The notes under the pieces are model-generated. The model searched no databases, had not been told where the DNA came from, and saw only the letters and a list, made by a program, of their open reading frames with translations. A stretch of 64,000 bases of DNA from Cryobacterium algoricola (GTDB lineage: Bacteria; Actinomycetota; Actinomycetes; Actinomycetales; Microbacteriaceae): positions 372,001-436,000 of the forward strand of contig NZ_SOFG01000011.1 of the NCBI RefSeq assembly GCF_004402485.1, in the 5' to 3' direction. Made by a program: the position numbers and the translations under genes. Shown here in pieces: positions 1 through 64,000 of this stretch; positions within the stretch are counted from its first letter, which is position 1, and each line of letters opens with the position of its first letter.

Positions 1-777
1 GGCCAGGGCTCCGGAGAGCGCGTAGACCAACGTCAGGTGCCGTTCGACGTTGATGCCTGCGCCGCGGGCCGCGAAGGTGTTCGAGCCGATCGCGTAGGTG
101 TAGAGGCCGAACCGCGCCTTGTGCAGGAACAGGCCGGCGATCGTCACCACGACGATGACGACGATCAGGGCCCACGACAACGGGTTCGTCTTCGGGTCCA
201 TCGCGGCGATGAGGCTGAAGTTGTTCGCGGATCCGATCGGCTGCCCGCTCGAGATGATCACCGAGAGCCCGAGTGCGGCCCCCATCGTCGACAGGGTCGC
301 GATGAACGGGACGATCCGGAGCTTGTTGATCAGGAAGGCGTTGGTCAGGCCCACGAGGAGCCCCACTCCCACCGACACCAGGGTGCCGATGAGGAGCGGG
401 CCAGACGCGTCCGCGCCGGACACCGTCTGGTCGACCTTGAGGACGTTCGCCATCGTCCAGGCCGACACGACTCCGCTGAGTCCGATGATGGCTCCGACCG
501 AGAGGTCGATTCCACCGCTGATCACGACGAAGGTCTGGCCAACTGCAATCAGGACGACCGATCCCCAGTCCGTGAGGATATTGCTGGCGGTCGGTGCGGA
601 GAAGAACTTCGGCTCCAGCACCGAGAAGACGACGATGAGCAGTACCATCACGCCGATCAGGATGGTGCTCTGGTTCGACGCGAGGGTGCTGATCCGCGCC
701 GTGAGCGCGAGCGGAACCGGCTTCTGTTCCGCCGGAATGCCCGGTTTCCGCGCGGTGGTTTGATTGCTGTTGGTCAT
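1..777 (-). CDS. Sugar ABC transporter permease, RbsC-like (3' end outside window)
   Basis: Membrane subunit of a ribose/xylose-type (CUT2) sugar importer. The 259 visible codons begin with a hydrophilic tail of about 35 residues. Hydrophobic segments follow, including the family signature around GGIDLSVGAIIGLSG near residues 88-102 and the loop with ATLSTMGAALGLS. The ATG at 777 lies 42 bp after the binding-protein stop on the same strand, so the two are co-transcribed. The gene runs off the left edge, so its C-terminus and the partner ATPase are not seen. The family is clear; the sugar is unknown. Confidence 0.9.
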   Translation of the reverse strand, partial: MTNSNQTTARKPGIPAEQKPVPLALTARISTLASNQSTILIGVMVLLIVVFSVLEPKFFSAPTASNILTDWGSVVLIAVGQTFVVISGGIDLSVGAIIGLSGVVSAWTMANVLKVDQTVSGADASGPLLIGTLVSVGVGLLVGLTNAFLINKLRIVPFIATLSTMGAALGLSVIISSGQPIGSANNFSLIAAMDPKTNPLSWALIVVIVVVTIAGLFLHKARFGLYTYAIGSNTFAARGAGINVERHLTLVYALSGALA

Positions 778-819
778 GATGACTCCCTGGCTCTTGTCGT
801 GAAGTACGGGAAGCGTCAG

Positions 820-1830
820 CTACTTGACGTAGGTGTACTTGGCGAAGTCAGCGTCGGAGGTCGTGGAGTTGAGGACGACGTTGGGGATGACGACCTCGTG
901 CTCGGTCGCCGTCTTGCCGGTGTTGATGAACTCGACGAGGGTCTTGATGGCCAGGCGTGCCTCGGCGGCCGGGTCCTGGGCGACGAGGGCGGTGAAGATG
1001 CCCGACTTGATCTTGGCGACGTTGTCCGGGTATGCGTCGTAGCCGACGAGGCCGATCTTGCCGCTGAGGCCCTTCGACTCGAGCGCGGCGGCCGCGCCGG
1101 AGGCGTTCGTGCCGTCGATCGCGAAGATGCCGTTGAGGTCCGGGTACTTGGTCAGCCAGTTGCTCACGTTGGTGGCAGCCGTCTCCGGGTTGGACTCGGA
1201 GTATGCCACGTCGACGATTTCCACACCGGGGTACTTCGCGGCGACCTGGGCCTTGAAGCCGTCGAGGCGGCTCACGTTCGTGGTTGCGGTGGCGCTGGTG
1301 AGTCCGACGACGACCTTGTACGAGCCACCGGTCTTGTAGCCGATCTGGGTGGCGAGCGCGTCGGCCGCCTTGGAGCCGCCGTCGGCGTTGTCGCCGGTGA
1401 TGAAGCTGACGACGTCCTTGAGGTCGGCGACGTGGGTGTCGACGTTGACGACGGGGATGCCGGCGGCAGTGGCCTTGGCCACCGAGGCCTGCAAGGCCTT
1501 CGGGTCGGTCGGGATGAGCACAAGGCCGGTGGGCTGCTGGGCGAGCACGGCATCGACGATCGGGATCTGCGTTTCAGCGGAGTACTTGGAGGGGTCGCCC
1601 TGCCAGATCAGCTTGACGCCCTCGGCCTTGGCCTCGTCCTCGGCGCCGACCTTCATCGCCTGGAAGAACGGGTCTGCCTCTGCGCCCATCACGAACGCGA
1701 TGGTGATGTCCTTCTTTTCGGTCGACGTCGTCGCACTCCCGGTGCTCGCTGTGCTGGAGCAGGCGCTCATCGAGATGACGAATGCGGCTGCGACGCCGAC
1801 GGTGGTGATCGCTCGGTAAGAACGCTTCAT
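820..1830 (-). CDS. Sugar-binding lipoprotein of CUT2 ABC importer, RbsB-like
   Basis: Extracytoplasmic solute receptor (periplasmic-binding-protein 1 fold) of 336 residues. The chosen ATG at 1830 has GGAGACC just upstream. It starts a typical lipoprotein signal, MKRSYRAITTVGVAAAFV, with lipobox SMSAC and lipid-modified Cys24; an in-frame extension to 1923 would bury this signal. The mature part contains ITIAFVMGAEADPFF, LIPTDPKAL, GLVGYDAYP and related RbsB-type strands. It is the first gene of the operon with the permease below it and is divergent from a LacI gene, so the LacI product probably represses it through the palindrome at 1881-1904. The ligand cannot be told from sequence; ribose or another pentose is a guess. 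Confidence 0.9.
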   Translation of the reverse strand: MKRSYRAITTVGVAAAFVISMSACSSTASTGSATTSTEKKDITIAFVMGAEADPFFQAMKVGAEDEAKAEGVKLIWQGDPSKYSAETQIPIVDAVLAQQPTGLVLIPTDPKALQASVAKATAAGIPVVNVDTHVADLKDVVSFITGDNADGGSKAADALATQIGYKTGGSYKVVVGLTSATATTNVSRLDGFKAQVAAKYPGVEIVDVAYSESNPETAATNVSNWLTKYPDLNGIFAIDGTNASGAAAALESKGLSGKIGLVGYDAYPDNVAKIKSGIFTALVAQDPAAEARLAIKTLVEFINTGKTATEHEVVIPNVVLNSTTSDADFAKYTYVK

Positions 1831-1880
1831 GGAGGTCTCCTTTGACACATAGGTGCACTGCAATTGCGACTGCACACGCT

Positions 1881-1904
1881 GTTTGCGAGATCGTTCTCGC
1901 AAAC
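1881..1904. promoter_or_regulatory. LacI-family operator, perfect 10-bp inverted repeat
   Basis: Arms GTTTGCGAGA (1881-1890) and TCTCGCAAAC (1895-1904) are exact reverse complements around TCGT, with the central CG typical of LacI-family operators. The site lies between the divergent binding-protein and LacI genes and could control both. A second, weaker symmetric stretch lies at 1853-1875 (GTGCA, GCAATTGC, TGCAC). A -10-like TATAAG at 1908-1913 faces the regulator gene. Confidence 0.8.
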
Positions 1905-1976
1905 TTGTATAAGATTGCAGCACGCAGCACCGCGGCGCAAGCCTGTTCGGTAACGTTTCGATTACGAGGATTGTTC

Positions 1977-3059
1977 ATGGTTGAACGACGAAGTCACGCT
2001 CCGACAATCGTCGACGTCGCAGACCAGGCCGGCGTCTCCCGCGCCACCGCCTCCCGGGCCCTCTCCGGCTACGGGCGCACGTCGGCAGCCACCGTGGAAC
2101 GCGTCCGTCGCATAGCGGACGAGATCGGCTATCGCCCCAATGAACTCGCGAGAGCCATGCGCGCCGGCTCGACCGGAACGATCGGACTCGTCGTCATCGC
2201 CGACTTCACGAACGCCTTCTTCGACCGCGCCACCAAGTCCATCGTCGATGCGGCGCGAAAACGCGGGTACCAGGTCCTGATCACCAACACCGACGAGGAC
2301 CCCGACGTGGAGAGAGGGGCCATCGAGACCCTGCTCGACAAGCAGGTCGACGGCCTGATCGTGTTCCCCTCCGCAACCGGCCACAGTCAGCACCTCGAGG
2401 CCGGAAACCTGGGTGGCCGCCCGCTTGTGCTCGCCGACCGCCGCCTGGACGACCTGGGCGTCACCATGGTCTCGACAGACGATTATTCCGGCACCCGGGA
2501 GGCGGTCCGCAACGCCGTCGGCCTCGGGCACACCCGGCTCGGCTTCCTGATCACCGCCGCGAACATCACCGGCCACACCATGGCACGCCCCCTCGCACTG
2601 ATCTCGAGCGTGCGGGACCGTACCGACGGTTACGCGGCCGGCGCGGCCGAGGCGGGCATCCCTCCCGAAGACCAGGTCTGGCATTTCAGCGAAGACGTCC
2701 CCGAGTCCTCGGAGGCCGCGGTCGCAGAGATGCTCGACCTGGCCTCACCGCCCACGGTCATCTTCACCTCCAACAACGACATGGCGTTGTCCGTACTCAA
2801 GGTCGCCGGTTCGCGGGGGCTCGCCATCGGACGCGAGGTGTCCCTGGTCACGGTCGACGACAGCCCCTGGGCGGCATACATGGTGCCGGGCATCACGGTC
2901 GTCGCCCGCCCGGTCGAGCAGCTCGGAGAGCTCGCCGTCGAGCGACTCGTGGCCGAGATCGAGTCGCCGGGGCAGGCGGCCCAGGACATCCAGCTCCCGA
3001 CCCAGTTCATCCCCCGGGCGTCGGTTGCCGACCTCCGGACTCCCGCGCCGGGGCAGTAG
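1977..3059 (+). CDS. LacI-family transcriptional regulator of the adjacent sugar importer
   Basis: Repressor of 360 residues with an N-terminal helix-turn-helix at about residues 10-31 (TIVDVADQAGVSRATASRAL) and a C-terminal sugar-binding core including TGTIGLVVIADFTNAFF and FTSNNDMALSVLKV. The ATG at 1977 is preceded by GAGGA and begins directly before the DNA-binding domain; the open frame further upstream has no such features. It is divergent from the RbsB/RbsC-like operon with a perfect palindrome between them, so it most likely senses the imported sugar and controls that operon and itself. The stop is 6 bp from the end of the convergent stress-protein gene. Confidence 0.9.
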   Translation: MVERRSHAPTIVDVADQAGVSRATASRALSGYGRTSAATVERVRRIADEIGYRPNELARAMRAGSTGTIGLVVIADFTNAFFDRATKSIVDAARKRGYQVLITNTDEDPDVERGAIETLLDKQVDGLIVFPSATGHSQHLEAGNLGGRPLVLADRRLDDLGVTMVSTDDYSGTREAVRNAVGLGHTRLGFLITAANITGHTMARPLALISSVRDRTDGYAAGAAEAGIPPEDQVWHFSEDVPESSEAAVAEMLDLASPPTVIFTSNNDMALSVLKVAGSRGLAIGREVSLVTVDDSPWAAYMVPGITVVARPVEQLGELAVERLVAEIESPGQAAQDIQLPTQFIPRASVADLRTPAPGQ

Positions 3060-3065
3060 AACCGC

Positions 3066-3542
3066 TCAGGCCGGTGCGCCGGGCCGCACCACGAGCACCG
3101 GGCAGGCCGCGTGTCGCACGCACTGCTCGCTGACCGACCCGAGCAGCATCCCGGCAAGGCCGCCGCGCCCGCGGGAGCCGACCACCAGCATCCGTGCCCC
3201 GCGTGAGACCTCGATCAGGCAGCCGAGCGGTGTCGCGTAGGCCGCCCGGTACTCGACCGGTACGCCCGGGTGCCGGGCGACCGTCGGTGCGGCATCGGCC
3301 TCGAGCTTCTCCCGCACCGCGCCGGCGTAGTCGGTGAGGGGCGAGACGTAGCCGAACTTCCAGTCGGCCGGGCGCGGGGCCGTGTCGATCGACCAGGCCC
3401 GAACGACGACGACGGATGCCCCGAGCGGCTCCGCGAGGTCGAGGGCGACCTCGAGCGCATGGTTGGCGTAGTCGGAGCCGTCGTGCCCGACGACGATACT
3501 GCCGGTGGGAGCTGGAGACTGGTCTGCATCGATGCCTGACAT
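3066..3542 (-). CDS. Universal stress protein (UspA family)
   Basis: Single Usp domain of 158 residues, the usual size for one-domain members. It starts with SIVVGHDGSDYANHAL and ends with the nucleotide-binding signature G-2x-G-9x-G-S (GSRG, nine residues, GS) followed by CPVLVVRPG. The signature predicts ATP binding, as in the ATP-binding subgroup of UspA proteins that accumulate in stress or growth arrest. It is convergent with the LacI gene and has no operon partner. Its specific role is unknown. Confidence 0.9.
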   Translation of the reverse strand: MSGIDADQSPAPTGSIVVGHDGSDYANHALEVALDLAEPLGASVVVVRAWSIDTAPRPADWKFGYVSPLTDYAGAVREKLEADAAPTVARHPGVPVEYRAAYATPLGCLIEVSRGARMLVVGSRGRGGLAGMLLGSVSEQCVRHAACPVLVVRPGAPA

Positions 3543-3712
3543 GCTCCCACGCTACTCCCGGCGAAGGCCGAGCGACAGAAATCGACCCCGACCCCGGGAA
3601 AAACCGTTGCGGCCGTGCCACGCCGTGAGCCGCGGCGCGATCCCCGGTGCGAGCGACCGCGCGATCCCCAGACCGACCCCGCTCGTTCGCCTTGCCCGGT
3701 TAGGGTGGACTC

Positions 3713-4597
3713 ATGCCTCTCCGCGCCTCCCAGCGACGAACCCTCATCGCCGTCGCGACGATCGCCGCCATCGTGGCCGGCGGCTTCCTGGTGCGGTCAG
3801 TCGTCGTGCCGCGAACGGCGCCCACCGAACCCGCCGTCTTCGACGCCGGCGCCCTGATCAGCGACTACAACTTCTTCAACCCCGACGCGATGACGGCAGA
3901 CGACGTGCAGTCCTTCCTCGAGGGCCGGAACTGCGTGCGACGCGACGAGTCGCCGTGCCTCTGGGAGTACCGCGAGTCGACCGCCTCCGAACCCGCGCAG
4001 GGCCCCGGGCACTGCGCCGCCTACGAGGGTGCGACGAACGAGCGCGCGAGCACGATCATCGAGAAGGTCGCCAGGGCCTGCACGATCAGCCCCCGGGTTC
4101 TGCTCGTGCTGCTGCAGAAGGAACAGTCCCTGCTCACCCGGCCCAGCGCATCCGGTTACCTGCGCGCGACGGGCTACGGCTGCCCGGACACCGCCGACTG
4201 CGACGCCGAGTACTTCGGCTTCTTCAACCAGGTCTACCGGGCCGCGTGGCAGTTCCGGCAGTACACCCAGGAGCCCGAACGCACCTACAAGATCGGCGCG
4301 GTCAGCGTCGCGTACAACCCCGACTCCGCGTGCGGCGCGGCCACGGTCCAGATCCGCAACCAGGCCACGGCGAACCTGTACAACTACACGCCGTACCAGC
4401 CGGATACCGCAGCGCTTGCCGACACGTCGGGCGACGGCGGCGGATGCTCGACGCACGGAAACCTGAATTTCTGGCTGTTCTACAACACCTGGTTCGGGTC
4501 CTCGCTGAGTGAGCCGTTCCCCTCCGTGTTCGCGTCCTGCCTCAATCTCGTCGGCGGGCAACCGTGCCCGCGCACCGAGCTGGTCCCGACGATCTGA
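3713..4597 (+). CDS. Secreted protein, predicted lysozyme-like fold
   Basis: Protein of 294 residues with an N-terminal hydrophobic segment (about residues 10-27), so exported or membrane-anchored. I recognise the pattern from conserved actinobacterial secreted proteins with no settled function. Visible parts are ISDYNFFNPDAMTADDVQSF, PRVLLVLLQKEQSLLT, AWQFRQYTQEP and NFWLFYNTWFG, with eight or more cysteines in the mature part. The helix with QKEQS resembles the catalytic-glutamate helix of soluble lytic transglycosylases, so a peptidoglycan-cleaving role is possible but not shown. There is no Shine-Dalgarno; TAGGGT ends 4 bp before the ATG region, which fits a leaderless transcript. It stands alone. 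Confidence 0.65.
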   Translation: MPLRASQRRTLIAVATIAAIVAGGFLVRSVVVPRTAPTEPAVFDAGALISDYNFFNPDAMTADDVQSFLEGRNCVRRDESPCLWEYRESTASEPAQGPGHCAAYEGATNERASTIIEKVARACTISPRVLLVLLQKEQSLLTRPSASGYLRATGYGCPDTADCDAEYFGFFNQVYRAAWQFRQYTQEPERTYKIGAVSVAYNPDSACGAATVQIRNQATANLYNYTPYQPDTAALADTSGDGGGCSTHGNLNFWLFYNTWFGSSLSEPFPSVFASCLNLVGGQPCPRTELVPTI

Positions 4598-4611
4598 CCT
4601 GATCGAGGAAG

Positions 4612-5184
4612 TCAGTCCCCCGCCGCGGGAGCCCCGCGACTGCGCCGGTAGGTGGACCGCTTCGGCCGCTCACGCAGCTGAGTGCGCACGTCATCGAGGA
4701 TCTCGGTGACCGTCGCGAGTTCCCCCGGGTCGATCCGGTCGAAGAGCATCTCCCGGACGAGCGTGACGTAGCCGGGTCCGCCGGCGGCGAGCGCCGCCCG
4801 GCCGGCCGGCGTGATGTGCGCGATCACGGAGCGTTCGTCGCCGGGCGACGGGCGTCGCCGGGCAAGCCCGAGGGCCTCGAGCCGGGCCACCTGGTAGGTG
4901 AGCCCGCTGCGGGACACCGTCAGGGCGTCGGCGATGTCGGTCATCCGCAACCGGCCATCGGGCGCTTCGAGGAGCCGGAGCAGGATCTCGAACTGGGCAA
5001 GGGTCAGGCCCACCGCATCCCGCAACTGGCGGTCTGCGGCGAACTGCACGATGTTCGCGGTTTCGACGATGGCCGCCCAGGCGCGCATCTCCGCGGGCGA
5101 CACTCTCGGGGCGGGGCCGACGGAATCGGGACTGACCGAATCCGGATCGCCCGAATTTGCAGTGCCCGATGGGGGAATACTCAC
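4612..5184 (-). CDS. MarR-family regulator divergent from ohr
   Basis: Winged-helix regulator of 190 residues. The MarR core runs from about residue 33 (EMRAWAAIVETANIVQF) through the recognition region MTDIADALTVSRSGLTYQVARLEALGL and the wing RRRPSPGDERSVIAHIT. A GTG start at 5184 has AGGAG upstream. It is divergent from an Ohr gene, the place usually taken by the peroxide sensor OhrR. However, the whole protein contains no cysteine, so the OhrR thiol-sensing mechanism cannot operate here. The first 28 residues are a low-complexity Pro/Ser/Asp tail. Confidence 0.85.
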   Translation of the reverse strand: MSIPPSGTANSGDPDSVSPDSVGPAPRVSPAEMRAWAAIVETANIVQFAADRQLRDAVGLTLAQFEILLRLLEAPDGRLRMTDIADALTVSRSGLTYQVARLEALGLARRRPSPGDERSVIAHITPAGRAALAAGGPGYVTLVREMLFDRIDPGELATVTEILDDVRTQLRERPKRSTYRRSRGAPAAGD

Positions 5185-5199
5185 GACTCGCTCCTAGTT

Positions 5200-5215
5200 G
5201 TTTCGAATACGAAGC
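5200..5215. promoter_or_regulatory. Candidate MarR operator between marR and ohr
   Basis: GTTTCG (5200-5205) and CGAAGC (5210-5215) form 6-bp arms with one mismatch around AATA. It is the only clear dyad in the 86-bp divergent gap, so it could serve both genes. It does not resemble the known OhrR site of Bacillus. Confidence 0.4.
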
Positions 5216-5270
5216 ACTTCCACAAGGGCCACCCCCAGTCTGCCCCCGGTCCGCCACGAAAGAAGACACC

Positions 5271-5702
5271 ATGAGCACCGCCGTCTACACCGCATCCGCC
5301 ACCTCCTGGGGCGGACGAACGGGCAAGGTCGTCACGAGCGACAACAAACTCGACCTCGACCTGTCCATCCCGGCCGAAATGGGCGGCGACGGCGGCGCGG
5401 GGACGAACCCCGAACAGCTCTTCGCGAGCGGCTGGGCGGCGTGCTTCCACAACGCGCTGAAGGGTGTCGCCCGCCAGCGCAAGGTCAACGTCACCGACTC
5501 TGCCGTCTCTCTCGAGGTGCACCTCGTCGGCGGCATGGCCACCGGTTTCGACTTCGAGGTCACGATCGAGGCCCAGCTGCCCGGCGTCGACTCCGTCGTC
5601 GCCCAGGAGATGCTCGAAGCCGCCCACCAGGTCTGCCCGTACTCCCGTGCCACGCGTGGGAACATCCCGGTCACCCTCGTCGTCGTCCCCGACGAGGACT
5701 AA
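5271..5702 (+). CDS. ohr: Organic hydroperoxide resistance protein Ohr (OsmC family)
   Basis: Thiol peroxidase of 143 residues that reduces organic hydroperoxides, in the family using lipoylated protein as reductant. The two reactive cysteines are Cys58 (WAACFHN) and Cys122 (CPYSRATRGN). The conserved Arg16 and Glu48 that orient the peroxidatic cysteine in Ohr enzymes are also visible. The start at 5271 fits the family length; the longer frame upstream runs into the divergent promoter. It is divergent from a MarR gene that probably regulates it. Confidence 0.93.
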   Translation: MSTAVYTASATSWGGRTGKVVTSDNKLDLDLSIPAEMGGDGGAGTNPEQLFASGWAACFHNALKGVARQRKVNVTDSAVSLEVHLVGGMATGFDFEVTIEAQLPGVDSVVAQEMLEAAHQVCPYSRATRGNIPVTLVVVPDED

Positions 5703-5722
5703 CCCGCGAGCGGATGTCCGCG

Positions 5723-6538
5723 TCAGCGCCGGTGGTGGATCCGAACCTTCGCCGGCGCTGGCGTGGGCTTCGGAGTGGGCGCGGGAGCGGCCGTCGGCAC
5801 CGGTGCCGGTGTCACGACGACAGGTGCCGGCGCCGGGGCACCGAGGCCGAGGAAGCCCGCATCGAAGGAGTTGAGGTCGACGAGCACGCCGTTCAGGTTG
5901 TGCTCGAACTTCTGCTGCACCCCGATCCGCGGGTTCGCTGCCGTATTCCAGCCCCCGTACGACACGGGCGCCGGGGCACCCGTGTCCGCGAGCCAGCCGC
6001 TGTAGTTCACCGCGCCGGCATTCGTGTCCCAGAGCGGCACGTCGGCGAAGTCGCTGCTGTTGTTCATGATGCTCGGCCACATCCCCGAGCCGCTGTAGAT
6101 CACCGGACGCACGCCCATCGAGCGCACCCCGTCGACCATCGCGCGGGTCACCGCAGGGCTGCCGGTCTCGACGTCGAGTGCGAAGAACTGCAGTTGCGAC
6201 TGGTACGGGCCGGCCGCGGCGATACCGCCCTGCCAGCACGACGCATCCCGGGTGTAGACGGCGATCTTGAGGCCGGCGTCGAGCGCCATCTTGAGTTGCG
6301 CCTGGGTGTGCTCCCAGGGCGCGCAGCTGCCCCACGCGGTCGAGTGCATCACGTAGAGACGGATACCCTCGTTGTAGGCCTGCGTGAACCAGGCCGGGTC
6401 CGTGATGATGTTCGCGGAGTCGACGACCTTGACGGACGACGGCGTCGCCGCCTGGGCGGACGTGGCGGTGGTGGGGGCGATGACGCCGAGTATAGCCAGC
6501 GACAGCGCAAGCGCTGCCGCCAGGTGATTCTTGTTCAT
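5723..6538 (-). CDS. Secreted glycoside hydrolase-like protein (DUF1906/GH25-like)
   Basis: Protein of 271 residues with a Sec signal peptide (about residues 1-30, ending TSAQA-A). The TIM-barrel-like domain has strands VKVVDSANI, GIRLYVMHST, GLKIAVYTRD, FFALDVETGSP and VRPVIYSGSGMW, which resembles the Rv2525c-like and GH25 lysozyme superfamilies. Asp and Glu of FALDVETG are in the position of GH25 acidic residues. The C-terminus is a Pro/Ala-rich linker (about residues 232-265) ending in a basic KVRIHHRR, perhaps for cell-wall binding. A peptidoglycan target is inference. It is convergent with ohr. Confidence 0.75.
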   Translation of the reverse strand: MNKNHLAAALALSLAILGVIAPTTATSAQAATPSSVKVVDSANIITDPAWFTQAYNEGIRLYVMHSTAWGSCAPWEHTQAQLKMALDAGLKIAVYTRDASCWQGGIAAAGPYQSQLQFFALDVETGSPAVTRAMVDGVRSMGVRPVIYSGSGMWPSIMNNSSDFADVPLWDTNAGAVNYSGWLADTGAPAPVSYGGWNTAANPRIGVQQKFEHNLNGVLVDLNSFDAGFLGLGAPAPAPVVVTPAPVPTAAPAPTPKPTPAPAKVRIHHRR

Positions 6539-7061
6539 TGAGGGGACTCCGAAGGACCAGATCGTGGTGCTGAACCCGGTAACTCCAGTGTCAAATCACT
6601 TCAGTGTCGCGTGTACGTCGCCGGAGCTGACTGCTCGTCAGACTCAACGGGTGGAACCAGGGGACAGGATAATCTGTCTATGCTGACACATCCTCACCTT
6701 TAACACCAGTCCCCCAACGGGGGACACTCCGAGGCCGCCGACTCAGCCGAGAGCGTAATTGCTCCGCCGCCGGCCCCGGCACCGGTGCCGCCGTCCACGA
6801 CGAATCGCGCGCGTGCGCCGGCCCCGGAAACGCCCGGTGAGAGCGACAACCAGACCGAGGATGCCTGCCGGGCGACGGCCGGCATCGCCCGGGAAGTCCT
6901 GGCGGCACTCGTCCGACTCCGCGGCCGGGCACCCAGCAGACACGGAGGGTCTGGCCGACCCGGCTGCCTAGACTCGCCACGTGCTGCCGGCAGCGGTTCG
7001 CCATCCGGGGCCCGCCCTGGGCTGCACCACCGCCGGCCGCACGCAATCGAAAGGAACAACT
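6539..7061. other. Intergenic region without a convincing gene
   Basis: The 523-bp gap lies between two divergent secreted-protein genes. Open frames here are Arg/Pro-rich and look like GC-bias artefacts. Two things stand out: GATAAT at 6668-6673, a possible -10 for the rightward gene, and the short perfect hairpin GTCCCCC-AAC-GGGGGAC at 6709-6725. I see nothing else. Confidence 0.5.
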
Positions 7062-7925
7062 GTGACCCAGAACAAGAACTCCTCGGCTACCGCCACCTCT
7101 CGAAAGAAGCGCCTCACGATCGGCGCCGCCTCCGTACTCGCCGCGGGTGCCCTGCTCGGCACCGGCATGCAGGGAGCAACGGCCAGCCCGCTGGGCGGCA
7201 CCGCCGAACCCGGCACCCCGTCGACCCCGTCGGCATCCGCCCCCGCCACCCCGGGCGCCTCATTCTTCGGCTCCGTCGCCCACGAGCTGCGCGGGGACCT
7301 CGCGCACGGACAGGACTTCGGCGAGAAGGCCCAGAAGGTCGCCGCGACGATCTCCGGTCACGCCGAGCTCTTCGCGAGCCTGCCTGCAAATCTGCAGGCC
7401 GACCTGACCACCCTCACACAGGCCTCGGACGGGGACCGCACCGCCGCCGCCGGATTCATCGCCACGTCGGCTCTCGCCGGGAACTATGGCGAGCAGGCGC
7501 AGGCGCTCGCCGTTGCGATCCAGGCCGACCCGGAGCATCCGCTGCGCGCCGCCCTGCACGCAGCGCTCGAGGGAAGCCTCGACGCCGGGACAACCGGAAC
7601 GACGGGCGGCACGGACAGCGCGGCGCCCGACGACAGCGGAACCGACGCTGGGGGCGGTGCCGCCGTCATCAAGCTCGCCTCGAGCCTCGCTGACAACCCG
7701 GCCCTGTTCGACAAGCTCCCGGTCGAACTCCAGAGCGCCCTGACGGCGCTCACGGCCCTGCCGGCCGAGCAGCAGGATGCCGCGGCGCAGCAGATCGCGA
7801 CCGACGCCGGGACCGGGACCTACGGTCCCGAGATCCAGAAGATCGCCGGGCACCTGGCACACGGTGCAGCAGCGGACGCGGGACACGACGCCTCAGTCCA
7901 CGCCGACGCCACGGTCGCACACTAG
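7062..7925 (+). CDS. Secreted protein of unknown function with a duplicated helical domain
   Basis: Protein of 287 residues. The GTG at 7062 follows AAGGAAC and leads into a basic tail, a hydrophobic signal (about residues 20-40) and a Ser/Pro/Ala linker. The mature part holds two related helical repeats: one around FASLPANLQADLTTLTQ...IATSALAGNYGEQAQALA, the other around FDKLPVELQSALTALTA...IATDAGTGTYGPEIQKIA, separated by a Gly/Thr/Asp-rich linker. I do not recognise the family. There is no cysteine in the mature part and no catalytic motif, which fits a structural or binding role. Confidence 0.7.
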   Translation: MTQNKNSSATATSRKKRLTIGAASVLAAGALLGTGMQGATASPLGGTAEPGTPSTPSASAPATPGASFFGSVAHELRGDLAHGQDFGEKAQKVAATISGHAELFASLPANLQADLTTLTQASDGDRTAAAGFIATSALAGNYGEQAQALAVAIQADPEHPLRAALHAALEGSLDAGTTGTTGGTDSAAPDDSGTDAGGGAAVIKLASSLADNPALFDKLPVELQSALTALTALPAEQQDAAAQQIATDAGTGTYGPEIQKIAGHLAHGAAADAGHDASVHADATVAH

Positions 7926-7943
7926 AAAGCACGAACGCACGAA

Positions 7944-7976
7944 GAAGGCCGGGGGGGCACTGCGCTCCCGGCCTTC
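7944..7976. terminator. Bidirectional terminator hairpin
   Basis: Perfect 10-bp stem GAAGGCCGGG (7944-7953) and CCCGGCCTTC (7967-7976) with a 13-nt loop, between the convergent unknown-protein and nrdF genes. Confidence 0.75.
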
Positions 7977-7997
7977 CTACGTGCTATCGGTCGTGGG

Positions 7998-8981
<984 letters not shown>

Positions 8982-9029
8982 TTAGTCCCAGGGCAGTCGC
9001 GGGCAGTGCACAGAAAACGTCCAGCAAAC

Positions 9030-11186
9030 TCACAGCATACAGCTGACGCAACCGTCAACCTCGGTCCCTTCGAGGGCCATCTGGCGCAGACGGATGTAGT
9101 AGATGGTCTTGATGCCCTTGCGCCACGCGTAGATCTGCGCCTTGTTGATGTCGCGGGTCGTCGCGGTGTCCTTGAAGAAGAGCGTGAGCGAGAGGCCCTG
9201 GTCGACGTGCTGCGTTGCCGCGGCGTAGGTGTCGATGATCTTCTCGGCGCCGATCTCGTAGGCGTCCTGGTAGAAGTCCAGGTTGTCGTTCGTCATGAAC
9301 GGCGCCGGGTAGTAGACGCGGCCGAGCTTGCCTTCCTTGCGGATCTCGATCTTGGAGGCGATCGGGTGGATCGACGAGGTCGAGTTGTTGATGTAGGAGA
9401 TCGACCCGGTCGGCGGAACGGCCTGCAGGTTCTGGTTGTAGATGCCGTGCTCCATGACGGATGCCTTCAGCTCGGCCCAGTCGGCCTGGGTCGGAATGCG
9501 CACCCCGGCATTCTCGAAGAGCTCGGCGCCGCGAATGGTGGCCGGGACCCACGCCTGGTCGGTGTACTTGTCGAAGAACGTGCCGGAGGCATACGTCGAG
9601 TCCTCGAAGCCGGCGAACGCGTGGCCGCGCTCGATGGCGAGGGTGTTCGAGGCGCGGAGGGCGTGGAACAGCACCGTGTAGAAGTAGATGTTCGTGAAGT
9701 CGATCGCTTCTTCGCTGCCGTAGTACACCCGCTCGCGGGCGAGGTAGCCGTGCAGGTTCATCTGGCCGAGGCCGATCGCGTGCGACTTGTCGTTGCCGTC
9801 TTCGATCGAGCGCACCGAGGTGATGTGGCTCTGCTCGGAGACCGAGTTGAGGCCGCGGATCGCGGTTTCGACGGTCTTGCCGAAGTCGGGCGAGTCCATC
9901 GACAGGGCGATGTTCATCGACCCGAGGTTGCAGGAGATGTCCTTGCCGATGGTGTCGTAGGACAGGTCTTCGTTGTACGTGGTCGGGGTGTTGACCTGGA
10001 GGATCTCCGAGCACAGGTTCGACATGTTGATGCGGCCCTTGATGGGGTTCGCCGCGTTGACGGTGTCCTCGAACATGATGTACGGGTAGCCGGACTCGAA
10101 CTGGATCTCCGCGAGGGTCTGGAAGAAGTCGCGCGCCTTCATCTTGGACTTCTTGATCCGCGGGTCGTCGACCATCTCGTGGTACTTCTCGCTCACGGAG
10201 ATGTCCGCGAAGGGCACGCCGTAGACGCGCTCGACGTCGTACGGCGAGAACAGGTACATGTCCTCGTCCTTCTTGGCGAGCTCGAAGGTGATGTCGGGGA
10301 TGACGACGCCGAGCGACAGGGTCTTGATCCGCACCTTCTCGTCGGCGTTCTCACGCTTGGTGTCGAGGAAGCGCATGATGTCGGGGTGGTGCGCGTGCAG
10401 GTACACGGCGCCGGCACCCTGGCGGGCACCGAGCTGGTTCGCGTAGCTGAAGGAGTCTTCGAGGAGCTTCATCACGGGGATGATGCCGCTCGACTGGTTC
10501 TCGATCTGCTTGATCGGGGCGCCGGACTCACGGATGTTGCTGAGCAGGAGGGCGACGCCGCCGCCGCGCTTGGAGAGCTGGAGCGAGGAGTTGATGCCGC
10601 GGGCGATCGACTCCATGTTGTCTTCGATGCGGAGCAGGAAGCAGGAGACGAGCTCGCCGCGCTGCGCCTTGCCCGAGTTCAGGAACGTCGGCGTCGCGGG
10701 CTGGAAACGGCCGGCGATGATCTCCTCGACGAGTCCGATCGCGAGCTTCTCGTCGCCCTGGGCGAGACCGAGGGCGGTCATGACGACGCGGTCCTCGAAG
10801 CGCTCGAGGTAGCGGTTGCCGTCGAAGGTCTTGAGCGTGTACGACGTGTAGTACTTGAAGGCGCCGAGGAAGGTCTGGAAGCGGAACTTCTTCGAGTACG
10901 CGAGGTCGTTGAGGCTCGTGATGAAGTCGAAGGAATACTGGTCGATCACGGCCTGCTCGTAGTACTCCTTCTCGACCAGGTAGTCGAGGCGCTCCCGGAG
11001 GGAGTGGAAGAACACCGTGTTCTGGTTGACATGCTGCAGGAAGAACTCCCGGGCCGCCTCCCTGTCCTTATCGAACTGGATTTCCCCGTTCGGCCCATAG
11101 AGGTTGAGCATGGCGTTGAGGGAGTGATAGTCCATCGCGAGCGCGACCTGCGCGTGCGGGGCTACTTTCACGGCTGTTGCTTCCAA
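9030..11186 (-). CDS. nrdE: Class Ib ribonucleotide reductase alpha subunit
   Basis: Catalytic subunit of 718 residues. It reduces ribonucleoside diphosphates using the NrdF radical and electrons from NrdH. Visible family features are [12 protein letters not shown] near the N-terminus, [52 protein letters not shown] and [18 protein letters not shown]. The C-terminal CVSC shuttle pair is four residues from the end (GCVSCML). As a class Ib enzyme it lacks the long N-terminal ATP cone. The start overlaps the end of nrdI by 19 bp, indicating translational coupling. Confidence 0.96.
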
Positions 11187-11572
11187 AATGTTTCCAATCC
11201 GTCGTGAACGATGCGTACATCATCCGGAGTTCCCAATACTTCAAATCGATACATATGCGGCACGTTGCACTTGGCCGCGATGATGTCCCCCGCGATGCAG
11301 AATGCCGTGCCGAAGTTCATGTTGCCCGCGCCGATCACGCCACGGATGAGCGAACGGTTGTGCTCGTCGTTCAGGAAGCGGATGACCTGCTTCGGCACCG
11401 CTCCCCTGGCTTCGCCGCCGCCATAGGTCGGCACGACGAGCACATAGGGCTCGGTCGCCTTCAGCGGCTCGTCGCGGGCGTGCAACGGGATGCGCGCGGC
11501 CGGCCGGCCGAGTTTCTCCACGAACCTCTGGGTGTTCCCCGAGGTGCTGGAGAAATAGACGATCTCAGCCAT
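11168..11572 (-). CDS. nrdI: Flavodoxin-like NrdI
   Basis: Small flavoprotein of 134 residues that activates the NrdF metal centre. The FMN-phosphate loop [12 protein letters not shown] is at residues 6-17 and the second flavin loop is [28 protein letters not shown] and the cysteine-containing [22 protein letters not shown] are typical of the family. It is the second gene of the operon, 54 bp after nrdH and overlapping nrdE. Confidence 0.95.
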
Positions 11573-11626
11573 TGGATGCCGGCTTCACTCTCGAACCGCT
11601 CGCTTCAGTCCCGTACCGCAGACCGC

Positions 11627-11860
11627 TCAGGCGAGGCGCGCGGCGAGTTCGTTGATCTTGTCCGGGCGGAAGCCGGACCAGTGGTCCTCGTCGGTGATGA
11701 CGACCGGCGCCTGGAGGTAACCGAGCGCCTTGACGGCCTCGAGGGCGTTCTCGTCGACGGAGAGGTCGAGCACTTCGTACTCGATGCCTTTGTTGTCGAG
11801 GGCCCGGTAGGTGGCTGTGCACTGGACACAGGAGGGCTTGGTGTAGACCGTGATTGCCAT
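11627..11860 (-). CDS. nrdH: Glutaredoxin-like protein NrdH
   Basis: Redox protein of 77 residues that reduces NrdE. It has a glutaredoxin-like sequence but is used by thioredoxin reductase in this family. The active site is Cys11-Val-Gln-Cys14 (KPSCVQCTAT), and the C-terminal WSGFRPDKINEL is the NrdH signature. GAAAGG lies upstream of the ATG. First gene of nrdHIEF, so the control sites at 11979-12159 act on its promoter. Confidence 0.96.
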   Translation of the reverse strand: MAITVYTKPSCVQCTATYRALDNKGIEYEVLDLSVDENALEAVKALGYLQAPVVITDEDHWSGFRPDKINELAARLA

Positions 11861-11978
11861 CTGGAAGGCCTTTCGTGTGATTCAGAAGTGAGTGCGCCAG
11901 TACGACTGCGCAAGTGCGATGCGGTCCTGCGAAACGCGGGATGTCACGTGTGTTGCGGCGTTGCTGTGCTGGAGGTCA

Positions 11979-12026
11979 ATACTACATGTAGTGCCACCGA
12001 ATGGGAATGGCCACTACATGCGGTAA
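11979..12026. promoter_or_regulatory. Tandem NrdR-type boxes upstream of nrdH
   Basis: ACTACATGTAGT at 11981-11992 is a perfect 12-bp palindrome. A second, partly symmetric copy ACTACATGCGGT lies at 12013-12024. The 32-bp offset is three helical turns, the standard arrangement of NrdR box pairs. NrdR represses ribonucleotide reductase genes in response to ATP/dATP. Confidence 0.8.
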
Positions 12027-12039
12027 TTACAATTATGTA

Positions 12040-12069
12040 GTTATCCACCGACATTCGTGATGTTGTCAA
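12040..12069 (-). promoter_or_regulatory. Candidate nrdHIEF promoter
   Basis: On the minus strand TTGACA (12069-12064), an 18-bp spacer and GATAAC (12045-12040) match the housekeeping consensus. The NrdR boxes would then lie just downstream of the start site, and a DnaA box overlaps the -10. Other -10 choices in the AT-rich stretch 12025-12045 are possible. Confidence 0.5.
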
Positions 12070-12159
12070 CAGGCCCGCCCATCCGGAGGCCCGTTTTCTC
12101 GCGGAATCCGCCCGGTTATCCACATCCTGGAGAAACAGCATCCGCACCTCTGTGGATAA
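12041..12159. promoter_or_regulatory. Three DnaA boxes upstream of nrdHIEF
   Basis: TTATCCACC at 12041-12049 differs from consensus at one base. TTATCCACA at 12116-12124 is a perfect DnaA box. TGTGGATAA at 12151-12159 is a perfect box in reverse orientation. All three lie between the nrd promoter and the end of the AbiEi-like gene. Confidence 0.7.
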
Positions 12160-12160
12160 C

Positions 12161-13165
12161 TCAGCACGGGCGTGTCGCCGCCCGCGGTACCTCGTGTTCT
12201 ACGAGGAATTCGAAAAACCGCCGGGGAGACTCGACCAGATCCCAGTCCCAGCGCATGAAACTGTCCGAGTGTTCCCGAAGTGCGTCCTCGCGCTTCTTCT
12301 CCTGCAGGACGACCTCGGCCGGATCGCGTCCCGCCAGGATTCGCCCCCTGGTGTATTTCTGGTGCCCGTCGAATTCGCCGATCTTCCGGACGGTTCTCCA
12401 GTAGAAGTCGACCCAGTAGTTGTGCCCCCGGACATTCGGAAAGCCCACCTGCAACTCCGGCACGACGAAGCCCAGCTCGAACAGGCGCACCCGGCTGAGC
12501 GACTCGCCCCCATTCGCCGACAGAGGATTGGCAAAATCGATCGCCGCCTCGGCCTGGCGAAATCCACGCCGGGGATTCACAAGCGCCAGCTCGGTGAGCA
12601 GGTCGTCCTTGGTGATTGCCCTGGCCCCCGAGCGCCCGAGAAACGCATCGTCAGCGGCCCGCACTTGTTCCACCCGGAGGGCATGGTCGATCATGACCAC
12701 GGCCGTCAGGAAATTCGTTCCCGCGGCGACGTCGACGAGGGTGCGAACGAGGGATGTCGCGGTGTATCCGGCCACCTCGACAGTGGAGGGCGCGGGCGCT
12801 CCGCGATGCGCTGTCAGGAAGCGGGCATGGCTCCCACCGGTTGCTTCCGGATCGAGGGCATGCACCTCGCGCGGCCAGAGGCCGATGTACGGGAGGCCGT
12901 GCAGCGCGGCTGCGGAGATGTGCGAGAGGACAAGGGGCCGGGTGGCGCACGCGGCAGAAGCACGAACGAACAGCCGGTACCGGTCATCGGGGTCCGACTC
13001 CCGCCAGAGCGTCCCCCAGACGAACATTCCCCGCCGAATGCGAACCAGCGTGCCGTCTCTGAGCAGCGCATCGATCGCCGTGGAATTGAGGCCAGCGGCG
13101 TTGAGGGCCCCGGTGGGAATCAGCTCACGGTAGCGGGCGGCGAGGGTGTCGAGGCGAGTTGTCAT
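12161..13165 (-). CDS. AbiEi-like winged-helix plus DUF559 (Vsr-like nuclease) protein
   Basis: Protein of 334 residues from the ATG at 13165. The N-terminal third (RYRELIPTGALNAAGLNSTAIDALLRDGTLVRIRRGMFVWG) resembles the AbiEi antitoxin winged helix. The C-terminus has a DUF559/very-short-patch-repair-like core: WVDFYWRTVRKIGEFDGHQKY, then LQEKKREDALRE and RWDWDLV, giving Asp, Glu and Lys in PD-(D/E)XK-like positions. No AbiEii toxin gene is next to it, so it is not a normal type IV toxin-antitoxin pair. Related solitary proteins are common in actinobacteria and their role is unknown. The frame upstream of 13165 reads into the repeat array and is not coding. Confidence 0.7.
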   Translation of the reverse strand: MTTRLDTLAARYRELIPTGALNAAGLNSTAIDALLRDGTLVRIRRGMFVWGTLWRESDPDDRYRLFVRASAACATRPLVLSHISAAALHGLPYIGLWPREVHALDPEATGGSHARFLTAHRGAPAPSTVEVAGYTATSLVRTLVDVAAGTNFLTAVVMIDHALRVEQVRAADDAFLGRSGARAITKDDLLTELALVNPRRGFRQAEAAIDFANPLSANGGESLSRVRLFELGFVVPELQVGFPNVRGHNYWVDFYWRTVRKIGEFDGHQKYTRGRILAGRDPAEVVLQEKKREDALREHSDSFMRWDWDLVESPRRFFEFLVEHEVPRAATRPC

Positions 13166-13259
13166 CGCCCGAGTTTCGGCGGTACCGCCCAGGCCCGCTC
13201 GGCTGCCGCGACTCCTGTGGACAGTGGCCGCCGCATCCGCCCCGTTGAGGACCCGCCAC

Positions 13260-13549
13260 CTCGGGGCGCGCACTACGACTCGCGGCGCGTTCCACGCCTC
13301 GGGGCGCGCCTTACGTCTCGCGGCGCGCACTACGAGTCGCGGCGCGCCGAGGAGCGCTCGCCCCGAGACGAAACCACCGCCCCGAACGTCCGCCCCGACC
13401 ACACCACGCGCGCGCTACGTTTCGGGGCGCGCACTACGCCTCGCGGTGCACTCCAAGTCTCGCGGCGCGTGTTACGCGTCGCGGCGCGCTCCACGCCTCG
13501 GGGCGCGGCGAGGAGCGCTCGCCCCGAGACGCAACCACCGCCCCGAGCG
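13260..13549. repeat. GC-rich 19-bp tandem repeat array in two blocks
   Basis: Unit about YTCGSGGCGCGYNYYACGH, 19 bp. Copies start at 13260, 13279, 13298, 13317, 13336 (block 1) and 13421, 13440, 13459, 13478, 13497 (block 2). Each block ends in the same tail containing GAGGAGCGCTCGCCCCGAG (13349 and 13510, 161 bp apart), which is partly the reverse complement of the unit and can fold back. The array fills most of the 414-bp gap between the AbiEi-like gene and a LacI gene. Confidence 0.85.
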
Positions 13550-13579
13550 AATGCACGGGCGTGTCGCCACCTGGAACGG

Positions 13580-14614
13580 CTAGGCGCGCGGGGCCGTCGA
13601 CTCCCGGACGATGAGCTCCGGCACCGAGCTCGGCAGGTCCGGAGCCTCCTCGTCTTCGAGGACGGCGAGGAGGGTGCTCAGGATGTTGCGGCCGAGCTCG
13701 TCGAAGTCCTGGCGCATGGTCGTCAGTGTCGGGGAGAAGAAGGCGGCCTCGGGGATGTCGTCGAACCCGATGACGCTCACGCGATCCGGCACGGCGAGTC
13801 CGTTGCGGACGAGGGCGTGGATCAGGCCGAGCGCCATCTGGTCGTTGCCGGCGAACACCGCGGTGAAGTCGCCATGCGAGCCCGATTCGATCAGGTCGGC
13901 ACCGAGGCGGTACCCGCTCGCCGGCGACCAGTCGCCGATCAGCGGTTCCCGCGCGATGAGGCCGCGGTCGCCGAGTTCGTCACGCCACCCCCTGGCCCGT
14001 TCGATCGCGTCGACGGAGTCGGCCGGTCCGGCGAGGTGCACGATGTTGGTGTGGCCGAGCTCGGCGAGGTGCGCGACGGCGATCCGCGCGCCGCGGTAGT
14101 TGTCGACGCCGACCCGATGGAATCCGCCGCGGCCGCTCGACTCCACCGCGATGAGGGGAACCCCGAGTTCGATGCCCCTGACGGCCTCGAGGGCGCTGCG
14201 GTGGGCTGCGATCAGCACGATCGCCTCGACGTTCTGACGCAGCAGGAGTTCGACGGCCGAACGCAACGACTCCGGGTCCGACTCGAGCATGCTCGCCATG
14301 CTCACCGCGTACCGGGCGTCCCGCGCCGCCTCGTTGAACCGGAGGACGGTGCTCGAGGGTCCGTAGTCCGGGCCGCCCGTGGTGATCAGGCCGATCGTGC
14401 GGGACCGGCGGGTGACGAGAGCGCGCGCGGCAGGCGACGGCCGGTAACGGAGCTGCTTGATCGCGTTCTCGACCCGTTCCCGCGTCGCGGGGCGCACGTT
14501 GGGGAGGTCATTGAGCACCCGGGAGACCGTCTGGTGCGATACCCCCGCCAGCCGCGCGACGTCGAAGATGTTGGCGACGCGCGCCTTCTCATCGTCCTTG
14601 CTCACCAGGCTCAT
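13580..14614 (-). CDS. LacI-family regulator of the ytfQRT-yjfF operon
   Basis: Repressor of 344 residues. ATG at 14614 has GGTGGGAG upstream. The DNA-binding helix pair is IFDVARLAGVSHQTVSRVLNDLP (about residues 15-37), and the ligand domain includes TIGLITTGGPDYGPSS, VFAGNDQMALGLIHAL and SVIGFDDIPEAAFFSP. It lies 92 bp downstream of yjfF on the same strand, so it is probably the last gene of that sugar operon. The palindromes TGTTAGCGCTCACA and TGTGAGCGCTCATA before ytfQ fit a SHQTV recognition helix. Confidence 0.88.
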   Translation of the reverse strand: MSLVSKDDEKARVANIFDVARLAGVSHQTVSRVLNDLPNVRPATRERVENAIKQLRYRPSPAARALVTRRSRTIGLITTGGPDYGPSSTVLRFNEAARDARYAVSMASMLESDPESLRSAVELLLRQNVEAIVLIAAHRSALEAVRGIELGVPLIAVESSGRGGFHRVGVDNYRGARIAVAHLAELGHTNIVHLAGPADSVDAIERARGWRDELGDRGLIAREPLIGDWSPASGYRLGADLIESGSHGDFTAVFAGNDQMALGLIHALVRNGLAVPDRVSVIGFDDIPEAAFFSPTLTTMRQDFDELGRNILSTLLAVLEDEEAPDLPSSVPELIVRESTAPRA

Positions 14615-14706
14615 TGGCTCCCACCGATGCGCAACGCATCGTCTCTCTGTCCCCTTATTCTGGCTCACGCACGGGTGCCGTGACCGACACGCTCGCGCCG
14701 GACGCG

Positions 14707-15723
14707 CTACCGGCGGCGTGCCGTGAGGACCTTCTGCAGGACGATGAAGACGAGGAGGAGCCCGCCGATGAAGATCCGGGTCCACCACGAGCTGAGGGTG
14801 CCTTCGAAGGTGATGATCGTCTGGATCGTCCCGAGCACGAGCACTCCGAGTACGGAGCCGAGCACGAATCCGTACCCGCCCGTGAGCAGGGTTCCGCCGA
14901 TCACGACCGCGGCGATCGCGTCGAGTTCGGTGCCGACCGCCGTGAGGCTGTATCCCGACAGCGTATAGAAGGTGAAGAGTACCCCGGCAAGCCCGGAACA
15001 GAATCCGCTGATCACGTAAACGAGGACCTTGGTCCGAGCGACGGGCAGTCCCATCAGCATGCCGGACTGCTCCCCGCCGCCGATCGCGTAGACGGTGCGA
15101 CCCAGGCGCGAGTAATGCAGCACGAGGAACGCGACCAGGACCACGAGCAGGGCGATCACGACGCTGGCCGTGATGCTCATGCGCCCACCGAGCGAGATCC
15201 TGGTCTGCGCGAGGCTGACGAAGACCGGATCCGTGATCGAGATCGAGTCCTTGCTGATCACGTAGCAGAGCCCCCTGGCCAGGAACATCGCGGCGAGGGT
15301 CGCGATGAACGGCTGGATCTTGAAGACGTGGATCATGAGCCCGACCAGCAGGCCGAGCACGGATGTCAGCACGAGGATGAGCGGGATCACGACCGAGGCC
15401 GACCACCCGGACTGGAGCAGGCTCGCGGCGATCATCGTCGACAGGGCGAGGACGGCCCCGACTGACAGGTCGATGCCGCCGGTCAGGATCACGAACGTCA
15501 TCCCGACCGCCAACACGATCAGGTAGGCGTTGTCGACGAACAGGTTGAGGATCACGGGCCCGGAGACGAAGCCGCGATAGCGGCTCCCGCCGATCGCGAA
15601 GACGGCGATGAGCAGCACGAGGGTCACGAGCACGGGACCGTACTTCGGGCTCGTGAACGCGGACGAGACCCGGCCGAACAGCCGGCGACCCGCCACCGGC
15701 GCGGAGGAGGTGTCGATGCTCAT
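14707..15723 (-). CDS. yjfF: Sugar ABC permease, YjfF-like
   Basis: Second membrane subunit of the YtfQRT-YjfF importer, 338 residues with many hydrophobic segments. The CUT2 signature is TGGIDLSVGAVLALST, and [20 protein letters not shown] is typical of this branch. In E. coli this system imports galactofuranose; the same ligand here is inference from the YtfQ-like receptor. Its start overlaps the ytfT stop by ATGA (15720-15723). Confidence 0.88.
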   Translation of the reverse strand: MSIDTSSAPVAGRRLFGRVSSAFTSPKYGPVLVTLVLLIAVFAIGGSRYRGFVSGPVILNLFVDNAYLIVLAVGMTFVILTGGIDLSVGAVLALSTMIAASLLQSGWSASVVIPLILVLTSVLGLLVGLMIHVFKIQPFIATLAAMFLARGLCYVISKDSISITDPVFVSLAQTRISLGGRMSITASVVIALLVVLVAFLVLHYSRLGRTVYAIGGGEQSGMLMGLPVARTKVLVYVISGFCSGLAGVLFTFYTLSGYSLTAVGTELDAIAAVVIGGTLLTGGYGFVLGSVLGVLVLGTIQTIITFEGTLSSWWTRIFIGGLLLVFIVLQKVLTARRR

Positions 15724-16775
15724 GAGACGGACGCCCTTTCGGCGGTTCGGGTGCCAGGACGACCCCGGCCGAGCGACCGGCGCCAGCGGCCGAACGCGGC
15801 GTTCGTCGTCGGTGACTGCAGCAGGCAGACGGCCGTCACGACCGCGGCCTTGAAGACCATCGTCGCGATGGGCGGAATGCCGACCGTGTACACCGTTGTG
15901 ACGAGGGTCTGGATGACCAGGGCGCCGACGAGGGTGCCGAGGAGTGAATACCGGCCGCCCGCGAGGGAGGTTCCGCCGATCACGACCGCGAGGATCGCAT
16001 CCAGTTCGATGAAGAGGCCGGTGTTGTTCGCGTCGGCCGCCGTCTGGTTCGAGGTCAGGATGAGGCCGGCGATGGCGGCGGAGAAGGCCGAAAAGGTGTA
16101 CACGGTGATGAGGAGTCCCCGCGACCGGACTCCCGCCTGTCTGCTCGCCTCCGGATTGATTCCGACCGATTCGATCAGGAGCCCGAGCGCCGTACGCCGG
16201 GTGAGCAGGGCGGCCGCGGTGAAGATGACCACCGCGATGACGACGGAGACCGGGATGCCGAGGACGAAGCCGGACCCGATCACCTTGAACGGAGGACTGT
16301 TCACGGTGAGGATCTGGCCCTCGGTGATGAGCATCGCCGCCCCGCGCCCGGCGGTCATCAGGATCAGGGTCGCGATGATGGGCTGGATCCCGAGCACGGC
16401 GACCAGGAAACCGTTCCACAGGCCGAGCACGAGGGCGATCAGGAGCGCGACGATCACGGCGACCGCGACCGTGCCGATGCTGCCCGGCTCCGGGGAACCG
16501 AGAATGATCGAGCAGGCGACGGCCCCCGCGATCGCACACACGGCGCCCACGGAGAGGTCGATCCCCCGCGTCGCGATGACGAGCGTCATCCCGACCGCGA
16601 TGATGAGGGTCGGCGCGCCATTGCGGGCGATGTCGACGAGGCTTCCGAACAGGTGGCCGTTCTTGACCTCGAGGCTGAAGAACCCGGGAAAGGCCACCAG
16701 GTTGATGATGAACAGGACGAGCAGCATCACCACCGGCCAGAACAGCCGGCTCGAGAACATCCGGCTCGCGTTCAT
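15720..16775 (-). CDS. ytfT: Sugar ABC permease, YtfT-like
   Basis: Membrane subunit of 351 residues pairing with YjfF in a heterodimeric channel. Features are ATRGIDLSVGAVCAIAGAV, LGIQPIIATLILMTAGRG and ELDAILAVVIGGTSLAGGRYS. It overlaps ytfR by ATGA at its start and yjfF by ATGA at its end, so all three are translated in a coupled way. The C-terminal 30 residues are basic and cytoplasmic. Confidence 0.88.
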   Translation of the reverse strand: MNASRMFSSRLFWPVVMLLVLFIINLVAFPGFFSLEVKNGHLFGSLVDIARNGAPTLIIAVGMTLVIATRGIDLSVGAVCAIAGAVACSIILGSPEPGSIGTVAVAVIVALLIALVLGLWNGFLVAVLGIQPIIATLILMTAGRGAAMLITEGQILTVNSPPFKVIGSGFVLGIPVSVVIAVVIFTAAALLTRRTALGLLIESVGINPEASRQAGVRSRGLLITVYTFSAFSAAIAGLILTSNQTAADANNTGLFIELDAILAVVIGGTSLAGGRYSLLGTLVGALVIQTLVTTVYTVGIPPIATMVFKAAVVTAVCLLQSPTTNAAFGRWRRSLGRGRPGTRTAERASVS

Positions 16776-18322
16776 CGTGCCACCGCCGTCAGTTCGCCGT
16801 CGGCGATGATGGCCAGGAGGCTGTCGACAGTCAGGTCGTCGTTGACGATGTCGGCGACGAGCCTGCGATCCCGCATGATCGCGATCCTGCTGCTGAGGCG
16901 CAGGACTTCCTCGAGTTCCGCCGAGATGAACAGCACCGACATCCCGTTTTCGGCGAGGTTGACCACGAGCTTCTGGATCTCGGCCTTCGCACCCACGTCG
17001 ATGCCTCGGGTCGGCTCATCGAGGATCAGCAGCCGCGGCGCGACGGCGAGCCACCTCGCCAGCAACACCTTCTGCTGGTTGCCTCCCGAGAGATTCCTGA
17101 CGATGGCGTCCGGGTTGGCCGGCCGGATGTTCAGGGCCTGGATGTAGCTGACCGCGAGCTCGTCGCGGCGTTTCCGCGAGATCGGGTGGAACCAGCCGCG
17201 ATCGGCCTGCAGTGCGAGCACGATGTTGTCCCGCACGGTGAGGTCCTCGACGATGCCCTCCGCGCGCCGGTTCTCCGAGGAGTATGCGACACCCCGCGCG
17301 AGCGCGGAGCGCGGGGTCCGGAACCGGTGCGGCGTGCCGTCGATCACCAGTTCCCCGGAGTCCGGCCGGTCGATGCCCGAGAGGATCCGGGCGAGCTCGG
17401 TCCGCCCGGAGCCGAGGAGCCCGGCGAGCCCGACCACCTCGCCGGTGTAGACCCTGAGGTCGACCGGTGCGATGGATCCCTTGCGTCCGAGCGCCCTCGC
17501 GGCGAGAAGGGGCACCTCGTCGCCTTCCCCGCCTCCCGGTTCGACAATCCGTCGCTCGAGGGCGTCGAGGATCGCGAGTTCCTTCCCGATCATCTTCTGC
17601 ACGAGGTCGAGGCGCAGGATCTCGTCCGTGCGGTACTCGCCGACGAGTTTGCCGTTCCGCAGGACCGTGAGGCGGTCGGAGATCTCGTAGACCTGGTCGA
17701 GGAAATGGGAGACGAAGAGAATCGCGACGCCCTCGGCCTTCAGCTCGCGAATCACCCGGAAGAGTTCCGCGACCTCGTCGGCGTCGAGACTCGACGTCGG
17801 CTCATCGAGGATGAGGACCTTCGCGTGGACGTCGATGGCCCTGGCGATCGCGACGAGTTGCTGAACGGCGAGAGAGTGCGAACCGAGGAGGGAACCGGGG
17901 TCGATGTCGAGGTGCAACCCCCCGAGGAGTTCCAGCGCCCGGCGACGGGTGGCCCGCCAGTCGATGCCGCCGAACCGGCGCGGTTCGCGACCGAGCATGA
18001 TGTTCTCGGCGACACTCAGGTTTCCGAGCAGGTTGACCTCCTGGTACACCGTGCTGATCCCGGCGTTCTGGGCCTGCGCCGGGCCCGCGAACGACACCCG
18101 GCTGCCGGCCAGCAGGATCTCGCCGCTGTCGGTCGGGCCGCTGTCGATCTGATAGACGCCGGTGAGCGCCTTGATCAGGGTCGACTTGCCTGCACCGTTC
18201 TCCCCGAGCAGCGAGTGCACCTCCCCGGGGAACATTCGAAAGCTCACCTCGTCGAGTGCTTTGACGCCGGGGAACGAGATCGAGATGTTGGTCATCTCGA
18301 CGACGGGAACCTGTCCGTTCAT
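16772..18322 (-). CDS. ytfR: Sugar ABC ATP-binding protein, YtfR-like
   Basis: Duplicated ATPase of 516 residues, the normal size for CUT2 systems. The first half has Walker [11 protein letters not shown]-loop region STVYQEVNLLGNLS and Walker [13 protein letters not shown]. The second half has a degenerate Walker A GLLGSGRTE, signature [14 protein letters not shown] and [19 protein letters not shown]. It drives import through YtfT/YjfF. A 120-bp gap with a strong hairpin separates it from ytfQ. Confidence 0.92.
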   Translation of the reverse strand: MNGQVPVVEMTNISISFPGVKALDEVSFRMFPGEVHSLLGENGAGKSTLIKALTGVYQIDSGPTDSGEILLAGSRVSFAGPAQAQNAGISTVYQEVNLLGNLSVAENIMLGREPRRFGGIDWRATRRRALELLGGLHLDIDPGSLLGSHSLAVQQLVAIARAIDVHAKVLILDEPTSSLDADEVAELFRVIRELKAEGVAILFVSHFLDQVYEISDRLTVLRNGKLVGEYRTDEILRLDLVQKMIGKELAILDALERRIVEPGGGEGDEVPLLAARALGRKGSIAPVDLRVYTGEVVGLAGLLGSGRTELARILSGIDRPDSGELVIDGTPHRFRTPRSALARGVAYSSENRRAEGIVEDLTVRDNIVLALQADRGWFHPISRKRRDELAVSYIQALNIRPANPDAIVRNLSGGNQQKVLLARWLAVAPRLLILDEPTRGIDVGAKAEIQKLVVNLAENGMSVLFISAELEEVLRLSSRIAIMRDRRLVADIVNDDLTVDSLLAIIADGELTAVAR

Positions 18323-18357
18323 TCACGTACTCTCTTCATCGTCTTCTGCAAGCGGAT

Positions 18358-18423
18358 GCCGGCTCCCGGCGGCGGGGACCGGCCGGCCGGATGGCCGACC
18401 GGTGGGCGCCGCCGGAGGCCGGC
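18358..18423 (-). terminator. Intercistronic hairpin after ytfQ
   Basis: GCCGGCTCCCGGCGGCG (18358-18374) pairs with CGCCGCCGGAGGCCGGC (18407-18423) over 17 bp with about one mismatch. The loop can itself fold (CCGGCC repeats). There is no U-run, so it more likely stabilises the upstream ytfQ mRNA or terminates partially than ends the operon. Confidence 0.6.
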
Positions 18424-18442
18424 GAGGCAGTGCCGGGCTCGC

Positions 18443-19429
18443 TCAGTACTGACGGGTGGGAAGCGCGGCGGTCGCCTGCTCCTGGGTGAAGGTGGTCTCC
18501 TCCGTGAGGATGCGCTTCTCGACGCTCTCCCCCGCGACGACCTTCTTGACGATGTCGACCAGCTGCTTACCGAGGAGCGGAGAGCACTCCACGATGAAGT
18601 TGATCTTGCCGTCGGAGAGGGCCTTCATGCCGTCCTTCACCGCGTCGATCGTGACGATCTTGATGTCCTTCCCCGGGACCTTCCCCGCGGCTTCGACGGC
18701 CTCGATCGCGCCGAGGCCCATGTCATCGTTGTGGGCGAAGATCAGGGTGGCGTCCGGGTTGGACTTCAGGAGCGCTTCGGTGACCTGCTTGCCGCCTGCC
18801 CTGGTGAAGTCGCCGGTCTGCGACGCGACGATCTGGAACTTCGGGTCCGCCTTGATGACGTCCGCGAAGCCTTCCGCCCGGTCGATGGCGGGAGCCGCGC
18901 CCGTTGTGCCCTCGAGCTGGATGATCTTGACGGGATCGGTCTGGTTCTTGTATTCGTCGACGACCCACTGGCCGGCCTTCTGGCCTTCCTTGATGAAGTC
19001 GGAGCCGAGGAAGCTCACATAGAGACTGTCGTCTTTCGAGTCGACGGCACGGTCCGTGAGGACCACGGGAATGCCGGCGTCCTTCGCTTCCTTCAGCACC
19101 GCGTCCCAGCCGGTCTCGACGACGGGAGAGAACGCGATGACGTCGACGCCCTGGGTGATGTACGAGCGGATGGCCTTGATCTGGTTCTCCTGCTTCTGTT
19201 GCGCGTCCGAGAACTTGAGCTGCATTCCGGACGCGGCGAACGCATCCTGGATGTCCTTCGTGTTCGCGGTCCGCCAGCCGCTCTCCGCGCCGACCTGCGC
19301 GAAGCCGACGACGATGTCGCCGGGCGCCTTCGCCGCGCCCGCCGATCCGGTGCCCGAGGCCGTGGAACAGCCGGTGAGGGCGAGGAGAAAGGCGCCGACG
19401 GCGACCGCTCCGATCATCTTCCTGATCAT
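18443..19429 (-). CDS. ytfQ: Galactofuranose-type sugar-binding lipoprotein, YtfQ-like
   Basis: Solute receptor of 328 residues. The signal has lipobox LTGCS with lipid Cys21. The mature protein follows E. coli YtfQ closely as I remember it: VGFAQVGAESGWRTAN, QQKQENQIKAIRSYITQGVD, FSPVVETGWDAVLKEAKDAGIPV, LEGTTGAAPAIDRAEGF, SQTGDFTRAGGK and FAHNDDMGLGAIEAVEAAG. This makes a hexofuranose or related monosaccharide the likely ligand. First gene of the operon, with a strong AAGGAGG ribosome-binding site and LacI-type operators upstream. Confidence 0.9.
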   Translation of the reverse strand: MIRKMIGAVAVGAFLLALTGCSTASGTGSAGAAKAPGDIVVGFAQVGAESGWRTANTKDIQDAFAASGMQLKFSDAQQKQENQIKAIRSYITQGVDVIAFSPVVETGWDAVLKEAKDAGIPVVLTDRAVDSKDDSLYVSFLGSDFIKEGQKAGQWVVDEYKNQTDPVKIIQLEGTTGAAPAIDRAEGFADVIKADPKFQIVASQTGDFTRAGGKQVTEALLKSNPDATLIFAHNDDMGLGAIEAVEAAGKVPGKDIKIVTIDAVKDGMKALSDGKINFIVECSPLLGKQLVDIVKKVVAGESVEKRILTEETTFTQEQATAALPTRQY

Positions 19430-19433
19430 GTGA

Positions 19434-19451
19434 CTAAACCTCCTTGTTTAG
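19434..19451 (-). promoter_or_regulatory. Ribosome-binding site of ytfQ in a hairpin loop
   Basis: CTAAAC and GTTTAG (19446-19451 and 19434-19439 read on the minus strand) are perfect 6-bp arms. The AAGGAG core of the Shine-Dalgarno is exactly the 6-nt loop, and the ATG lies 4 nt beyond the stem. Confidence 0.5.
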
Positions 19452-19519
19452 CGTCCCGGCGGAACATTCTGCTGCGTGACTCGGTGCCGGGCGACCAGGT
19501 CGTTCTGGTCGTTGCCGAA

Positions 19520-19549
19520 ATGTTAGCGCTCACAAGTATGGGTTGACAA
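19520..19549 (-). promoter_or_regulatory. Candidate ytfQ promoter
   Basis: Minus strand TTGTCA (19549-19544), 18-bp spacer, TAACAT (19525-19520). The operator at 19521-19535 covers the -10 and part of the spacer, so repressor binding would block RNA polymerase. Confidence 0.5.
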
Positions 19550-19624
19550 GCCCCCGAGATATCTTTTCGATCTCATTCGACAGGCGAACCACCAGCATCC
19601 GTTGAGTGATTGTGAGCGCTCATA
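19521..19624. promoter_or_regulatory. Two symmetric-lac-like operators upstream of ytfQ
   Basis: TGTTAGCGCTCACA (19521-19534) and TGTGAGCGCTCATA (19611-19624) share the perfect AGCGCT centre and differ from TGTGAGCGCTCACA by one or two bases. Their centres are 90 bp apart, close to the O1-O3 spacing of the E. coli lac operon, so a looped repression complex is possible. Confidence 0.75.
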
Positions 19625-19644
19625 TTCACTGCCCCCGCACGCAA

Positions 19645-19677
19645 GCGGAGCCGGCCCCGGGCTGGGGCCGGCTCCGC
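19645..19677 (-). terminator. Terminator after the second chvE-like gene
   Basis: Perfect 14-bp stem: GCGGAGCCGGCCCC (19645-19658) and GGGGCCGGCTCCGC (19664-19677) with loop GGGCT, 18 bp past the stop codon. There is no U-run. Confidence 0.65.
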
Positions 19678-19695
19678 CGGGTCCTGCTGCAGGCG

Positions 19696-20787
19696 CTACT
19701 TGGTGAGCGGCGCGAGCTTGGGATCGTTCGCGTATGCCTCTGCCGCGTTCGCCTTCGTCACGATGACCGGGGGCAGGAGGTAGGCGGGAACGATCTTGAC
19801 CCCGTTGTCGTACGACTTGGTGTCGTTCACGTCGACGGCCTCACCCTTCTGCAACGCCTGGGCCATCTTGATGGCCTGGGCGACGAGCAGGCGGGTGTCC
19901 TTGTTGATCGTCGAGTACTGCTCACCGGCCATGATCGACTTGACCGATTCGACCTCGGAGTCCTGGCCGGTCACGACCGGGATGGGCTTGCCTGCCGCCT
20001 TCACCGAGGTGATGATCGCCCGGGCGAGGGTGTCGTTCGGGGACAGGACACCGTCGAGGGCCTTGTCGCCGTAGGTGCTGGTCAGGAGTGAGTCCATCCG
20101 GCTCTGCGCGTTCTCGGCCTTCCAGCCGGCGGTCGCCGTCTGCTTGATGTCGGTCTGGCCGGATGCGACGACGAGGGTGCCGTCGTCGATCTTCGGCTGG
20201 AGCACGCTCATCGCGCCGTTGAAGAAGACCGCGGAGTTGGCGTCGTCGGAGGAGCCAGAGAAGAGTTCGATGTTGTACGGCCCGGCCGCCTTCCGGCTCT
20301 TGAGCCCGTCCAGGAGCGCCTGGCCCTGCAGCTCGCCGACCTTGAAGTTGTCGTAGGCCACGTAGTAGTCCACGTCCGGCGTGTTCAGGATCAGCCGGTC
20401 GTAGGCGATCACCGTCGCGCCCGCGTCCTTCGCCGCCTTCACCTGGGTGCCGAGCTGGCCGCCGTCGGCCGCGCCGATGATGATGACCTTGGCGCCGTTG
20501 GTGACCATCGCCGAGATCTGGTCCTGCTGGTCCTTGACCGTTGTCGAGGCGCCGGCGTACTGGACGTCGCCCTTGAACCCGGCCGTCTTGAGGCCGTCTT
20601 CGAAGAGGCCGCCGGCGAGGACCCAGTTCTCAGAGGTCTTCGAGGGAAGCGCGACGCCGATCACCGAATCCGCGGGGAAACCGGCGGCCGCTGTGGAGCC
20701 GCCCGTGGTGTCGGTGCGGGTGGAACACCCGGAGAGTGCCATCAGGGCTACCGCTGCGAGTGCTGTAGTCGCAAGGAGTTTTCGCAT
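19696..20787 (-). CDS. chvE: ChvE-like multiple-sugar-binding lipoprotein (second copy)
   Basis: Receptor of 363 residues from the ATG at 20787, which starts a lipoprotein signal with LSGCS (lipid Cys21). ChvE features are [84 protein letters not shown] and VTGQDSEVESVKSIMAGEQYSTINKDTR. ChvE-GguAB systems import arabinose, xylose, glucose or galactose; which one here is unknown. It is the last gene after gguA-gguB, the reverse of the neighbouring system where the receptor comes first. Confidence 0.9.
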   Translation of the reverse strand: MRKLLATTALAAVALMALSGCSTRTDTTGGSTAAAGFPADSVIGVALPSKTSENWVLAGGLFEDGLKTAGFKGDVQYAGASTTVKDQQDQISAMVTNGAKVIIIGAADGGQLGTQVKAAKDAGATVIAYDRLILNTPDVDYYVAYDNFKVGELQGQALLDGLKSRKAAGPYNIELFSGSSDDANSAVFFNGAMSVLQPKIDDGTLVVASGQTDIKQTATAGWKAENAQSRMDSLLTSTYGDKALDGVLSPNDTLARAIITSVKAAGKPIPVVTGQDSEVESVKSIMAGEQYSTINKDTRLLVAQAIKMAQALQKGEAVDVNDTKSYDNGVKIVPAYLLPPVIVTKANAAEAYANDPKLAPLTK

Positions 20788-20878
20788 GTTCGATCGCTTT
20801 CTACTCAATGTGGTGGGGCAGGGATTGTGATGTGCGGGTGTGGAGCGAGGTCGTGTGGGGTCATGCGGATGCCGCGGC

Positions 20879-22204
20879 TCAGGACGGCATGCTCGCCGGC
20901 GGCCGGGCCGTGTCCGGGGTGCCGGAGTCCGGGACGACCATCGGCGGCTCATCCGGAGCCGGGGTGGACTTCCGGTTCCGGGTCATGAACCCGAGGATTG
21001 ACGGCCGACCCTGCTTCTTGTTCCAGACATCCACCCCCACGGCGAGGAGAAGTACGAGACCCTTGATGATCTGCACCCGGTCGCTTCCGACGCCGAGGAG
21101 CTGGAGCCCGTTGTTGAGCACGGCCATCACGAGACCACCGATGATGGAGCCGGTGACCGTGCCGATGCCACCGGAGACCGCGGCGCCGCCGATGAACACC
21201 GCAGCGATCGCGTCGAGTTCCCAGCTGAGGCCGTCCTGGGGGCCGGAGGCGACGGAACGGGCGACGAAGATCATTCCGGCGAGGGCGGCGAGGATCGACA
21301 TGTTCATCATCACGAGGAAGTTGATCCGCCGGGACTTCACTCCGGACAGTTCGGCGGCGAGCTTGTTGCCGCCGACGGCGTAGACGTGACGGCCGAAGAT
21401 CGTGTTCCGGGTCACGAACGAATACACCAGCACGAGCACCCCGAGGATGATGCCGGAGACCGGGAAGCTCGTTCCGGTGCGGCCACCGGCGAAGAGGAAG
21501 GTCGCGTAGATGACGACCGCGTCGAGCAGCACGACCTTGACGACGCTCGCCCAGAGCGGGGACGGCGTCGAGCCCATGATCCGCTGCACGCGGCGCGCCC
21601 TGATCTCCCGCCAGATCACGGCGATCACGATGATGAGCCCAAGCAGGAGAGTGAGGTTGTTGTACCCGGTGTACGGGCCCACCTCCGGCAGGTACCCGGA
21701 ACCGATGGTGGTGAACCCGGGGGGAACGGGCACCGTGTTGGCGTTGCCGATCAGCTGGTTGCCGCCACGGAAGATGAGCATGCCGGCGAGGGTGACGATG
21801 AAGGCGGGCACGCCGACGAAGGCGACCCACCAGCCCTGCCAGGCTCCGATCAGCATGCCCACGAAGAGACCGAAGAGGATGGCGAGCGGCCAGGGCAGGT
21901 TCCAGTCCTTCATGGAGGTTGCGACGACGATTCCGACGAACGCGGCGACCGACCCGACGGACAGGTCGATGTGCCCGGCGATGATCACGATCACCATTCC
22001 GATGGCGAGAATCAGGATGTAGGAGTACTGGCTGACGAGGTTGATCAGGTTGCCCGAGGAGAGGGTCAGGCCGTTGGTGAGGTACTGGAAGAGCAGGATG
22101 ATCGCGATCAGGCTGAACAGGATGCCGAACTGACGCAGGTTTCCCCCGCCGAACAGCTTCCGCGCGCCGCGCGCCTCGCTCGTAGTGGTGGTCTCGGTAG
22201 TCAT
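20879..22204 (-). CDS. gguB: GguB-like sugar ABC permease (second copy)
   Basis: Permease of 441 residues, longer than RbsC-type partners because GguB proteins carry extra segments. Features are [38 protein letters not shown] and [23 protein letters not shown]. The last 35 residues form a Pro/Thr-rich cytoplasmic tail. The ATG at 22204 shares one base with the gguA stop (TGATG). It forms the channel for the ChvE-like receptor downstream. Confidence 0.9.
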   Translation of the reverse strand: MTTETTTTSEARGARKLFGGGNLRQFGILFSLIAIILLFQYLTNGLTLSSGNLINLVSQYSYILILAIGMVIVIIAGHIDLSVGSVAAFVGIVVATSMKDWNLPWPLAILFGLFVGMLIGAWQGWWVAFVGVPAFIVTLAGMLIFRGGNQLIGNANTVPVPPGFTTIGSGYLPEVGPYTGYNNLTLLLGLIIVIAVIWREIRARRVQRIMGSTPSPLWASVVKVVLLDAVVIYATFLFAGGRTGTSFPVSGIILGVLVLVYSFVTRNTIFGRHVYAVGGNKLAAELSGVKSRRINFLVMMNMSILAALAGMIFVARSVASGPQDGLSWELDAIAAVFIGGAAVSGGIGTVTGSIIGGLVMAVLNNGLQLLGVGSDRVQIIKGLVLLLAVGVDVWNKKQGRPSILGFMTRNRKSTPAPDEPPMVVPDSGTPDTARPPASMPS

Positions 22205-23787
22205 CAGCTGCGAACCTTCCTTCTGGCGCTGGTCATGCTCTTCATCAGGGTTTCCGGATCGGCCTCCGCCGCGGGGATGCAATCCGTGATCGCACCCTCG
22301 AAGACTGTGTAGATGCGGTCGGCGAGCCCCAGGAGCTCAGGGAGTTCCGAGGAGATCAGGATCACGCCCTTGCCCTGCGCCGCGAGGTTCTGGATGATGC
22401 CGTAGATCTCGAATTTCGCGCCGACGTCGATGCCGCGGGTGGGTTCGTCGAGGATGAGCAGGTCGGGGTCGGTGAACATCCACTTGGCGAGCACGACCTT
22501 CTGCTGGTTGCCGCCGGAGAGTTTGCTCACCCCGGAATCGACCGTCGGCGTCTTGATCCGGAGACTCGTGCGATAGCCCTCCGCGATCGCGAACTCCTTG
22601 CCGTCATTGACGACGGGACCGGCCGAGATCTTGGAGAGCTTCGCGGACACGATCGAACGCTTCACGTCGTCGAGCAGGTTGAGGCCGAGCGCCTTGCGGT
22701 CCTCACTCACATAGGCGAGCCCGTGGTCGATGGCCTCCGCGACGTTCCTCAGTTCGATTTCCTTGCCGTCCTTGAACATCCGCCCGGAGAGGAACGTGCC
22801 GTATGACCGCCCGAAGATGCTCATCGCGAGTTCGGTGCGGCCGGCTCCCATGAGGCCGGCGATGCCGACGATCTCCCCGCGCCGCACGGTGAGGCTCGAG
22901 TTCTTGACGACCATCCGCTCCGTGACCTGCGGGTGCTGCACGTTCCAATCCCGCACCTCGAAGAACACCTCGCCGATGTGCGGGACGTGGTCGGGGAACC
23001 GGCTCTCGAGGCTCCGGCCGACCATTCCGCGGATGATGCGGTCCTCGTTGACCCCGTCCCTGACGACGTTGAGGGTTTCGATCGTCTTCCCGTCCCTGAT
23101 GATCGTGATGGAGTCGGCGACCTGTTCGATCTCGTTGAGCTTGTGGGAGATCATGATCGAGGTGATCCCCTTGCCCTTGAGGCCGCGGATCAGGTCGAGC
23201 AGGTGCTGCGAGTCCGCCTCGTTGAGCGCCGCCGTCGGCTCGTCGAGGATCAGCAGCTTGACCGACTTGCTGAGCGCCTTGGCGATCTCGACGAGCTGTT
23301 GCTTGCCGACGCCGATGTTCTTGATCAGGGTGTCCGGGTCCTCGCGGAGCCCGACCCGTGCGAGCAGCTCGAGGGCGGTCTTCTTGGCTGTGATCCAGTC
23401 GATGGCCCCCCACTTGGTCGGCTCGTTGCCGAGGAAGATGTTCTCGGTGATGGAGAGTTCGGGGATGAGCGCGAGTTCCTGGTGGATGATCGCGATCCCG
23501 GCTTCTTCGCTCGAGCGGATGTCCCTGAAGTGCACGGTCACACCCTGATAGACGATGTCGCCGTCGTAGGTCCCGTACGGGTATACCCCGGAGAGGACCT
23601 TCATGAGAGTGGACTTGCCCGCACCGTTCTCGCCGCAGATGGCGTGAATCTCTCCGGCTCTCACTGTGAGGGACACATCCGACAGGGCCTTGACCCCGGG
23701 AAATTCCTTCGTGATCGATCGCATCTCCAGAATGACCGGCCCGTCCGCGGGGACGGGCTCGTCGTTCATGACGTGCTGGGTGGACAT
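22204..23787 (-). CDS. gguA: GguA-like sugar ABC ATP-binding protein (second copy)
   Basis: Duplicated ATPase, 527 residues from the ATG at 23787; an ATG one codon earlier is equally open but closer to AAGGAG. Walker A is GENGAGKST, then [24 protein letters not shown] in the second half, and [41 protein letters not shown]. Very similar to the copy at 25153-26694, so the two systems probably arose by duplication. First gene of gguA-gguB-chvE. Confidence 0.92.
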
Positions 23788-23916
23788 CATTGTGCTCCTT
23801 GCGCCAGATGCCACAGATAGTAACCGGCACTGGCCGTGAGCAACAGGCTCGATGCGGCACGCTCGGATCACGCTTGGGTAACGGCCGATCGGCTACCAAA
23901 GGGCAGATCGCAGGCG

Positions 23917-23956
23917 TAAAAAAGCGGGCCGGTCGTCCGAAGACGACCGGCCCGCT
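23917..23956 (-). terminator. Strong intrinsic terminator of the araD-chvE-gguAB operon
   Basis: Perfect 15-bp stem AGCGGGCCGGTCGTC (23923-23937) and its complement (23942-23956). On the transcribed minus strand it has a TTCG tetraloop and is followed by six U. It lies 18 bp after the gguB stop. Confidence 0.93.
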
Positions 23957-23974
23957 CGTGCGTGGCGTTCGGGG

Positions 23975-25156
23975 TCAGCGACCGCCGGAGCGACGCTTGT
24001 TGTATACGTCGAATGCGACGGCGCCGAGCAGCACCAGGCCCTTGATGAGCTGCTGGTACTCCGTTCCGACACCGAGGATCGACATTCCGTTGTTGAGCAG
24101 CCCGATGATGAAACCACCGATGATGGCGCCGGTGACCGTACCGATACCACCCGTGACCGCGGCCCCACCGATGAAGACGGCGGCGATGGCGTCGAGCTCG
24201 AAGCCGTCACCGGCCTTCGGGTTGGCGAGGTTGAGCTGGGCGGTGAAGACGAGCCCGGCGAGTGCCGAGATGACGCCCATGTTCACGAACAGCATGAACG
24301 TGACGCGCTTGGTCTTGATACCCGACAGGGCCGCGGCGTTCAGGTTGCCACCGATGGCGTAGATGTGGCGGCCGAAGACGCTGTTGGACATCACGGATGC
24401 GTAGACGACGATCAGGATGCCGAGGACGATGAGCACGATCGGCGTGCCGCGGTAGCTCGCGAGCAGGTACGTGATGCCGATGATCATCGCTGCGGTGAAG
24501 ACCAGCTTGGTGAGGAACCACGCGAACGGCTCGTCTTCTACGTCGTACTTGGCGCGGGCACGGCGCTGGCGGATGCCCTGGAGCACCAGGAAGAGCGTCG
24601 CAATGATGCCGATACCGAGGGTGAGCGGTTCGACGGCACTGGTTCCGCCGCCGAGGTCGGGGAGGAAGCCGCTGCCGAGGGCGCGGAACTCGTCGGGGAA
24701 CGGCGAGATCTGCTTGTTCTGCAGTGCGATCTGGGTGAGCCCACGGAAGGTGAGCATCCCGGCCAATGTGACGATGAAGGCCGGTATCCCGAAGTAGGCG
24801 ATCCAGAAGCCCTGCCACATTCCCACGAGGGCGCCGACGCCGAGGCACAGGATGATCGCGAGCCACCACGGCACATTCCACTGCGTGATCATCACGCCGG
24901 ACATGGCGCCGACGAAGGCGACGACGGAACCGACCGACAGGTCGATGTGGCCGGCGATAATGACCATGACCATGCCGACGGCGAGGATCAGGATGTAGCT
25001 GTTCTGCACGATCAGGTTGGTGACGTTGATCGGCTTCAGGGTGATGCCGTTTGTGGCCACCTGGAAGAAGATCACGATCGCGATCAGGGCGATGAACAGG
25101 CCGATTTGCCGTAGCTGGCCGGCGAGGTAATTAAGTGAAGATCTGAACACGCTCAT
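23975..25156 (-). CDS. gguB: GguB-like sugar ABC permease (first copy, arabinose operon)
   Basis: Permease of 393 residues with [43 protein letters not shown] and [30 protein letters not shown]. The central [18 protein letters not shown] loop is a cytoplasmic insertion typical of GguB. ATGA overlap with gguA at 25153-25156. It follows araD and chvE on the same strand and ends at a strong terminator, so import of L-arabinose is the likely job. Confidence 0.92.
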
Positions 25157-26694
25157 CGCTTGTCCTTGTCCCTTTCCTGGGTCATGTTTTGCATAAGGAA
25201 TTCAGCCGTCGTCTGCCCGCGGGCCACGTCTGCCGTGATCCGGCCTTCGAAGATGGTGTAGATCCGGTCGCAGATGCCGATCAGTTCCGGCAGCTCGGAC
25301 GAGATCACGATGACGCCCTTGCCTGCGTCGGCGAGGCGGTTGATGATCCCGTAGATCTCATACTTGGCGCCGACGTCGATGCCGCGGGTGGGTTCGTCCA
25401 GGATGAGGACATCCGGGTCGGAGAACATCCACTTGGAGAGAACGACCTTCTGCTGGTTGCCGCCGGAGAGCTTCCCGGCGAGGGCCTCTACTGTCGGGGC
25501 CTTGATGTTCATGCTCTTCCGGTAGCCCTCCGCGACGACGATCTCCTGGTTGGAGTCGACCCAGCCGCGCTTGGCGATCTTGTGCATGCCCACCGTGGAG
25601 ATGTTGCGCTTGATGTCTTCGATCAGGTTGAGCCCGTAGCGCTTGCGGTCCTCGGTGGCGTACGCCAGGCCGTGTTCGATCGCGTTCGCTACCGTGCTCG
25701 TGTTGATCTTGACGCCGTTCTTGTACACGGTGCCCGAGATGTTGTGGCCGTAGCTGTGGCCGAACACGCTCATCGCGAGTTCGGTCCTGCCCGCGCCCAT
25801 CAGCCCGGCGATTCCGACGATCTCGCCGGCCCTGACGGTGATGTTCGCGTCCTTGACGACCCGGCGCTGGTGGTCGAGCGGGTGGTAGACGTTCCAGTCT
25901 TCAACCCGGAGGAGTTCCTCACCGATGTTCGGCGTGTGGTCGGGGTACCGGCTGCCGAGGTCCCGTCCGACCATGCCCTTGATGATGCGCTCCTCGGAGA
26001 TGTCATCGGTGTGCATGTCGAGCGTCTCGATGAGCTTGCCGTCACGGATGATCGTGACCTCGTCGGCGATGGCCTTGATCTCGTTCAGCTTGTGGCTGAT
26101 CATGATCGAGGTGACGCCCTGGCCTTTGAGGTGCTTCATCAGGTCGAGCAGGTGCGCGGAGTCCTCATCGTTGAGTGCCGCGGTCGGCTCGTCCAGGATC
26201 AGGAGCTTGACTTCCTTGGACAGGGCCTTCGCGATCTCCACGAGCTGCTGCTTGCCGACGCCGATGTCGCGGATCTTGGTGATCGGGTTGTCCTTGAGAC
26301 CGACTCTGGCGAGCAGCTTGGCTGCCTCCATGTTGGTCTTGTTCCAGTCGATCCAGCCGTTGTTCTGCTGCTCGTTGCCGAGGAAGATGTTCTCGGCGAT
26401 GGAGAGGAACGGGCTCAGGGCGAGTTCCTGGTGGATGATGACGACGCCTGAGGCCTCGGAGTCATTGATGGATTTAAAGGCGACCGGCTCGTTTTCGAAG
26501 ACGATCTCGCCGTCGTACGTGCCGTGCGGGTAGACGCCGGAGAGCACCTTCATCAAGGTGGACTTTCCTGCGCCGTTCTCGCCGCAGATCGCGTGAATGT
26601 GGCCTCGCTTCACCGCGAGGGAAACGTCCTGGAGGGCTTTCACTCCGGGAAAGGTTTTCGTGATGCTGCGCATCTCGAGAATATTCGTTGTCAC
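25153..26694 (-). CDS. gguA: GguA-like sugar ABC ATP-binding protein (first copy, arabinose operon)
   Basis: Duplicated ATPase of 513 residues from the GTG at 26694, which places [17 protein letters not shown] at the usual N-terminus; the upstream Pro-rich frame to 26781 covers an intercistronic hairpin and is unlikely to be translated. Walker [10 protein letters not shown], Walker [16 protein letters not shown], second half GLMGAGRTE and [16 protein letters not shown]. Powers the GguB channel. It lies between chvE and gguB. Confidence 0.92.
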
Positions 26695-26752
26695 CGTTAC
26701 TTCTTCTTCCGGTGGAGAGAGGGTGGGTGGTGGTTGTGGTGCTTTCGGTGCT

Positions 26753-26785
26753 GGCAGTGGCGGCGGGTTACCCGCCGCCACTGCC
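26753..26785 (-). terminator. Perfect intercistronic hairpin between chvE and gguA
   Basis: GGCAGTGGCGGCGGG (26753-26767) pairs perfectly with CCCGCCGCCACTGCC (26771-26785) around a TTA loop, 16 bp after the chvE stop. There is no U-run. Probably an mRNA-stability or partial-termination element that raises receptor over ATPase. Confidence 0.7.
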
Positions 26786-26800
26786 GGTGAAGAGAAGAAC

Positions 26801-27925
26801 CTACTTGAGGTCGGCTTCGGTGTAGTAACCGGTGTCGACGAGCAGGGCCTTGTAGTTGTCGATCGTGACGACCTGAGGAGCGAACAGGAAGGTCGGGACG
26901 ATCTTGACCTTGTTGTCGTAGCTCTTCGTGTCGTTGACCTCGGGGGTCTTGCCGTTGAGCAGGTCGTCGGCCATCTTGACGGCCTCGTCGCCGAGCTGGC
27001 GCGTGTCCTTGTAGATGGAGGAGTACTGCTGCTTGGCGATGATCGACTTGACCGAAGCGGCCTCGGAGTCCTGACCGGTGATGATCGGGAGCTTGTCGGT
27101 GGCGTATCCCGAGCTCGTCAGAGCCGAGATGATGCCGATGGAGAGACCGTCATACGGGGAGAGCACGCCGTCGACCTTGGAGCCGTCGGAGTAGGTGCTC
27201 GCGATGAGGTTCTGCATCCGCTTCTGGGCGGTCGCCGGGTCCCAGCGAAGGGTGGCTACCTGGGTGAAGCTGACCTGGCCGCTCTTGACGACGATGACGC
27301 CCTTGTCGATCTGCGGCTGCAGGACGGACATTGCGCCGTTGAAGAAGAACGTGGCGTTGTTGTCGTCGGGGCTGCCACCGAAGAGCTCGACATTGAAGGG
27401 TCCGGTCTTGCCGGTCTCCTTGCCGTCCTTGTCCAGCACGCCGAGTCCGGTGAGCAGGCTCGTGGCCTGCAGAACGCCGACCTCGTTGTTGTCGAACGTG
27501 GTGTAGTAGTCGACGTTCTTGTTGCCGTTGATCAGGCGGTCGTACGCGATGACCTTGACGCCGGCCGCTGCGGCCTGGTCAAGCTGGTCGCTGAGCGCGG
27601 TGCCGTCGATCGACGCGATGATGAGGATCTTCGCGCCCTTCGTCAGCATGTTGCTGATCTGCTGGACCTGGGTCGGGATCTTGTCTTCGCCGTATTCGAG
27701 GTCGACCTTGTAGCCGAGCTTCTCGAGGGAGGCCTTGACGGCGTCGCCGTCCTTGATCCAGCGCTCGCTGGACTTGGTGGGCATTGCGACGCCGACGAGT
27801 GCGCCGGCGTTGGCGCCCGCTGCAGCGGTCGTCGTGGCTGTGTCGCCTCGTCCGCCGGAGCAGGCAGCGAGGGAGAGTGCGAGTCCAATGGCAGCGATGC
27901 CTGCGAGGACCTTACTTGTCTTCAC
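26801..27925 (-). CDS. chvE: ChvE-like sugar-binding lipoprotein (first copy, arabinose operon)
   Basis: Receptor of 374 residues. A GTG at 27925 follows AAAGG. The lipobox LAACS gives lipid Cys22. ChvE signatures are [78 protein letters not shown] and [14 protein letters not shown]. The gene is downstream of araD and the araA remnant, so L-arabinose is the best ligand guess. It is followed by a perfect hairpin and then gguA-gguB. Confidence 0.92.
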
Positions 27926-27988
27926 TGAATTACCTTTCGTGGATCTGTTATCAACTCTGATGGCAGTTGTATTGGTGCTGCTATGTGA

Positions 27989-28138
27989 TTACAGGCCTTG
28001 TCCCAGTGGGTAGTCGGCCTGGTTCCAACGCACCTCGCGGGTGAAATCCCGAAGGGTGGTGGTCTTATCGATCACGAGAAGCTCAGTGCGAGCGCTCTCG
28101 GCGAAATCGTGGGGGTGAGCGGTGAAGAGGGCGGACAC
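27989..28138 (-). pseudogene. araA: C-terminal remnant of L-arabinose isomerase
   Basis: A 49-codon frame that overlaps the last base of the araD stop codon and ends in TAA at 27989-27991. It reads [22 protein letters not shown] then [17 protein letters not shown]. This matches what I know of the AraA C-terminus (DFAE...ELLVID..TT...F..E.RWN..YY). The enzyme normally has about 500 residues; everything before is missing, so about 450 codons were lost in a deletion joining araD to the araA 3' end. The GTG at 28138 has no good ribosome-binding site, so it is probably not expressed as a protein. Confidence 0.75.
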
Positions 28139-28848
28139 TACTTCAGTGCTCCCTGCGGCGCTTGTCCGTAGACGTTCTGATAGCGGTTGAAGAGGGAATC
28201 GATCGCGGCCTGCGGGATCGGGATGAGTTCGCCGCCCTGCCGGGCGATGTGCACGGTTCGCGCGACGTCCTCGACCATGACGGCCGCCTTGACGGCGTCA
28301 CGGGCGTCCTTGCCGATCGTGAACGGACCGTGGTTCTGCATCAGCACGGCGCGGGAGCGGTGTCCCGTGAGCGCCTCGACGATGCCGCGGCCGATCGTGT
28401 CGTCCCCGATGATCGCAAAGTTGCCGATCGGGATCGGGCCGCCGAATTCGTCGGCCATGGCCGTGATCACGCAGGGGATTTCCTCGCCGCGGGCGGCCCA
28501 GGCGGTCGCGTAGGTGGAGTGCGTGTGCACGACACCGCCGATCTCGGGCATGTTGCGGTAGACGTAGGCGTGTGCCGCGGTGTCGCTCGACGGGGAGCGG
28601 TCGGAGCCGGGGGTTCCCGGGATCACGGTGCCGTCGAGGTCGCACAGGATCATGTTCTCCGGGGCGAGGTCTGCGTAGTCGACCCCACTCGGCTTGATCA
28701 CGAAGAGGTCTGCACCCGGGACGCGGCCGGAGACGTTGCCGCCGGTCCAGACCACGAGTCCGTTGCGGGTGAGCTCGGCGTGGAGATCGGCGACTTCGGC
28801 GCGGACGCGGGCGATCGCGACCTCGATCTGGGGTCCGTAGGTGCTCAT
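28138..28848 (-). CDS. araD: L-ribulose-5-phosphate 4-epimerase
   Basis: Class II aldolase-fold epimerase of 236 residues converting L-ribulose 5-phosphate to D-xylulose 5-phosphate. Metal-binding histidines are seen in [16 protein letters not shown] and in [23 protein letters not shown] and KPSGVDY are the phosphate-binding motifs. It seems full length. ATG at 28848 overlaps the stop of a 43-codon frame upstream. With araA reduced to a fragment and no araB nearby, the enzyme must act on ribulose phosphate from genes elsewhere or be a relic. Confidence 0.93.
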
Positions 28849-28976
28849 GCGAACGCCACCACATCGGTGGAGATTCCCGCAGCGCACGTGGCGACGTTCG
28901 GTCGGTGATCGCCTCTGCTGAGAGAGAGCTCGGCGGATGCGTCGGCTGCGAGCGCGGCCTGTGCGTTCTCGATCAC
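28845..28976 (-). CDS. Small ORF translationally coupled to araD
   Basis: Frame of 43 codons, starting at a GTG (28976) 9 nt after AAAGGAG, the best ribosome-binding site in the region. It ends in TGA overlapping the araD ATG. The product begins VIENAQAALAADASAELSLS and matches nothing I recognise. Given the araA deletion next door it may be a leftover of another ara gene, or a leader whose translation feeds ribosomes to araD. Confidence 0.45.
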   Translation of the reverse strand: MIENAQAALAADASAELSLSRGDHRPNVATCAAGISTDVVAFA

Positions 28977-29055
28977 GAAATTCGACTCCTTTGTCATGCG
29001 GTGCTGAGGCCGAAGCCATCTGCGTACTCACGTGCGTACTTACATTGTCACGAAA

Positions 29056-29069
29056 TGTGAACGGTCACA
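29056..29069. promoter_or_regulatory. LacI-family operator upstream of araD
   Basis: TGTGAACGGTCACA has perfect 5-bp arms TGTGA and TCACA around ACGG. Further half-sites surround it (TTGTCAC at 29046-29052 and TGTGTTCACA at 29075-29084). It lies about 80 bp before the small ORF and araD. The likely binder is the LacI protein encoded just beyond. Confidence 0.7.
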
Positions 29070-29167
29070 ATCGCTGTGTTCACATTACGCCCGCAGTGGG
29101 CGTTCTTGTCAAGTCACGGCGAAAAGTGGGTGGTTGCGTTTTGATAACCACCCGATTCACGCCGGAT

Positions 29168-30190
29168 TCAGAAGGCGGGCGGGCCCGTCGAGCCGCGAAC
29201 GATGAGCTCGGGAATGATCGCTTCACGGAACTTGTCCGGGTCTTCACCGGCGATGGTGCCGAGCAGGAGGGCGATGCAGCGTCTGCCCAGTTCGGCGAAA
29301 TCCTGGCGGACGGTCGTGAGCGGGGGCCAGAAGTGCGCCGCCTCCGGGATGTCGTCGAAACCGACGATGCTCACGTCCCGCGGGATGTCGAGCCCAGCAT
29401 CCCTGACCGCGTGCATGATCCCGAGCGCCATCTGGTCGTTCGACGAGAAGATGGCGGTGAAATCGCGTTGTCGCAGCAGCTCGCGCCCGGCGTGGTACCC
29501 GAAGTCCGCGGTCCAGTCCCCGAGGATCGGGGCGGTCGTCGGAACGTCCATCGCCCCCATCTCCTCGAGGAATCCGCGCATCCGAGCCTCTGCCTCGATC
29601 CAGTCCTGCGGCCCCGCGAGGTGGAAGATCCGCCGGTGTCCGAGGTCGATGAGGTGCCGCGTGGCCAGTCGGGCGCCGTGGATCTGGTCGACGGAGAGTG
29701 CATGATCGTTGGGCCGGCCCGTCGACTGGAGGGTGACGTACGGCACCTCGATCGAGAGCTGTTCCAGCACGTCGAAGACGCGGACCTGCGGTGCGATGAC
29801 CACGATCCCCTCCACGGACTGATACATCAGGTGGTCGAGTGCCGCTTCGATGGAGGCCGTGTCGACCGAGGTGAGATTGGCGGTGTTGACGTAGTAGCCC
29901 GCCTCCCGCGCCGCATCCTGGATCGCGGCGATGCTGCTCGCGGGGCCGTACTGGGACCCGGAGGCCGACAGCACGCCGATCGTGCGCGACCTTCCCCTCG
30001 AGAGGGCCCTGGCCGCCCGGTTCGGCCGGTATTGGAGTTCCTCGATCACCTGGAGCACGCGGGCCTTCGTGGAGTCACGAATGCTCGGGTGGTTGTTGAG
30101 CACCCTCGACACGGTCTGATGCGAGACGCCGGCAAGGCGTGCGACGTCCCGGATGCTGGGGGCCCGGCCAGTGGGCAGTTCAGCAGTCAT
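29168..30190 (-). CDS. LacI-family regulator of the arabinose operon
   Basis: Repressor of 340 residues from the ATG at 30190, which has GAGG upstream; a GTG at 30217 is open but has no ribosome-binding site. HTH at about residues 12-34 (SIRDVARLAGVSHQTVSRVLNNHP). The ligand core has RTIGVLSASGSQYGPASS, IFSSNDQMALGIMHAV and SIVGFDDIPEAAHFWP. It lies upstream of the araD operon on the same strand. TGTGA-type sites lie both before itself and before araD, so it is probably autoregulated and works as an arabinose-responsive repressor. Confidence 0.88.
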   Translation of the reverse strand: MTAELPTGRAPSIRDVARLAGVSHQTVSRVLNNHPSIRDSTKARVLQVIEELQYRPNRAARALSRGRSRTIGVLSASGSQYGPASSIAAIQDAAREAGYYVNTANLTSVDTASIEAALDHLMYQSVEGIVVIAPQVRVFDVLEQLSIEVPYVTLQSTGRPNDHALSVDQIHGARLATRHLIDLGHRRIFHLAGPQDWIEAEARMRGFLEEMGAMDVPTTAPILGDWTADFGYHAGRELLRQRDFTAIFSSNDQMALGIMHAVRDAGLDIPRDVSIVGFDDIPEAAHFWPPLTTVRQDFAELGRRCIALLLGTIAGEDPDKFREAIIPELIVRGSTGPPAF

Positions 30191-30204
30191 CGGGGCCTCG
30201 TCTA

Positions 30205-30273
30205 TGAGCACGGTCACAAAAAATTACGCATCCCCAGTATGCACCGCTCGGGAACCGCGTTGTGACCGTCACA
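30205..30273. promoter_or_regulatory. Two operator-like sites upstream of the LacI gene
   Basis: TGAGCACGGTCACA at 30205-30218 matches the araD operator at 11 of 14 positions. TGTGACCGTCACA at 30261-30273 is a perfect odd-centred palindrome of the same arms. Both lie within 85 bp of the regulator start, consistent with autoregulation. Confidence 0.6.
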
Positions 30274-30289
30274 TGGCGGGGATCGCGCC

Positions 30290-30982
30290 TCAGCCGGCGG
30301 GGTGGGGCACTCGCGCGAACGCGCGGACCGGGAAGGTCCCGAAGCCTTCGATCTTCGGGGGCACCGCCGAGAACGCGGCCCCGGAGCCCGGCACCTCGGC
30401 CATTCCGGTCAGATGTTCGACGACGTGGATGCCGGCGGCGAGCAGGACGGAATGGGCCGGCCGTTCCCCGCTCCCCTCGGTGTCGTCGATGTTGAGCGAG
30501 TCGATCCCGACGAGGGCGACACCGGCGTCGACCAGCATCTGTGCGGCCTCCTCTGTGAGGAAGGGGGCACCGGAGCGGTACTCCGGAGTGCCGAAGTGGC
30601 GGTCCCAGCCGGTGTGGATCAGCACCGCAGAGCCCACCAGGGCGGGGCCGCGCTCCATGAATACCTCTGCGGGAATGCCCCGGGTCGCAGCATCCGTCAG
30701 ATGGAATACCTCGGCGGGCAGATCGACAAGGGTGGCGAGGTCGAGACCGGCGAGGTCCGCTCCGCCCGCGTAGCGATGGTACGGACTGTCGAGGTACGTG
30801 CCGGTATTGCCGATCAGGGTGATCACGTCCATCGTGAATTCGGTGCCGGGAGCGTACGACGCGCGTGAGGCCGCGCGGGTGAGGAATGGCTCGATCACGG
30901 GAGCGGGCAGGCCGGGGTAGGTGATGAGACCGGCACGGATCGTGTGGCTGAGATCGATCAGGCGGGCGCGGGTGACGGTCAT
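30290..30982 (-). CDS. Cyclase/kynurenine-formamidase-like family protein
   Basis: Protein of 230 residues with the cyclase-family layout: LIDLSHTIRAGLITYPG at the start, VLIHTGWDRHF in the middle, and LVGIDSLNIDDT. Family hydrolases bind metal through HxGTHxDxPxH. Here the segment reads NTGTYLDSPYH (59-69), so two metal histidines are Asn59 and Tyr63, while Asp65 and His69 remain. The enzyme may use a different metal site or have lost hydrolase activity. Direction matches the APC permease gene upstream, which may supply its substrate. Confidence 0.75.
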   Translation of the reverse strand: MTVTRARLIDLSHTIRAGLITYPGLPAPVIEPFLTRAASRASYAPGTEFTMDVITLIGNTGTYLDSPYHRYAGGADLAGLDLATLVDLPAEVFHLTDAATRGIPAEVFMERGPALVGSAVLIHTGWDRHFGTPEYRSGAPFLTEEAAQMLVDAGVALVGIDSLNIDDTEGSGERPAHSVLLAAGIHVVEHLTGMAEVPGSGAAFSAVPPKIEGFGTFPVRAFARVPHPAG

Positions 30983-31017
30983 GGGGTTCTCCTGGCGGGT
31001 TCGGCGTTCAGCGGGCT

Positions 31018-31065
31018 CAGCGGGTTCGGGGCTCAGCGGGTTCGGGGCTCAGCGGGTTCGGGGCT
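31018..31065. repeat. Three 16-bp tandem repeats
   Basis: CAGCGGGTTCGGGGCT is repeated exactly at 31018, 31034 and 31050, with degenerate units on both sides (from about 31002 to 31080). The array fills the gap between the APC permease stop and the cyclase start and runs into the permease stop codon. Confidence 0.85.
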
Positions 31066-31073
31066 CGGCGGGT

Positions 31074-32393
31074 TCAGCGGGTGGCCAGGCGCGATCGGGC
31101 GGATCGGCGACCGTGACGTTTGACCTGGCCGATGACCACCGCCACGAGGGCGAGTGCTGCCGGCACGAGCAGGTTCGGGCAGGCGAGCACGAGCAGCGCT
31201 CCGGTGAGGAAGACGCTGACCACCGCGAGCCACCAGCCGAGGCTGTACCGGTCGAGGAGGCGTACCGCGGCGATCATGCCGAGCGTGTAGATCGCGACCA
31301 TGGAGCTCGTGTGGATCAGGATGAACGCAGACAGGGGCAGGTGCTGCGTCACCATGATCGTGAAGTACCCACCGGTGAGCACGGCCACGAGCGTGAGACT
31401 GCGGCGCGGAACGCCCCCGGTCTCGACACCCCGGGCGAGCCAGCGCGGGAGGTCACCGTCGCGGCCGAGCGAGGCACCGAGTTTGGCGAAGGCGCCGAGA
31501 TACACGTTGAGCACCCCGAGCGCGACGATCGCCGCGATCACCGCGACGGACACCGGGCCAACGCCGCCCGGCGACTGGGCGACGAGGGCCAGCAGGGGCA
31601 CGGCGCCCGATCCCGCTGCGCCGCCGAGGACGGCGACCGTTACGTACTGAAGCGCCAGATAGGCGGCCCCGACCACCACGAGCGCGATCGCGGTCGCCGC
31701 CGGGATGACCCGGCGCGGATTGCGGAACTCCCCCGCGATGTGGGTGCCGACCTCCCAGCCCGCGAAGGCCCAGACGAACAGGCTGACGGCTGCGCCGACG
31801 CCGGTCCAGCCGTTGGGCAGGAACGGGTGGAAGTTCGCGGGGTCCGCTGCGGGGAAGGCGACGGTGACGACACCGATCACGATGACGAGCAGCGCTCCGG
31901 TCAGGACGAGCTGCACGGCCCCGGAGACCCGCACACCGAGGTAGTTGGAGACGAACGGCGGGACCAGGATCAGGAGGGCGACCGCAGGCACCGTGCCGGG
32001 GTCTGCTCCGATGATCGCCACGACGTATTCCGCACCGAGCATAGCGACGACGGGTGCGCCGAAACCGACGCCGAAGAAGAACCAGTAGCCGGTCATCCGC
32101 GCCCAGGTCTGGCCGAGGGCGGTGCGCACGTAGCTCGCCACACCACCGGGGTCCGGGTACCGGGCGGCGAGGGCGGCGAACGTGCCCGCGAGCGGGATGG
32201 ACAGCACGAAGACGATCAGGACCGCGAGTAGGGAGGCCGGCCCAGCCGCCGCCGCCGCGAGTCCCGGGAGCACCAGGATCCCGGTGCCTAGAACGGCGGC
32301 GATGTAGAGCGCGGTGCCCTGGAGCAGGCCGAGGCTGCCGGCACCGGAGGGAACGGAGTTCGCGGGCGCATCCGTCGCCGGTGTCGTCGTCAT
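31074..32393 (-). CDS. APC-family amino acid/amine permease
   Basis: Membrane protein of 439 residues with about 12 hydrophobic helices. The first helix ALYIAAVLGTGILVLPGLA holds the GTG unwound substrate site of the LeuT-fold APC family. The helix-6 region VWAFAGWEVGTHIAGEFRNPRRVIP is also typical. The C-terminus is cytoplasmic and basic. The substrate is unknown. It precedes the cyclase-family gene on the same strand with 91 bp between, so the two may be co-transcribed. Confidence 0.88.
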   Translation of the reverse strand: MTTTPATDAPANSVPSGAGSLGLLQGTALYIAAVLGTGILVLPGLAAAAAGPASLLAVLIVFVLSIPLAGTFAALAARYPDPGGVASYVRTALGQTWARMTGYWFFFGVGFGAPVVAMLGAEYVVAIIGADPGTVPAVALLILVPPFVSNYLGVRVSGAVQLVLTGALLVIVIGVVTVAFPAADPANFHPFLPNGWTGVGAAVSLFVWAFAGWEVGTHIAGEFRNPRRVIPAATAIALVVVGAAYLALQYVTVAVLGGAAGSGAVPLLALVAQSPGGVGPVSVAVIAAIVALGVLNVYLGAFAKLGASLGRDGDLPRWLARGVETGGVPRRSLTLVAVLTGGYFTIMVTQHLPLSAFILIHTSSMVAIYTLGMIAAVRLLDRYSLGWWLAVVSVFLTGALLVLACPNLLVPAALALVAVVIGQVKRHGRRSARSRLATR

Positions 32394-32497
32394 GCTCCTA
32401 TGCTGCCGGACGACGACCCCGCGCGAAATGGCAGACTAGACACACTCCGTCGATTTCCTGCCAAACTGTCCTCCGCCCGCCCGGGCACCTCACCAAT

Positions 32498-33670
32498 TCA
32501 GGGGCGGGAGAGGCTCGCGACCGCGGCGAGGGCCGCGTCGAGGTCGGCAATCAGGTCGGCCTTGTCCTCGATACCGACGGAGAGGCGGATGATGTTGTCA
32601 GCCACCTCGAGTTCGGTGCCGCGGACCGAGGCGTGCGTCATTTCGGCGGGGTAGTTCACGAGGGACTCGACGCCGCCGAGGGACTCGGCGAGCTGGAAGA
32701 GTTTCGTGGACTCGGCGAAGGTGCGCGCTGCGGCGGCTCCTCCGGTGAACGCGATCGAGAGCATGCCTCCGAAGCCGCTCATCTGGCGCTTCGCGAGTTC
32801 GTGGCCGGGGTGGTTCGGCAGGCCGGGGTAGTAGACGGCCTCGAGAGCGGCGTGGCCGTCGAGGTGCTCGGCGATCGCCTGCGCGTTGGAGCAGTGCCGG
32901 TCCATCCGCACCGAGAGGGTCTTGATGCCGCGCACGGTGAGCCAGGCGTCGAGGGGTGCGGAGACCGGCCCCGTCGCGAACTGCAGGAACTGCGCCTTCT
33001 GGTACAGCGCGTCGTCGTTGATCACGAGAGCGCCGCCGAGCACGTCGGAGTGGCCGCCGAGGTACTTGGTGGTCGAGTGCACGACGACGTCGGCTCCGAA
33101 CGCGAGAGGATGCTGCAGCGCGGGGCTCGCAAAGGTGTTGTCGACGATCACGGTGACACCGAAGCGGTGGCCGAGGGTGGCCAGCGCGCCGATGTCGCTG
33201 ATCTTCATGAGGGGGTTGCTCGGGGTTTCGACCCAGAGGATCTTCGTCTCGCCGGGAATGATCGCGGCCTCGACGGCGGCGAGGTCGGCCAGGTCCACGG
33301 TCGTGTTGCGGATGCCGATCGCGCCGTGGACCGTGTTGATCAGACGGTGGGTTCCGCCGTAGACGTCGTTGCCGAGGACGATGTGGTCTCCGGGGGCGAC
33401 TAGGGCACGGAGGATGGTGTCTTCCGCGGCGAGACCGCTTGCAAAGGACAGGCCGTGCTTGCCGCCCTCGAGGGCGGCGAGCACGGTCTCGAGCACGGTG
33501 CGGGTCGGGTTTCCGCCTCGGCTGTATTCGTAGCCGCCGCGCAGGTGGCCGATGCTCTCCTGGACGTACGTCGAGGTCAGGTAGATCGGCGGGATGACGG
33601 CTCCGGTCGTCGGGTCGAATTCCTGTCCGGCGTGGATGGCGAGGGTGTCGAAGTTCGGGGTGCTGGGCAT
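32498..33670 (-). CDS. metB: Cystathionine gamma-synthase/gamma-lyase
   Basis: PLP enzyme of 390 residues in the Cys/Met metabolism family. Lys202 in VHSTTKYLGGHSD binds PLP, and YSRGGNPTRTVLE, FASGLAA and VIVDNTFASP are family motifs. Adjacent cbs (27 bp upstream, same strand) suggests reverse transsulfuration, homocysteine to cysteine, in which this enzyme would act as gamma-lyase. The sequence alone does not separate lyase from synthase. The pairing resembles cbs-metB of Mycobacterium. Confidence 0.9.
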   Translation of the reverse strand: MPSTPNFDTLAIHAGQEFDPTTGAVIPPIYLTSTYVQESIGHLRGGYEYSRGGNPTRTVLETVLAALEGGKHGLSFASGLAAEDTILRALVAPGDHIVLGNDVYGGTHRLINTVHGAIGIRNTTVDLADLAAVEAAIIPGETKILWVETPSNPLMKISDIGALATLGHRFGVTVIVDNTFASPALQHPLAFGADVVVHSTTKYLGGHSDVLGGALVINDDALYQKAQFLQFATGPVSAPLDAWLTVRGIKTLSVRMDRHCSNAQAIAEHLDGHAALEAVYYPGLPNHPGHELAKRQMSGFGGMLSIAFTGGAAAARTFAESTKLFQLAESLGGVESLVNYPAEMTHASVRGTELEVADNIIRLSVGIEDKADLIADLDAALAAVASLSRP

Positions 33671-33697
33671 CCGTGGGTCCTTAGGTAGTGGGGGCGC

Positions 33698-35062
33698 TCA
33701 GGCGCTGAGGTAGGTCAGGAGGTCGTGGCGGGTGATGACGCCGAGGGGCTTGCCCTCCGCGGTGACGAGAAGTGCGTCGCCGTGGGCGAAAGCCGCGCGG
33801 GCGGCGGCGACGGGTTCGTTGACGCCGATCATCGGGAGGGAGTCGCCGACGTATGCACTGATCTTGTCGGTGAGTTTGGCCTCGCCGGAGAAGACGAGTT
33901 CCATCAGATGACGTTCGTCGATCGCGCCGAGCACCTCCCCCATCACGACCGGCGGCTTGGCGGTCAGCACGAGCAGCTGGGAGACGCTCGACGCCGTCAT
34001 GGCCTCGATCGCGTCCCGCACGGTGGCGATCGGGTGCACGTAGACGAAGGCGGGCAGGGTGCCGGTCTTGCTCTCGAGGAGGTCGGCCACGGTGTGCCCG
34101 GCCGGAGCGTTGCTGAAACCGTAGCTGCGCATCCACTTGTCGTTGAAGATCTTGCCGAGGTAGCCGCGGCCGCCGTCGGGCAGCAGCACGACGACGACGG
34201 CGTCGGCCGGGAGGGTCGCGGCCGCGCGGAGGGCCGCGACGACGGCCATGCCGCTCGAACCGCCGACGAGGATGCCCTCTTCGAGCGCGAGGCGCCTGGT
34301 CATGGCAAAGGAGTCGGCATCGGAAACGGCGATCACCTCGTGCACGACGGCCGGGTCGTATGCGGCCGGCCAGAAGTCTTCGCCGACGCCTTCGACGAGG
34401 TACGGCCTGCCGGTGCCGCCCGAGTAGACCGAGCCCTCGGGGTCGGCGCCGATGATCCGCACGGTGTCCCCGGAGACCTCCCGCAGGTAGCGCCCGGTCC
34501 CGGTGATGGTTCCGCCGGTGCCGACACCCGCGACGAAGTGGGTGACGGTGCCGTCGGTGTCCCGCCAGATCTCGGGGCCGGTCGACTCGTAGTGACTGAG
34601 CGGCCCGTTCGGGTTCGCGTACTGGTTCGGCTTGAAGGCGCCGGGGATCTCCCTGGCGAGCCGGTCGGAGACGCTGTAGTACGACGCGGGGTCGTCGGGG
34701 GCGACGGATGTCGGGGTCACGACGACCTCGGCGCCGTACGCGGTGAGCACGTTGCGCTTGTCCTCGCCGACCTTGTCCGGCAGCACGAAGACGCACCGGT
34801 AGCCGCGCTGCTGCGCGACGAGGGCGAGGCCGACGCCGGTGTTTCCCGAGGTGGGTTCGACGATGGTTCCGCCGGGCAGCAGCAGTCCGTCACGTTCGGC
34901 GGCATCGATGATGCGGGTGGCGATCCGGTCCTTCGCGGAGCCGCCCGGGTTGAAGTATTCGAGTTTGACCAGCACGGTTGCGCCGATCCCCTCGGTGACC
35001 TTGTTCAGTCTGACCAGCGGCGTATTGCCGATGAGGTCGAGGATGGTGTCTGCAATCTTCAT
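33698..35062 (-). CDS. cbs: Cystathionine beta-synthase
   Basis: Enzyme of 454 residues joining serine and homocysteine to cystathionine. PLP domain: GNTPLVRLNKV, PLP-lysine Lys44 in FNPGGSAKDRIA, EPTSGNTGVGLA and GVGTGGTITGTGRYL. After about residue 330 come two CBS motifs (VYVHPIATVRDAIEAM and VAAARAAFAHGDALLV), which probably bind adenosyl ligands. No heme-binding N-terminus, as expected for bacteria. First gene of cbs-metB; the 175 bp upstream hold only short GC-rich direct repeats. Confidence 0.93.
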   Translation of the reverse strand: MKIADTILDLIGNTPLVRLNKVTEGIGATVLVKLEYFNPGGSAKDRIATRIIDAAERDGLLLPGGTIVEPTSGNTGVGLALVAQQRGYRCVFVLPDKVGEDKRNVLTAYGAEVVVTPTSVAPDDPASYYSVSDRLAREIPGAFKPNQYANPNGPLSHYESTGPEIWRDTDGTVTHFVAGVGTGGTITGTGRYLREVSGDTVRIIGADPEGSVYSGGTGRPYLVEGVGEDFWPAAYDPAVVHEVIAVSDADSFAMTRRLALEEGILVGGSSGMAVVAALRAAATLPADAVVVVLLPDGGRGYLGKIFNDKWMRSYGFSNAPAGHTVADLLESKTGTLPAFVYVHPIATVRDAIEAMTASSVSQLLVLTAKPPVVMGEVLGAIDERHLMELVFSGEAKLTDKISAYVGDSLPMIGVNEPVAAARAAFAHGDALLVTAEGKPLGVITRHDLLTYLSA

Positions 35063-35237
35063 GGAAGATCCTTCGTCGAGATGTCGTGAGTGTCACCGCG
35101 CGGCCTGGGGCACACGCGCGGGACGGCGAGGAGTGTTCGAGGAGTGTTCGGTGGGGCGAAGGGGTCGGTCAGCGACCCGGACAACACGGACAACGCGGAC
35201 ACCTCAGACGGACGGGCACGCCTCAACTCTAGTACCG

Positions 35238-37178
35238 CTATTCGGAGAGGAGCCTGGGCGGATCCAGGACGGGACCCGGACCCGTGACCTGCTCGGAATA
35301 GAGCCGCGCGTAGACGCCGTTCGCGGCGAGCAGGTCGGAGTGGGTGCCGCTCTCGACGATGCGCCCGCCGTCAACGACGAAGATCACGTCGGCCGCGACG
35401 ATCGTCGAGAGCCGGTGGGCGATCGCGATCGTGGTGCGGCCTCGGGACGCGGTGTCGAGGGCGGCCTGGACGACGCGCTCCGAGATGGCGTCGAGGGCGC
35501 TCGTCGCCTCGTCGAGGATGAGCACCTCCGGGTTCTTCAGGAGCACCCTGGCGATGGCGATGCGCTGTTTCTCGCCGCCGGAGAGCCGGTAGCCGCGCTC
35601 GCCGACGACCGTGTCGTAACGGGCGGGGAAGGACGCGATCGTGTCGTGGATGCTCGCGGACCGGGCGGCGGCCTCGAGTTCGTCCGCCGTGGCATCCGGT
35701 TTCGCGTAGCGGAGGTTCTCGGCGATGGTCGCGTGGAAGAGGTAGGTCTCCTGGCTCACGATGCCGATGTGGGAGACGAGGGACTGCTGCGCGAGGTCGC
35801 GCACGTCGATCCCGCCGAACAGGACCCGCCCGTCCGTCGCCTCGTAGAAGCGGGGAATCAGGTAGGAGACGGTCGTCTTCCCGGCCCCGGACGGCCCGAC
35901 GAACGCGGCGAACTGGCCCGGCTCGATCGTGAACGAGACCGCGTCGAGGGTGGGCCGGGACTCGCCGACGGCATCCGGATAGGCGAAGGTCACATCGTCG
36001 AACTCGACCCGTCCGGTGGCGGGGCCGCTCTCGGGCACGGCGAGCGCGGCCGGGGAATCCTGGATCGCCGGGACGAGGTCGAGGTACTGGAAGATCCGGG
36101 CGAAGAGCGCGCTCGAGGTCTGCAGGTCGAGGGCGACCCTCATCAGGCCGAGCAGGGGGAACAGCAGCCGGGACTGCACCGTCGTGAACGCGACGATCGT
36201 GCCGGCGGTGATGTCGGCCGAACCGTTGCTCATCAGGAGGCCGGCGACGAGGTAGACGATCGCGGGGATGCTCGAGAGGAAGATGCTGACCATGGCGAAG
36301 AACCACTGGCCGCTCATCTGCTGGCTGACCTGCAGCCGCACCTGGTTGTCGTTCTCGTCGGAGTAGCGGCCGATCTCGGTCTGCTGCCTCGTGAAGCTCT
36401 TGGAGAGCAGGATCCCGGAGACGCTCAGGGTCTCCTGGGTGATCGCGGTCATGTCGGAGAGCGATTCCTGCGTTTTGGCGGCGATCCGGGCGCGCACCTG
36501 GCCGACGCGGCGCTGGGCGATCACGAGGATCGGCATCAGGATGAGGGCGACGATCGTGAGCTTCCAGTCGAGCAGCAGCATCGCGACGAACGCGGCGAGC
36601 ACCGTGACGGCATTGCCGAGCAGGCTCGAGATGGTGTTGGTGAGCACGCTCGCGACGCCGCCGACGTCGTTCTGCAGTCTCGACTGGATGATGCCGGTCT
36701 TGGTGCGGGTGAAGAAGCTCAGCTCCATGGCCTGCAGGTGGGTGAACAGGCGCACCCGCAGGGCGCCCATCACCGTGTTGCCGACGGTCGCGGTGAGCCA
36801 GGTCTGCCACACCCCGAGCAGCTGGGAACCGAGGTAGATCGCGATCATGAGCCCGACGAGGGTCGCCAGGCGCGGCAGGTTGGGCTCTCCCCCGGGCGGG
36901 AACAGGCCTTCGTCGAAGGCACGCTGCACGAGCAGGGGCGGCACGACCGACAACGCCGCGCTGATGATCACGAGCACGATCGTGATGGTGAGCGCGGTGC
37001 GGTGCGGTGCGAACAGCGCGGCAATCCGGCCGAGCAGGTTCGGGATCCGCGGTGCCTCGGCGTTCTCGGCACGCTGGGCGACGGGGTCACCGCCGCTGAT
37101 CCGCCCGCGCGGGCGTCCGAACTGTCCGGGCCTGCCGGAGGGGGCTGACCCACCACCGTGGCCGTGCATTGCACTCAT
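35238..37178 (-). CDS. ABC exporter, fused membrane and ATPase domains
   Basis: Half-transporter of 646 residues. A basic Gly-rich tail of about 55 residues precedes a six-helix membrane domain (about residues 55-345) and an ATPase with Walker A GPSGAGKTT, Q-loop SQETYLF, signature LSGGEKQRIAIAR and Walker B VLILDEATSALD. It resembles multidrug/lipid exporters of the MsbA/LmrA type that act as dimers. No neighbour hints at a substrate. A copy of the repeated hairpin lies 86 bp upstream of its start. Confidence 0.9.
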   Translation of the reverse strand: MSAMHGHGGGSAPSGRPGQFGRPRGRISGGDPVAQRAENAEAPRIPNLLGRIAALFAPHRTALTITIVLVIISAALSVVPPLLVQRAFDEGLFPPGGEPNLPRLATLVGLMIAIYLGSQLLGVWQTWLTATVGNTVMGALRVRLFTHLQAMELSFFTRTKTGIIQSRLQNDVGGVASVLTNTISSLLGNAVTVLAAFVAMLLLDWKLTIVALILMPILVIAQRRVGQVRARIAAKTQESLSDMTAITQETLSVSGILLSKSFTRQQTEIGRYSDENDNQVRLQVSQQMSGQWFFAMVSIFLSSIPAIVYLVAGLLMSNGSADITAGTIVAFTTVQSRLLFPLLGLMRVALDLQTSSALFARIFQYLDLVPAIQDSPAALAVPESGPATGRVEFDDVTFAYPDAVGESRPTLDAVSFTIEPGQFAAFVGPSGAGKTTVSYLIPRFYEATDGRVLFGGIDVRDLAQQSLVSHIGIVSQETYLFHATIAENLRYAKPDATADELEAAARSASIHDTIASFPARYDTVVGERGYRLSGGEKQRIAIARVLLKNPEVLILDEATSALDAISERVVQAALDTASRGRTTIAIAHRLSTIVAADVIFVVDGGRIVESGTHSDLLAANGVYARLYSEQVTGPGPVLDPPRLLSE

Positions 37179-37263
37179 GCAGCCAGCCTAAGCGCCGCCG
37201 CCGCGGCATCCGCTCGCTCTCGTTGCCCTGCCCCGCTCCCACCCTGCCAACGCGTCCCCCGTG

Positions 37264-37348
37264 GTTCCGAATTCAGGAGTTGAGCTCGTTTTCGGCTCGA
37301 ATCCGGCCCGAAACACCCGCTGCGGTGCTCAACTCCTGAATTCGGAAC
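37264..37348. repeat. Dispersed hairpin repeat, copy A
   Basis: Perfect 22-bp arms (37264-37285 and 37327-37348) with core TTCCGAATTCAGGAGTTGAG, around a 41-bp loop. Same arms as copies at 38385 and 49136. It lies in the divergent gap between the ABC exporter and the AbiEi/DUF559 gene. Confidence 0.92.
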
Positions 37349-37457
37349 AGTCCGGCGTGCCGCTGCGCGGGTTGTCCACAGGGGCGGAACTGGTCAGGTT
37401 CTCCACCGATACTGCCGTGCCGTCCACGTCGACGCCCGCGAACGGGAGGGTTGTCCG

Positions 37458-38330
37458 ATGCCCGGTGTGACGGATATCCTCACTGCCCTCGAAGGCGTCG
37501 CCCAGCGCCGGGAGCTCATCGCGCACGGGGTCACGGGACGACAACTGAGTGCCGCCGTCAACCAGCGGCAAGCCTTTCGCCCACGGAAGGGCTGGTACGC
37601 GCTCCCTGGGACATCGAACGAGCTCATCCGGGCCGTCCGGGTCGGCGGCAGACTCGGCTGTGTCTCCGCGGCGAGACACTACGGTTGGGCGGTAGCCGAG
37701 CGATCGGGACTGCATGTCTGCGTCGCGGACAATGCCGCACGCCTGCGCCTGCCTCATGACAAGCGCGAGCGGATGCCGGCCCCGATTCCACGGGACGTCA
37801 CGCTGCATTGGGTGGAACATCCCGCGAGCCGTCCCGAATCCAGGCTCGTCACATCGCGCCGCGAAACGGTACTGCAACTCGCCCTCTGTCAAAGTCCCGA
37901 GCTGACGGTGGCCGCACTCGATTCCTTCCTGCACCTGGACCCGGTGGGGAGTCTCGACCTGGACGTCTGGCTGCGCGAACTGCCCGATGCAGCGCTCGCG
38001 CGACTCATGGAGTGCAACAGGCTGTGCCACAGTTTCCTGGAAAGCATCGGCCGGATTCGGCTCGCGAATGCCGGCATCCGTGGTCGGCATCAGGTCCGGA
38101 TCGCGGGCGTTGGCCGCGTGGATCTACTGCTCGCCGACTGGCTGGTCATTGAATGGGATGGGCTGGAACACCACGACAACGCTGCGGCGCACGACGAAGA
38201 CTGCAGGCGGGACGCCGTGTTGGCCACGCAGCGGCGCCGATGCCTGCGTTTCAGCTACAACCTCGTGATGCACCACTGGCCGCTCGTGCTCGCCGCGATC
38301 CAGACGACCCTCGCCGGGAACCGGCCCTGA
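37458..38330 (+). CDS. AbiEi-like plus DUF559 (Vsr-like nuclease) protein
   Basis: Protein of 290 residues. The N-terminal winged helix (GVAQRRELIAHGVTGRQLSAAV, RPRKGWYALPG) resembles AbiEi antitoxins. The C-terminal core (VDLLLADWLVIEWDGLEHHDN, then CRRDAVLATQRRRCLRFSYNLV) has the Asp, Glu-x-Asp and basic residues of DUF559/Vsr-like endonucleases. It is solitary, with no AbiEii partner. It is framed on both sides by copies of the same hairpin repeat, 109 bp upstream and 54 bp downstream. A second member of this family is at 12161-13165. Function unknown; defence or DNA repair is speculation. Confidence 0.7.
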   Translation: MPGVTDILTALEGVAQRRELIAHGVTGRQLSAAVNQRQAFRPRKGWYALPGTSNELIRAVRVGGRLGCVSAARHYGWAVAERSGLHVCVADNAARLRLPHDKRERMPAPIPRDVTLHWVEHPASRPESRLVTSRRETVLQLALCQSPELTVAALDSFLHLDPVGSLDLDVWLRELPDAALARLMECNRLCHSFLESIGRIRLANAGIRGRHQVRIAGVGRVDLLLADWLVIEWDGLEHHDNAAAHDEDCRRDAVLATQRRRCLRFSYNLVMHHWPLVLAAIQTTLAGNRP

Positions 38331-38384
38331 GACCCACGGACCGGCCCCAGGCATCCGCCTGCCGCCCGCCCATCGCCCCTGCAG

Positions 38385-38471
38385 TGTTCCGAATTCAGGA
38401 GTTGCGGCCGCAAACTCCTGGTTTGCGGCCGCAAACTCCCGGATTGGGGTTCAACTCCTGAATTCGGAACA
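38385..38471. repeat. Dispersed hairpin repeat, copy B
   Basis: Perfect 20-bp arms TGTTCCGAATTCAGGAGTTG (38385-38404) and its complement (38452-38471). The loop contains a nested duplicate, GCGGCCGCAAACTCC occurring twice. It sits between convergent genes, where it can also act as a terminator. Confidence 0.92.
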
Positions 38472-38506
38472 GTGGCGAGGGACGAGGAGCGGATGCCGGG
38501 GCCGGG

Positions 38507-39487
38507 TCAGCCCTTCGTCGAGCCGGCCAGGAGCCCGCGCACGAAGTAGCGCTGCAGGCTGAAGAACACGATGAGCGGCACGATCAGGGACACGAAGGCG
38601 GCGGCCGTCAGGCGCTGCCAGTCCTGGCCCCGGGTACCCGTGAGCTCGGCGAGACGCTGGGTGAGCGGGGCGACATCCGGCGTTCCGCCCGAGAAGATCA
38701 GGGCGACCAGCAGGTCGTTCCACACCCAGAGGAACTGGAAGATCGCGAAGGACGCGAGCGCGGGAACCGCGAGCGGCAGCACAATCCGGAAGAAGACCTG
38801 GCCGTGGCTTGCGCCGTCGACCCTGGCCGCTTCGATGACCTCACTGGGGATCTCGGAGATGAAGTTGTGCAGCAGGAAGATCGCCAGCGGGAGTGCGAAA
38901 ATCGTGTGCGCGATCCAGACCGGCAGGTAGTTCTGCGCGGGAATCATCGGGATCAGCTGGTGCAGCGCTTCCTGGCCCGGCTTCAGGATCGCGGTGAACA
39001 TCTGGAGCAGCGGGATCAGCGCGAGCTGCAACGGCACGATCTGCAGCGCGAACACGAGCACGAAGAGGGCGCCGCTGCCCTTGAACTTGATCCAGGCGAA
39101 GGCATACGCGGCCATCGAGGCGATCACGAGGGGGAAGATCGTGGCGGGGATCGCGATCGCGAGGGAGTTCACGAAGTACGCGCCGAGCTGCGGGGAGGAC
39201 TGCGAGGTGGAGAGCAGCACCTCCTTGTAGTTGTCGAGCGTGAAGCCCGGGTTCTGCAGGATGGTCCACCACCCCGTCGTGGTGATCAACCCGGCGGGCC
39301 GGAAGGAGGACACGAACAGGCCGAAGGTCGGCAGCGTCCAGAGGATCGCGATGACGAGCGAAACGACCGTCGCCGTGCGCGACGTGAGGCGCCGTTTCAC
39401 CCTGGCCGACTTGGTGCCGACGGTGACGACCTCGAGGGCGTTCTTCTTGGTGCCGACGATGGGCAGGTCGACTACGTTGTCACTCAT
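38507..39487 (-). CDS. Alpha-glucoside-type ABC permease, MalG-like
   Basis: Membrane subunit of a CUT1 sugar importer, 326 residues. The EAA loop is EVIEAARVDGASHGQVFFRIVLPLAVPALASF, the contact site for the ATPase. The N-terminal 30 residues are cytoplasmic. ATGA overlap with the MalF-like gene. As usual for CUT1 operons in actinobacteria no ATPase is encoded here; a shared MsiK-type ATPase elsewhere probably serves it. Confidence 0.9.
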   Translation of the reverse strand: MSDNVVDLPIVGTKKNALEVVTVGTKSARVKRRLTSRTATVVSLVIAILWTLPTFGLFVSSFRPAGLITTTGWWTILQNPGFTLDNYKEVLLSTSQSSPQLGAYFVNSLAIAIPATIFPLVIASMAAYAFAWIKFKGSGALFVLVFALQIVPLQLALIPLLQMFTAILKPGQEALHQLIPMIPAQNYLPVWIAHTIFALPLAIFLLHNFISEIPSEVIEAARVDGASHGQVFFRIVLPLAVPALASFAIFQFLWVWNDLLVALIFSGGTPDVAPLTQRLAELTGTRGQDWQRLTAAAFVSLIVPLIVFFSLQRYFVRGLLAGSTKG

Positions 39488-40455
39488 CGGATCTCCCTCT
39501 GCTTGCGCATGATTCGTACGTTGTAGATGACGATCGGCAGCACCATCAGGAACAGCACGATCGCGAGCGCAGCACCGCGGCCCTGCTCACCGGCCCGGAA
39601 GGCCTGCGTGTACATCTCGTTGGCGATGACGCTCGTGTTGAAGTTACCTGCGGTCATCGTGCGCACGATGTCGAAGACCTTGAGGGTGGCGATCGAGATG
39701 GTCGTGATCACGACGACGAGCGAGCCACGGATGCCGGGGATCGTGACGTTCGTGAACCGCTGCCAGGCGTTGGTTCCGTCGAGCTCGGCGGCCTCGATCT
39801 GCTCGGTCGGGACCCCCTTGATGGCCGCGGAGAGGATGACCATGGCGAACCCGGTCTGGATCCAGATCATCACGATGATCAGGAGGAAGGTGTTGATCGG
39901 CGAGGTCTGGAGCCACTGCACCGGCTGGCCGCCGAGCCAGACCACGATCTGGTTCAGGAGGCCGATCTGGTCGTTTCCTCCGGATTTGTAGTCGTAGATG
40001 AAGCGCCAGATGATTCCGGCGCCGACGAAGGAGATCGCCATCGGCATGAAGACGAGGGCCTTGAAGTATTTCTCTCCCCGGGACTTGTCAATGAAGACCG
40101 CGTAGCCGAGCCCGATGGCCGTTGAGATCGTCGGCACGACGACGACCCAGATCAGGGTGTTGCCGAGGGTGATCAGAGCAGCCGGCTGGGTGAACATCCA
40201 GACAAAGTTCTCGGCGCCGACGTAGACACCCGAGCTGTTGGTGAAGGCCAGGAGGGAGGTGCGGAATGCGGGGTAGATCAGGCCGGCAAGGAGCAGGAGC
40301 AGGGCAGGGGCGATGAAGAAGGTCAACTGCCAATAGTCTCGCCCGCGTTTCGGGGCCCTGTCGATCAGGAAGAGCAGGAGACCGATGACGAGCGCGAACG
40401 CTGCCAGTGCCCCCACTACCTGGATTATCTTTCCGAGTAAGTCTGCGGTCGTCAT
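39484..40455 (-). CDS. Alpha-glucoside-type ABC permease, MalF-like
   Basis: Second membrane subunit of the CUT1 importer, 323 residues. EAA loop GVPTEQIEAAELDGTNAWQRFTNVTIPGIRGSLVVV. The VFMPMAISFVGAGIIWRFIYDY segment resembles AglF/AglG-type alpha-glucoside permeases. It lies 150 bp after the receptor gene, with two tandem hairpins between, and overlaps the MalG-like gene. Confidence 0.9.
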   Translation of the reverse strand: MTTADLLGKIIQVVGALAAFALVIGLLLFLIDRAPKRGRDYWQLTFFIAPALLLLLAGLIYPAFRTSLLAFTNSSGVYVGAENFVWMFTQPAALITLGNTLIWVVVVPTISTAIGLGYAVFIDKSRGEKYFKALVFMPMAISFVGAGIIWRFIYDYKSGGNDQIGLLNQIVVWLGGQPVQWLQTSPINTFLLIIVMIWIQTGFAMVILSAAIKGVPTEQIEAAELDGTNAWQRFTNVTIPGIRGSLVVVITTISIATLKVFDIVRTMTAGNFNTSVIANEMYTQAFRAGEQGRGAALAIVLFLMVLPIVIYNVRIMRKQREIR

Positions 40456-40534
40456 CGGCCGGTCCCTTCAATCGTGCGCGAAGCTGTCGTGCGAGGGGTC
40501 GAGTGGGGGTCGTACATGTCTCATGAGACAGGCG

Positions 40535-40600
40535 GCGGGGCCTGCCGGGTTACCGGCAGGCCCCGCCCCGAGCCGGGGAGCCCGGGTGCGGGCTCCCCGG
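40535..40600 (-). terminator. Two perfect tandem hairpins after the receptor gene
   Basis: Hairpin 1: GCGGGGCCTGCCGG (40535-40548) and its complement (40553-40566), loop GTTA. Hairpin 2: CCGGGGAGCCCG (40573-40584) and its complement (40589-40600), loop GGTG. They start right after the receptor stop (40606, minus strand) and before the permeases. No U-runs, so partial termination or mRNA protection is likely. Confidence 0.75.
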
Positions 40601-40605
40601 ACGGT

Positions 40606-41970
40606 CTAGCTCTTCGGCCAGCTGGCCTCGATGGTGTCGGTGACCTTCTGGCTGCTGTCGCCGCTCAGCCAGGACACGATGCCCTTCCAGAACGAGTCGG
40701 TGCCCACGGCACCCGGCATCAGGTCGGAACCGTCGAAACGGAAGACCGTCTTCGGGTCCTGCAGGATCGTGATGCTCTGCTTGAGCAGGTCGCTCGAGGC
40801 GTTCGCGGGGTCGAGGCCGGTGTTCGCGCTGATCACGCCGCCCTCCTTGACCCGGTTGTTCGCCCAGGTGTCACTCGACAGGTAGCTGAGCGTCGCGGTG
40901 ATCGCGTCGCTCGACTTGAAGGCTCCGACGAGCTCGCCACCACCGGTGACTGCCTGGTCTCCGCCGGCCTTGACCGGGGGCATCAGGAACGCGTAGACGT
41001 CGCCCGTGGGGGAAACCGTCACGGCAGAACCGTCGGCCTTCTTCCAGAAGCCCTCGTAGAACGAGGCCTGGTGGTGCAGGGAGCACTTGCCGTCGAGGAT
41101 CGGGAGGCCCGCGTCGCCGAACTGCGTGGAGATGATCGACGAGACGTCGCCGAGACCGCCGTTGACATCGTCCGGGTTCTTCAGGATCGCGCCTGCGGAG
41201 TCGAAGGCCTTGACGATGGCGGGATCGTTGAACGGGATCTTGTGCGTGACCCACTTGTCGTAGGTGTCAGCGCCGGCCTGGCGCAGCACGAAGTCCTCGA
41301 CCCAGTCCGTGCCCGGCCAGCCGGTTGCGTCACCGGATCCGACACCGGCACACCACGGCTTGTGGTCGCCGTCCGCCGCGATCTTCGCGGTGAGGGCGGT
41401 CAGTTCATCGAGGGTCTTCGGGATCTCGTAGCCCTTGGCCTTGAATTCCGCGGGCGAGAACCAGATGTACCCCTTGACGCTCGCCATCAGCGGCGCGGCG
41501 TAGAATTTGCCGTCGGTTGCGGTGCCGTAGCCCTTCCAGTCCTTCGACCACCACTTGTCGACGTTCGCCTCGACGGCAGCGGGGGCCGGCTTCAGGAAGC
41601 CGGCAGCGGCCAGCTTGTTGAAGAGGCCGGGCTGCGGGATGATCCCGATGTCGGGGGCATTGCCACCCTCGGCGAGCACGGCGATCTGGGCTTCGAATTC
41701 CTTGGTGCCCTGGTAGGTGACCTTGATACCGGTGCAGGACTGGAAGTCGGCCCAGGAGTTGACGAGGCGGTCGGCCTCGACGTCCTGGATGGTGCCGCCG
41801 ATCTTGACCTCGGGGCTGTCTTTGAACGTCCCGTAGGACGCGTAGTCGGCACAGTTGGACGACGACGAACTGGATGCGGCGATGTCCCCCGTGCATCCGG
41901 TCAGGGCCAGTCCGACCACGGCCGCGGTGGCCAGCGGCAGATAGAGCCGGCGGTGCTGCTTCACGCTCAT
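40606..41970 (-). CDS. Alpha-glucoside-type sugar-binding lipoprotein
   Basis: Receptor of 454 residues from the ATG at 41970 (GGAGAAACGC upstream); the longer frame to 42174 overlaps operators. Lipobox LTGCT gives lipid Cys23, followed by a Ser-rich tether. The mature part (VKIGGTIQDVEADRLVNSWADFQSCTGIKVTYQGTKEFEAQI, PDIGIIPQPGLFN, GWPGTDWVEDFVLRQAG) resembles AglE-type alpha-glucoside receptors. First gene of the operon, opposite a LacI regulator with GGAACCGGTTCC operators between. Confidence 0.88.
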   Translation of the reverse strand: MSVKQHRRLYLPLATAAVVGLALTGCTGDIAASSSSSSNCADYASYGTFKDSPEVKIGGTIQDVEADRLVNSWADFQSCTGIKVTYQGTKEFEAQIAVLAEGGNAPDIGIIPQPGLFNKLAAAGFLKPAPAAVEANVDKWWSKDWKGYGTATDGKFYAAPLMASVKGYIWFSPAEFKAKGYEIPKTLDELTALTAKIAADGDHKPWCAGVGSGDATGWPGTDWVEDFVLRQAGADTYDKWVTHKIPFNDPAIVKAFDSAGAILKNPDDVNGGLGDVSSIISTQFGDAGLPILDGKCSLHHQASFYEGFWKKADGSAVTVSPTGDVYAFLMPPVKAGGDQAVTGGGELVGAFKSSDAITATLSYLSSDTWANNRVKEGGVISANTGLDPANASSDLLKQSITILQDPKTVFRFDGSDLMPGAVGTDSFWKGIVSWLSGDSSQKVTDTIEASWPKS

Positions 41971-42053
41971 GCGTTTCTCCTCATTGAGTGTTGCGGGCCT
42001 GCGAACGATGCGGATCGCGTGCCGAAATGTGATGCGGGAATGTACTGCGGGAA

Positions 42054-42080
42054 TGTACCGCAAGAAAGTACTGCGGTACA
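42054..42080 (-). promoter_or_regulatory. Inverted repeat in the receptor-gene leader
   Basis: TGTACCGCA (42054-42062) and TGCGGTACA (42072-42080) are perfect 9-bp arms with a 9-nt spacer. Related GTACTGCGG copies lie at 42042-42050 and 42068-42076. It is about 85 bp before the start codon, so it may be an RNA hairpin or a protein site. Confidence 0.5.
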
Positions 42081-42121
42081 GCGGTTTTCCGGGTGTCCAA
42101 CCCCTGACGCGTAGCGCGTAA

Positions 42122-42133
42122 GGAACCGGTTCC
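42122..42133. promoter_or_regulatory. LacI-family operator, receptor-gene side
   Basis: GGAACCGGTTCC is a perfect 12-bp palindrome with central CG. It shares its core with the site at 42263-42278; centres are 143 bp apart. Confidence 0.8.
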
Positions 42134-42262
42134 ACAACACAAACTACGGGAGCAGGCCCGGATTGGCAAGTCAATCTTTGTCACGGAATCGCAAAGATTT
42201 GACGATGGTCGCGCGACCACGTACACGCGTTCATTCAAAGTGCCACTGATCGCGTCTTTTTG

Positions 42263-42278
42263 CTGGAACCGGTTCCAG
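42263..42278. promoter_or_regulatory. LacI-family operator, regulator side
   Basis: CTGGAACCGGTTCCAG is a perfect 16-bp palindrome, 54 bp before the LacI start. With the site at 42122 it would let one repressor control both divergent genes. Confidence 0.82.
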
Positions 42279-42331
42279 TGGCGGCGCAACAAGCGCTATT
42301 CTGTCCGTACTGATCCAAGGGAGGACGTGTC

Positions 42332-43363
42332 GTGAGCGCAATCGCCGACGTGGCACGTCTCGCGGGGGTCGCGAAGGCCACGGCGTCCCGTGCGCTCAGC
42401 GGGCGTGGCTATGTTTCTGAGGCCACCCGGATCAAGGTCGTCGCTGCCGCAACGGAGATCGGGTATGTCGCCTCGCCGAACGCCGCGAGCCTCGTGACCG
42501 GGCGCACCAAGAACGTCGGGGTGATCATCCCCTTCATCAGCCGGTGGTTCTTCTCCGAGGTGCTCGAGAGCCTCGAACAGTCCCTGCTCGCCGAGGGCTA
42601 CGACATGACCCTCTACAACCTGCCCGCGGCATCCGCCGAGCGGGACCGGGTTTTCGAGTACTTCCTGGCCCGCAAGCGCTTTGACGGTGTGATCTCGGTC
42701 GGCGTCGCACTGAGTGAGGCGGAAGTCGACCGGCTGCACCGCCTCGGCCGCCCGCTGATCGGCATCGGTGGCCCGATCAGGGACGTGCACACGATCGCCA
42801 TTGACGATGTCGCTACGGCCAGGCTCGCAACCGAACACCTGCTGAGCCTCGGCCATGTCGACGTCGTGCACGTCGGCGGCGATCCCATCGACGAGATGGA
42901 CTTCCAGGTGCACAGCCAGCGCCTGAGCGGGTTCTACTCGGCCATGCGCACCGCGGGGCGCTCGACCGACGGATGCTTCTACCCCTGCGAGTTCAGCATG
43001 CCCGGCGGCTATGCGGTGGGCCTGGCCGTGCTGGGCGACCCGCGCACCCGCCCGACCGCGATCTTCGCCGCGAGCGACGAGATCGCCATCGGACTCATCG
43101 TCGCGGCACGGGAGCTCGGCATCCAGGTGCCGGCCGACCTGTCCGTGATCGGCATCGACGGGCATCCGCACGCCGCGATGTTCCGCCTGACGACCCTCGA
43201 ACAGCATCCGCGGCGGCAGGGCCGCCTCGCCGTCAGTGCGCTCCTGACCGAACTGGCGCGTCCGGCGGAGGCGGAGCTCAACGTCGACGGGTACCTCACC
43301 GTGCTGCCGACGAACCTCGTGATCCGGGCGAGCACGAGCGGCCCGCGCCAGCCGCAGCCCTGA
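42332..43363 (+). CDS. LacI-family regulator of the alpha-glucoside importer
   Basis: Repressor of 343 residues from a GTG at 42332 with GGGAGGA upstream. HTH at residues 3-24 (AIADVARLAGVAKATASRAL). The ligand core contains NVGVIIPFISRWFFSEVLESLEQ, FAASDEIAIGLIVAA and SVIGIDGHPHAAMF. Its KATASR recognition helix and the TGGAACCGGTTCCA operators differ from the SHQTVSR proteins in this window and their TGTGA-type sites. Divergent from the alpha-glucoside operon. Confidence 0.9.
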   Translation: MSAIADVARLAGVAKATASRALSGRGYVSEATRIKVVAAATEIGYVASPNAASLVTGRTKNVGVIIPFISRWFFSEVLESLEQSLLAEGYDMTLYNLPAASAERDRVFEYFLARKRFDGVISVGVALSEAEVDRLHRLGRPLIGIGGPIRDVHTIAIDDVATARLATEHLLSLGHVDVVHVGGDPIDEMDFQVHSQRLSGFYSAMRTAGRSTDGCFYPCEFSMPGGYAVGLAVLGDPRTRPTAIFAASDEIAIGLIVAARELGIQVPADLSVIGIDGHPHAAMFRLTTLEQHPRRQGRLAVSALLTELARPAEAELNVDGYLTVLPTNLVIRASTSGPRQPQP

Positions 43364-43369
43364 CCAATG

Positions 43370-43438
43370 CGACGGAGTATTCAGGTTCTGGACACGTTCG
43401 AGCGCGTGTGAAGCGCTTGCCGGGCGAAATCTCCGTCG
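43370..43438. terminator. Weak hairpin between convergent LacI and MFS genes
   Basis: CGACGGAG (43370-43377) and CTCCGTCG (43431-43438) can pair over 8 bp with a long loop. It is the only sizeable inverted repeat in this gap. Confidence 0.3.
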
Positions 43439-43450
43439 ACTCGGTTCGGG

Positions 43451-44743
43451 TCAGCTGTCGCCGGCGCCGATCGCCTCTGCTTCTTCGAACTCGTCCTCCA
43501 TCGCACCGTCGGCACGGGCGAGGTGGCGGTGGCCGAGCACGAGAATCGCGCAGGCGACGAGCACGGATGCCGCCCCGGCGTAGAAGGGGACCGCCGGACC
43601 GAAGAACTCGGCGAGCAGGGTGGCGGCAGGCGGCGCGATCGCCCCGCCGAGGAACCGCACGCCGGAGTATGCGGATGACGCGACCGGCCGCGGCAGGTCG
43701 GTCGCCTCCATCACGGATTCGGTGAGCACGGTGTTGAGCACGCCGAGCAGCAGCCCGCCGACGATGACGCACGTGACGACTCCGGCGGCCGATCCGATCA
43801 GCACGCCCGCAGCGGCGAGGTCGAGGGCGAGCAGGGGCAGCACGAGCCAGAGCACCCGGCTGCGACGCATCCGCCTGGTCAGGAGCGGGGCGACCCAGAC
43901 CGAGGTGACCGCGAGCGAGATGCCCCAGCCGAAGAAGACCAGGCCGAGGGTGATGGCGCTGCCGAGGCCGAGCGGAACGAGCGCGAACGGCGTGTACGCG
44001 AGCAGCACGAAGAAGCCGATGTTGTAGAACAGGGCGGCGCTCGCGAGAATGCCGAGCCCCGGCCGGGCGAGGGCGCGGAACGGCGCGGAGAGCCGGATCG
44101 GGGCGGGCTTCTGCGGCTCCTTCTTCAGCATCACGATGATCGCGACGAAGCCGATCGCCATCAGTGCTGCGCTGCCGAAGAACGGTCCGCGCCAGCTGAT
44201 GCTGCCGAGCAGCCCGCCGATGAGCGGGCCGATCGCGATGCCGAGCCCGAGGGCGGCCTCGTAGAGGATGATCGCGGAGGACGTTCCTCCGGACGCCGCC
44301 CCGACGATGGTCGCGAGCGCGGTCGAGATGAAGAGGGCGTTGCCGAGTCCCCAGCCGGCGCGGAAGCCGATGATGGTCTCGACGTTCTGCGACAGGCCGG
44401 CGGCGAGCGCGAACACGATGATGAGCGCGAGGCCGATCAGCAGGGTGCGCTTGGCGCCGATCCGGCTGGACAGCCAGCTCGTGAAGAACATCGCGATGCC
44501 GGTGATCACGAGATAGCTCGTGAAGAGCATCTCGGTCTGGGTCGGGCTCGCCGCGAGGTCACGGGCGATCGCGGGCAGGATCGGGTCGACGAGGCCGATG
44601 CCCATGAACGCGATCACGCACGCGAAGGCGACGGCCCAGACCGCGGTCGGCTGGTGCAGGATGCTGCCGCCGCCCTCCCTGGGCCCGCGTCCGTCGGTCG
44701 CGGCGGGGGTTCCGTGTTCCGCCAGTGCGGTCACGCGGCTCAT
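43451..44743 (-). CDS. MFS transporter (drug/metabolite exporter)
   Basis: Twelve-helix transporter of 430 residues. WAVAFACVIAFMGIGLVDPILPAIARDL is helix 1, TSYLVITGIAMFFTSWLSSRIGAKRTLLIG covers helix 2 and the conserved loop 2-3, and GWGLGNALFISTALATIVGAA lies near helix 4. The layout fits the 12-TM drug-H+ antiporter (Bcr/EmrD-like) group. It overlaps its upstream MarR gene by ATGA, so it is probably induced by a compound that the MarR protein senses. Confidence 0.88.
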   Translation of the reverse strand: MSRVTALAEHGTPAATDGRGPREGGGSILHQPTAVWAVAFACVIAFMGIGLVDPILPAIARDLAASPTQTEMLFTSYLVITGIAMFFTSWLSSRIGAKRTLLIGLALIIVFALAAGLSQNVETIIGFRAGWGLGNALFISTALATIVGAASGGTSSAIILYEAALGLGIAIGPLIGGLLGSISWRGPFFGSAALMAIGFVAIIVMLKKEPQKPAPIRLSAPFRALARPGLGILASAALFYNIGFFVLLAYTPFALVPLGLGSAITLGLVFFGWGISLAVTSVWVAPLLTRRMRRSRVLWLVLPLLALDLAAAGVLIGSAAGVVTCVIVGGLLLGVLNTVLTESVMEATDLPRPVASSAYSGVRFLGGAIAPPAATLLAEFFGPAVPFYAGAASVLVACAILVLGHRHLARADGAMEDEFEEAEAIGAGDS

Positions 44744-45270
44744 GCGCGGGCTCCGGCCGGAGTCCCGGCCGCCGGCGAAGCGGCGGATGCGGCGGATGCG
44801 GCGGATGCGGCGGATGCGGCGACGGGTACCCGCTCGGCGGGCACCTCGCTGCCGTCGAGGCGGTCGCGGAGGATGTCGACGGCGTTCCGGATCGTGGTGA
44901 GCTCGGCATCCGCCAGCCCGTCGAACATCGGCAGGAGGGCTTCGGCGAGTTCGCTGCGCCAGGCGGAGAGGGCGGCGTCCCCCGTCGGGGTGATCACGGT
45001 GCTCGTGACGCGGGCGTCGAGCGGGTCGGCGAGGCGGGCGGCCCAGCCGCGCTCGACGAGGTGGGTGACGAGCTTGGTCGCGGTCGGCTGCGAGATGCGG
45101 CTGCGGGCGGCGACCTCGCCGAGGCGGATCGGGCCGAGCTGGCGGAGCACGCTCAGCGTGCGCCAGACCGCCGGCGACTCCCGGCCATCCGCGGCGTGGG
45201 CGGCGACCCGGGCGAGCCGGTGGTTCACGGTGATCAGGTCACCGAGGAGTGCGGGAAGGTCAGAAGGCAT
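44740..45270 (-). CDS. MarR-family regulator of the MFS exporter
   Basis: Regulator of 176 residues from the ATG at 45270. GGAGGA touches this ATG with no spacing; an ATG at 45306 lies inside the operators and is less likely. MarR core: LGDLITVNHRLARVAAHAADG, recognition LGEVAARSRISQPTATKLVTHLVERGW, wing RLADPLDARVTSTVITPTG. The C-terminus has a low-complexity (Ala-Ala-Ser)n run. First gene of marR-MFS with tandem palindromes upstream, so autorepression is likely. Confidence 0.87.
   Translation of the reverse strand: MPSDLPALLGDLITVNHRLARVAAHAADGRESPAVWRTLSVLRQLGPIRLGEVAARSRISQPTATKLVTHLVERGWAARLADPLDARVTSTVITPTGDAALSAWRSELAEALLPMFDGLADAELTTIRNAVDILRDRLDGSEVPAERVPVAASAASAASAASAASPAAGTPAGARA
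44781..44821. repeat. 9-bp minisatellite inside the marR gene
   Basis: Unit CGGCGGATG repeated four times with a partial fifth. It encodes the (Ala-Ala-Ser) run near the C-terminus. Because units are 9 bp, changes in copy number keep the frame. Confidence 0.9.
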
Positions 45271-45283
45271 TCCTCCACTGTAC

Positions 45284-45321
45284 ATAGCTAGGCTATCTAT
45301 GTCCATAGCCCGGCTATGGAC
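45284..45321. promoter_or_regulatory. Two MarR-type operators on one helix face
   Basis: ATAGC-N3-GCTAT occurs at 45284-45296 and 45305-45317, exactly 21 bp apart (two turns). The second is the core of a perfect palindrome with arms GTCCATAGCC (45301-45310) and GGCTATGGAC (45312-45321). Both lie directly upstream of the MarR start. Confidence 0.8.
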
Positions 45322-45363
45322 ATCGGCTCGCGTGGGGTGAACCGCCGCGCTGCTTTAACGGCA

Positions 45364-45396
45364 GAAGGCGCCGCATCCAGTGGATGCGACGCCTTC
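45364..45396 (-). terminator. Terminator downstream of rplL
   Basis: GAAGGCG-C-CGCATCC (45364-45378) pairs with GGATGCG-A-CGCCTTC (45382-45396): two 7-bp stems with one mismatch and loop AGT. A shorter CCCC/GGGG hairpin at 45448-45458 lies right behind the rplL stop. Confidence 0.65.
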
Positions 45397-45463
45397 GGCG
45401 TGGTACGAATCGAACGGCTGACGCCTGTCGACCCCAGTACGAAGAACCCCCTGAGGGGCCCGA

Positions 45464-45847
45464 CTACTTGAGGGTGACGGTGGCGCCGGCGGCCTCGAGG
45501 GAAGCCTTGCCCTTTTCGGCAGCTTCCTTCGTGACGCCCTCGAGGACGGCCTTCGGCGCGCCATCGACAACGGCCTTGGCCTCGCCGAGGCCCAGGCTGG
45601 TGAGCTCGCGCACAACCTTGATGACCTGGATCTTCTTGTCGCCGACCGACTCAAGGATGACGTCGAAGGCGCTCTGCTCTTCGACCTCTTCAACGGCGGC
45701 GGCGGGGCCAGCGGCACCGGCGACGGCGACGGGGGCTGCTGCGGTGACCTCGAAGGTCTCCTCGAACGCCTTGACGAACTCGGACAGCTCGATGAGGGTC
45801 AGGCCCTTGAACTGTTCGAGCAATTCTTCGGTGGAAAGCTTTGCCAT
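45464..45847 (-). CDS. rplL: 50S ribosomal protein L7/L12
   Basis: Stalk protein of 127 residues. The N-terminal dimerisation helix ([30 protein letters not shown]) is followed by an Ala/Gly/Val-rich hinge and the C-terminal domain [38 protein letters not shown]. Four to six copies bind L10 and recruit translation factors. It is 44 bp after rplJ on the same strand. Confidence 0.98.
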
Positions 45848-45891
45848 GATTATTCTCCCTATAGTTTCTTAGTTACTCACCGCTAGCAGGC

Positions 45892-46413
45892 CTATGCCTG
45901 GTTCGCGGACTCCTGCTTCTCACGCAGTGCTTCGATGGTGCGAACAGCCTTCGAAAGCGGTGCGTTGAACAGATATGCGGCTCCGAACAGCGAGGCCTTG
46001 AACGCGCCGGCCAGCTTGGCCAGCAGCACTTCACGGGACTCGAGGTCGGCGAGCTTGCCTACCTCTTCGGCAGTGAGCGGGCTACCGTCGAAGTAACCAC
46101 CCTTCACTACCAGGAGAGGGTTTGCCTTGGTAAAGGCACGCAGGGTCTTCGCGACGGCGACGGGGTCTCCGTGCACGAAGGCGATGGCGGACGGGCCGGC
46201 GAGTTCGTCGTCAAACGACGTGATGCCGGCGTTGTTGGCCGCAATCTTGGTGAGCGTGTTCTTTACCACGGCGTACGTGGCGTCCGCACTGATGGAAACG
46301 CGCAGCGTCTTGAGCTGCGCAACAGTGAGACCGCGGTACTCGGTGAGCAGAACGGCGGTCGAGCTCTGGAATTTCTCCGTCAGCTCGGCGACCGTTGCTT
46401 CCTTGTTCGCCAT
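45892..46413 (-). CDS. rplJ: 50S ribosomal protein L10
   Basis: Stalk base of 173 residues. The rRNA-binding part begins [34 protein letters not shown] and includes [13 protein letters not shown]; the C-terminal helix that binds L7/L12 dimers is [30 protein letters not shown]. The ATG at 46413 follows AAGAGGAG. The usual rplK-rplA neighbours are absent; the gene has its own promoter, an L10 leader and an apparent attenuator upstream. Confidence 0.98.
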
Positions 46414-46460
46414 GGCGCTCCTCTTGGTTTCATGTGCCGGTAGCCCGGGGCGCAGACATG

Positions 46461-46488
46461 AAAAAAGCCCCAGCGCAAGGCCGGAGCT
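46461..46488 (-). terminator. Attenuator in the rplJ leader
   Basis: On the minus strand AGCTCCGGC pairs with GCTGGGGCT (9 bp including G-U pairs) around CTTGC and is followed directly by six U. It lies between the L10-leader structure and the rplJ start, the classic place for a transcription attenuator. Confidence 0.75.
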
Positions 46489-46523
46489 GAGCAGTTCTTG
46501 CGAACTGAAACTGAACTTCGATT

Positions 46524-46600
46524 CCTGCGCGGGCTGTTCACATGAGTGAACCTTCGGTCGCTGTCCATTACTGGGCAGCGACAACCGGCGGTCTTTGGCT
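46524..46600 (-). ncRNA. Ribosomal protein L10 leader
   Basis: The leader RNA reads CCAAAGACCGCCGGUUG (46598 downward), then hairpins UCGCUG...CAGCGA (46557-46580) and GUUCAC-UCAU-GUGAAC (46536-46551), then GCGCAGG. This is the arrangement of the L10 leader that binds L10-(L12)n for autoregulation. The family match is from memory. Confidence 0.75.
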
Positions 46601-46606
46601 TCGTTC

Positions 46607-46635
46607 ACTGTAACGGATGCCGCGGGCCGGCGCAA
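46607..46635 (-). promoter_or_regulatory. rplJL promoter
   Basis: Minus strand TTGCGC (46635-46630), 17-bp spacer, TACAGT (46612-46607), directly upstream of the L10 leader. Confidence 0.6.
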
Positions 46636-46677
46636 ATCGCGGCATCCGCTCGCCGTGAGCGAGCGAAACGGCACAGG

Positions 46678-46725
46678 TAGTTGACCTGAGTCCACTATCG
46701 AGATATAGTTGACGCTTGTCAATTA
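46678..46725. promoter_or_regulatory. Two MarR-type operators before the MFS gene
   Basis: TAGTTGACCTGAGTCCACTA (46678-46697) and TAGTTGACGCTTGTCAATTA (46706-46725) are near-palindromes of one consensus, TAGTTGAC-N4-GTCAACTA. They are 28 bp apart and end 17 bp before the MFS start. Confidence 0.7.
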
Positions 46726-46742
46726 CACCGCCCAGGAGTTCT

Positions 46743-48563
46743 ATGTCTCGCGTTTCATCCGTTCGTACCGCTCCACCGCAGAACCCGCAGGGCCACCGCG
46801 CACTCCCCCACCGCGATTCGGACACGCCGATGTCGAAGCGGCAGGTGCTCGAGGCCCTCTCCGGCCTGCTGATGGGCATGTTCGTCTCGATCCTCGCCGG
46901 AACCGTCGTCAGCACGTCTCTGCCGCTCATCCTCTCCGACCTGCACGGCGACCAGTCCGCATATACGTGGGTCGTCACCGCGACCCTGCTCGCGACGACC
47001 GTCAGCACGCCGATCTGGGGTAAGTTCGCCGACCTCTTCGACCGCAAGCTGCTCATCCAGCTCTCGCTCGTGGTGTTCGTCCTCGGTTCCGCACTCGCCG
47101 GCTTCTCCCAGAACACCGGCACCCTGATCAGCTTCCGCGTGCTGCAGGGCCTCGGCGCCGGCGGCCTCGCCGCGCTCAGCCAGATCATCATGGCCGACAT
47201 CATCAGCCCCCGCGACCGGGGCCGGTACGCCGGGCTGTTCGGCGCGGTCCTGGCCCTCGGCACCGTGGGCGGCCCGCTGCTCGGCGGTGTCGTGACGGAC
47301 GCCTTCGGCTGGCGCTGGAACTTCTTCATCGCCCTTCCCGTCGCGATCCTCGCGATCATCCTGCTGCAGCGCACCCTGCACCTCCCGGCCAGGGTCAAGC
47401 GGGTCGTCAAGATCGACTACCTCGGCGCGATCCTGATCACCGCGGGCATGTCGCTCCTGATGATCTGGGTGACCATTGCCGGCACCCAGTTCGAGTGGGC
47501 ATCCGTGCCCTCGTTCCTGATGGTCGGCGGCGCCGTCGTGCTGCTCGTCGCCGCGGTGTTCGTGGAGTTCAAGGTCAGCGAGCCGATCATCCCGCTCACC
47601 CTGTTCAAGAACCGCACCTTCACCCTCGCCGTCATCGCGAGCATCTCCGTCGGCGTCTCGATGTTCGGCACCTCCGTCTTCCTCAGCCAGTACATGCAGC
47701 TCGCCCGGGGAGCAACGCCGACCCAGTCCGGCCTGCTGACCATCCCGATGATGGGCGGCTACCTGATCTGCTCGGTCACCTTCGGCACCCTGATCAGCCG
47801 CACCGGCAAGTGGAAGGCGATCATGGTCTCCGGCGGAGCGCTCGTGATCGTCGGCCTGCTGCTGCTCGGCACCCTCGACTACCAGACCAACCTCGTGCTC
47901 GTCGGCGTCTACATGTTCGTGCTCGGCTCCGGCCTCGGCATGCTGATGCAGAACCTCGTGCTCGTCGTGCAGAACTCGATCGAGGTCAGGCACCTCGGCG
48001 TCGCCACGAGCAGCGTCACCTTCTTCCGCAGCCTCGGCGGCACCATCGGCGTCTCGGTGCTCGGCTCGGTGCTCGGCTCCGCGGTCGCGCAGCACATCAC
48101 CGACGGCGTGGTCGCGCTGAGTCCCGCGGACAAGATGGCCGCGGCGAGCGCGCTCGGCTCCGGGACCATCCCGCGTGTCGCGGACCTCCCTGCTGCCGTG
48201 CGCACCCTCGTCGAATCCGCGTACGGGTCCGGCGTCGGCACGGTCTTCCTGATCGGCATCCCGCTCGCCGTGATCACCCTCGTGATGGTCACCCTGCTGC
48301 CGAACGCGACCCTCGGACGGAAGACGGGCATCGCCAGGGCCCGCGAGGGCGCCGGCGCCGGCACCGCGGCCGGGCACGCCGGCCTGACCGCAGTCGAGCG
48401 CGCTGCCGAGCGCGAAACGGAGGTCGAGGAGATGGAAGACATCATGATCGAGGTGAGCGCGGCATCCGCCGGTCTCGCCCCCGCCGGTCTCAACAACCCG
48501 ACCGGGGTGATCCACCTGCCGAAGGACGACCAGCCCGCCCGGCGCAGAGTCAGTAGTCTGTGA
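46743..48563 (+). CDS. MFS drug-proton antiporter, 14-helix (DHA2) type
   Basis: Exporter of 606 residues. ATG at 46743 has AGGAG 4 nt upstream. After a 30-residue hydrophilic start come MGMFVSILAGTVVSTSLPLILSDL and WVVTATLLATTVSTPIWGKFADLFDRK, the helix 1 and loop 2-3 signatures of the EmrB/QacA group. RVLQGLGAGGLAALSQIIMADIISPRDRGRY contains motif C-like glycines. The last 100 residues are an acidic, Ala-rich cytoplasmic tail unlike the family norm. It overlaps the MarR gene downstream by GTGA. Confidence 0.9.
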   Translation: MSRVSSVRTAPPQNPQGHRALPHRDSDTPMSKRQVLEALSGLLMGMFVSILAGTVVSTSLPLILSDLHGDQSAYTWVVTATLLATTVSTPIWGKFADLFDRKLLIQLSLVVFVLGSALAGFSQNTGTLISFRVLQGLGAGGLAALSQIIMADIISPRDRGRYAGLFGAVLALGTVGGPLLGGVVTDAFGWRWNFFIALPVAILAIILLQRTLHLPARVKRVVKIDYLGAILITAGMSLLMIWVTIAGTQFEWASVPSFLMVGGAVVLLVAAVFVEFKVSEPIIPLTLFKNRTFTLAVIASISVGVSMFGTSVFLSQYMQLARGATPTQSGLLTIPMMGGYLICSVTFGTLISRTGKWKAIMVSGGALVIVGLLLLGTLDYQTNLVLVGVYMFVLGSGLGMLMQNLVLVVQNSIEVRHLGVATSSVTFFRSLGGTIGVSVLGSVLGSAVAQHITDGVVALSPADKMAAASALGSGTIPRVADLPAAVRTLVESAYGSGVGTVFLIGIPLAVITLVMVTLLPNATLGRKTGIARAREGAGAGTAAGHAGLTAVERAAERETEVEEMEDIMIEVSAASAGLAPAGLNNPTGVIHLPKDDQPARRRVSSL

Positions 48564-49090
48564 GCATGATTCACGGGACCCCCGGCCTGCCGCAGCGCGC
48601 CACCGCGCCGGACGAGCCCGGGACTGACACCCGGGTCGAAACGCCCGGCGCTGCGCCGAGCGTGGAGTCGGCGTCGGCGATCACCGAGGTGGAGGAGCAG
48701 CTGAGCGTGCTCGCCGGGCTGATCCGGGCGAGCATGCGGGATGCCGCGCTCTTCATCGACACGTCGCTGCAGCCGTTCGCGTTCAAGCTCCTGCGGCACA
48801 TCGAGCGCTACGGACCGACGCACTCGAGCGCGGTCGCCGCGGCGCTCTACGTGGACAAGAGCGTGATCAGCCGCCAGGCGAAGCAGCTCTGCGAGCTCGG
48901 ACTCGTGCGCACCGAACTCGACCCGGACGACGGCCGCGCCCGGTTCCTCGCCGTCACCGACCTGGCACGGGCCAAGCTCGACGCGGTGCGGAACGGCGAG
49001 ACCGCGATCGTGCACAAGCGCCTGAGCGACTGGCCGACGGACGACCTGCACCAGCTCGCCGCGCTCCTCGCCCAGCTCAACAACCCCTAA
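48560..49090 (+). CDS. MarR-family regulator of the DHA2 exporter
   Basis: Regulator of 176 residues from a GTG at 48560 that overlaps the exporter stop; an ATG six bases later is an equal choice. After a 40-residue Pro/Ala/Thr-rich tail comes the MarR core: EEQLSVLAGLIRASMRDAALFIDTS, HSSAVAAALYVDKSVISRQAKQLCELGLVRTEL and the wing DPDDGRARFLAVT. Second gene of the operon; its likely targets are the TTGAC-type palindromes before the exporter gene. Followed by hairpin copy C. Confidence 0.87.
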   Translation: MSMIHGTPGLPQRATAPDEPGTDTRVETPGAAPSVESASAITEVEEQLSVLAGLIRASMRDAALFIDTSLQPFAFKLLRHIERYGPTHSSAVAAALYVDKSVISRQAKQLCELGLVRTELDPDDGRARFLAVTDLARAKLDAVRNGETAIVHKRLSDWPTDDLHQLAALLAQLNNP

Positions 49091-49135
49091 CCGCGTCTCG
49101 CCCCCGCTGTCGCGCCGGGTCAGCTCGCGCCGGGG

Positions 49136-49222
49136 TGTGCCGAATTCAGGAGTTGAGCCCCGAAACGGGCCAAACCGGGCCAAAAACAGGGCAATCCGGG
49201 CTCGACTCCTGAATTCGGAACA
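49136..49222. repeat. Dispersed hairpin repeat, copy C
   Basis: Arms 49136-49160 and 49198-49222 pair over 25 bp with two mismatches and carry the same CCGAATTCAGGAGT core as copies A and B. Length 87 bp. It sits between convergent genes. Confidence 0.9.
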
Positions 49223-49258
49223 GGGGCGCGGCAGGGTGGGGCGGGCGGATGCCGCGGG

Positions 49259-50908
49259 TCAGGCGAGCGGGAGCGACACCCGGAACTCGGTGCGGCCCGG
49301 CCGGCTCGACACCGACACCTCGCCCTGGTGCGCGGTCACGACCGCCTGGACGATGGCGAGGCCGAGCCCGGTGCTTCCGGTGCCCCGGAACCGCGAGCTG
49401 TCGCCGCGGGCGAAACGCTCGAACAGGGTCGTCTGGAGGTTCGCCGGGATGCCGGGGCCGTCATCCGTTACCGTCACGATCGCCCGGCCGTCCTGCTCGG
49501 ACAAAGCCACCTCGACGGTCGTGTCGGGCGGGGTGTGGATGCGCGCGTTCGCGAGCAGGTTGGTGAAGACCTGGTGCAGCCGGGGCGTGTCGCCGATGGC
49601 CTGGATCGGCTCGTCGGGGAGCTCGAGGTTGAGCACCCGGTCGCGGCCGGCGGCGTGCGCGTCGCTCACGACGTCGACGAGCAGGCTCGTGAGGTCGACG
49701 GTGCCGTGCTCGAGTTCGCGGCCCTCGTCGAGGCGGGCGAGCAGCAGCAGGTCCTCGACGAGCCCGGTCATCCGCACGGACTCGGACTCGATCCGGCCGA
49801 GGGCGTGCAGGGCGTCCGGCGGCAGCTCCTGGCCGGAGCGCCGGGTGAGCTCGGAGTAGCCCCGGATCGAGGCGAGGGGCGTTCGGAGCTCGTGGCTGGC
49901 ATCCGCGACGAACTGCCGCACCTTGTTCTCGCTCGCCTGCCGGGTCTCGAGGGCCAGGTCGACGTGGTCGAGCATGCGGTTGAGCGCGGAGCCGACCTGG
50001 CCGACCTCGGTGCGGGGGTCGGTGTCCGCGGCGGGGACCCGGTCGACGAGGCTGACCTCGCCGCGGTCGAGCGGGAGCTCGGAGACGCGGGCGGCCGTTG
50101 CCGTGACACGCTGCAGCGGGCGGAGGGCGAGGCGCACGATCCACATCGCGAGGATCGCGACGACGATGATGCCGACGAGGGAGACGACGCCGATGATCAT
50201 GGCGAGCTGTGTCGCAGTGCCGTCGACCGTGCTGAGCGGGAGGCCGACGATCGAGAGGGTGCCGGTGCGGCTCGAGCTCGCGAGGATCCGGTAGCTGCCG
50301 ACGTCGCCGCCGAGGTCGACGGTGACGGGCCGGGCGGTTCCGGTCTGGCTCGCGAGGATGTCGGCCTTCTGCACGAGGAGGTCGACCTGGTGAGCGGTGA
50401 GCGGGACGATCGTGCCGGTGTCGTCGGTGTAGCCGGCGGTGAGGGTGGAGTTGTAGAAGACGAGGGCGAGCGTGCCCGGCTGGCCGGGGCCGTTGAGGAT
50501 GACGCTCGCGGAGGGAACGAACACCGGCAGCGTGGTGCCGGGGTCGTTGTCGTTGTCGCGGCGCCCCTCGAGCATCGAGTGCGACCGTTCCGCGGCCGAG
50601 CTCACCTGCTGGTCGAGAGCGGACAGCAGGTTGGCGCGCAGCACCGTGACGCTCACGACCCCGATCGAGACGCTCACGAGGGCGAGCAGGCCGACGACGG
50701 CGAGCACGAGCCGGCGGCGCAGCGTCCAGGGCGCGCGGGCGCGGCGCCGCAACCACTGCGGGCGGCGGAGCCACTGCGGTCGGCGCGACGGATGCTGCCG
50801 GCCGGCCGCACCGCTCGGGTGGGCCCGGCTGGTCGGGCCGAACGGGTCGACCTGGTCGGTCGGGTCGGTCGGGTCGACCGGGCCCGGCTGGTCGGTCGGC
50901 GTCATCAC
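49259..50908 (-). CDS. Sensor histidine kinase (HAMP, HisKA, HATPase)
   Basis: Membrane kinase of 549 residues. A Pro/basic cytoplasmic tail precedes helix 1 (about 68-90), a sensor region of about 165 residues outside, helix 2 (LAMIIGVVSLVGIIVVAILAMWIV), and HAMP. The phosphorylated His is in VADASHELRTPLASIRGYSEL. The ATP site has NLLANARIHTP (N box), TVTDDGPGIP (G1) and GTGSTGLGLAIVQAV (G2). It overlaps its response regulator by ATGA. The signal is unknown. Confidence 0.92.
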   Translation of the reverse strand: MMTPTDQPGPVDPTDPTDQVDPFGPTSRAHPSGAAGRQHPSRRPQWLRRPQWLRRRARAPWTLRRRLVLAVVGLLALVSVSIGVVSVTVLRANLLSALDQQVSSAAERSHSMLEGRRDNDNDPGTTLPVFVPSASVILNGPGQPGTLALVFYNSTLTAGYTDDTGTIVPLTAHQVDLLVQKADILASQTGTARPVTVDLGGDVGSYRILASSSRTGTLSIVGLPLSTVDGTATQLAMIIGVVSLVGIIVVAILAMWIVRLALRPLQRVTATAARVSELPLDRGEVSLVDRVPAADTDPRTEVGQVGSALNRMLDHVDLALETRQASENKVRQFVADASHELRTPLASIRGYSELTRRSGQELPPDALHALGRIESESVRMTGLVEDLLLLARLDEGRELEHGTVDLTSLLVDVVSDAHAAGRDRVLNLELPDEPIQAIGDTPRLHQVFTNLLANARIHTPPDTTVEVALSEQDGRAIVTVTDDGPGIPANLQTTLFERFARGDSSRFRGTGSTGLGLAIVQAVVTAHQGEVSVSSRPGRTEFRVSLPLA

Positions 50909-51651
50909 GCGGTTTTCAGCATGTACCCCGCACCGCGCACGGTGTGGATCATCGGCTCGCGCCCCGCATCGATCTTCTTGCGCAGGTAGGAGATGTAGAT
51001 CTCGACGACGGAGGACTTGCCCCCGAAGTCATAGCTCCAGACCCGGTCGAGGATCTGGGCCTTGCTCAGCACGCGGCGGGGGTTGCGCATCAGGAAACGG
51101 AGCAGTTCGAATTCGGTCGCGGTGAGCTCGATGGCGTCGCCGGCGCGGGAGACCTCGTAGCTGTCCTCGTCGAGGGTGAGGTCGCCGACGGAGATGCGCG
51201 GGTCGACGGAGTCGGACACGGCCAGGGTCGAGCGGCGGATCAGGCCGCGCAACCGGGCGACGACCTCTTCGAGGCTGAACGGCTTCGTGACGTAGTCGTC
51301 GCCGCCTGCGGTCAGGCCGGCGATGCGGTCGTCGAGGGAGTCTTTGGCGGTCAGGAAGAGCACGGGCGTTTCGTAGCCGTCGGCGCGCACCCGCTGCAAC
51401 ACCTGCAGGCCGTCGATGTCGGGCAGCATGATGTCGAGCACGATCGCGTCCGGCCGGAACTCGCGGGCGATCGTCAGCGCCTGGCGTCCCTCGCCGGCGG
51501 TGCGCACCTCCCAGCCCTCGTAGCGGAGGGCCATCGAGAGCAGATCCGTGAGCGTGGGTTCGTCATCGACGACGAGCACTCGAATGGGACTTCCGTCGGC
51601 CTTGTGGAGACGCGGCCCGCGGGTCGAGTGGTCAGTTTCACGTGTGCTCAT
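50905..51651 (-). CDS. OmpR-family response regulator
   Basis: DNA-binding response regulator of 248 residues. The receiver has acidic VVDDE at 27-31, phospho-acceptor Asp73 in VLDIMLPD, FLTAKDS and VTKPFS. The C-terminal winged helix includes LTATEFELLRFLMRNPRRVLSKAQILDRVW and VVEIYISYLRKKID. First gene of the regulator-kinase operon, divergent from the YqaJ-like gene with 128 bp between. Resembles TrcR/PhoP-like actinobacterial regulators; targets unknown. Confidence 0.93.
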   Translation of the reverse strand: MSTRETDHSTRGPRLHKADGSPIRVLVVDDEPTLTDLLSMALRYEGWEVRTAGEGRQALTIAREFRPDAIVLDIMLPDIDGLQVLQRVRADGYETPVLFLTAKDSLDDRIAGLTAGGDDYVTKPFSLEEVVARLRGLIRRSTLAVSDSVDPRISVGDLTLDEDSYEVSRAGDAIELTATEFELLRFLMRNPRRVLSKAQILDRVWSYDFGGKSSVVEIYISYLRKKIDAGREPMIHTVRGAGYMLKTA

Positions 51652-51779
51652 AATTACTCAGTATCGCGAGCTTTCTATGGAAAGCCTATGCGGGGCCCGT
51701 GGCGCTCCTGTGAATGGGGTTCGCGTCCGCTCTGCCCCGGCCCGCGCGCCCACCCCGAGCCCGGCCCGGGGCTGGCACA

Positions 51780-52508
51780 ATGGGGAGAGTGACCGATACC
51801 CTGCTGCCGCTTTTCGAGCCGGCAGGGTCACCGGCAGGGTCACCGGCAGGGTCACCGGCAAAAGCCTCAGCGGTTGCCGCGGCGGCAGCATCCGCGCTGC
51901 GCACGCCCGCGATCGCACCGCACCTGCTCCGTATCGTGGCCGATTCCACGGACTGGGCGGCCTGGATGCGCGCCCGCAACCAGGGCATCACGGCCACGGA
52001 TGTCGCCAAGCTCGCGACCCCCAAGTCGGTGCAGAACGCGGCCAACGACAAGATGAACGGCAGCAACTTCGGCGGCAACACGTACACCGATCACGGTCGC
52101 GCCCGCGAGCCCGTGATCGCCGCCTGGGTGCTCGAGAACTACGGCATCGAGCCGAGCACGACGCTGTTCCATGCCGCCGACCACCGCCGGCACCTCGCGA
52201 CGCCCGATGGAGTGGGCACGGATGCCCGGACGCTCGAACTTTCGGAGATCAAGACGACGAACAAGGCGTGGCGCAGCATCCCTCGTTCCTATATGCGGCA
52301 GGTCTGGTGGCAGCAGTATGTGCTCGGCGCCGACCGGACGCTGCTGGTCTGGGAGCAGCACCGGGACTTCGTGCCGATCCGGTCGGAGCCGGAGTGCCGG
52401 TGGATCGAACGCGACGAGGACCAGATCGCGATCCTGGTCGGCTACGCGAACCAGCTGATCGACGTGCTCAACGCAATGGCGACCCGGGCGCAGCAGGCTC
52501 GGGCGTAG
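51780..52508 (+). CDS. YqaJ-like (lambda-exonuclease fold) nuclease
   Basis: Protein of 242 residues from ATG 51780; GTG 51789 is an alternative that fits a leaderless transcript. The YqaJ/RecE-type core begins WAAWMRARNQGITATDVAKLAT and includes GRAREPVIAAWVLENYG. ATPDGVG followed by ELSEIKTT gives the Asp and Glu-x-Lys of PD-(D/E)XK nucleases. No RecT annealing protein, phage or conjugation gene is near. A (Gly-Ser-Pro-Ala)3 repeat is in the N-terminal tail. The last 41 bp overlap the convergent SipW-like gene. Confidence 0.75.
   Translation: MGRVTDTLLPLFEPAGSPAGSPAGSPAKASAVAAAAASALRTPAIAPHLLRIVADSTDWAAWMRARNQGITATDVAKLATPKSVQNAANDKMNGSNFGGNTYTDHGRAREPVIAAWVLENYGIEPSTTLFHAADHRRHLATPDGVGTDARTLELSEIKTTNKAWRSIPRSYMRQVWWQQYVLGADRTLLVWEQHRDFVPIRSEPECRWIERDEDQIAILVGYANQLIDVLNAMATRAQQARA
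51819..51854. repeat. Three 12-bp tandem repeats in the YqaJ-like gene
   Basis: CCGGCAGGGTCA occurs exactly at 51819, 51831 and 51843, with a partial fourth. In frame it encodes the repeated Ala-Gly-Ser-Pro of the N-terminal tail. Confidence 0.9.
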
Positions 52509-53196
52509 CCGCGATCCTCGTGGCCGCGGCAGCCCTGGCGCGACGGCGCTTGCGCAGCGCGGACACGGCGCCGCTCGCGAACATGTACCCCGTGTAGGCG
52601 AACAGCAACCCGGCGATGACGGGCACGATCCAGCTGCGGCTCTGGCCGTTGACGGCGTTGTTCACCCAGCCGACCCACGGCACCGAGTACCAGAGCCGTC
52701 CCTGGATCTGCACCGGGAGCACCTGATCGGCGTCGGCGACGCTGTTGTTGTCTCCTTTGAATGTGAACGTGCGCCCGCCGGCGGAGCTCGAGCTGATCGC
52801 GGTGACGCGATGAGTGATCACCCCCGGCACTCCCGAGTGGATCTGGTACGTCACGACGTCGCCGATCCGGATGTCGTCCGGGGCGACCGGACGCACGATG
52901 ATGAGCGTTCCGGGCGGCAGGGTGGGCTCCATCGAGCTGGTCAGCACGGTGAGCGGTGTCGACCCCGTGACCTTCGGCACCACGATCAGCAGCAGCGCGA
53001 GGGCGACGACGAGAAGCAGGATCGCGCCGCTGACCGCGAGGCCGAGGTAGTGCAGCAGGCTCTTCTCGGCCGGTTCTACGGCGGCGGGCACCCCGGGCAC
53101 GGATGCCTCCGGTCCGGGCAGCTCGCGGTCGAACGACTCGGGTGCGTCGCCGACGACCGGCGTCAGCAGCAGTGGATCGAGCTGGGATCGGGTCAT
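52468..53196 (-). CDS. SipW/Sec11-type signal peptidase I
   Basis: Membrane protease of 242 residues. A 45-residue acidic/Pro-rich tail precedes one N-terminal helix (about 48-75). Catalytic Ser88 is in LTSSMEPTLPPG. The general base is His129 in GVITHRV rather than lysine, which marks the ER/SipW type; KGDNNSVAD (147-155) supplies the Asp region. A second helix near the C-terminus (IVPVIAGLLFAYTGYMF) is also SipW-like. In Bacillus SipW processes the fibre proteins TasA and TapA. Here the four upstream genes encode candidate substrates. Overlaps the LAHTG-protein gene by ATGA. Confidence 0.88.
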   Translation of the reverse strand: MTRSQLDPLLLTPVVGDAPESFDRELPGPEASVPGVPAAVEPAEKSLLHYLGLAVSGAILLLVVALALLLIVVPKVTGSTPLTVLTSSMEPTLPPGTLIIVRPVAPDDIRIGDVVTYQIHSGVPGVITHRVTAISSSSAGGRTFTFKGDNNSVADADQVLPVQIQGRLWYSVPWVGWVNNAVNGQSRSWIVPVIAGLLFAYTGYMFASGAVSALRKRRRARAAAATRIAATPEPAAPGSPLR

Positions 53197-54038
53197 TCCC
53201 GGTCCTCCTCAGGTCGGCGACGGCGGGCGAGCAGCAGGAAGAGACCGACCCCGAGCAACAGCCCGCCGACGACCAGCACGGGAGCGGGCGGCTCGACCCC
53301 GGTGTGGGCGAGGAATCCGGTGCCCGCGACGGCGGCGAACGTCTTCGTAGTGGGCGTCGGTGTTCCCGGCAGCACGGGGACGACCGTTCCCGGGTCGTCG
53401 CAGGCGGACGCCGCGAACGGGCCGCCCTGGGCATCCCGCATCGCCACCAGCAGCCCGAGACCGGCGCTCGCTCCCTGATCGACAGTGCCGGAGACATCCG
53501 CCATGGTGAACGTCACGATGAGCTTCATCGTGCCGCCGGCCGCGATCGGCTGGGACGGGACCACGATTCCGCAGCTGTCGAGCGCGCGCAGGGTGCGGGA
53601 GAGGGTGTCGCCGGTGCCGGAGTTCCAGGCGGAGAGGGTGACGTGGTCGGCGTATCCGCCGGCCGGGAGCAGCACGTCGTGTGCGCTCACCCGGACCTCG
53701 GCCGGGGCGGCGGTCGGGTTGCGCACCCACAGGGTGGCCTGCTGGGAGCCGCGCGGGATGAGCAGGCCGAGCCCGTCGAAGAGGCCGGCGCTGAGCGTCG
53801 TCGCGAAGTGCGTGCCGTCGGTGCTGAGGAGCAGGTCGACAGGGGCGGTCGGTGCGGCGGTGACTGTCGGTGTCGAGGTCGGGGTCGAGGTCGCCGTGTT
53901 CGCGTGCGCCGGCGTTGCGACGGCGGCGAGCCCGAATACGGCGGCCAGCGCGGCAACGCTGGCGGCGATCCGGATAGCTACCGTCACTCGGCCCGGTCCG
54001 AACGCCGGCGACGGAGTTGCAAACGGGCGCATCGTCAT
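53193..54038 (-). CDS. LAHTG-anchored surface protein of the SipW operon
   Basis: Protein of 281 residues. Start at ATG 54038, 2 bp after the ricin-lectin gene. Signal peptide ends ATPAHA-N near residue 50. A Thr/Pro linker leads to a beta-rich domain (APVDLLLSTDGTHFATTLSAGLF, ATLWVRNPTAAPAEVRVSAHDV), which looks like a SipW-linked or DUF916-like fold. The C-terminus has LAHTG (243-247), a hydrophobic helix and ARRRR, a sorting signal of the type used by class E sortases. It probably attaches the secreted fibres to the wall; no sortase gene is nearby. Confidence 0.8.
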   Translation of the reverse strand: MTMRPFATPSPAFGPGRVTVAIRIAASVAALAAVFGLAAVATPAHANTATSTPTSTPTVTAAPTAPVDLLLSTDGTHFATTLSAGLFDGLGLLIPRGSQQATLWVRNPTAAPAEVRVSAHDVLLPAGGYADHVTLSAWNSGTGDTLSRTLRALDSCGIVVPSQPIAAGGTMKLIVTFTMADVSGTVDQGASAGLGLLVAMRDAQGGPFAASACDDPGTVVPVLPGTPTPTTKTFAAVAGTGFLAHTGVEPPAPVLVVGGLLLGVGLFLLLARRRRPEEDRE

Positions 54039-54040
54039 CG

Positions 54041-55354
54041 TCAGCCCACGTTCGTGAGCGTGAAGGCCTGGGTAGCGCTGCCGACAATACACGTCTTCGC
54101 GACGACTTGGATGTCCCCTTGTGCGGTGAGGGTGTTGACGTTGTCCAGGCACTTGTTCGTCTGGACGTTCTTGATAGTAAAGGTGCCGTTGCCGCCCGTG
54201 ATCGGCACGACCGACCAGATCTGGCTCGAGGAGCCATCAAAGGTCTGAATATCCGCGTTGACATTCCCCGTCCCGGTGAGGTCCCAATACCGGTTGGTGA
54301 CATATTTTGCGCGGATCGTGTAGTTCGTCCCGGAACCGAGCACGAACTGCCAGGCCTGGTTGTCAAAGGACGTTGCTTTGCAGCCGAAGAAGATCAGCAA
54401 GGTACCGCTCGCAGTCAGTTCCTTCTCACCGTCGATGCACGTTTCGGTTCCGGCGATCTTGACCTTGTACCAGGCCGAGCCACTAATGCCACTGGTGCTT
54501 GTACCGATCGACGCCGTCGCCGGAGAGGCATTGCCATTCGAATCGATGGCCACCACATAGTAGGAGTAACTCGTCCCGACGTTGAGTCCGGTATCGACGT
54601 AACTCAGTGCGGTGAGCGAGGTCACGGTTGCGATGGGTGTGCTCGTCCCGACGCGATACACCTGATACCCGGCGACGGTGCTCGCATCGGCCGGAGCTTT
54701 CCACGAGACCGTCAGGCTGTGGTCGGTCAGGGTGGTGACCGCAAGGCTGAGCGGCGTCATGCTCGTCAGGCTCTGCGTCGCGGTGTCGGAATTGCCCGTG
54801 GTCGCCCAGTTCTTGCCGACCGTTGCACTCAGAGTCGAGGTGGCGTTCAGCGAGCCAGAGGCGGAGGTGAAACGGAGCGCCGGCGTGATGCTGGTGCTGA
54901 CGCAATAAACCGTCGAGGCGCCCGCGGCGAGAGTGCCGGTCAAGGGAGCAGTCGGCGTCCAATTCTGCGCTCCCGGCACCGCTGCGCTCACGTTTACGGG
55001 ACATGGCACGGTGGAGACCCATGCCTGCACGGTGATCGCCGACGCTAACCCGCCCGAGGCTGCGAACGCGAGTGTGTATTGCGCCGGCACCGACCCATTG
55101 TTCTTGACCGTGACGGGCGTCGTCGCGGACAACGCGCTTGCCGGGCTGGAGAGATACACGTGCGCCAGAGCACTAAAACCCGATTGCTTCACGCTCAGGG
55201 TTCCGGCCGCAACAGAGGCCGACAGCGTTGAAGGCTTGGCGGTCCAGGTTGCCTGGGCGACACTCGTACCTGCGAGCGTCAGAAAGAGGGCCAGGGCGAG
55301 CGTCAGCATCCGCTTGGGCGAGCGGATGCTCCGGGTCGGGCGCGTCGCGGTCAT
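54041..55354 (-). CDS. SipW-type exported protein with fibronectin III and ricin-B lectin domains
   Basis: Protein of 437 residues (ATG 55354; a GTG one codon earlier is possible). An N-terminal alternate signal and TasA-like start (LALFLTLAGTSVAQATWTAKPSTLSASVAAGTLSV) lead to a beta domain to about 190, a fibronectin type III domain (about 198-287, LTVSWKAPADASTVAGYQVYR) and a ricin-B beta-trefoil (about 295-437). The trefoil shows QxW/F motifs QAW, QIW and QAF, one per repeat. The lectin would bind a glycan on a surface or matrix. The combination with a SipW-type start is unusual. Third gene of the operon. Confidence 0.8.
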   Translation of the reverse strand: MTATRPTRSIRSPKRMLTLALALFLTLAGTSVAQATWTAKPSTLSASVAAGTLSVKQSGFSALAHVYLSSPASALSATTPVTVKNNGSVPAQYTLAFAASGGLASAITVQAWVSTVPCPVNVSAAVPGAQNWTPTAPLTGTLAAGASTVYCVSTSITPALRFTSASGSLNATSTLSATVGKNWATTGNSDTATQSLTSMTPLSLAVTTLTDHSLTVSWKAPADASTVAGYQVYRVGTSTPIATVTSLTALSYVDTGLNVGTSYSYYVVAIDSNGNASPATASIGTSTSGISGSAWYKVKIAGTETCIDGEKELTASGTLLIFFGCKATSFDNQAWQFVLGSGTNYTIRAKYVTNRYWDLTGTGNVNADIQTFDGSSSQIWSVVPITGGNGTFTIKNVQTNKCLDNVNTLTAQGDIQVVAKTCIVGSATQAFTLTNVG

Positions 55355-55359
55355 CACGG

Positions 55360-55956
55360 TCAGGCCTGGATCCCATCGATGGTGACGCCGAAGGTCGTGG
55401 ATAGCTGGTCTACGGCCGGCTGGGGCGCGTCATACGAGAGCGCCACCGACACGCAGAGCACGATGGAAGCGCCCACCGGGACGGTCGCGCCCAGAGCGGC
55501 AACGGCAGGGGTGGTGCCGACGACCGCGGACCAGGAGGGTGCAGGCACTGCCGGGCACGCCCCGACCGCGAGGCCGACGGTCAGCCATGAGGAGACGGGA
55601 ATCGCCGGACTCGGAGCTGTCAGTCCCGCAACGCGGATGGCGAGGGGTACGTCACCGGTGTTGGTCACGGTGACAGGGGCGCTGATCGTTGCGCCCGGGT
55701 AGAGCGGGGTGGTCGGCAGGCTCAGGGGCGACACGCTGACGGTAGCGGTGCCGGACGTGATCGTTGTAGCTGCGGAGACCGGAGCGCTCGTATTGAGGAA
55801 CGCATAGGAGCCGCCGGCGCCAAGCACCGCCAGGATCACTGCGGCGGTCGTGGCGGCCACTGCAGATAGGACGGACCGGAGCGTGAGCCGCGGGAGAAAT
55901 TTGGCCCCCGCAACCTTGTCGGCAGCGATGAAATCCCACTTTCGGGTCCTAGTCAA
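55360..55956 (-). CDS. SipW-type (TasA-like) exported protein
   Basis: Protein of about 198 residues. A TTG at 55956 with AGGGGTG upstream is my start; an ATG at 56025 is open but lacks a ribosome-binding site. A long basic start (RTRKWDFIAADKVAGAKFLPRLTLR) precedes one helix and the SipW pattern LGAGGSYAFLNTSAPVSAATTITSGTATVSV. The rest is a beta domain with TVTNTGDVPLAIRVAG, as in CalY/TasA-type proteins. It ends 2-5 bp before the ricin-lectin gene, so the two are coupled. Confidence 0.7.
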   Translation of the reverse strand: MTRTRKWDFIAADKVAGAKFLPRLTLRSVLSAVAATTAAVILAVLGAGGSYAFLNTSAPVSAATTITSGTATVSVSPLSLPTTPLYPGATISAPVTVTNTGDVPLAIRVAGLTAPSPAIPVSSWLTVGLAVGACPAVPAPSWSAVVGTTPAVAALGATVPVGASIVLCVSVALSYDAPQPAVDQLSTTFGVTIDGIQA

Positions 55957-56007
55957 AGCTTCGTCACCCCTATCCGCGCATGCCCTTGAGAACAGCCTCG
56001 AACCTGC

Positions 56008-56045
56008 GGCCGGCGCACAATGCACAAACTCAAGGTGCGCCGGCC
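56008..56045 (-). terminator. Hairpin after the first fibre-protein gene
   Basis: GGCCGGCGCAC (56008-56018) and GTGCGCCGGCC (56035-56045) pair perfectly over 11 bp with a 16-nt loop, 7 bp after the stop of the first gene. No U-run; it could set a high ratio of first to later products. Confidence 0.6.
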
Positions 56046-56051
56046 CGAGAA

Positions 56052-56642
56052 CTAACCCTGGGTGATGGTGATGGCGAGGTCACTCAGTTTCACAGAGCCG
56101 AGCTTGGTTGCCGCCTCCGAGCTGTCGCCAGCAGTCCCGTTCTTGGGGAATTTGACGGTTACCGTCACCACGGCATCGACACCATTGATTCCAGTGGCAC
56201 CTGGAGTAACGGTGTAAGACGAGCCGGATCCGGAGAATCCCGTAACACCGGACAAGGCAATTGACGCCGAGTTCGTCAGGTAGGTCGACAAGGCCAGGTC
56301 CGCTGGCGCCGTCAACGCTGGCGAAACCGAGACCGGAGCGAACGAGCCGGGAGCGAGAGCAAGTGTGGCGGTGAGGTTGTCACCGGTCGCAGTAATCTTC
56401 ACCGTCTTCGTGTAGGTGAGAGAGTCGCCCGGAACTGCCTTAAACGTGCTCGGATCGATGCTCTTGCCACCGCTCGTCCAGGCGCCGACCCCGCTTGGTG
56501 TGATGACGAGCGTGCCTGCGGTGATCGTCGCGCCACTGCCCGCCGCAGCACTTGAGTTCCACTGCGCGAGGGTTCCCGCACCGCCGAGGAGGAGCGCCAC
56601 GCCGACCGCGCCGGCGATGGAGCCTTTGAGAAGCTTGTTCAT
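56052..56642 (-). CDS. SipW-dependent (TasA-like) fibre subunit candidate
   Basis: Protein of 196 residues with an alternate-type signal: MNKLLKGSIAGAVGVALLLGG, then AGTLAQWNSSAAAGSGATITAGTLVI, the motif pattern of proteins matured by SipW-type peptidases. The mature part is beta-rich and small, with TYTKTVKITATGDNLTATLAL and a Gly/Ser/Thr-rich end, and no cysteines. Its first place in the operon and the hairpin behind it suggest that it is the major subunit. A fibre role is inference from TasA/SipW systems. Confidence 0.8.
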   Translation of the reverse strand: MNKLLKGSIAGAVGVALLLGGAGTLAQWNSSAAAGSGATITAGTLVITPSGVGAWTSGGKSIDPSTFKAVPGDSLTYTKTVKITATGDNLTATLALAPGSFAPVSVSPALTAPADLALSTYLTNSASIALSGVTGFSGSGSSYTVTPGATGINGVDAVVTVTVKFPKNGTAGDSSEAATKLGSVKLSDLAITITQG

Positions 56643-56845
56643 GATGGATCCTTTTCGACGCCTCGAAGGGCATCAGGGTAGTTGCAGGCCGAGATTCGGC
56701 CGACCGATGGGAAGGACAGTTCGTTCGTTGCCCGGGCGGGAGAGATCGCGCCACTTCGGGTGCGGCGCGAAATTCCAGCACGGGCAACGGGTCGCCGAAT
56801 ACAGGCCAAAGGCACACCAGTCGCCTGGTGGACGCTCGACTCGAA

Positions 56846-56887
56846 CGGTCCCCCTAAATGAGGACTTCGGTCCCCCTTTATGTGGAC
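56846..56887. promoter_or_regulatory. Two tandem 20-bp direct repeats upstream of the fibre operon
   Basis: CGGTCCCCCTAAATGAGGAC (56846-56865) and CGGTCCCCCTTTATGTGGAC (56868-56887) differ at three positions and are 22 bp apart, two helical turns. Each has GTCC and GGAC ends. The 411-bp gap holds no other clear signal; the sites are about 205 bp before the fibre operon and 167 bp before the oxidoreductase gene. Confidence 0.65.
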
Positions 56888-57053
56888 AGACTACGACCGC
56901 GAGAGAGAGCAAATCCAGACCCCGACGCCCCCAAGGTGAGGCACAATGAGCGTTTCCGCACCCCCAGATCGAGTCACGTTGCTAACGGGATCTGCCGGGT
57001 GACCGAGGGTGTTTCAGCTGTCCGCCGGCTGCCGGCCGGGAGACAATGGAGAC

Positions 57054-58061
57054 ATGGCACATGCAACGAACCTGCCCCCGACCATGCGCGCCCTCGTGAT
57101 CGACCGCACCGGCGCGGCCGAAGAGCTCCACCTGGACACGGTGCCGACGCCGATCCCCGTACTCGACGAGCTCATCGTGCGCGTCGTCGCAGCGGGCGTC
57201 AACCCGATCGACGTGAAGACCCGCGCCGGATCGGGCGTCGCGGCGGCGATCTCGGCCTTCCCGGCCGTGCTCGGCTTCGACTTCAGCGGGATCGTGGTCA
57301 GCTCGCCGTACGAGGCGTTCCCGCTGCAGCCCGGCGACGAGGTCTATGGCATGACGCACTTTCCCCGCACGACGGGCAGCTACGCCGAGTACATCGCCGT
57401 CTCGAGCATGAGCGTCGCCCTCAAGCCGTCGACGCTGAGCCACATCGAGGCCGCCGCCGTGCCCGTCGCAGCCCTGGCCGCATGGGAGATGGTCGTCGAG
57501 ATCGCCGAGGTGACACCCGGCGAGCGGATGCTGATCCACGCCGGCAGCGGCGGCGTCGGTCACTTCGCGGTACAGATCGCCAAGGCCTTCGGCGCCTACG
57601 TGATCACGACGGGCTCGCCCCGCAACGCGGAGTTCCTGCGCCAGCTCGGCGCCGACGAGGTCATCGACTACACGAGCATCCGCTTCGACGAGGTTCTCGC
57701 CGACGTCGACTCGGTGATCGACCTGATCGGCAACGTGCACGACGATACCGGCACGCGGTCCCTCCGCGTCCTCCGGCCGGACGGGGTGCTCGTGAACGCG
57801 CCGAGCGGAAGCTGGCCGACCCTGCAGGCGGATGCGGAGGCCGCCGGAGTGCGGGCGACCGGATTCAAGGTCGCTGCGGACGCAGACGCCCTGGACTGGA
57901 TCACCAAGATGATCGACGACGGCGCGGTACGCCCCCACATCGACCATGTCTTCGAGCTCGCGGAGGGTCCCGCCGCCCACCGGCTGGTCGAGGAGGGGCA
58001 CACCCGCGGCAAGATCGTCCTGCGGATCTCCGACGTCGGAGTCTCCGGGACGGGCGCGTGA
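57054..58061 (+). CDS. Zinc-free quinone oxidoreductase-like dehydrogenase (MDR family)
   Basis: NADPH-dependent oxidoreductase of 335 residues. N-terminal GroES-like domain (MRALVIDRTGAAEELHL, VAAGVNPIDVKTRAGSG, LGFDFSGIVV), then a Rossmann domain with HAGSGGVGHFAVQIAKAFGAYVITT. The zinc-ligand cysteines of alcohol dehydrogenases are absent, so it belongs to the quinone-oxidoreductase/enone-reductase branch. The substrate is unknown. Its stop overlaps the photolyase start (GTGA), so both may respond to the same oxidative or light stress. Confidence 0.88.
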   Translation: MAHATNLPPTMRALVIDRTGAAEELHLDTVPTPIPVLDELIVRVVAAGVNPIDVKTRAGSGVAAAISAFPAVLGFDFSGIVVSSPYEAFPLQPGDEVYGMTHFPRTTGSYAEYIAVSSMSVALKPSTLSHIEAAAVPVAALAAWEMVVEIAEVTPGERMLIHAGSGGVGHFAVQIAKAFGAYVITTGSPRNAEFLRQLGADEVIDYTSIRFDEVLADVDSVIDLIGNVHDDTGTRSLRVLRPDGVLVNAPSGSWPTLQADAEAAGVRATGFKVAADADALDWITKMIDDGAVRPHIDHVFELAEGPAAHRLVEEGHTRGKIVLRISDVGVSGTGA

Positions 58062-59467
58062 GCCCAGCGGAAGGCGCCGGGCCGACGATCGTCTGGTTCC
58101 GCGACGACCTCCGGCTCGCCGACAACCCGGCACTGCACGCGGCCGTCGAACGCGGGCTCCCGATCGTCGCGGTCTACGTGCTCGACGAGGAATCCCCGGG
58201 CGTGCGGCCGCTCGGCGGGGCCTCCCGCTGGTGGCTGCACGGCAGCCTCCGCGCGCTCGGCGACTCGCTCGACGCGCTCGGCGGGAGCCTTCTGCTCCGG
58301 CGTGGACCGGCGGCCGACGTCATCGGCGCGCTCGCGGCATCCGTGGGCGCTGGCGCCGTGTTCTGGAACCGCCGCTACGGCGCTGCGGAACGCGAGGTCG
58401 ACACCGTGATCAAGACGGCGCTGCACGCCGACGGCGTTGAGGCCCGGAGCTTCGCCGGCTCGTTGCTCTTCGAGCCGTGGACGATCCGCACCGGCCAGGG
58501 CAACCCGTACTCGGTCTTCACGCCGTTCTGGCGCGCCTGCGTCGCCGGCCCTCCCCCGCGCGAGCCCTACCCGGCGCCGACGGCGATCGACGGCTGGCCG
58601 GGGGCGGTGCCCTCTGATCGACTCGACGACTGGGGGCTCCTGCCCACCCACCCGGACTGGGCGGCCGGGCTCCGTGCGACCTGGCAGCCGGGCGAGGCCG
58701 TCGCGGCCGAGGCACTCGAGACCTTTCTGCGCGAGTCGCTCGCGCGCTACGCCGACGAGCGGGACACCCCGGCCCAGACCGCGACGAGCCGCCTGTCGCC
58801 GCGGCTCCGCTGGGGTGAGGTGAGCCCGTTCCAAGTCTGGCATGCCACCCAGCGGGTGCTGCGCGGGGCGGATGCGGCCACCGCGTCGAGCGCGCAACGG
58901 TTCCTGACCGAGCTCGGCTGGCGGGAGTTCAGCTATCACGTGCTCTTCCACGCGCCCGAGCTTGCGACCTCGAATCTCAAGCGCGAGTTCGACCGGTTCC
59001 CGTGGCCCCCGCTCGACGACCGGGTGCTCAAGGCGTGGCGGCAGGGCCGTACCGGCATCCCCCTCGTCGACGCCGGGATGCGGGAACTGTGGCGCACCGG
59101 GAGTATGCACAATCGGGTACGCATGGTCACCGCTTCATTCCTCACCAAGAATCTGTTGGTGGACTGGCGGGTCGGTGAGCAATGGTTCTGGGACACCCTC
59201 GTCGACGCCGACGGCGCAAGCAACCCGTTCGGCTGGCAGTGGGTCGCGGGATCGGGCGCCGATGCCGCGCCCTACTTCCGGGTGTTCAACCCTGAATTGC
59301 AGGCGGCGCGGTTCGACCCGCATGGGGAGTACATCCGCGAGTACGTGCCCGAAATCGGCACGGATGCCTACCCGGCGCCGCTCGTTGACCTCGGCGAGAC
59401 CCGGCGCGCGGCCCTCGCCGCCTACGAGCAGGTCAAGGCAGCGAAGACGCCGGCCCCCACTCCCTGA
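58058..59467 (+). CDS. phr: Deoxyribodipyrimidine photo-lyase (class I)
   Basis: Light-driven DNA repair enzyme of 469 residues that splits cyclobutane pyrimidine dimers. The antenna domain starts TIVWFRDDLRLADNPAL. The FAD-binding domain contains ELGWREFSYHVLFHAP, GIPLVDAGMRELWRTGSMHNRVRMVTASFLTKNLLVDWR and DADGASNPFGWQWVAGSGADAAPYFRVFNP, all classic. GTG start at 58058 overlaps the oxidoreductase stop. The stop codon lies inside the left arm of a 26-bp inverted repeat. Confidence 0.95.
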   Translation: MSPAEGAGPTIVWFRDDLRLADNPALHAAVERGLPIVAVYVLDEESPGVRPLGGASRWWLHGSLRALGDSLDALGGSLLLRRGPAADVIGALAASVGAGAVFWNRRYGAAEREVDTVIKTALHADGVEARSFAGSLLFEPWTIRTGQGNPYSVFTPFWRACVAGPPPREPYPAPTAIDGWPGAVPSDRLDDWGLLPTHPDWAAGLRATWQPGEAVAAEALETFLRESLARYADERDTPAQTATSRLSPRLRWGEVSPFQVWHATQRVLRGADAATASSAQRFLTELGWREFSYHVLFHAPELATSNLKREFDRFPWPPLDDRVLKAWRQGRTGIPLVDAGMRELWRTGSMHNRVRMVTASFLTKNLLVDWRVGEQWFWDTLVDADGASNPFGWQWVAGSGADAAPYFRVFNPELQAARFDPHGEYIREYVPEIGTDAYPAPLVDLGETRRAALAAYEQVKAAKTPAPTP

Positions 59468-59524
59468 GGTGTCGCAGATCGACGTTCGCGAGCACAACGA
59501 ACGTCGATCTGCGACACCTCAGGG
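59462..59524. terminator. Perfect 26-bp inverted repeat between phr and GNAT gene
   Basis: Arms 59462-59487 and 59499-59524 (core GAGGTGTCGCAGATCGACGT) are exact complements with an 11-nt loop. It separates convergent genes and includes the phr stop codon, so it can terminate in both directions. No U-run is present. Confidence 0.85.
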
Positions 59525-59577
59525 GGCGATGGGCAGCATTCGCGCGGGCAGAGTTCGCGCGGGCAGAGTTCGCGCGG

Positions 59578-60114
59578 TCAGAGTTCGCGTTCGAGCACGT
59601 AGTCGTCCTCGTAGCGGTCGCCGACGAGGAAGTGCTTCGTGCCTACAGCGGCGAAGCCGTGCTTCCCGTAGAAGCGGATGGCCCGCGCGTTCTCCTCGTT
59701 GACGCCGAGCCAGGCGCCCCGAGCGCCGCGCTCCCTGGCGGCATCGAGTGTGGCCGTCATCAGGAGCCCGGCCACCCCGCGGCCGTGAGTTTCCGCGCGC
59801 AGGTAGCACTTGCTGAGTTCAACGGTCGGGCGAATGCCGATGGCCGCGAGCACGTCGGAGTCGGCCGGCTCGCCGAAGATCAGCATGGTGTAGCCGAGCG
59901 AGAGGCGAGTGTCCTGGTCTTCGGCGAGGAACAGCATCCGCTCGGGATCGGCGAGGTAGGCGGCGAAGTTGGCCTCGGCCAGAACGTCGCGAACGAACAC
60001 GGCGATCGCCTCCGCTGTCGTGTGTGGAGGGCACGCGAGCGCAAAAGTCGCGGCCGCCAGTTCGGCGAGCACCCCGGCATCCGCCGCCCCCGCCTGTCGT
60101 ATCGCAATCACCAC
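59578..60114 (-). CDS. GNAT-family N-acetyltransferase
   Basis: Acetyl-CoA-dependent acetyltransferase of 178 residues, one GNAT domain. The acetyl-CoA pyrophosphate loop is AETHGRGVAGLLMTATLDAARERGA, and GVNEENARAIRFYGKHGFAAVGTKHFLVGD is motif B. It resembles bacterial small-molecule acetyltransferases; the acceptor is unknown. It stands alone between two long inverted repeats. Confidence 0.88.
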   Translation of the reverse strand: MVIAIRQAGAADAGVLAELAAATFALACPPHTTAEAIAVFVRDVLAEANFAAYLADPERMLFLAEDQDTRLSLGYTMLIFGEPADSDVLAAIGIRPTVELSKCYLRAETHGRGVAGLLMTATLDAARERGARGAWLGVNEENARAIRFYGKHGFAAVGTKHFLVGDRYEDDYVLEREL

Positions 60115-60136
60115 CCCACCCTACCGACTCGTCCGT

Positions 60137-60200
60137 CCGCGAAAGCGGGTGAATCGTCGCCAACCAACGGCCAGAACGACGATTCACCCGCTTTTCGCGG
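60137..60200 (-). terminator. Long inverted repeat after aceB
   Basis: Arms 60137-60159 and 60177-60200 (core GCGGGTGAATCGTCG) pair over 23 bp with a single-base bulge and a 17-nt loop. It lies 16 bp past the aceB stop and 23 bp before the GNAT start. Confidence 0.8.
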
Positions 60201-60215
60201 AAACGGCGACGAACG

Positions 60216-61886
<1,671 letters not shown>

Positions 61887-61931
61887 GGTGTGTCTCCTTC
61901 TGCAGGGTGAGGTCGAGGGGTGCTGGGCGGT

Positions 61932-61967
61932 GAGCGGATGCGGCCGGCCGGGTGGCCGCATCCGCTC
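61932..61967 (-). terminator. Intercistronic hairpin between aceA and aceB
   Basis: GAGCGGATGCGGCC (61932-61945) and GGCCGCATCCGCTC (61954-61967) form a perfect 14-bp stem with an 8-nt loop. No U-run. It could end some aceA transcripts and keep aceA above aceB. Confidence 0.65.
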
Positions 61968-62016
61968 GGTGATGCGACGGGTCAGAACGCTGAGCGATTC
62001 AGAAACGCGGAGCGGG

Positions 62017-63348
62017 TCAGAACTGCTCGGCCTCTGTGGAACCGACGAGGGCGAGGGTCGCGCTGTTGGGGTTGAGCGCTGTGGCGATCTTGTCGAAGTA
62101 GCCGGTACCGACCTCCCGCTGGTGGCGGGTGGCGGTGTAGCCGTCGGCCTCCGAGGCGAATTCGGCCTCCTGGAGTTCGACGTATGCGCTCATCTGGCGT
62201 TCGGAGTAGTCCTTGGCCAGGGTGAACATGGAGTGGTTGAGGGCGTGGAAGCCAGCGAGGGTGATGAACTGGAAGGCGTAGCCGGCCTTGGCGAGTTCGC
62301 GCTGGAACGCCTCGATCTGGGCGTCGTCGAGGTGCGACTTCCAGTTGAACGAGGGCGAGCAGTTGTAGGCGAGCTTCTTGCCGGGGAACTGCGCGTGGAT
62401 CTCCTTCGCGAAGCGCTGCGCGAGCTCGAGGTCGGGCTCCGAGCTTTCCACCCAGAGCAGGTCGGCGTACGGCGCGTACGCGAGGCCGCGGGCGATGACG
62501 ACGTCGATGCCGTTCTGGGTGTCGTAGAAGCCCTCCGCGGTGCGTTCCCCGGTGAGGAACTCCTGGTCGCGCTCGTCGATGTCGCTCGTGATGAGCGTCG
62601 CGGCGAGGGAGTCGGTGCGCGCGATGATGATCGTCGGCACGCCCGCGACATCCGCTGCGAGACGGGCGGCGTTCAGGGTGCGGATGTGCTGCCCGGTGGG
62701 GACGAGGACCTTGCCGCCCATGTGGCCGCACTTCTTCTCGCTCGCGAGCTGGTCTTCCCAGTGCACGCCGGCCGCCCCGGCCTCGATCATCGACTGCATG
62801 AGTTCGTAGGCGTTGAGCGGGCCGCCGAAGCCGGCCTCTGCGTCGGCGACGATCGGTGCGAGCCAGTCGATGCCGGTGCCGGTGCCGCCGTTCGCGGCCG
62901 CCTCACTCGTCTCGATCTGGTCGGCGCGGAGCAGCGCGTTGTTGATGCGGCGCACGACGGACGGGACCGAGTTCGCGGGGTAGAGCGACTGGTCGGGGTA
63001 GGTCTGGCCGGAGAGGTTCGCGTCGGCCGCAACCTGCCAGCCGGAGAGGTAGATGGCCTTGAGGCCGGCGCGCACCTGCTGTACGGCCTGGTTGCCGGTG
63101 AGGGCGCCGAGGGCGCGCACCCACTCGGGGTTTTCCTCGGTGCCGTTCTCGTGGATGAGCTTCCAGAGGTTCTCGGCGCCGCGGCGGGCGAGCGTGCGGT
63201 CTTCGCGAACAGACCCGCGGAGGCCGATGACGTCCTCTGCGGTGTAGTCGCGGCGGATGCCCTCCCAGCGTGCGTCGGCGGCCCACTCGAGGGCGAGCTC
63301 GGCGGCGGTCTGGGTCTGGTCTCCCGGGCGGGGTGCGTTCGCGGTCAT
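62017..63348 (-). CDS. aceA: Isocitrate lyase
   Basis: Enzyme of 443 residues splitting isocitrate to glyoxylate and succinate. The catalytic Cys207 is in the signature [14 protein letters not shown]. Also seen are [50 protein letters not shown], and [28 protein letters not shown] precedes the ATG at 63348. First gene of aceA-aceB, divergent from a RamB-like regulator, which is the arrangement of acetate/fatty-acid control in actinobacteria. Confidence 0.97.
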
Positions 63349-63431
63349 GTTGTCTCCTTGGGTTTGCGTCATTGCTTGCCTGTGACACCTACTCTGCGGT
63401 GTTCTGGCAACCCGCACCCCGGCCGGATTCA

Positions 63432-63453
63432 CAGAAGAAATGCAGTTCTTCTG
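63432..63453. promoter_or_regulatory. Operator candidate between aceA and the RamB-like gene
   Basis: CAGAAGAA (63432-63439) and TTCTTCTG (63446-63453) are perfect 8-bp arms around six bases. A related half-site GAAGTTCTGCAG follows at 63461-63472. It is the main symmetric element in the 141-bp gap and is 37 bp before the regulator start. Confidence 0.55.
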
Positions 63454-63489
63454 CTTGCGTGAAGTTCTGCAGCGTGTGAGCATGGTGCG

Positions 63490-64000
63490 ATGATCACCGC
63501 CGATCCCACCCTGCGCACCGCCCTGTCCCAGCCGGAACCCGACGAGCACGGGATCGATGCCCTGACCCTGGGCCGTCGCATCCGTGAACTCAGGGGCTCC
63601 CGCAGGATGACCCTCGACACCCTCGCTGCGGCGGTCGGGCGGGCGCCGTCGCAGGTCTCGATGATCGAGAACGGCAAGCGGGAGCCGCGGCTGTCGATGC
63701 TCCGCTCGATCGCGACCGCGCTCGGAACCACGGTCGACGAGCTGCTCAAGACGGAGGCGCCGTCGGAACGGGCCGCCCTGGAGATCGCGGTGGAACGCGC
63801 CCAGCGCGGGCCGGTGTTCACCGCACTCGGGCTCCCGCACATCCGAATCGGCCGGTCAACGAGCGATGAGGCACTCCAGACGATCCTCACCCTGCACCAC
63901 GAGATCGAGCGCCTGCACCGGGAACGGGCGGCGACCCCCGAAGAGGCGCGGCGGGCGAACGCCGAACTGCGCGGCATCATGCGCGCGCGGGACAACTACT
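63490..64000 (+). CDS. ramB: RamB-like short-chain fatty acyl regulator (3' end outside window)
   Basis: The 170 visible codons start with a Cro/C1-type helix-turn-helix (about residues 25-80: [60 protein letters not shown]). A helical stretch follows, [38 protein letters not shown], matching the region before the ligand domain in RamB-type proteins. In Corynebacterium and Mycobacterium RamB controls aceA/aceB and acetate genes. The divergent position next to aceA supports the same role here. Confidence 0.85.

What the first reader, a model, noticed from the sequence alone, without database searches (positions are those of the whole stretch)
52468..56642. SipW/TasA-like surface-fibre operon with a ricin lectin and a wall anchor
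Seen: five tightly coupled genes: two SipW-type small beta proteins, a third with fibronectin III and a three-lobed ricin-B lectin, an LAHTG-sorted protein, and a Ser/His signal peptidase of SipW type. Known: Bacillus SipW matures TasA/TapA amyloid-like fibres of the biofilm matrix. Inference: a complete actinobacterial fibre system in which the lectin is an adhesive tip and the LAHTG protein the wall base. I do not know a description of this exact combination.
Basis: partly seen in the sequence, partly recalled or inferred. Interest (0 to 1): 0.68.

Follow-up and report, generated by a model that had tools for sequence, protein, structure and literature searches.

The report
SipW surface fibre with swappable lectin tip
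This bacterium carries a five-gene kit that probably builds a protein fibre on its surface with a sugar-binding tip and a wall-anchored base, and its relatives appear to exchange the tip separately from the fibre part.

Summary
Five tightly packed minus-strand genes (52468-56642) encode A (NCBIfam TIGR04089), B (small beta protein), C (beta domain, FN3, ricin-B trefoil), D (LAHTG wall anchor) and E (SipW-type Ser/His signal peptidase). In 57 genus genomes C is in 27 and strong E in 28, with all 27 shared. Order-wide profiles tie B, and weakly A, to the archaeal donor-strand pilus protein AbpX (E 7.5e-5 and 0.044); TasA is below significance. A and C have clear SipW-type cleavage sites, B a partial one, D an ordinary A-x-A site. 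D's domain is related to B's (hhalign 96.5-96.7%). The strongest new result is mosaic evolution: C's fibre domain and lectin have different histories in two independent triples; one relative has six FN3 repeats, one lacks the lectin, one fuses B to C. Best model: C tip and initiator, B adaptor, A shaft, D acceptor base. Fibre formation, polarity and glycan binding are inferred; structure predictions failed. New variant of a known kind.

The parts
56052..56642 (-). Gene A, 196 aa, proposed shaft subunit. Residues 1-26 signal peptide (56642-56565), cleavage TLA|QWN, then donor-strand-like start and AGTL strand
   Evidence: TIGR04089 119.4 bits, cut-off 60; Trp at P2' in 48 of 49 order-wide rows; order-wide profile's best PDB hit AbpX, E 0.044, weak
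55360..56025 (-). Gene B, small beta protein, proposed adaptor; start GTG 56025 or TTG 55956; cleavage SYA|FLN
   Evidence: Order-wide profile hits AbpX E 7.5e-5 and 3.6e-4, TasA 0.13-0.15; TIGR04090 20.1 of 60; hhalign to C N-domain 97.8%
54041..55354 (-). Gene C, 437 aa, proposed tip: signal peptide (cleavage AQA|TWT), fibre-type beta domain about residues 36-197, FN3, ricin-B trefoil
   Evidence: Pfam; Trp at P2' in 18 of 18 rows
54518..54754 (-). FN3 domain of C (residues 201-279), proposed stalk
   Evidence: PF00041 39.8 bits; six repeats in relative L124
54062..54469 (-). Ricin-B lectin domain of C (residues 296-431)
   Evidence: PF00652 32.6 bits, PF14200 47.4 bits; exchanged separately
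53193..54038 (-). Gene D, 281 aa, proposed wall-anchored acceptor base; ordinary A-x-A signal peptide, Thr/Pro linker, beta domain, LAHTG tail
   Evidence: NF058582 29.7 bits; domain related to B, hhalign 96.5-96.7%, but no PDB fibre hit
53214..53312 (-). LAHTG sorting signal, transmembrane stretch and basic tail of D
   Evidence: TIGR01167 match in the genome search, 19.6 bits
52468..53196 (-). Gene E, SipW/archaeal-type signal peptidase, 242 aa, Ser88/His129
   Evidence: TIGR02228 77.8 bits, cut-off 51.85; invariant Ser and His in 18 rows

Best explanation
A donor-strand-exchange surface fibre of the SipW/TasA kind, with an exchangeable lectin tip and a sortase-anchored base. Shown by sequence: E is a SipW-type peptidase; A and C (B less clearly) have SipW-type cleavage sites followed by donor-strand-like N-termini; A, B, C and D carry related beta domains (A-D weakest); D has a sorting signal and the genome encodes a class E sortase; C's lectin recombines separately from its fibre domain. 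Inferred: E cuts A, B and C and frees their N-terminal strands; C starts the fibre and carries the lectin outward on an FN3 stalk; B joins C to a polymer of A; D, which seems to lack a donor strand, accepts the last strand and is linked to the wall by sortase. Exchange of the lectin changes what the fibre binds.
For: All-or-none kit: C in 27, strong E in 28 of 57 genus genomes, 27 shared. SipW-type E beside A in 32 of 32 order-wide loci read. AbpX hits for B and A; [quoted passage not shown] Aromatic P2' in A 48 of 49 and C 18 of 18, the feature tied to the dedicated peptidase in TasA (PMC10269814, abstract and passages). TapA donates its N-terminus and can only start a filament (PMC10151520, passages). 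B-C fusion without C's signal peptide. Two mosaic triples. Six-FN3 stalk. Class E sortase 233 bits, cut-off 160. Strong D in 35 of 297 order genomes, 34 of them TIGR04089-positive.
Against: No structure: predictions failed. TasA itself is not significant and B misses the camelysin and BsaA cut-offs. Genus-level profile comparisons were weak for B-A (73.7%), B-D (42.9%) and C-D (37.3%). B has no aromatic P2' in 18 of 18 genus rows. D is missing or not found in 7 of 27 genus operons and in 10 of 32 order-wide loci; an L-x-x-T-G motif is absent in 1 of 13 genus and 4 of 29 order-wide D rows. One genus relative's C lacks the lectin and another's lectin frame is broken. At E 0.001 the D profile also matches 17 genomes without TIGR04089, mostly weakly.
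Confidence: 0.5

Rival explanations
1. Lectin at the base: C is a TapA-like initiator at the cell surface whose ricin domain holds the fibre to the cell's own wall or capsule glycans; lectin exchange follows changes in those polysaccharides.
For: TapA starts filaments with a donated N-terminus (PMC10151520, passages); the B. cereus accessory CapP locates to the cell wall (PMC13082335, passages); four of 17 first-fetched genus operons lack a recognised D, so something else may anchor them.
Against: D is a dedicated anchor in most kits; six-FN3 expansion and loss or exchange of the lectin fit an outward adhesin better, though not decisively.
Confidence: 0.25
2. Secreted matrix set without an ordered fibre: A and B are biofilm matrix proteins, C a matrix lectin that links them to polysaccharide, D an unrelated wall protein.
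For: BsaA and TasA are matrix proteins (PMC7395162, PMC9674648, passages); no structure was obtained here.
Against: Shared beta domain in D, B-C fusion and strong linkage of D with A.
Confidence: 0.18
3. Sortase-polymerised pilus of the Spa/Fim kind.
For: D has a sorting signal and the genome has three sortase matches.
Against: No sorting signal or C-terminal membrane stretch is visible in A, B or C; none of the three sortases reaches the class C cut-off (best 40.7 of 160).
Confidence: 0.03

Closest known systems
Bacillus subtilis tapA-sipW-tasA (PMC9674648, PMC10151520, passages)
   Same: Dedicated SipW-type peptidase in the operon, aromatic P2' cleavage site, small beta proteins, initiator plus shaft logic, donor-strand assembly (there shown, here inferred)
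   Different: Here an FN3-ricin subunit and a sortase-signal anchor with a related domain; peptidase last in the operon; TasA similarity not significant by sequence; tip modules recombine
Clostridium perfringens sipW-bsaABCRSD (PMC7395162, passages)
   Same: SipW-dependent secreted polymer with accessory proteins; a sortase gene nearby was not needed for polymerisation
   Different: BsaA has no anchor and is mainly extracellular; no lectin gene was mentioned in the passages; B here is far under the BsaA cut-off
Bacillus cereus TasA-CalY-CapP (PMC13082335, passages)
   Same: Two TasA-like subunits plus a wall-located accessory, SipW processing
   Different: Described as sortase-independent; no ricin domain
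Archaeal bundling pili AbpX (PDB 9sj2, 9rhp; PMC11952670, passage)
   Same: Best PDB matches of the order-wide B and A profiles; donor-strand fibre
   Different: Archaeal; no lectin tip or wall sorting known to me
NCBIfam TIGR04089 'alternate-type signal peptide' proteins
   Same: Gene A is a member (119.4 bits)
   Different: The family entry names neither C and D nor a fibre role
Chaperone-usher pili with lectin tip (type 1 pili; recalled)
   Same: Donor-strand shaft, adaptor and lectin tip logic
   Different: No usher or chaperone seen; no homology claimed; donor polarity would differ

Membership tests
SipW/TasA fibre systems | SipW/archaeal-type Ser-His signal peptidase in the operon | tested here: met
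   TIGR02228 77.8 of 51.85; Ser88 and His129 invariant in 18 rows; stricter Bacillus model NF046067 71.7 of 190 not reached
SipW/TasA fibre systems | SipW-type cleavage site (A, then aromatic at P2') | tested here: met
   A 48 of 49, C 18 of 18; B 11 of 25 order-wide but 0 of 18 in the genus; D not of this type
SipW/TasA fibre systems | Subunit homologous to TasA/camelysin | tested here: inconclusive
   TasA E 0.13-0.15, AbpX 7.5e-5 with B profile; camelysin 17.0 of 22.5
SipW/TasA fibre systems | Donor-strand fibres | not testable with these tools
   Needs deep-alignment complex models or cryo-EM; single-sequence models had mean pLDDT 45.7 and 37.3
TIGR04089 | Score over curated cut-off | tested here: met
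   Gene A 119.4 of 60; 18 of 18 genus rows match at E 0.1 or better
TIGR04090 (BsaA family) | Score over curated cut-off | tested here: not met
   Gene B 20.1 of 60; 5 of 18 rows match weakly
Ricin-B-type beta-trefoil lectins | Pfam cut-off and repeated QxW lobes | tested here: met
   PF00652 32.6 of 29, PF14200 47.4 of 25.6; QAW, QIW, QAF. Sugar binding not tested
Sortase-anchored (LAxTG/LPxTG) proteins | Sorting signal and a sortase in the genome | tested here: met
   NF058582 29.4 of 27; class E sortase 233 of 160. That class E prefers LAxTG is recalled
Sortase-polymerised pili | Class C sortase and sorting signals on shaft subunits | tested here: not met
   Best class C score 40.7 of 160; none visible in A, B, C

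The most novel reading that the evidence does not exclude
Actinobacteria have a chaperone-free counterpart of lectin-tipped chaperone-usher pili: SipW-released donor strands on tip, adaptor and shaft, an acceptor-only subunit fixed to the wall by sortase as terminator, and recombination that exchanges the lectin and the fibre domain of the tip separately, giving a natural library of adhesion specificities on one fibre platform.
Probability: 0.35. Interest if true: 0.78.

Novelty: new variant of a known kind. Interest (0 to 1): 0.57.

Why it matters
If the model is right, the SipW/TasA fibre class, studied in Bacillota and with structural cousins in archaea, extends to many actinobacteria as a wall-anchored adhesion organelle with modular tips. 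It gives gene D and the C position a testable role. The two mosaic triples offer allele pairs with similar flanks and different lectins, so tip specificity can be tested directly. Ten searches of the held open-licence PMC library listed no paper that I recognised as describing this combination in actinobacteria; most subscription papers are not in that library.

Tried and rejected
Single-sequence structure prediction of mature A and mature C gave mean pLDDT 45.7 and 37.3; I ran no fold search on them. Genus-level profiles of A and D found no fibre structure in the PDB, and B's only AbpX at 0.18. The genome-contig search with C gave one unrelated-looking weak locus, and viral-contig searches gave none for A and one weak locus for E. 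The first module comparison mixed domains of C because envelopes merged; its identities for C were replaced by fixed column ranges. The palindrome scan at up to 3 mismatches was barely above one base-shuffled control (28 against 15 in L038-L054); I rely only on exact matches and near-exact 6-base-spacer matches. Rejected: sortase-polymerised pilus. Not tested: amyloid staining properties. The two-component genes downstream were not pursued as the regulator.

Selections: order-wide neighbourhoods were read for 32 of the 57 TIGR04089-positive genomes; left out were the window's own genome, G013 (covered as a genus relative) and 23 with weaker, fragmented or lower-ranked hits. The D profile was partly built from those same loci, and that call scored only about 13 candidates per genome, so its sensitivity is uneven. 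Genus operons were chosen by having C. Informative sites are not independent, so the Fisher values are descriptive.
Full report
What is there. Five genes lie head to tail on the minus strand between 56642 and 52468. C begins 5 bases after B, D 2 bases after C, and E overlaps D by 4. A (196 aa) is a full-length TIGR04089 protein (119.4 bits, cut-off 60). B matches BsaA and camelysin models only weakly. C has a signal peptide, a beta domain without a Pfam name, one FN3 domain and a ricin-B trefoil, the named domains over Pfam cut-offs. D ends in LAHTG, a transmembrane stretch and a basic tail. E is a SipW/archaeal-type signal peptidase over its cut-off. B's start codon is uncertain.

Conservation in the genus. 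Among 57 genomes of the genus, C is found in 27 (E at most 1e-20) and strong E in 28 (E at most 1e-40, read off the table); all 27 C-bearing genomes have strong E, the extra one being G348 (Fisher 2e-15). In the 17 genus operons first fetched, chosen for having C, A, B and E were found in 17 and D in 13, one of these (L047) in two split frames. In the enlarged set of 27 operons including the window, A, B and E are in 27, a lectin match in 26 and D in 20. In L038 the E frame is also split.

A shared, variable site. The two genes that flank the kit in the window have matches in 57 and 56 of 57 genomes. Of 29 genomes without strong E, 28 have both on one contig; the distance between the matches is 56-455 bases in 21, about 7.5 kb in six and 3.2 kb in one. 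In two of the 7.5 kb cases that I fetched (L132, L137), the insert encodes what I read as a ROK-type regulator, an ABC transporter and sugar-metabolism proteins (no family scan). In several relatives the kit lies on the other side of the oxidoreductase-like flank gene (coordinates), so the site is shared but rearranged.

Beyond the genus. TIGR04089 occurs in 57 of 297 genomes of the order, 33 of 94 genera. I read 32 of those 57 neighbourhoods. A SipW-type E (over 120 bits) is in 32 of 32 and a D match (E at most 0.01) in 22, four of them under 20 bits. A C with both fibre domain and ricin is in four, L091, L103, L108 and L110, from four other genera; each is over the RicinB_lectin_2 cut-off. 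In L090 the C position holds DUF11 and FN3 domains. In L104, L094, L107 and L111 it holds proteins with a similar start but no Pfam match at E 0.01. So the downstream module seems to vary at family level too.

Fold and mechanism clues. The order-wide B profile finds AbpX, an archaeal bundling-pilus protein, at E 7.5e-5 and 3.6e-4 for two entries, and TasA at 0.13-0.15. Sialidases follow AbpX at 0.011-0.016, so these matches are to a common type of beta domain as well. The order-wide A profile's best hit is AbpX, E 0.044, over positions 28-184. Profile comparisons link B with A (97.5%), with C (97.8%, over signal peptide and N-domain) and with D (96.5% with tail, 96.7% without). These are single-pair comparisons; with genus-only alignments B-A, B-D and C-D were 73.7, 42.9 and 37.3%. 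A-D is weaker (62.6%), and D finds no fibre structure. A has an aromatic at P2' in 48 of 49 rows and C in 18 of 18; B in 11 of 25 rows order-wide but 0 of 18 in the genus. Aromatic P2' hinders the E. coli general peptidase, and TasA, which has it, is cut by SipW (PMC10269814, abstract and passages). In TasA the residues right after the cut (28-38) form the donor strand, with F29, I32 and F39 making contacts (PMC9674648, passages). A, B and C each have such a segment before a strand of the type AGTL/SGTA; the likeness to TasA's own letters there is recalled. In D an ordinary A-x-A site is followed within a few residues, or after a Thr/Pro linker as in the window, by the first strand of the domain, so it seems to lack a donor strand. 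Hence the proposed roles: donors A, B and C, acceptor-only D.

Adjacency of B and C. In L045, B and C form one 608-residue frame in which C's signal peptide is gone and B's end runs into C's N-terminal strand. I read this as a natural fusion of fibre neighbours; it is one case.

Mosaic evolution. Between the window, L038 and L039, sampled flanks are 82.5-95.7% identical in DNA and A's signal peptide 93.6-97.4%. In the mature A and B and in C's N-domain and FN3 the window is 46-71% identical to either relative, while the relatives are 78-92% identical to each other. At the lectin this reverses: window to L038 90.5%, L038 to L039 56.4%. Sites where two of three agree: N-domain, window=L038 15 and L038=L039 176; lectin, 157 and 17 (Fisher 7e-64). 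A second triple behaves alike: L047's C N-domain sides with L050 (109 sites, against 23 with L044) and its lectin with L044 (130, against 6) (Fisher 2e-43). Protein comparisons agree. L124 has six FN3 repeats where most have one, L125's C ends without a lectin, and L122's lectin frame is broken, which may be an assembly error (its genome is 83% complete). I take this as recombination near module borders; unequal rates alone would not make the grouping switch. No formal recombination program was run.

Anchoring. The genome holds three sortase matches: one class E well over its cut-off (233 of 160), one class F-like (97.8 of 166) and one class E-like (50.8 of 160); none reaches class C. No sorting signal is visible in A, B or C. 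In the 297 order genomes the D domain matches 62 at E 0.001, 45 of them TIGR04089-positive, and 35 at E 1e-8, 34 of them positive (my counts from the tables; Fisher for the latter 3e-28; both calls drew 297 genomes with matching handles where listed). An L-x-x-T-G motif is in 12 of 13 genus and 25 of 29 order-wide D rows; L045, L089 as trimmed, L103 and L110 lack it, and L045, L103 and L110 keep a hydrophobic tail with basic end.

What is not shown. No fibre, polarity, processing or glycan binding is demonstrated. The lectin may face the cell's own glycans (rival at 0.25). Structure predictions failed. TasA membership by sequence is inconclusive: I file gene A in TIGR04089 and say of the rest that it probably works like the SipW/TasA kind.

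Literature. Ten full-text searches listed no paper that I recognised as describing a SipW kit with lectin subunit and sortase anchor in actinobacteria. Of PMC7395162, PMC13082335, PMC9674648, PMC10269814, PMC11952670 and PMC10151520 I saw passages; all other papers only in search listings.

Verdict. Real, conserved, and better read as a donor-strand-type adhesive fibre than as an amyloid system. New variant of a known kind; interest 0.57, raised mainly by the exchange of tip modules.

Noticed in passing
Upstream of A in genus loci, e.g. L044:6425-6446, L048:6432, L129:9060: A 22-base palindrome GGACAGAC-N6-GTCTGTCC occurs exactly once in 14 of 27 genus loci, mostly just upstream of A, and with 1-2 mismatches in 6 more (in L052 upstream of B); 0 exact in the window, in 32 order-wide loci, and in 50 base shuffles. 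Possibly an operator of an unknown regulator.
   Followed up: partly
window 56845-56891, minus strand: Upstream of A the window has a half site GTCTGTCC and two copies of a motif ending AGGGGGACCG about 22 bases apart; L038 and L039 share at least the second copy.
   Followed up: no
L043:13933-15996, L049:11616-13783, L051:239-2433: A second, smaller cluster of two A-type genes and one strong E-type gene lies near the main operon, without B, C or D matches.
   Followed up: no
L132 and L137 (G002, G344): The site between the two flank genes holds about 7.5 kb of regulator, ABC-transporter and sugar-metabolism-like genes in genomes without the kit; four more genomes have the same gap size.
   Followed up: partly
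G031:C1:3883191-3883382 and G010:C10:427469-427708: Short E-like remnants with stop codons beside the flank genes in genomes without strong E, suggesting loss of a former kit.
   Followed up: no
L122:5795-7115 (G336): The lectin part of C is in a broken frame: decay, phase variation or assembly error cannot be told apart.
   Followed up: no
L125:5910-7892 (G343): Two D-type frames in one operon whose C has no lectin.
   Followed up: no
L043, L044, L046, L047, L050, L051 (e.g. L046:11860-12363): A further weakly E-like signal-peptidase gene (about 30-38 bits) recurs near the operon in several relatives; the window's genome has one weak TIGR02228 match elsewhere, C21:542544.
   Followed up: no
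window 49259-51651, minus strand: An OmpR/PhoB-type response regulator and, by eye, a sensor kinase lie close downstream; regulation of the kit is untested.
   Followed up: no
G000:C22:81777-81878 and G000:C25:99908-100000: The only two other LPXTG-type matches in this genome at E up to 0.1; the first is in a 2819-aa open frame.
   Followed up: no
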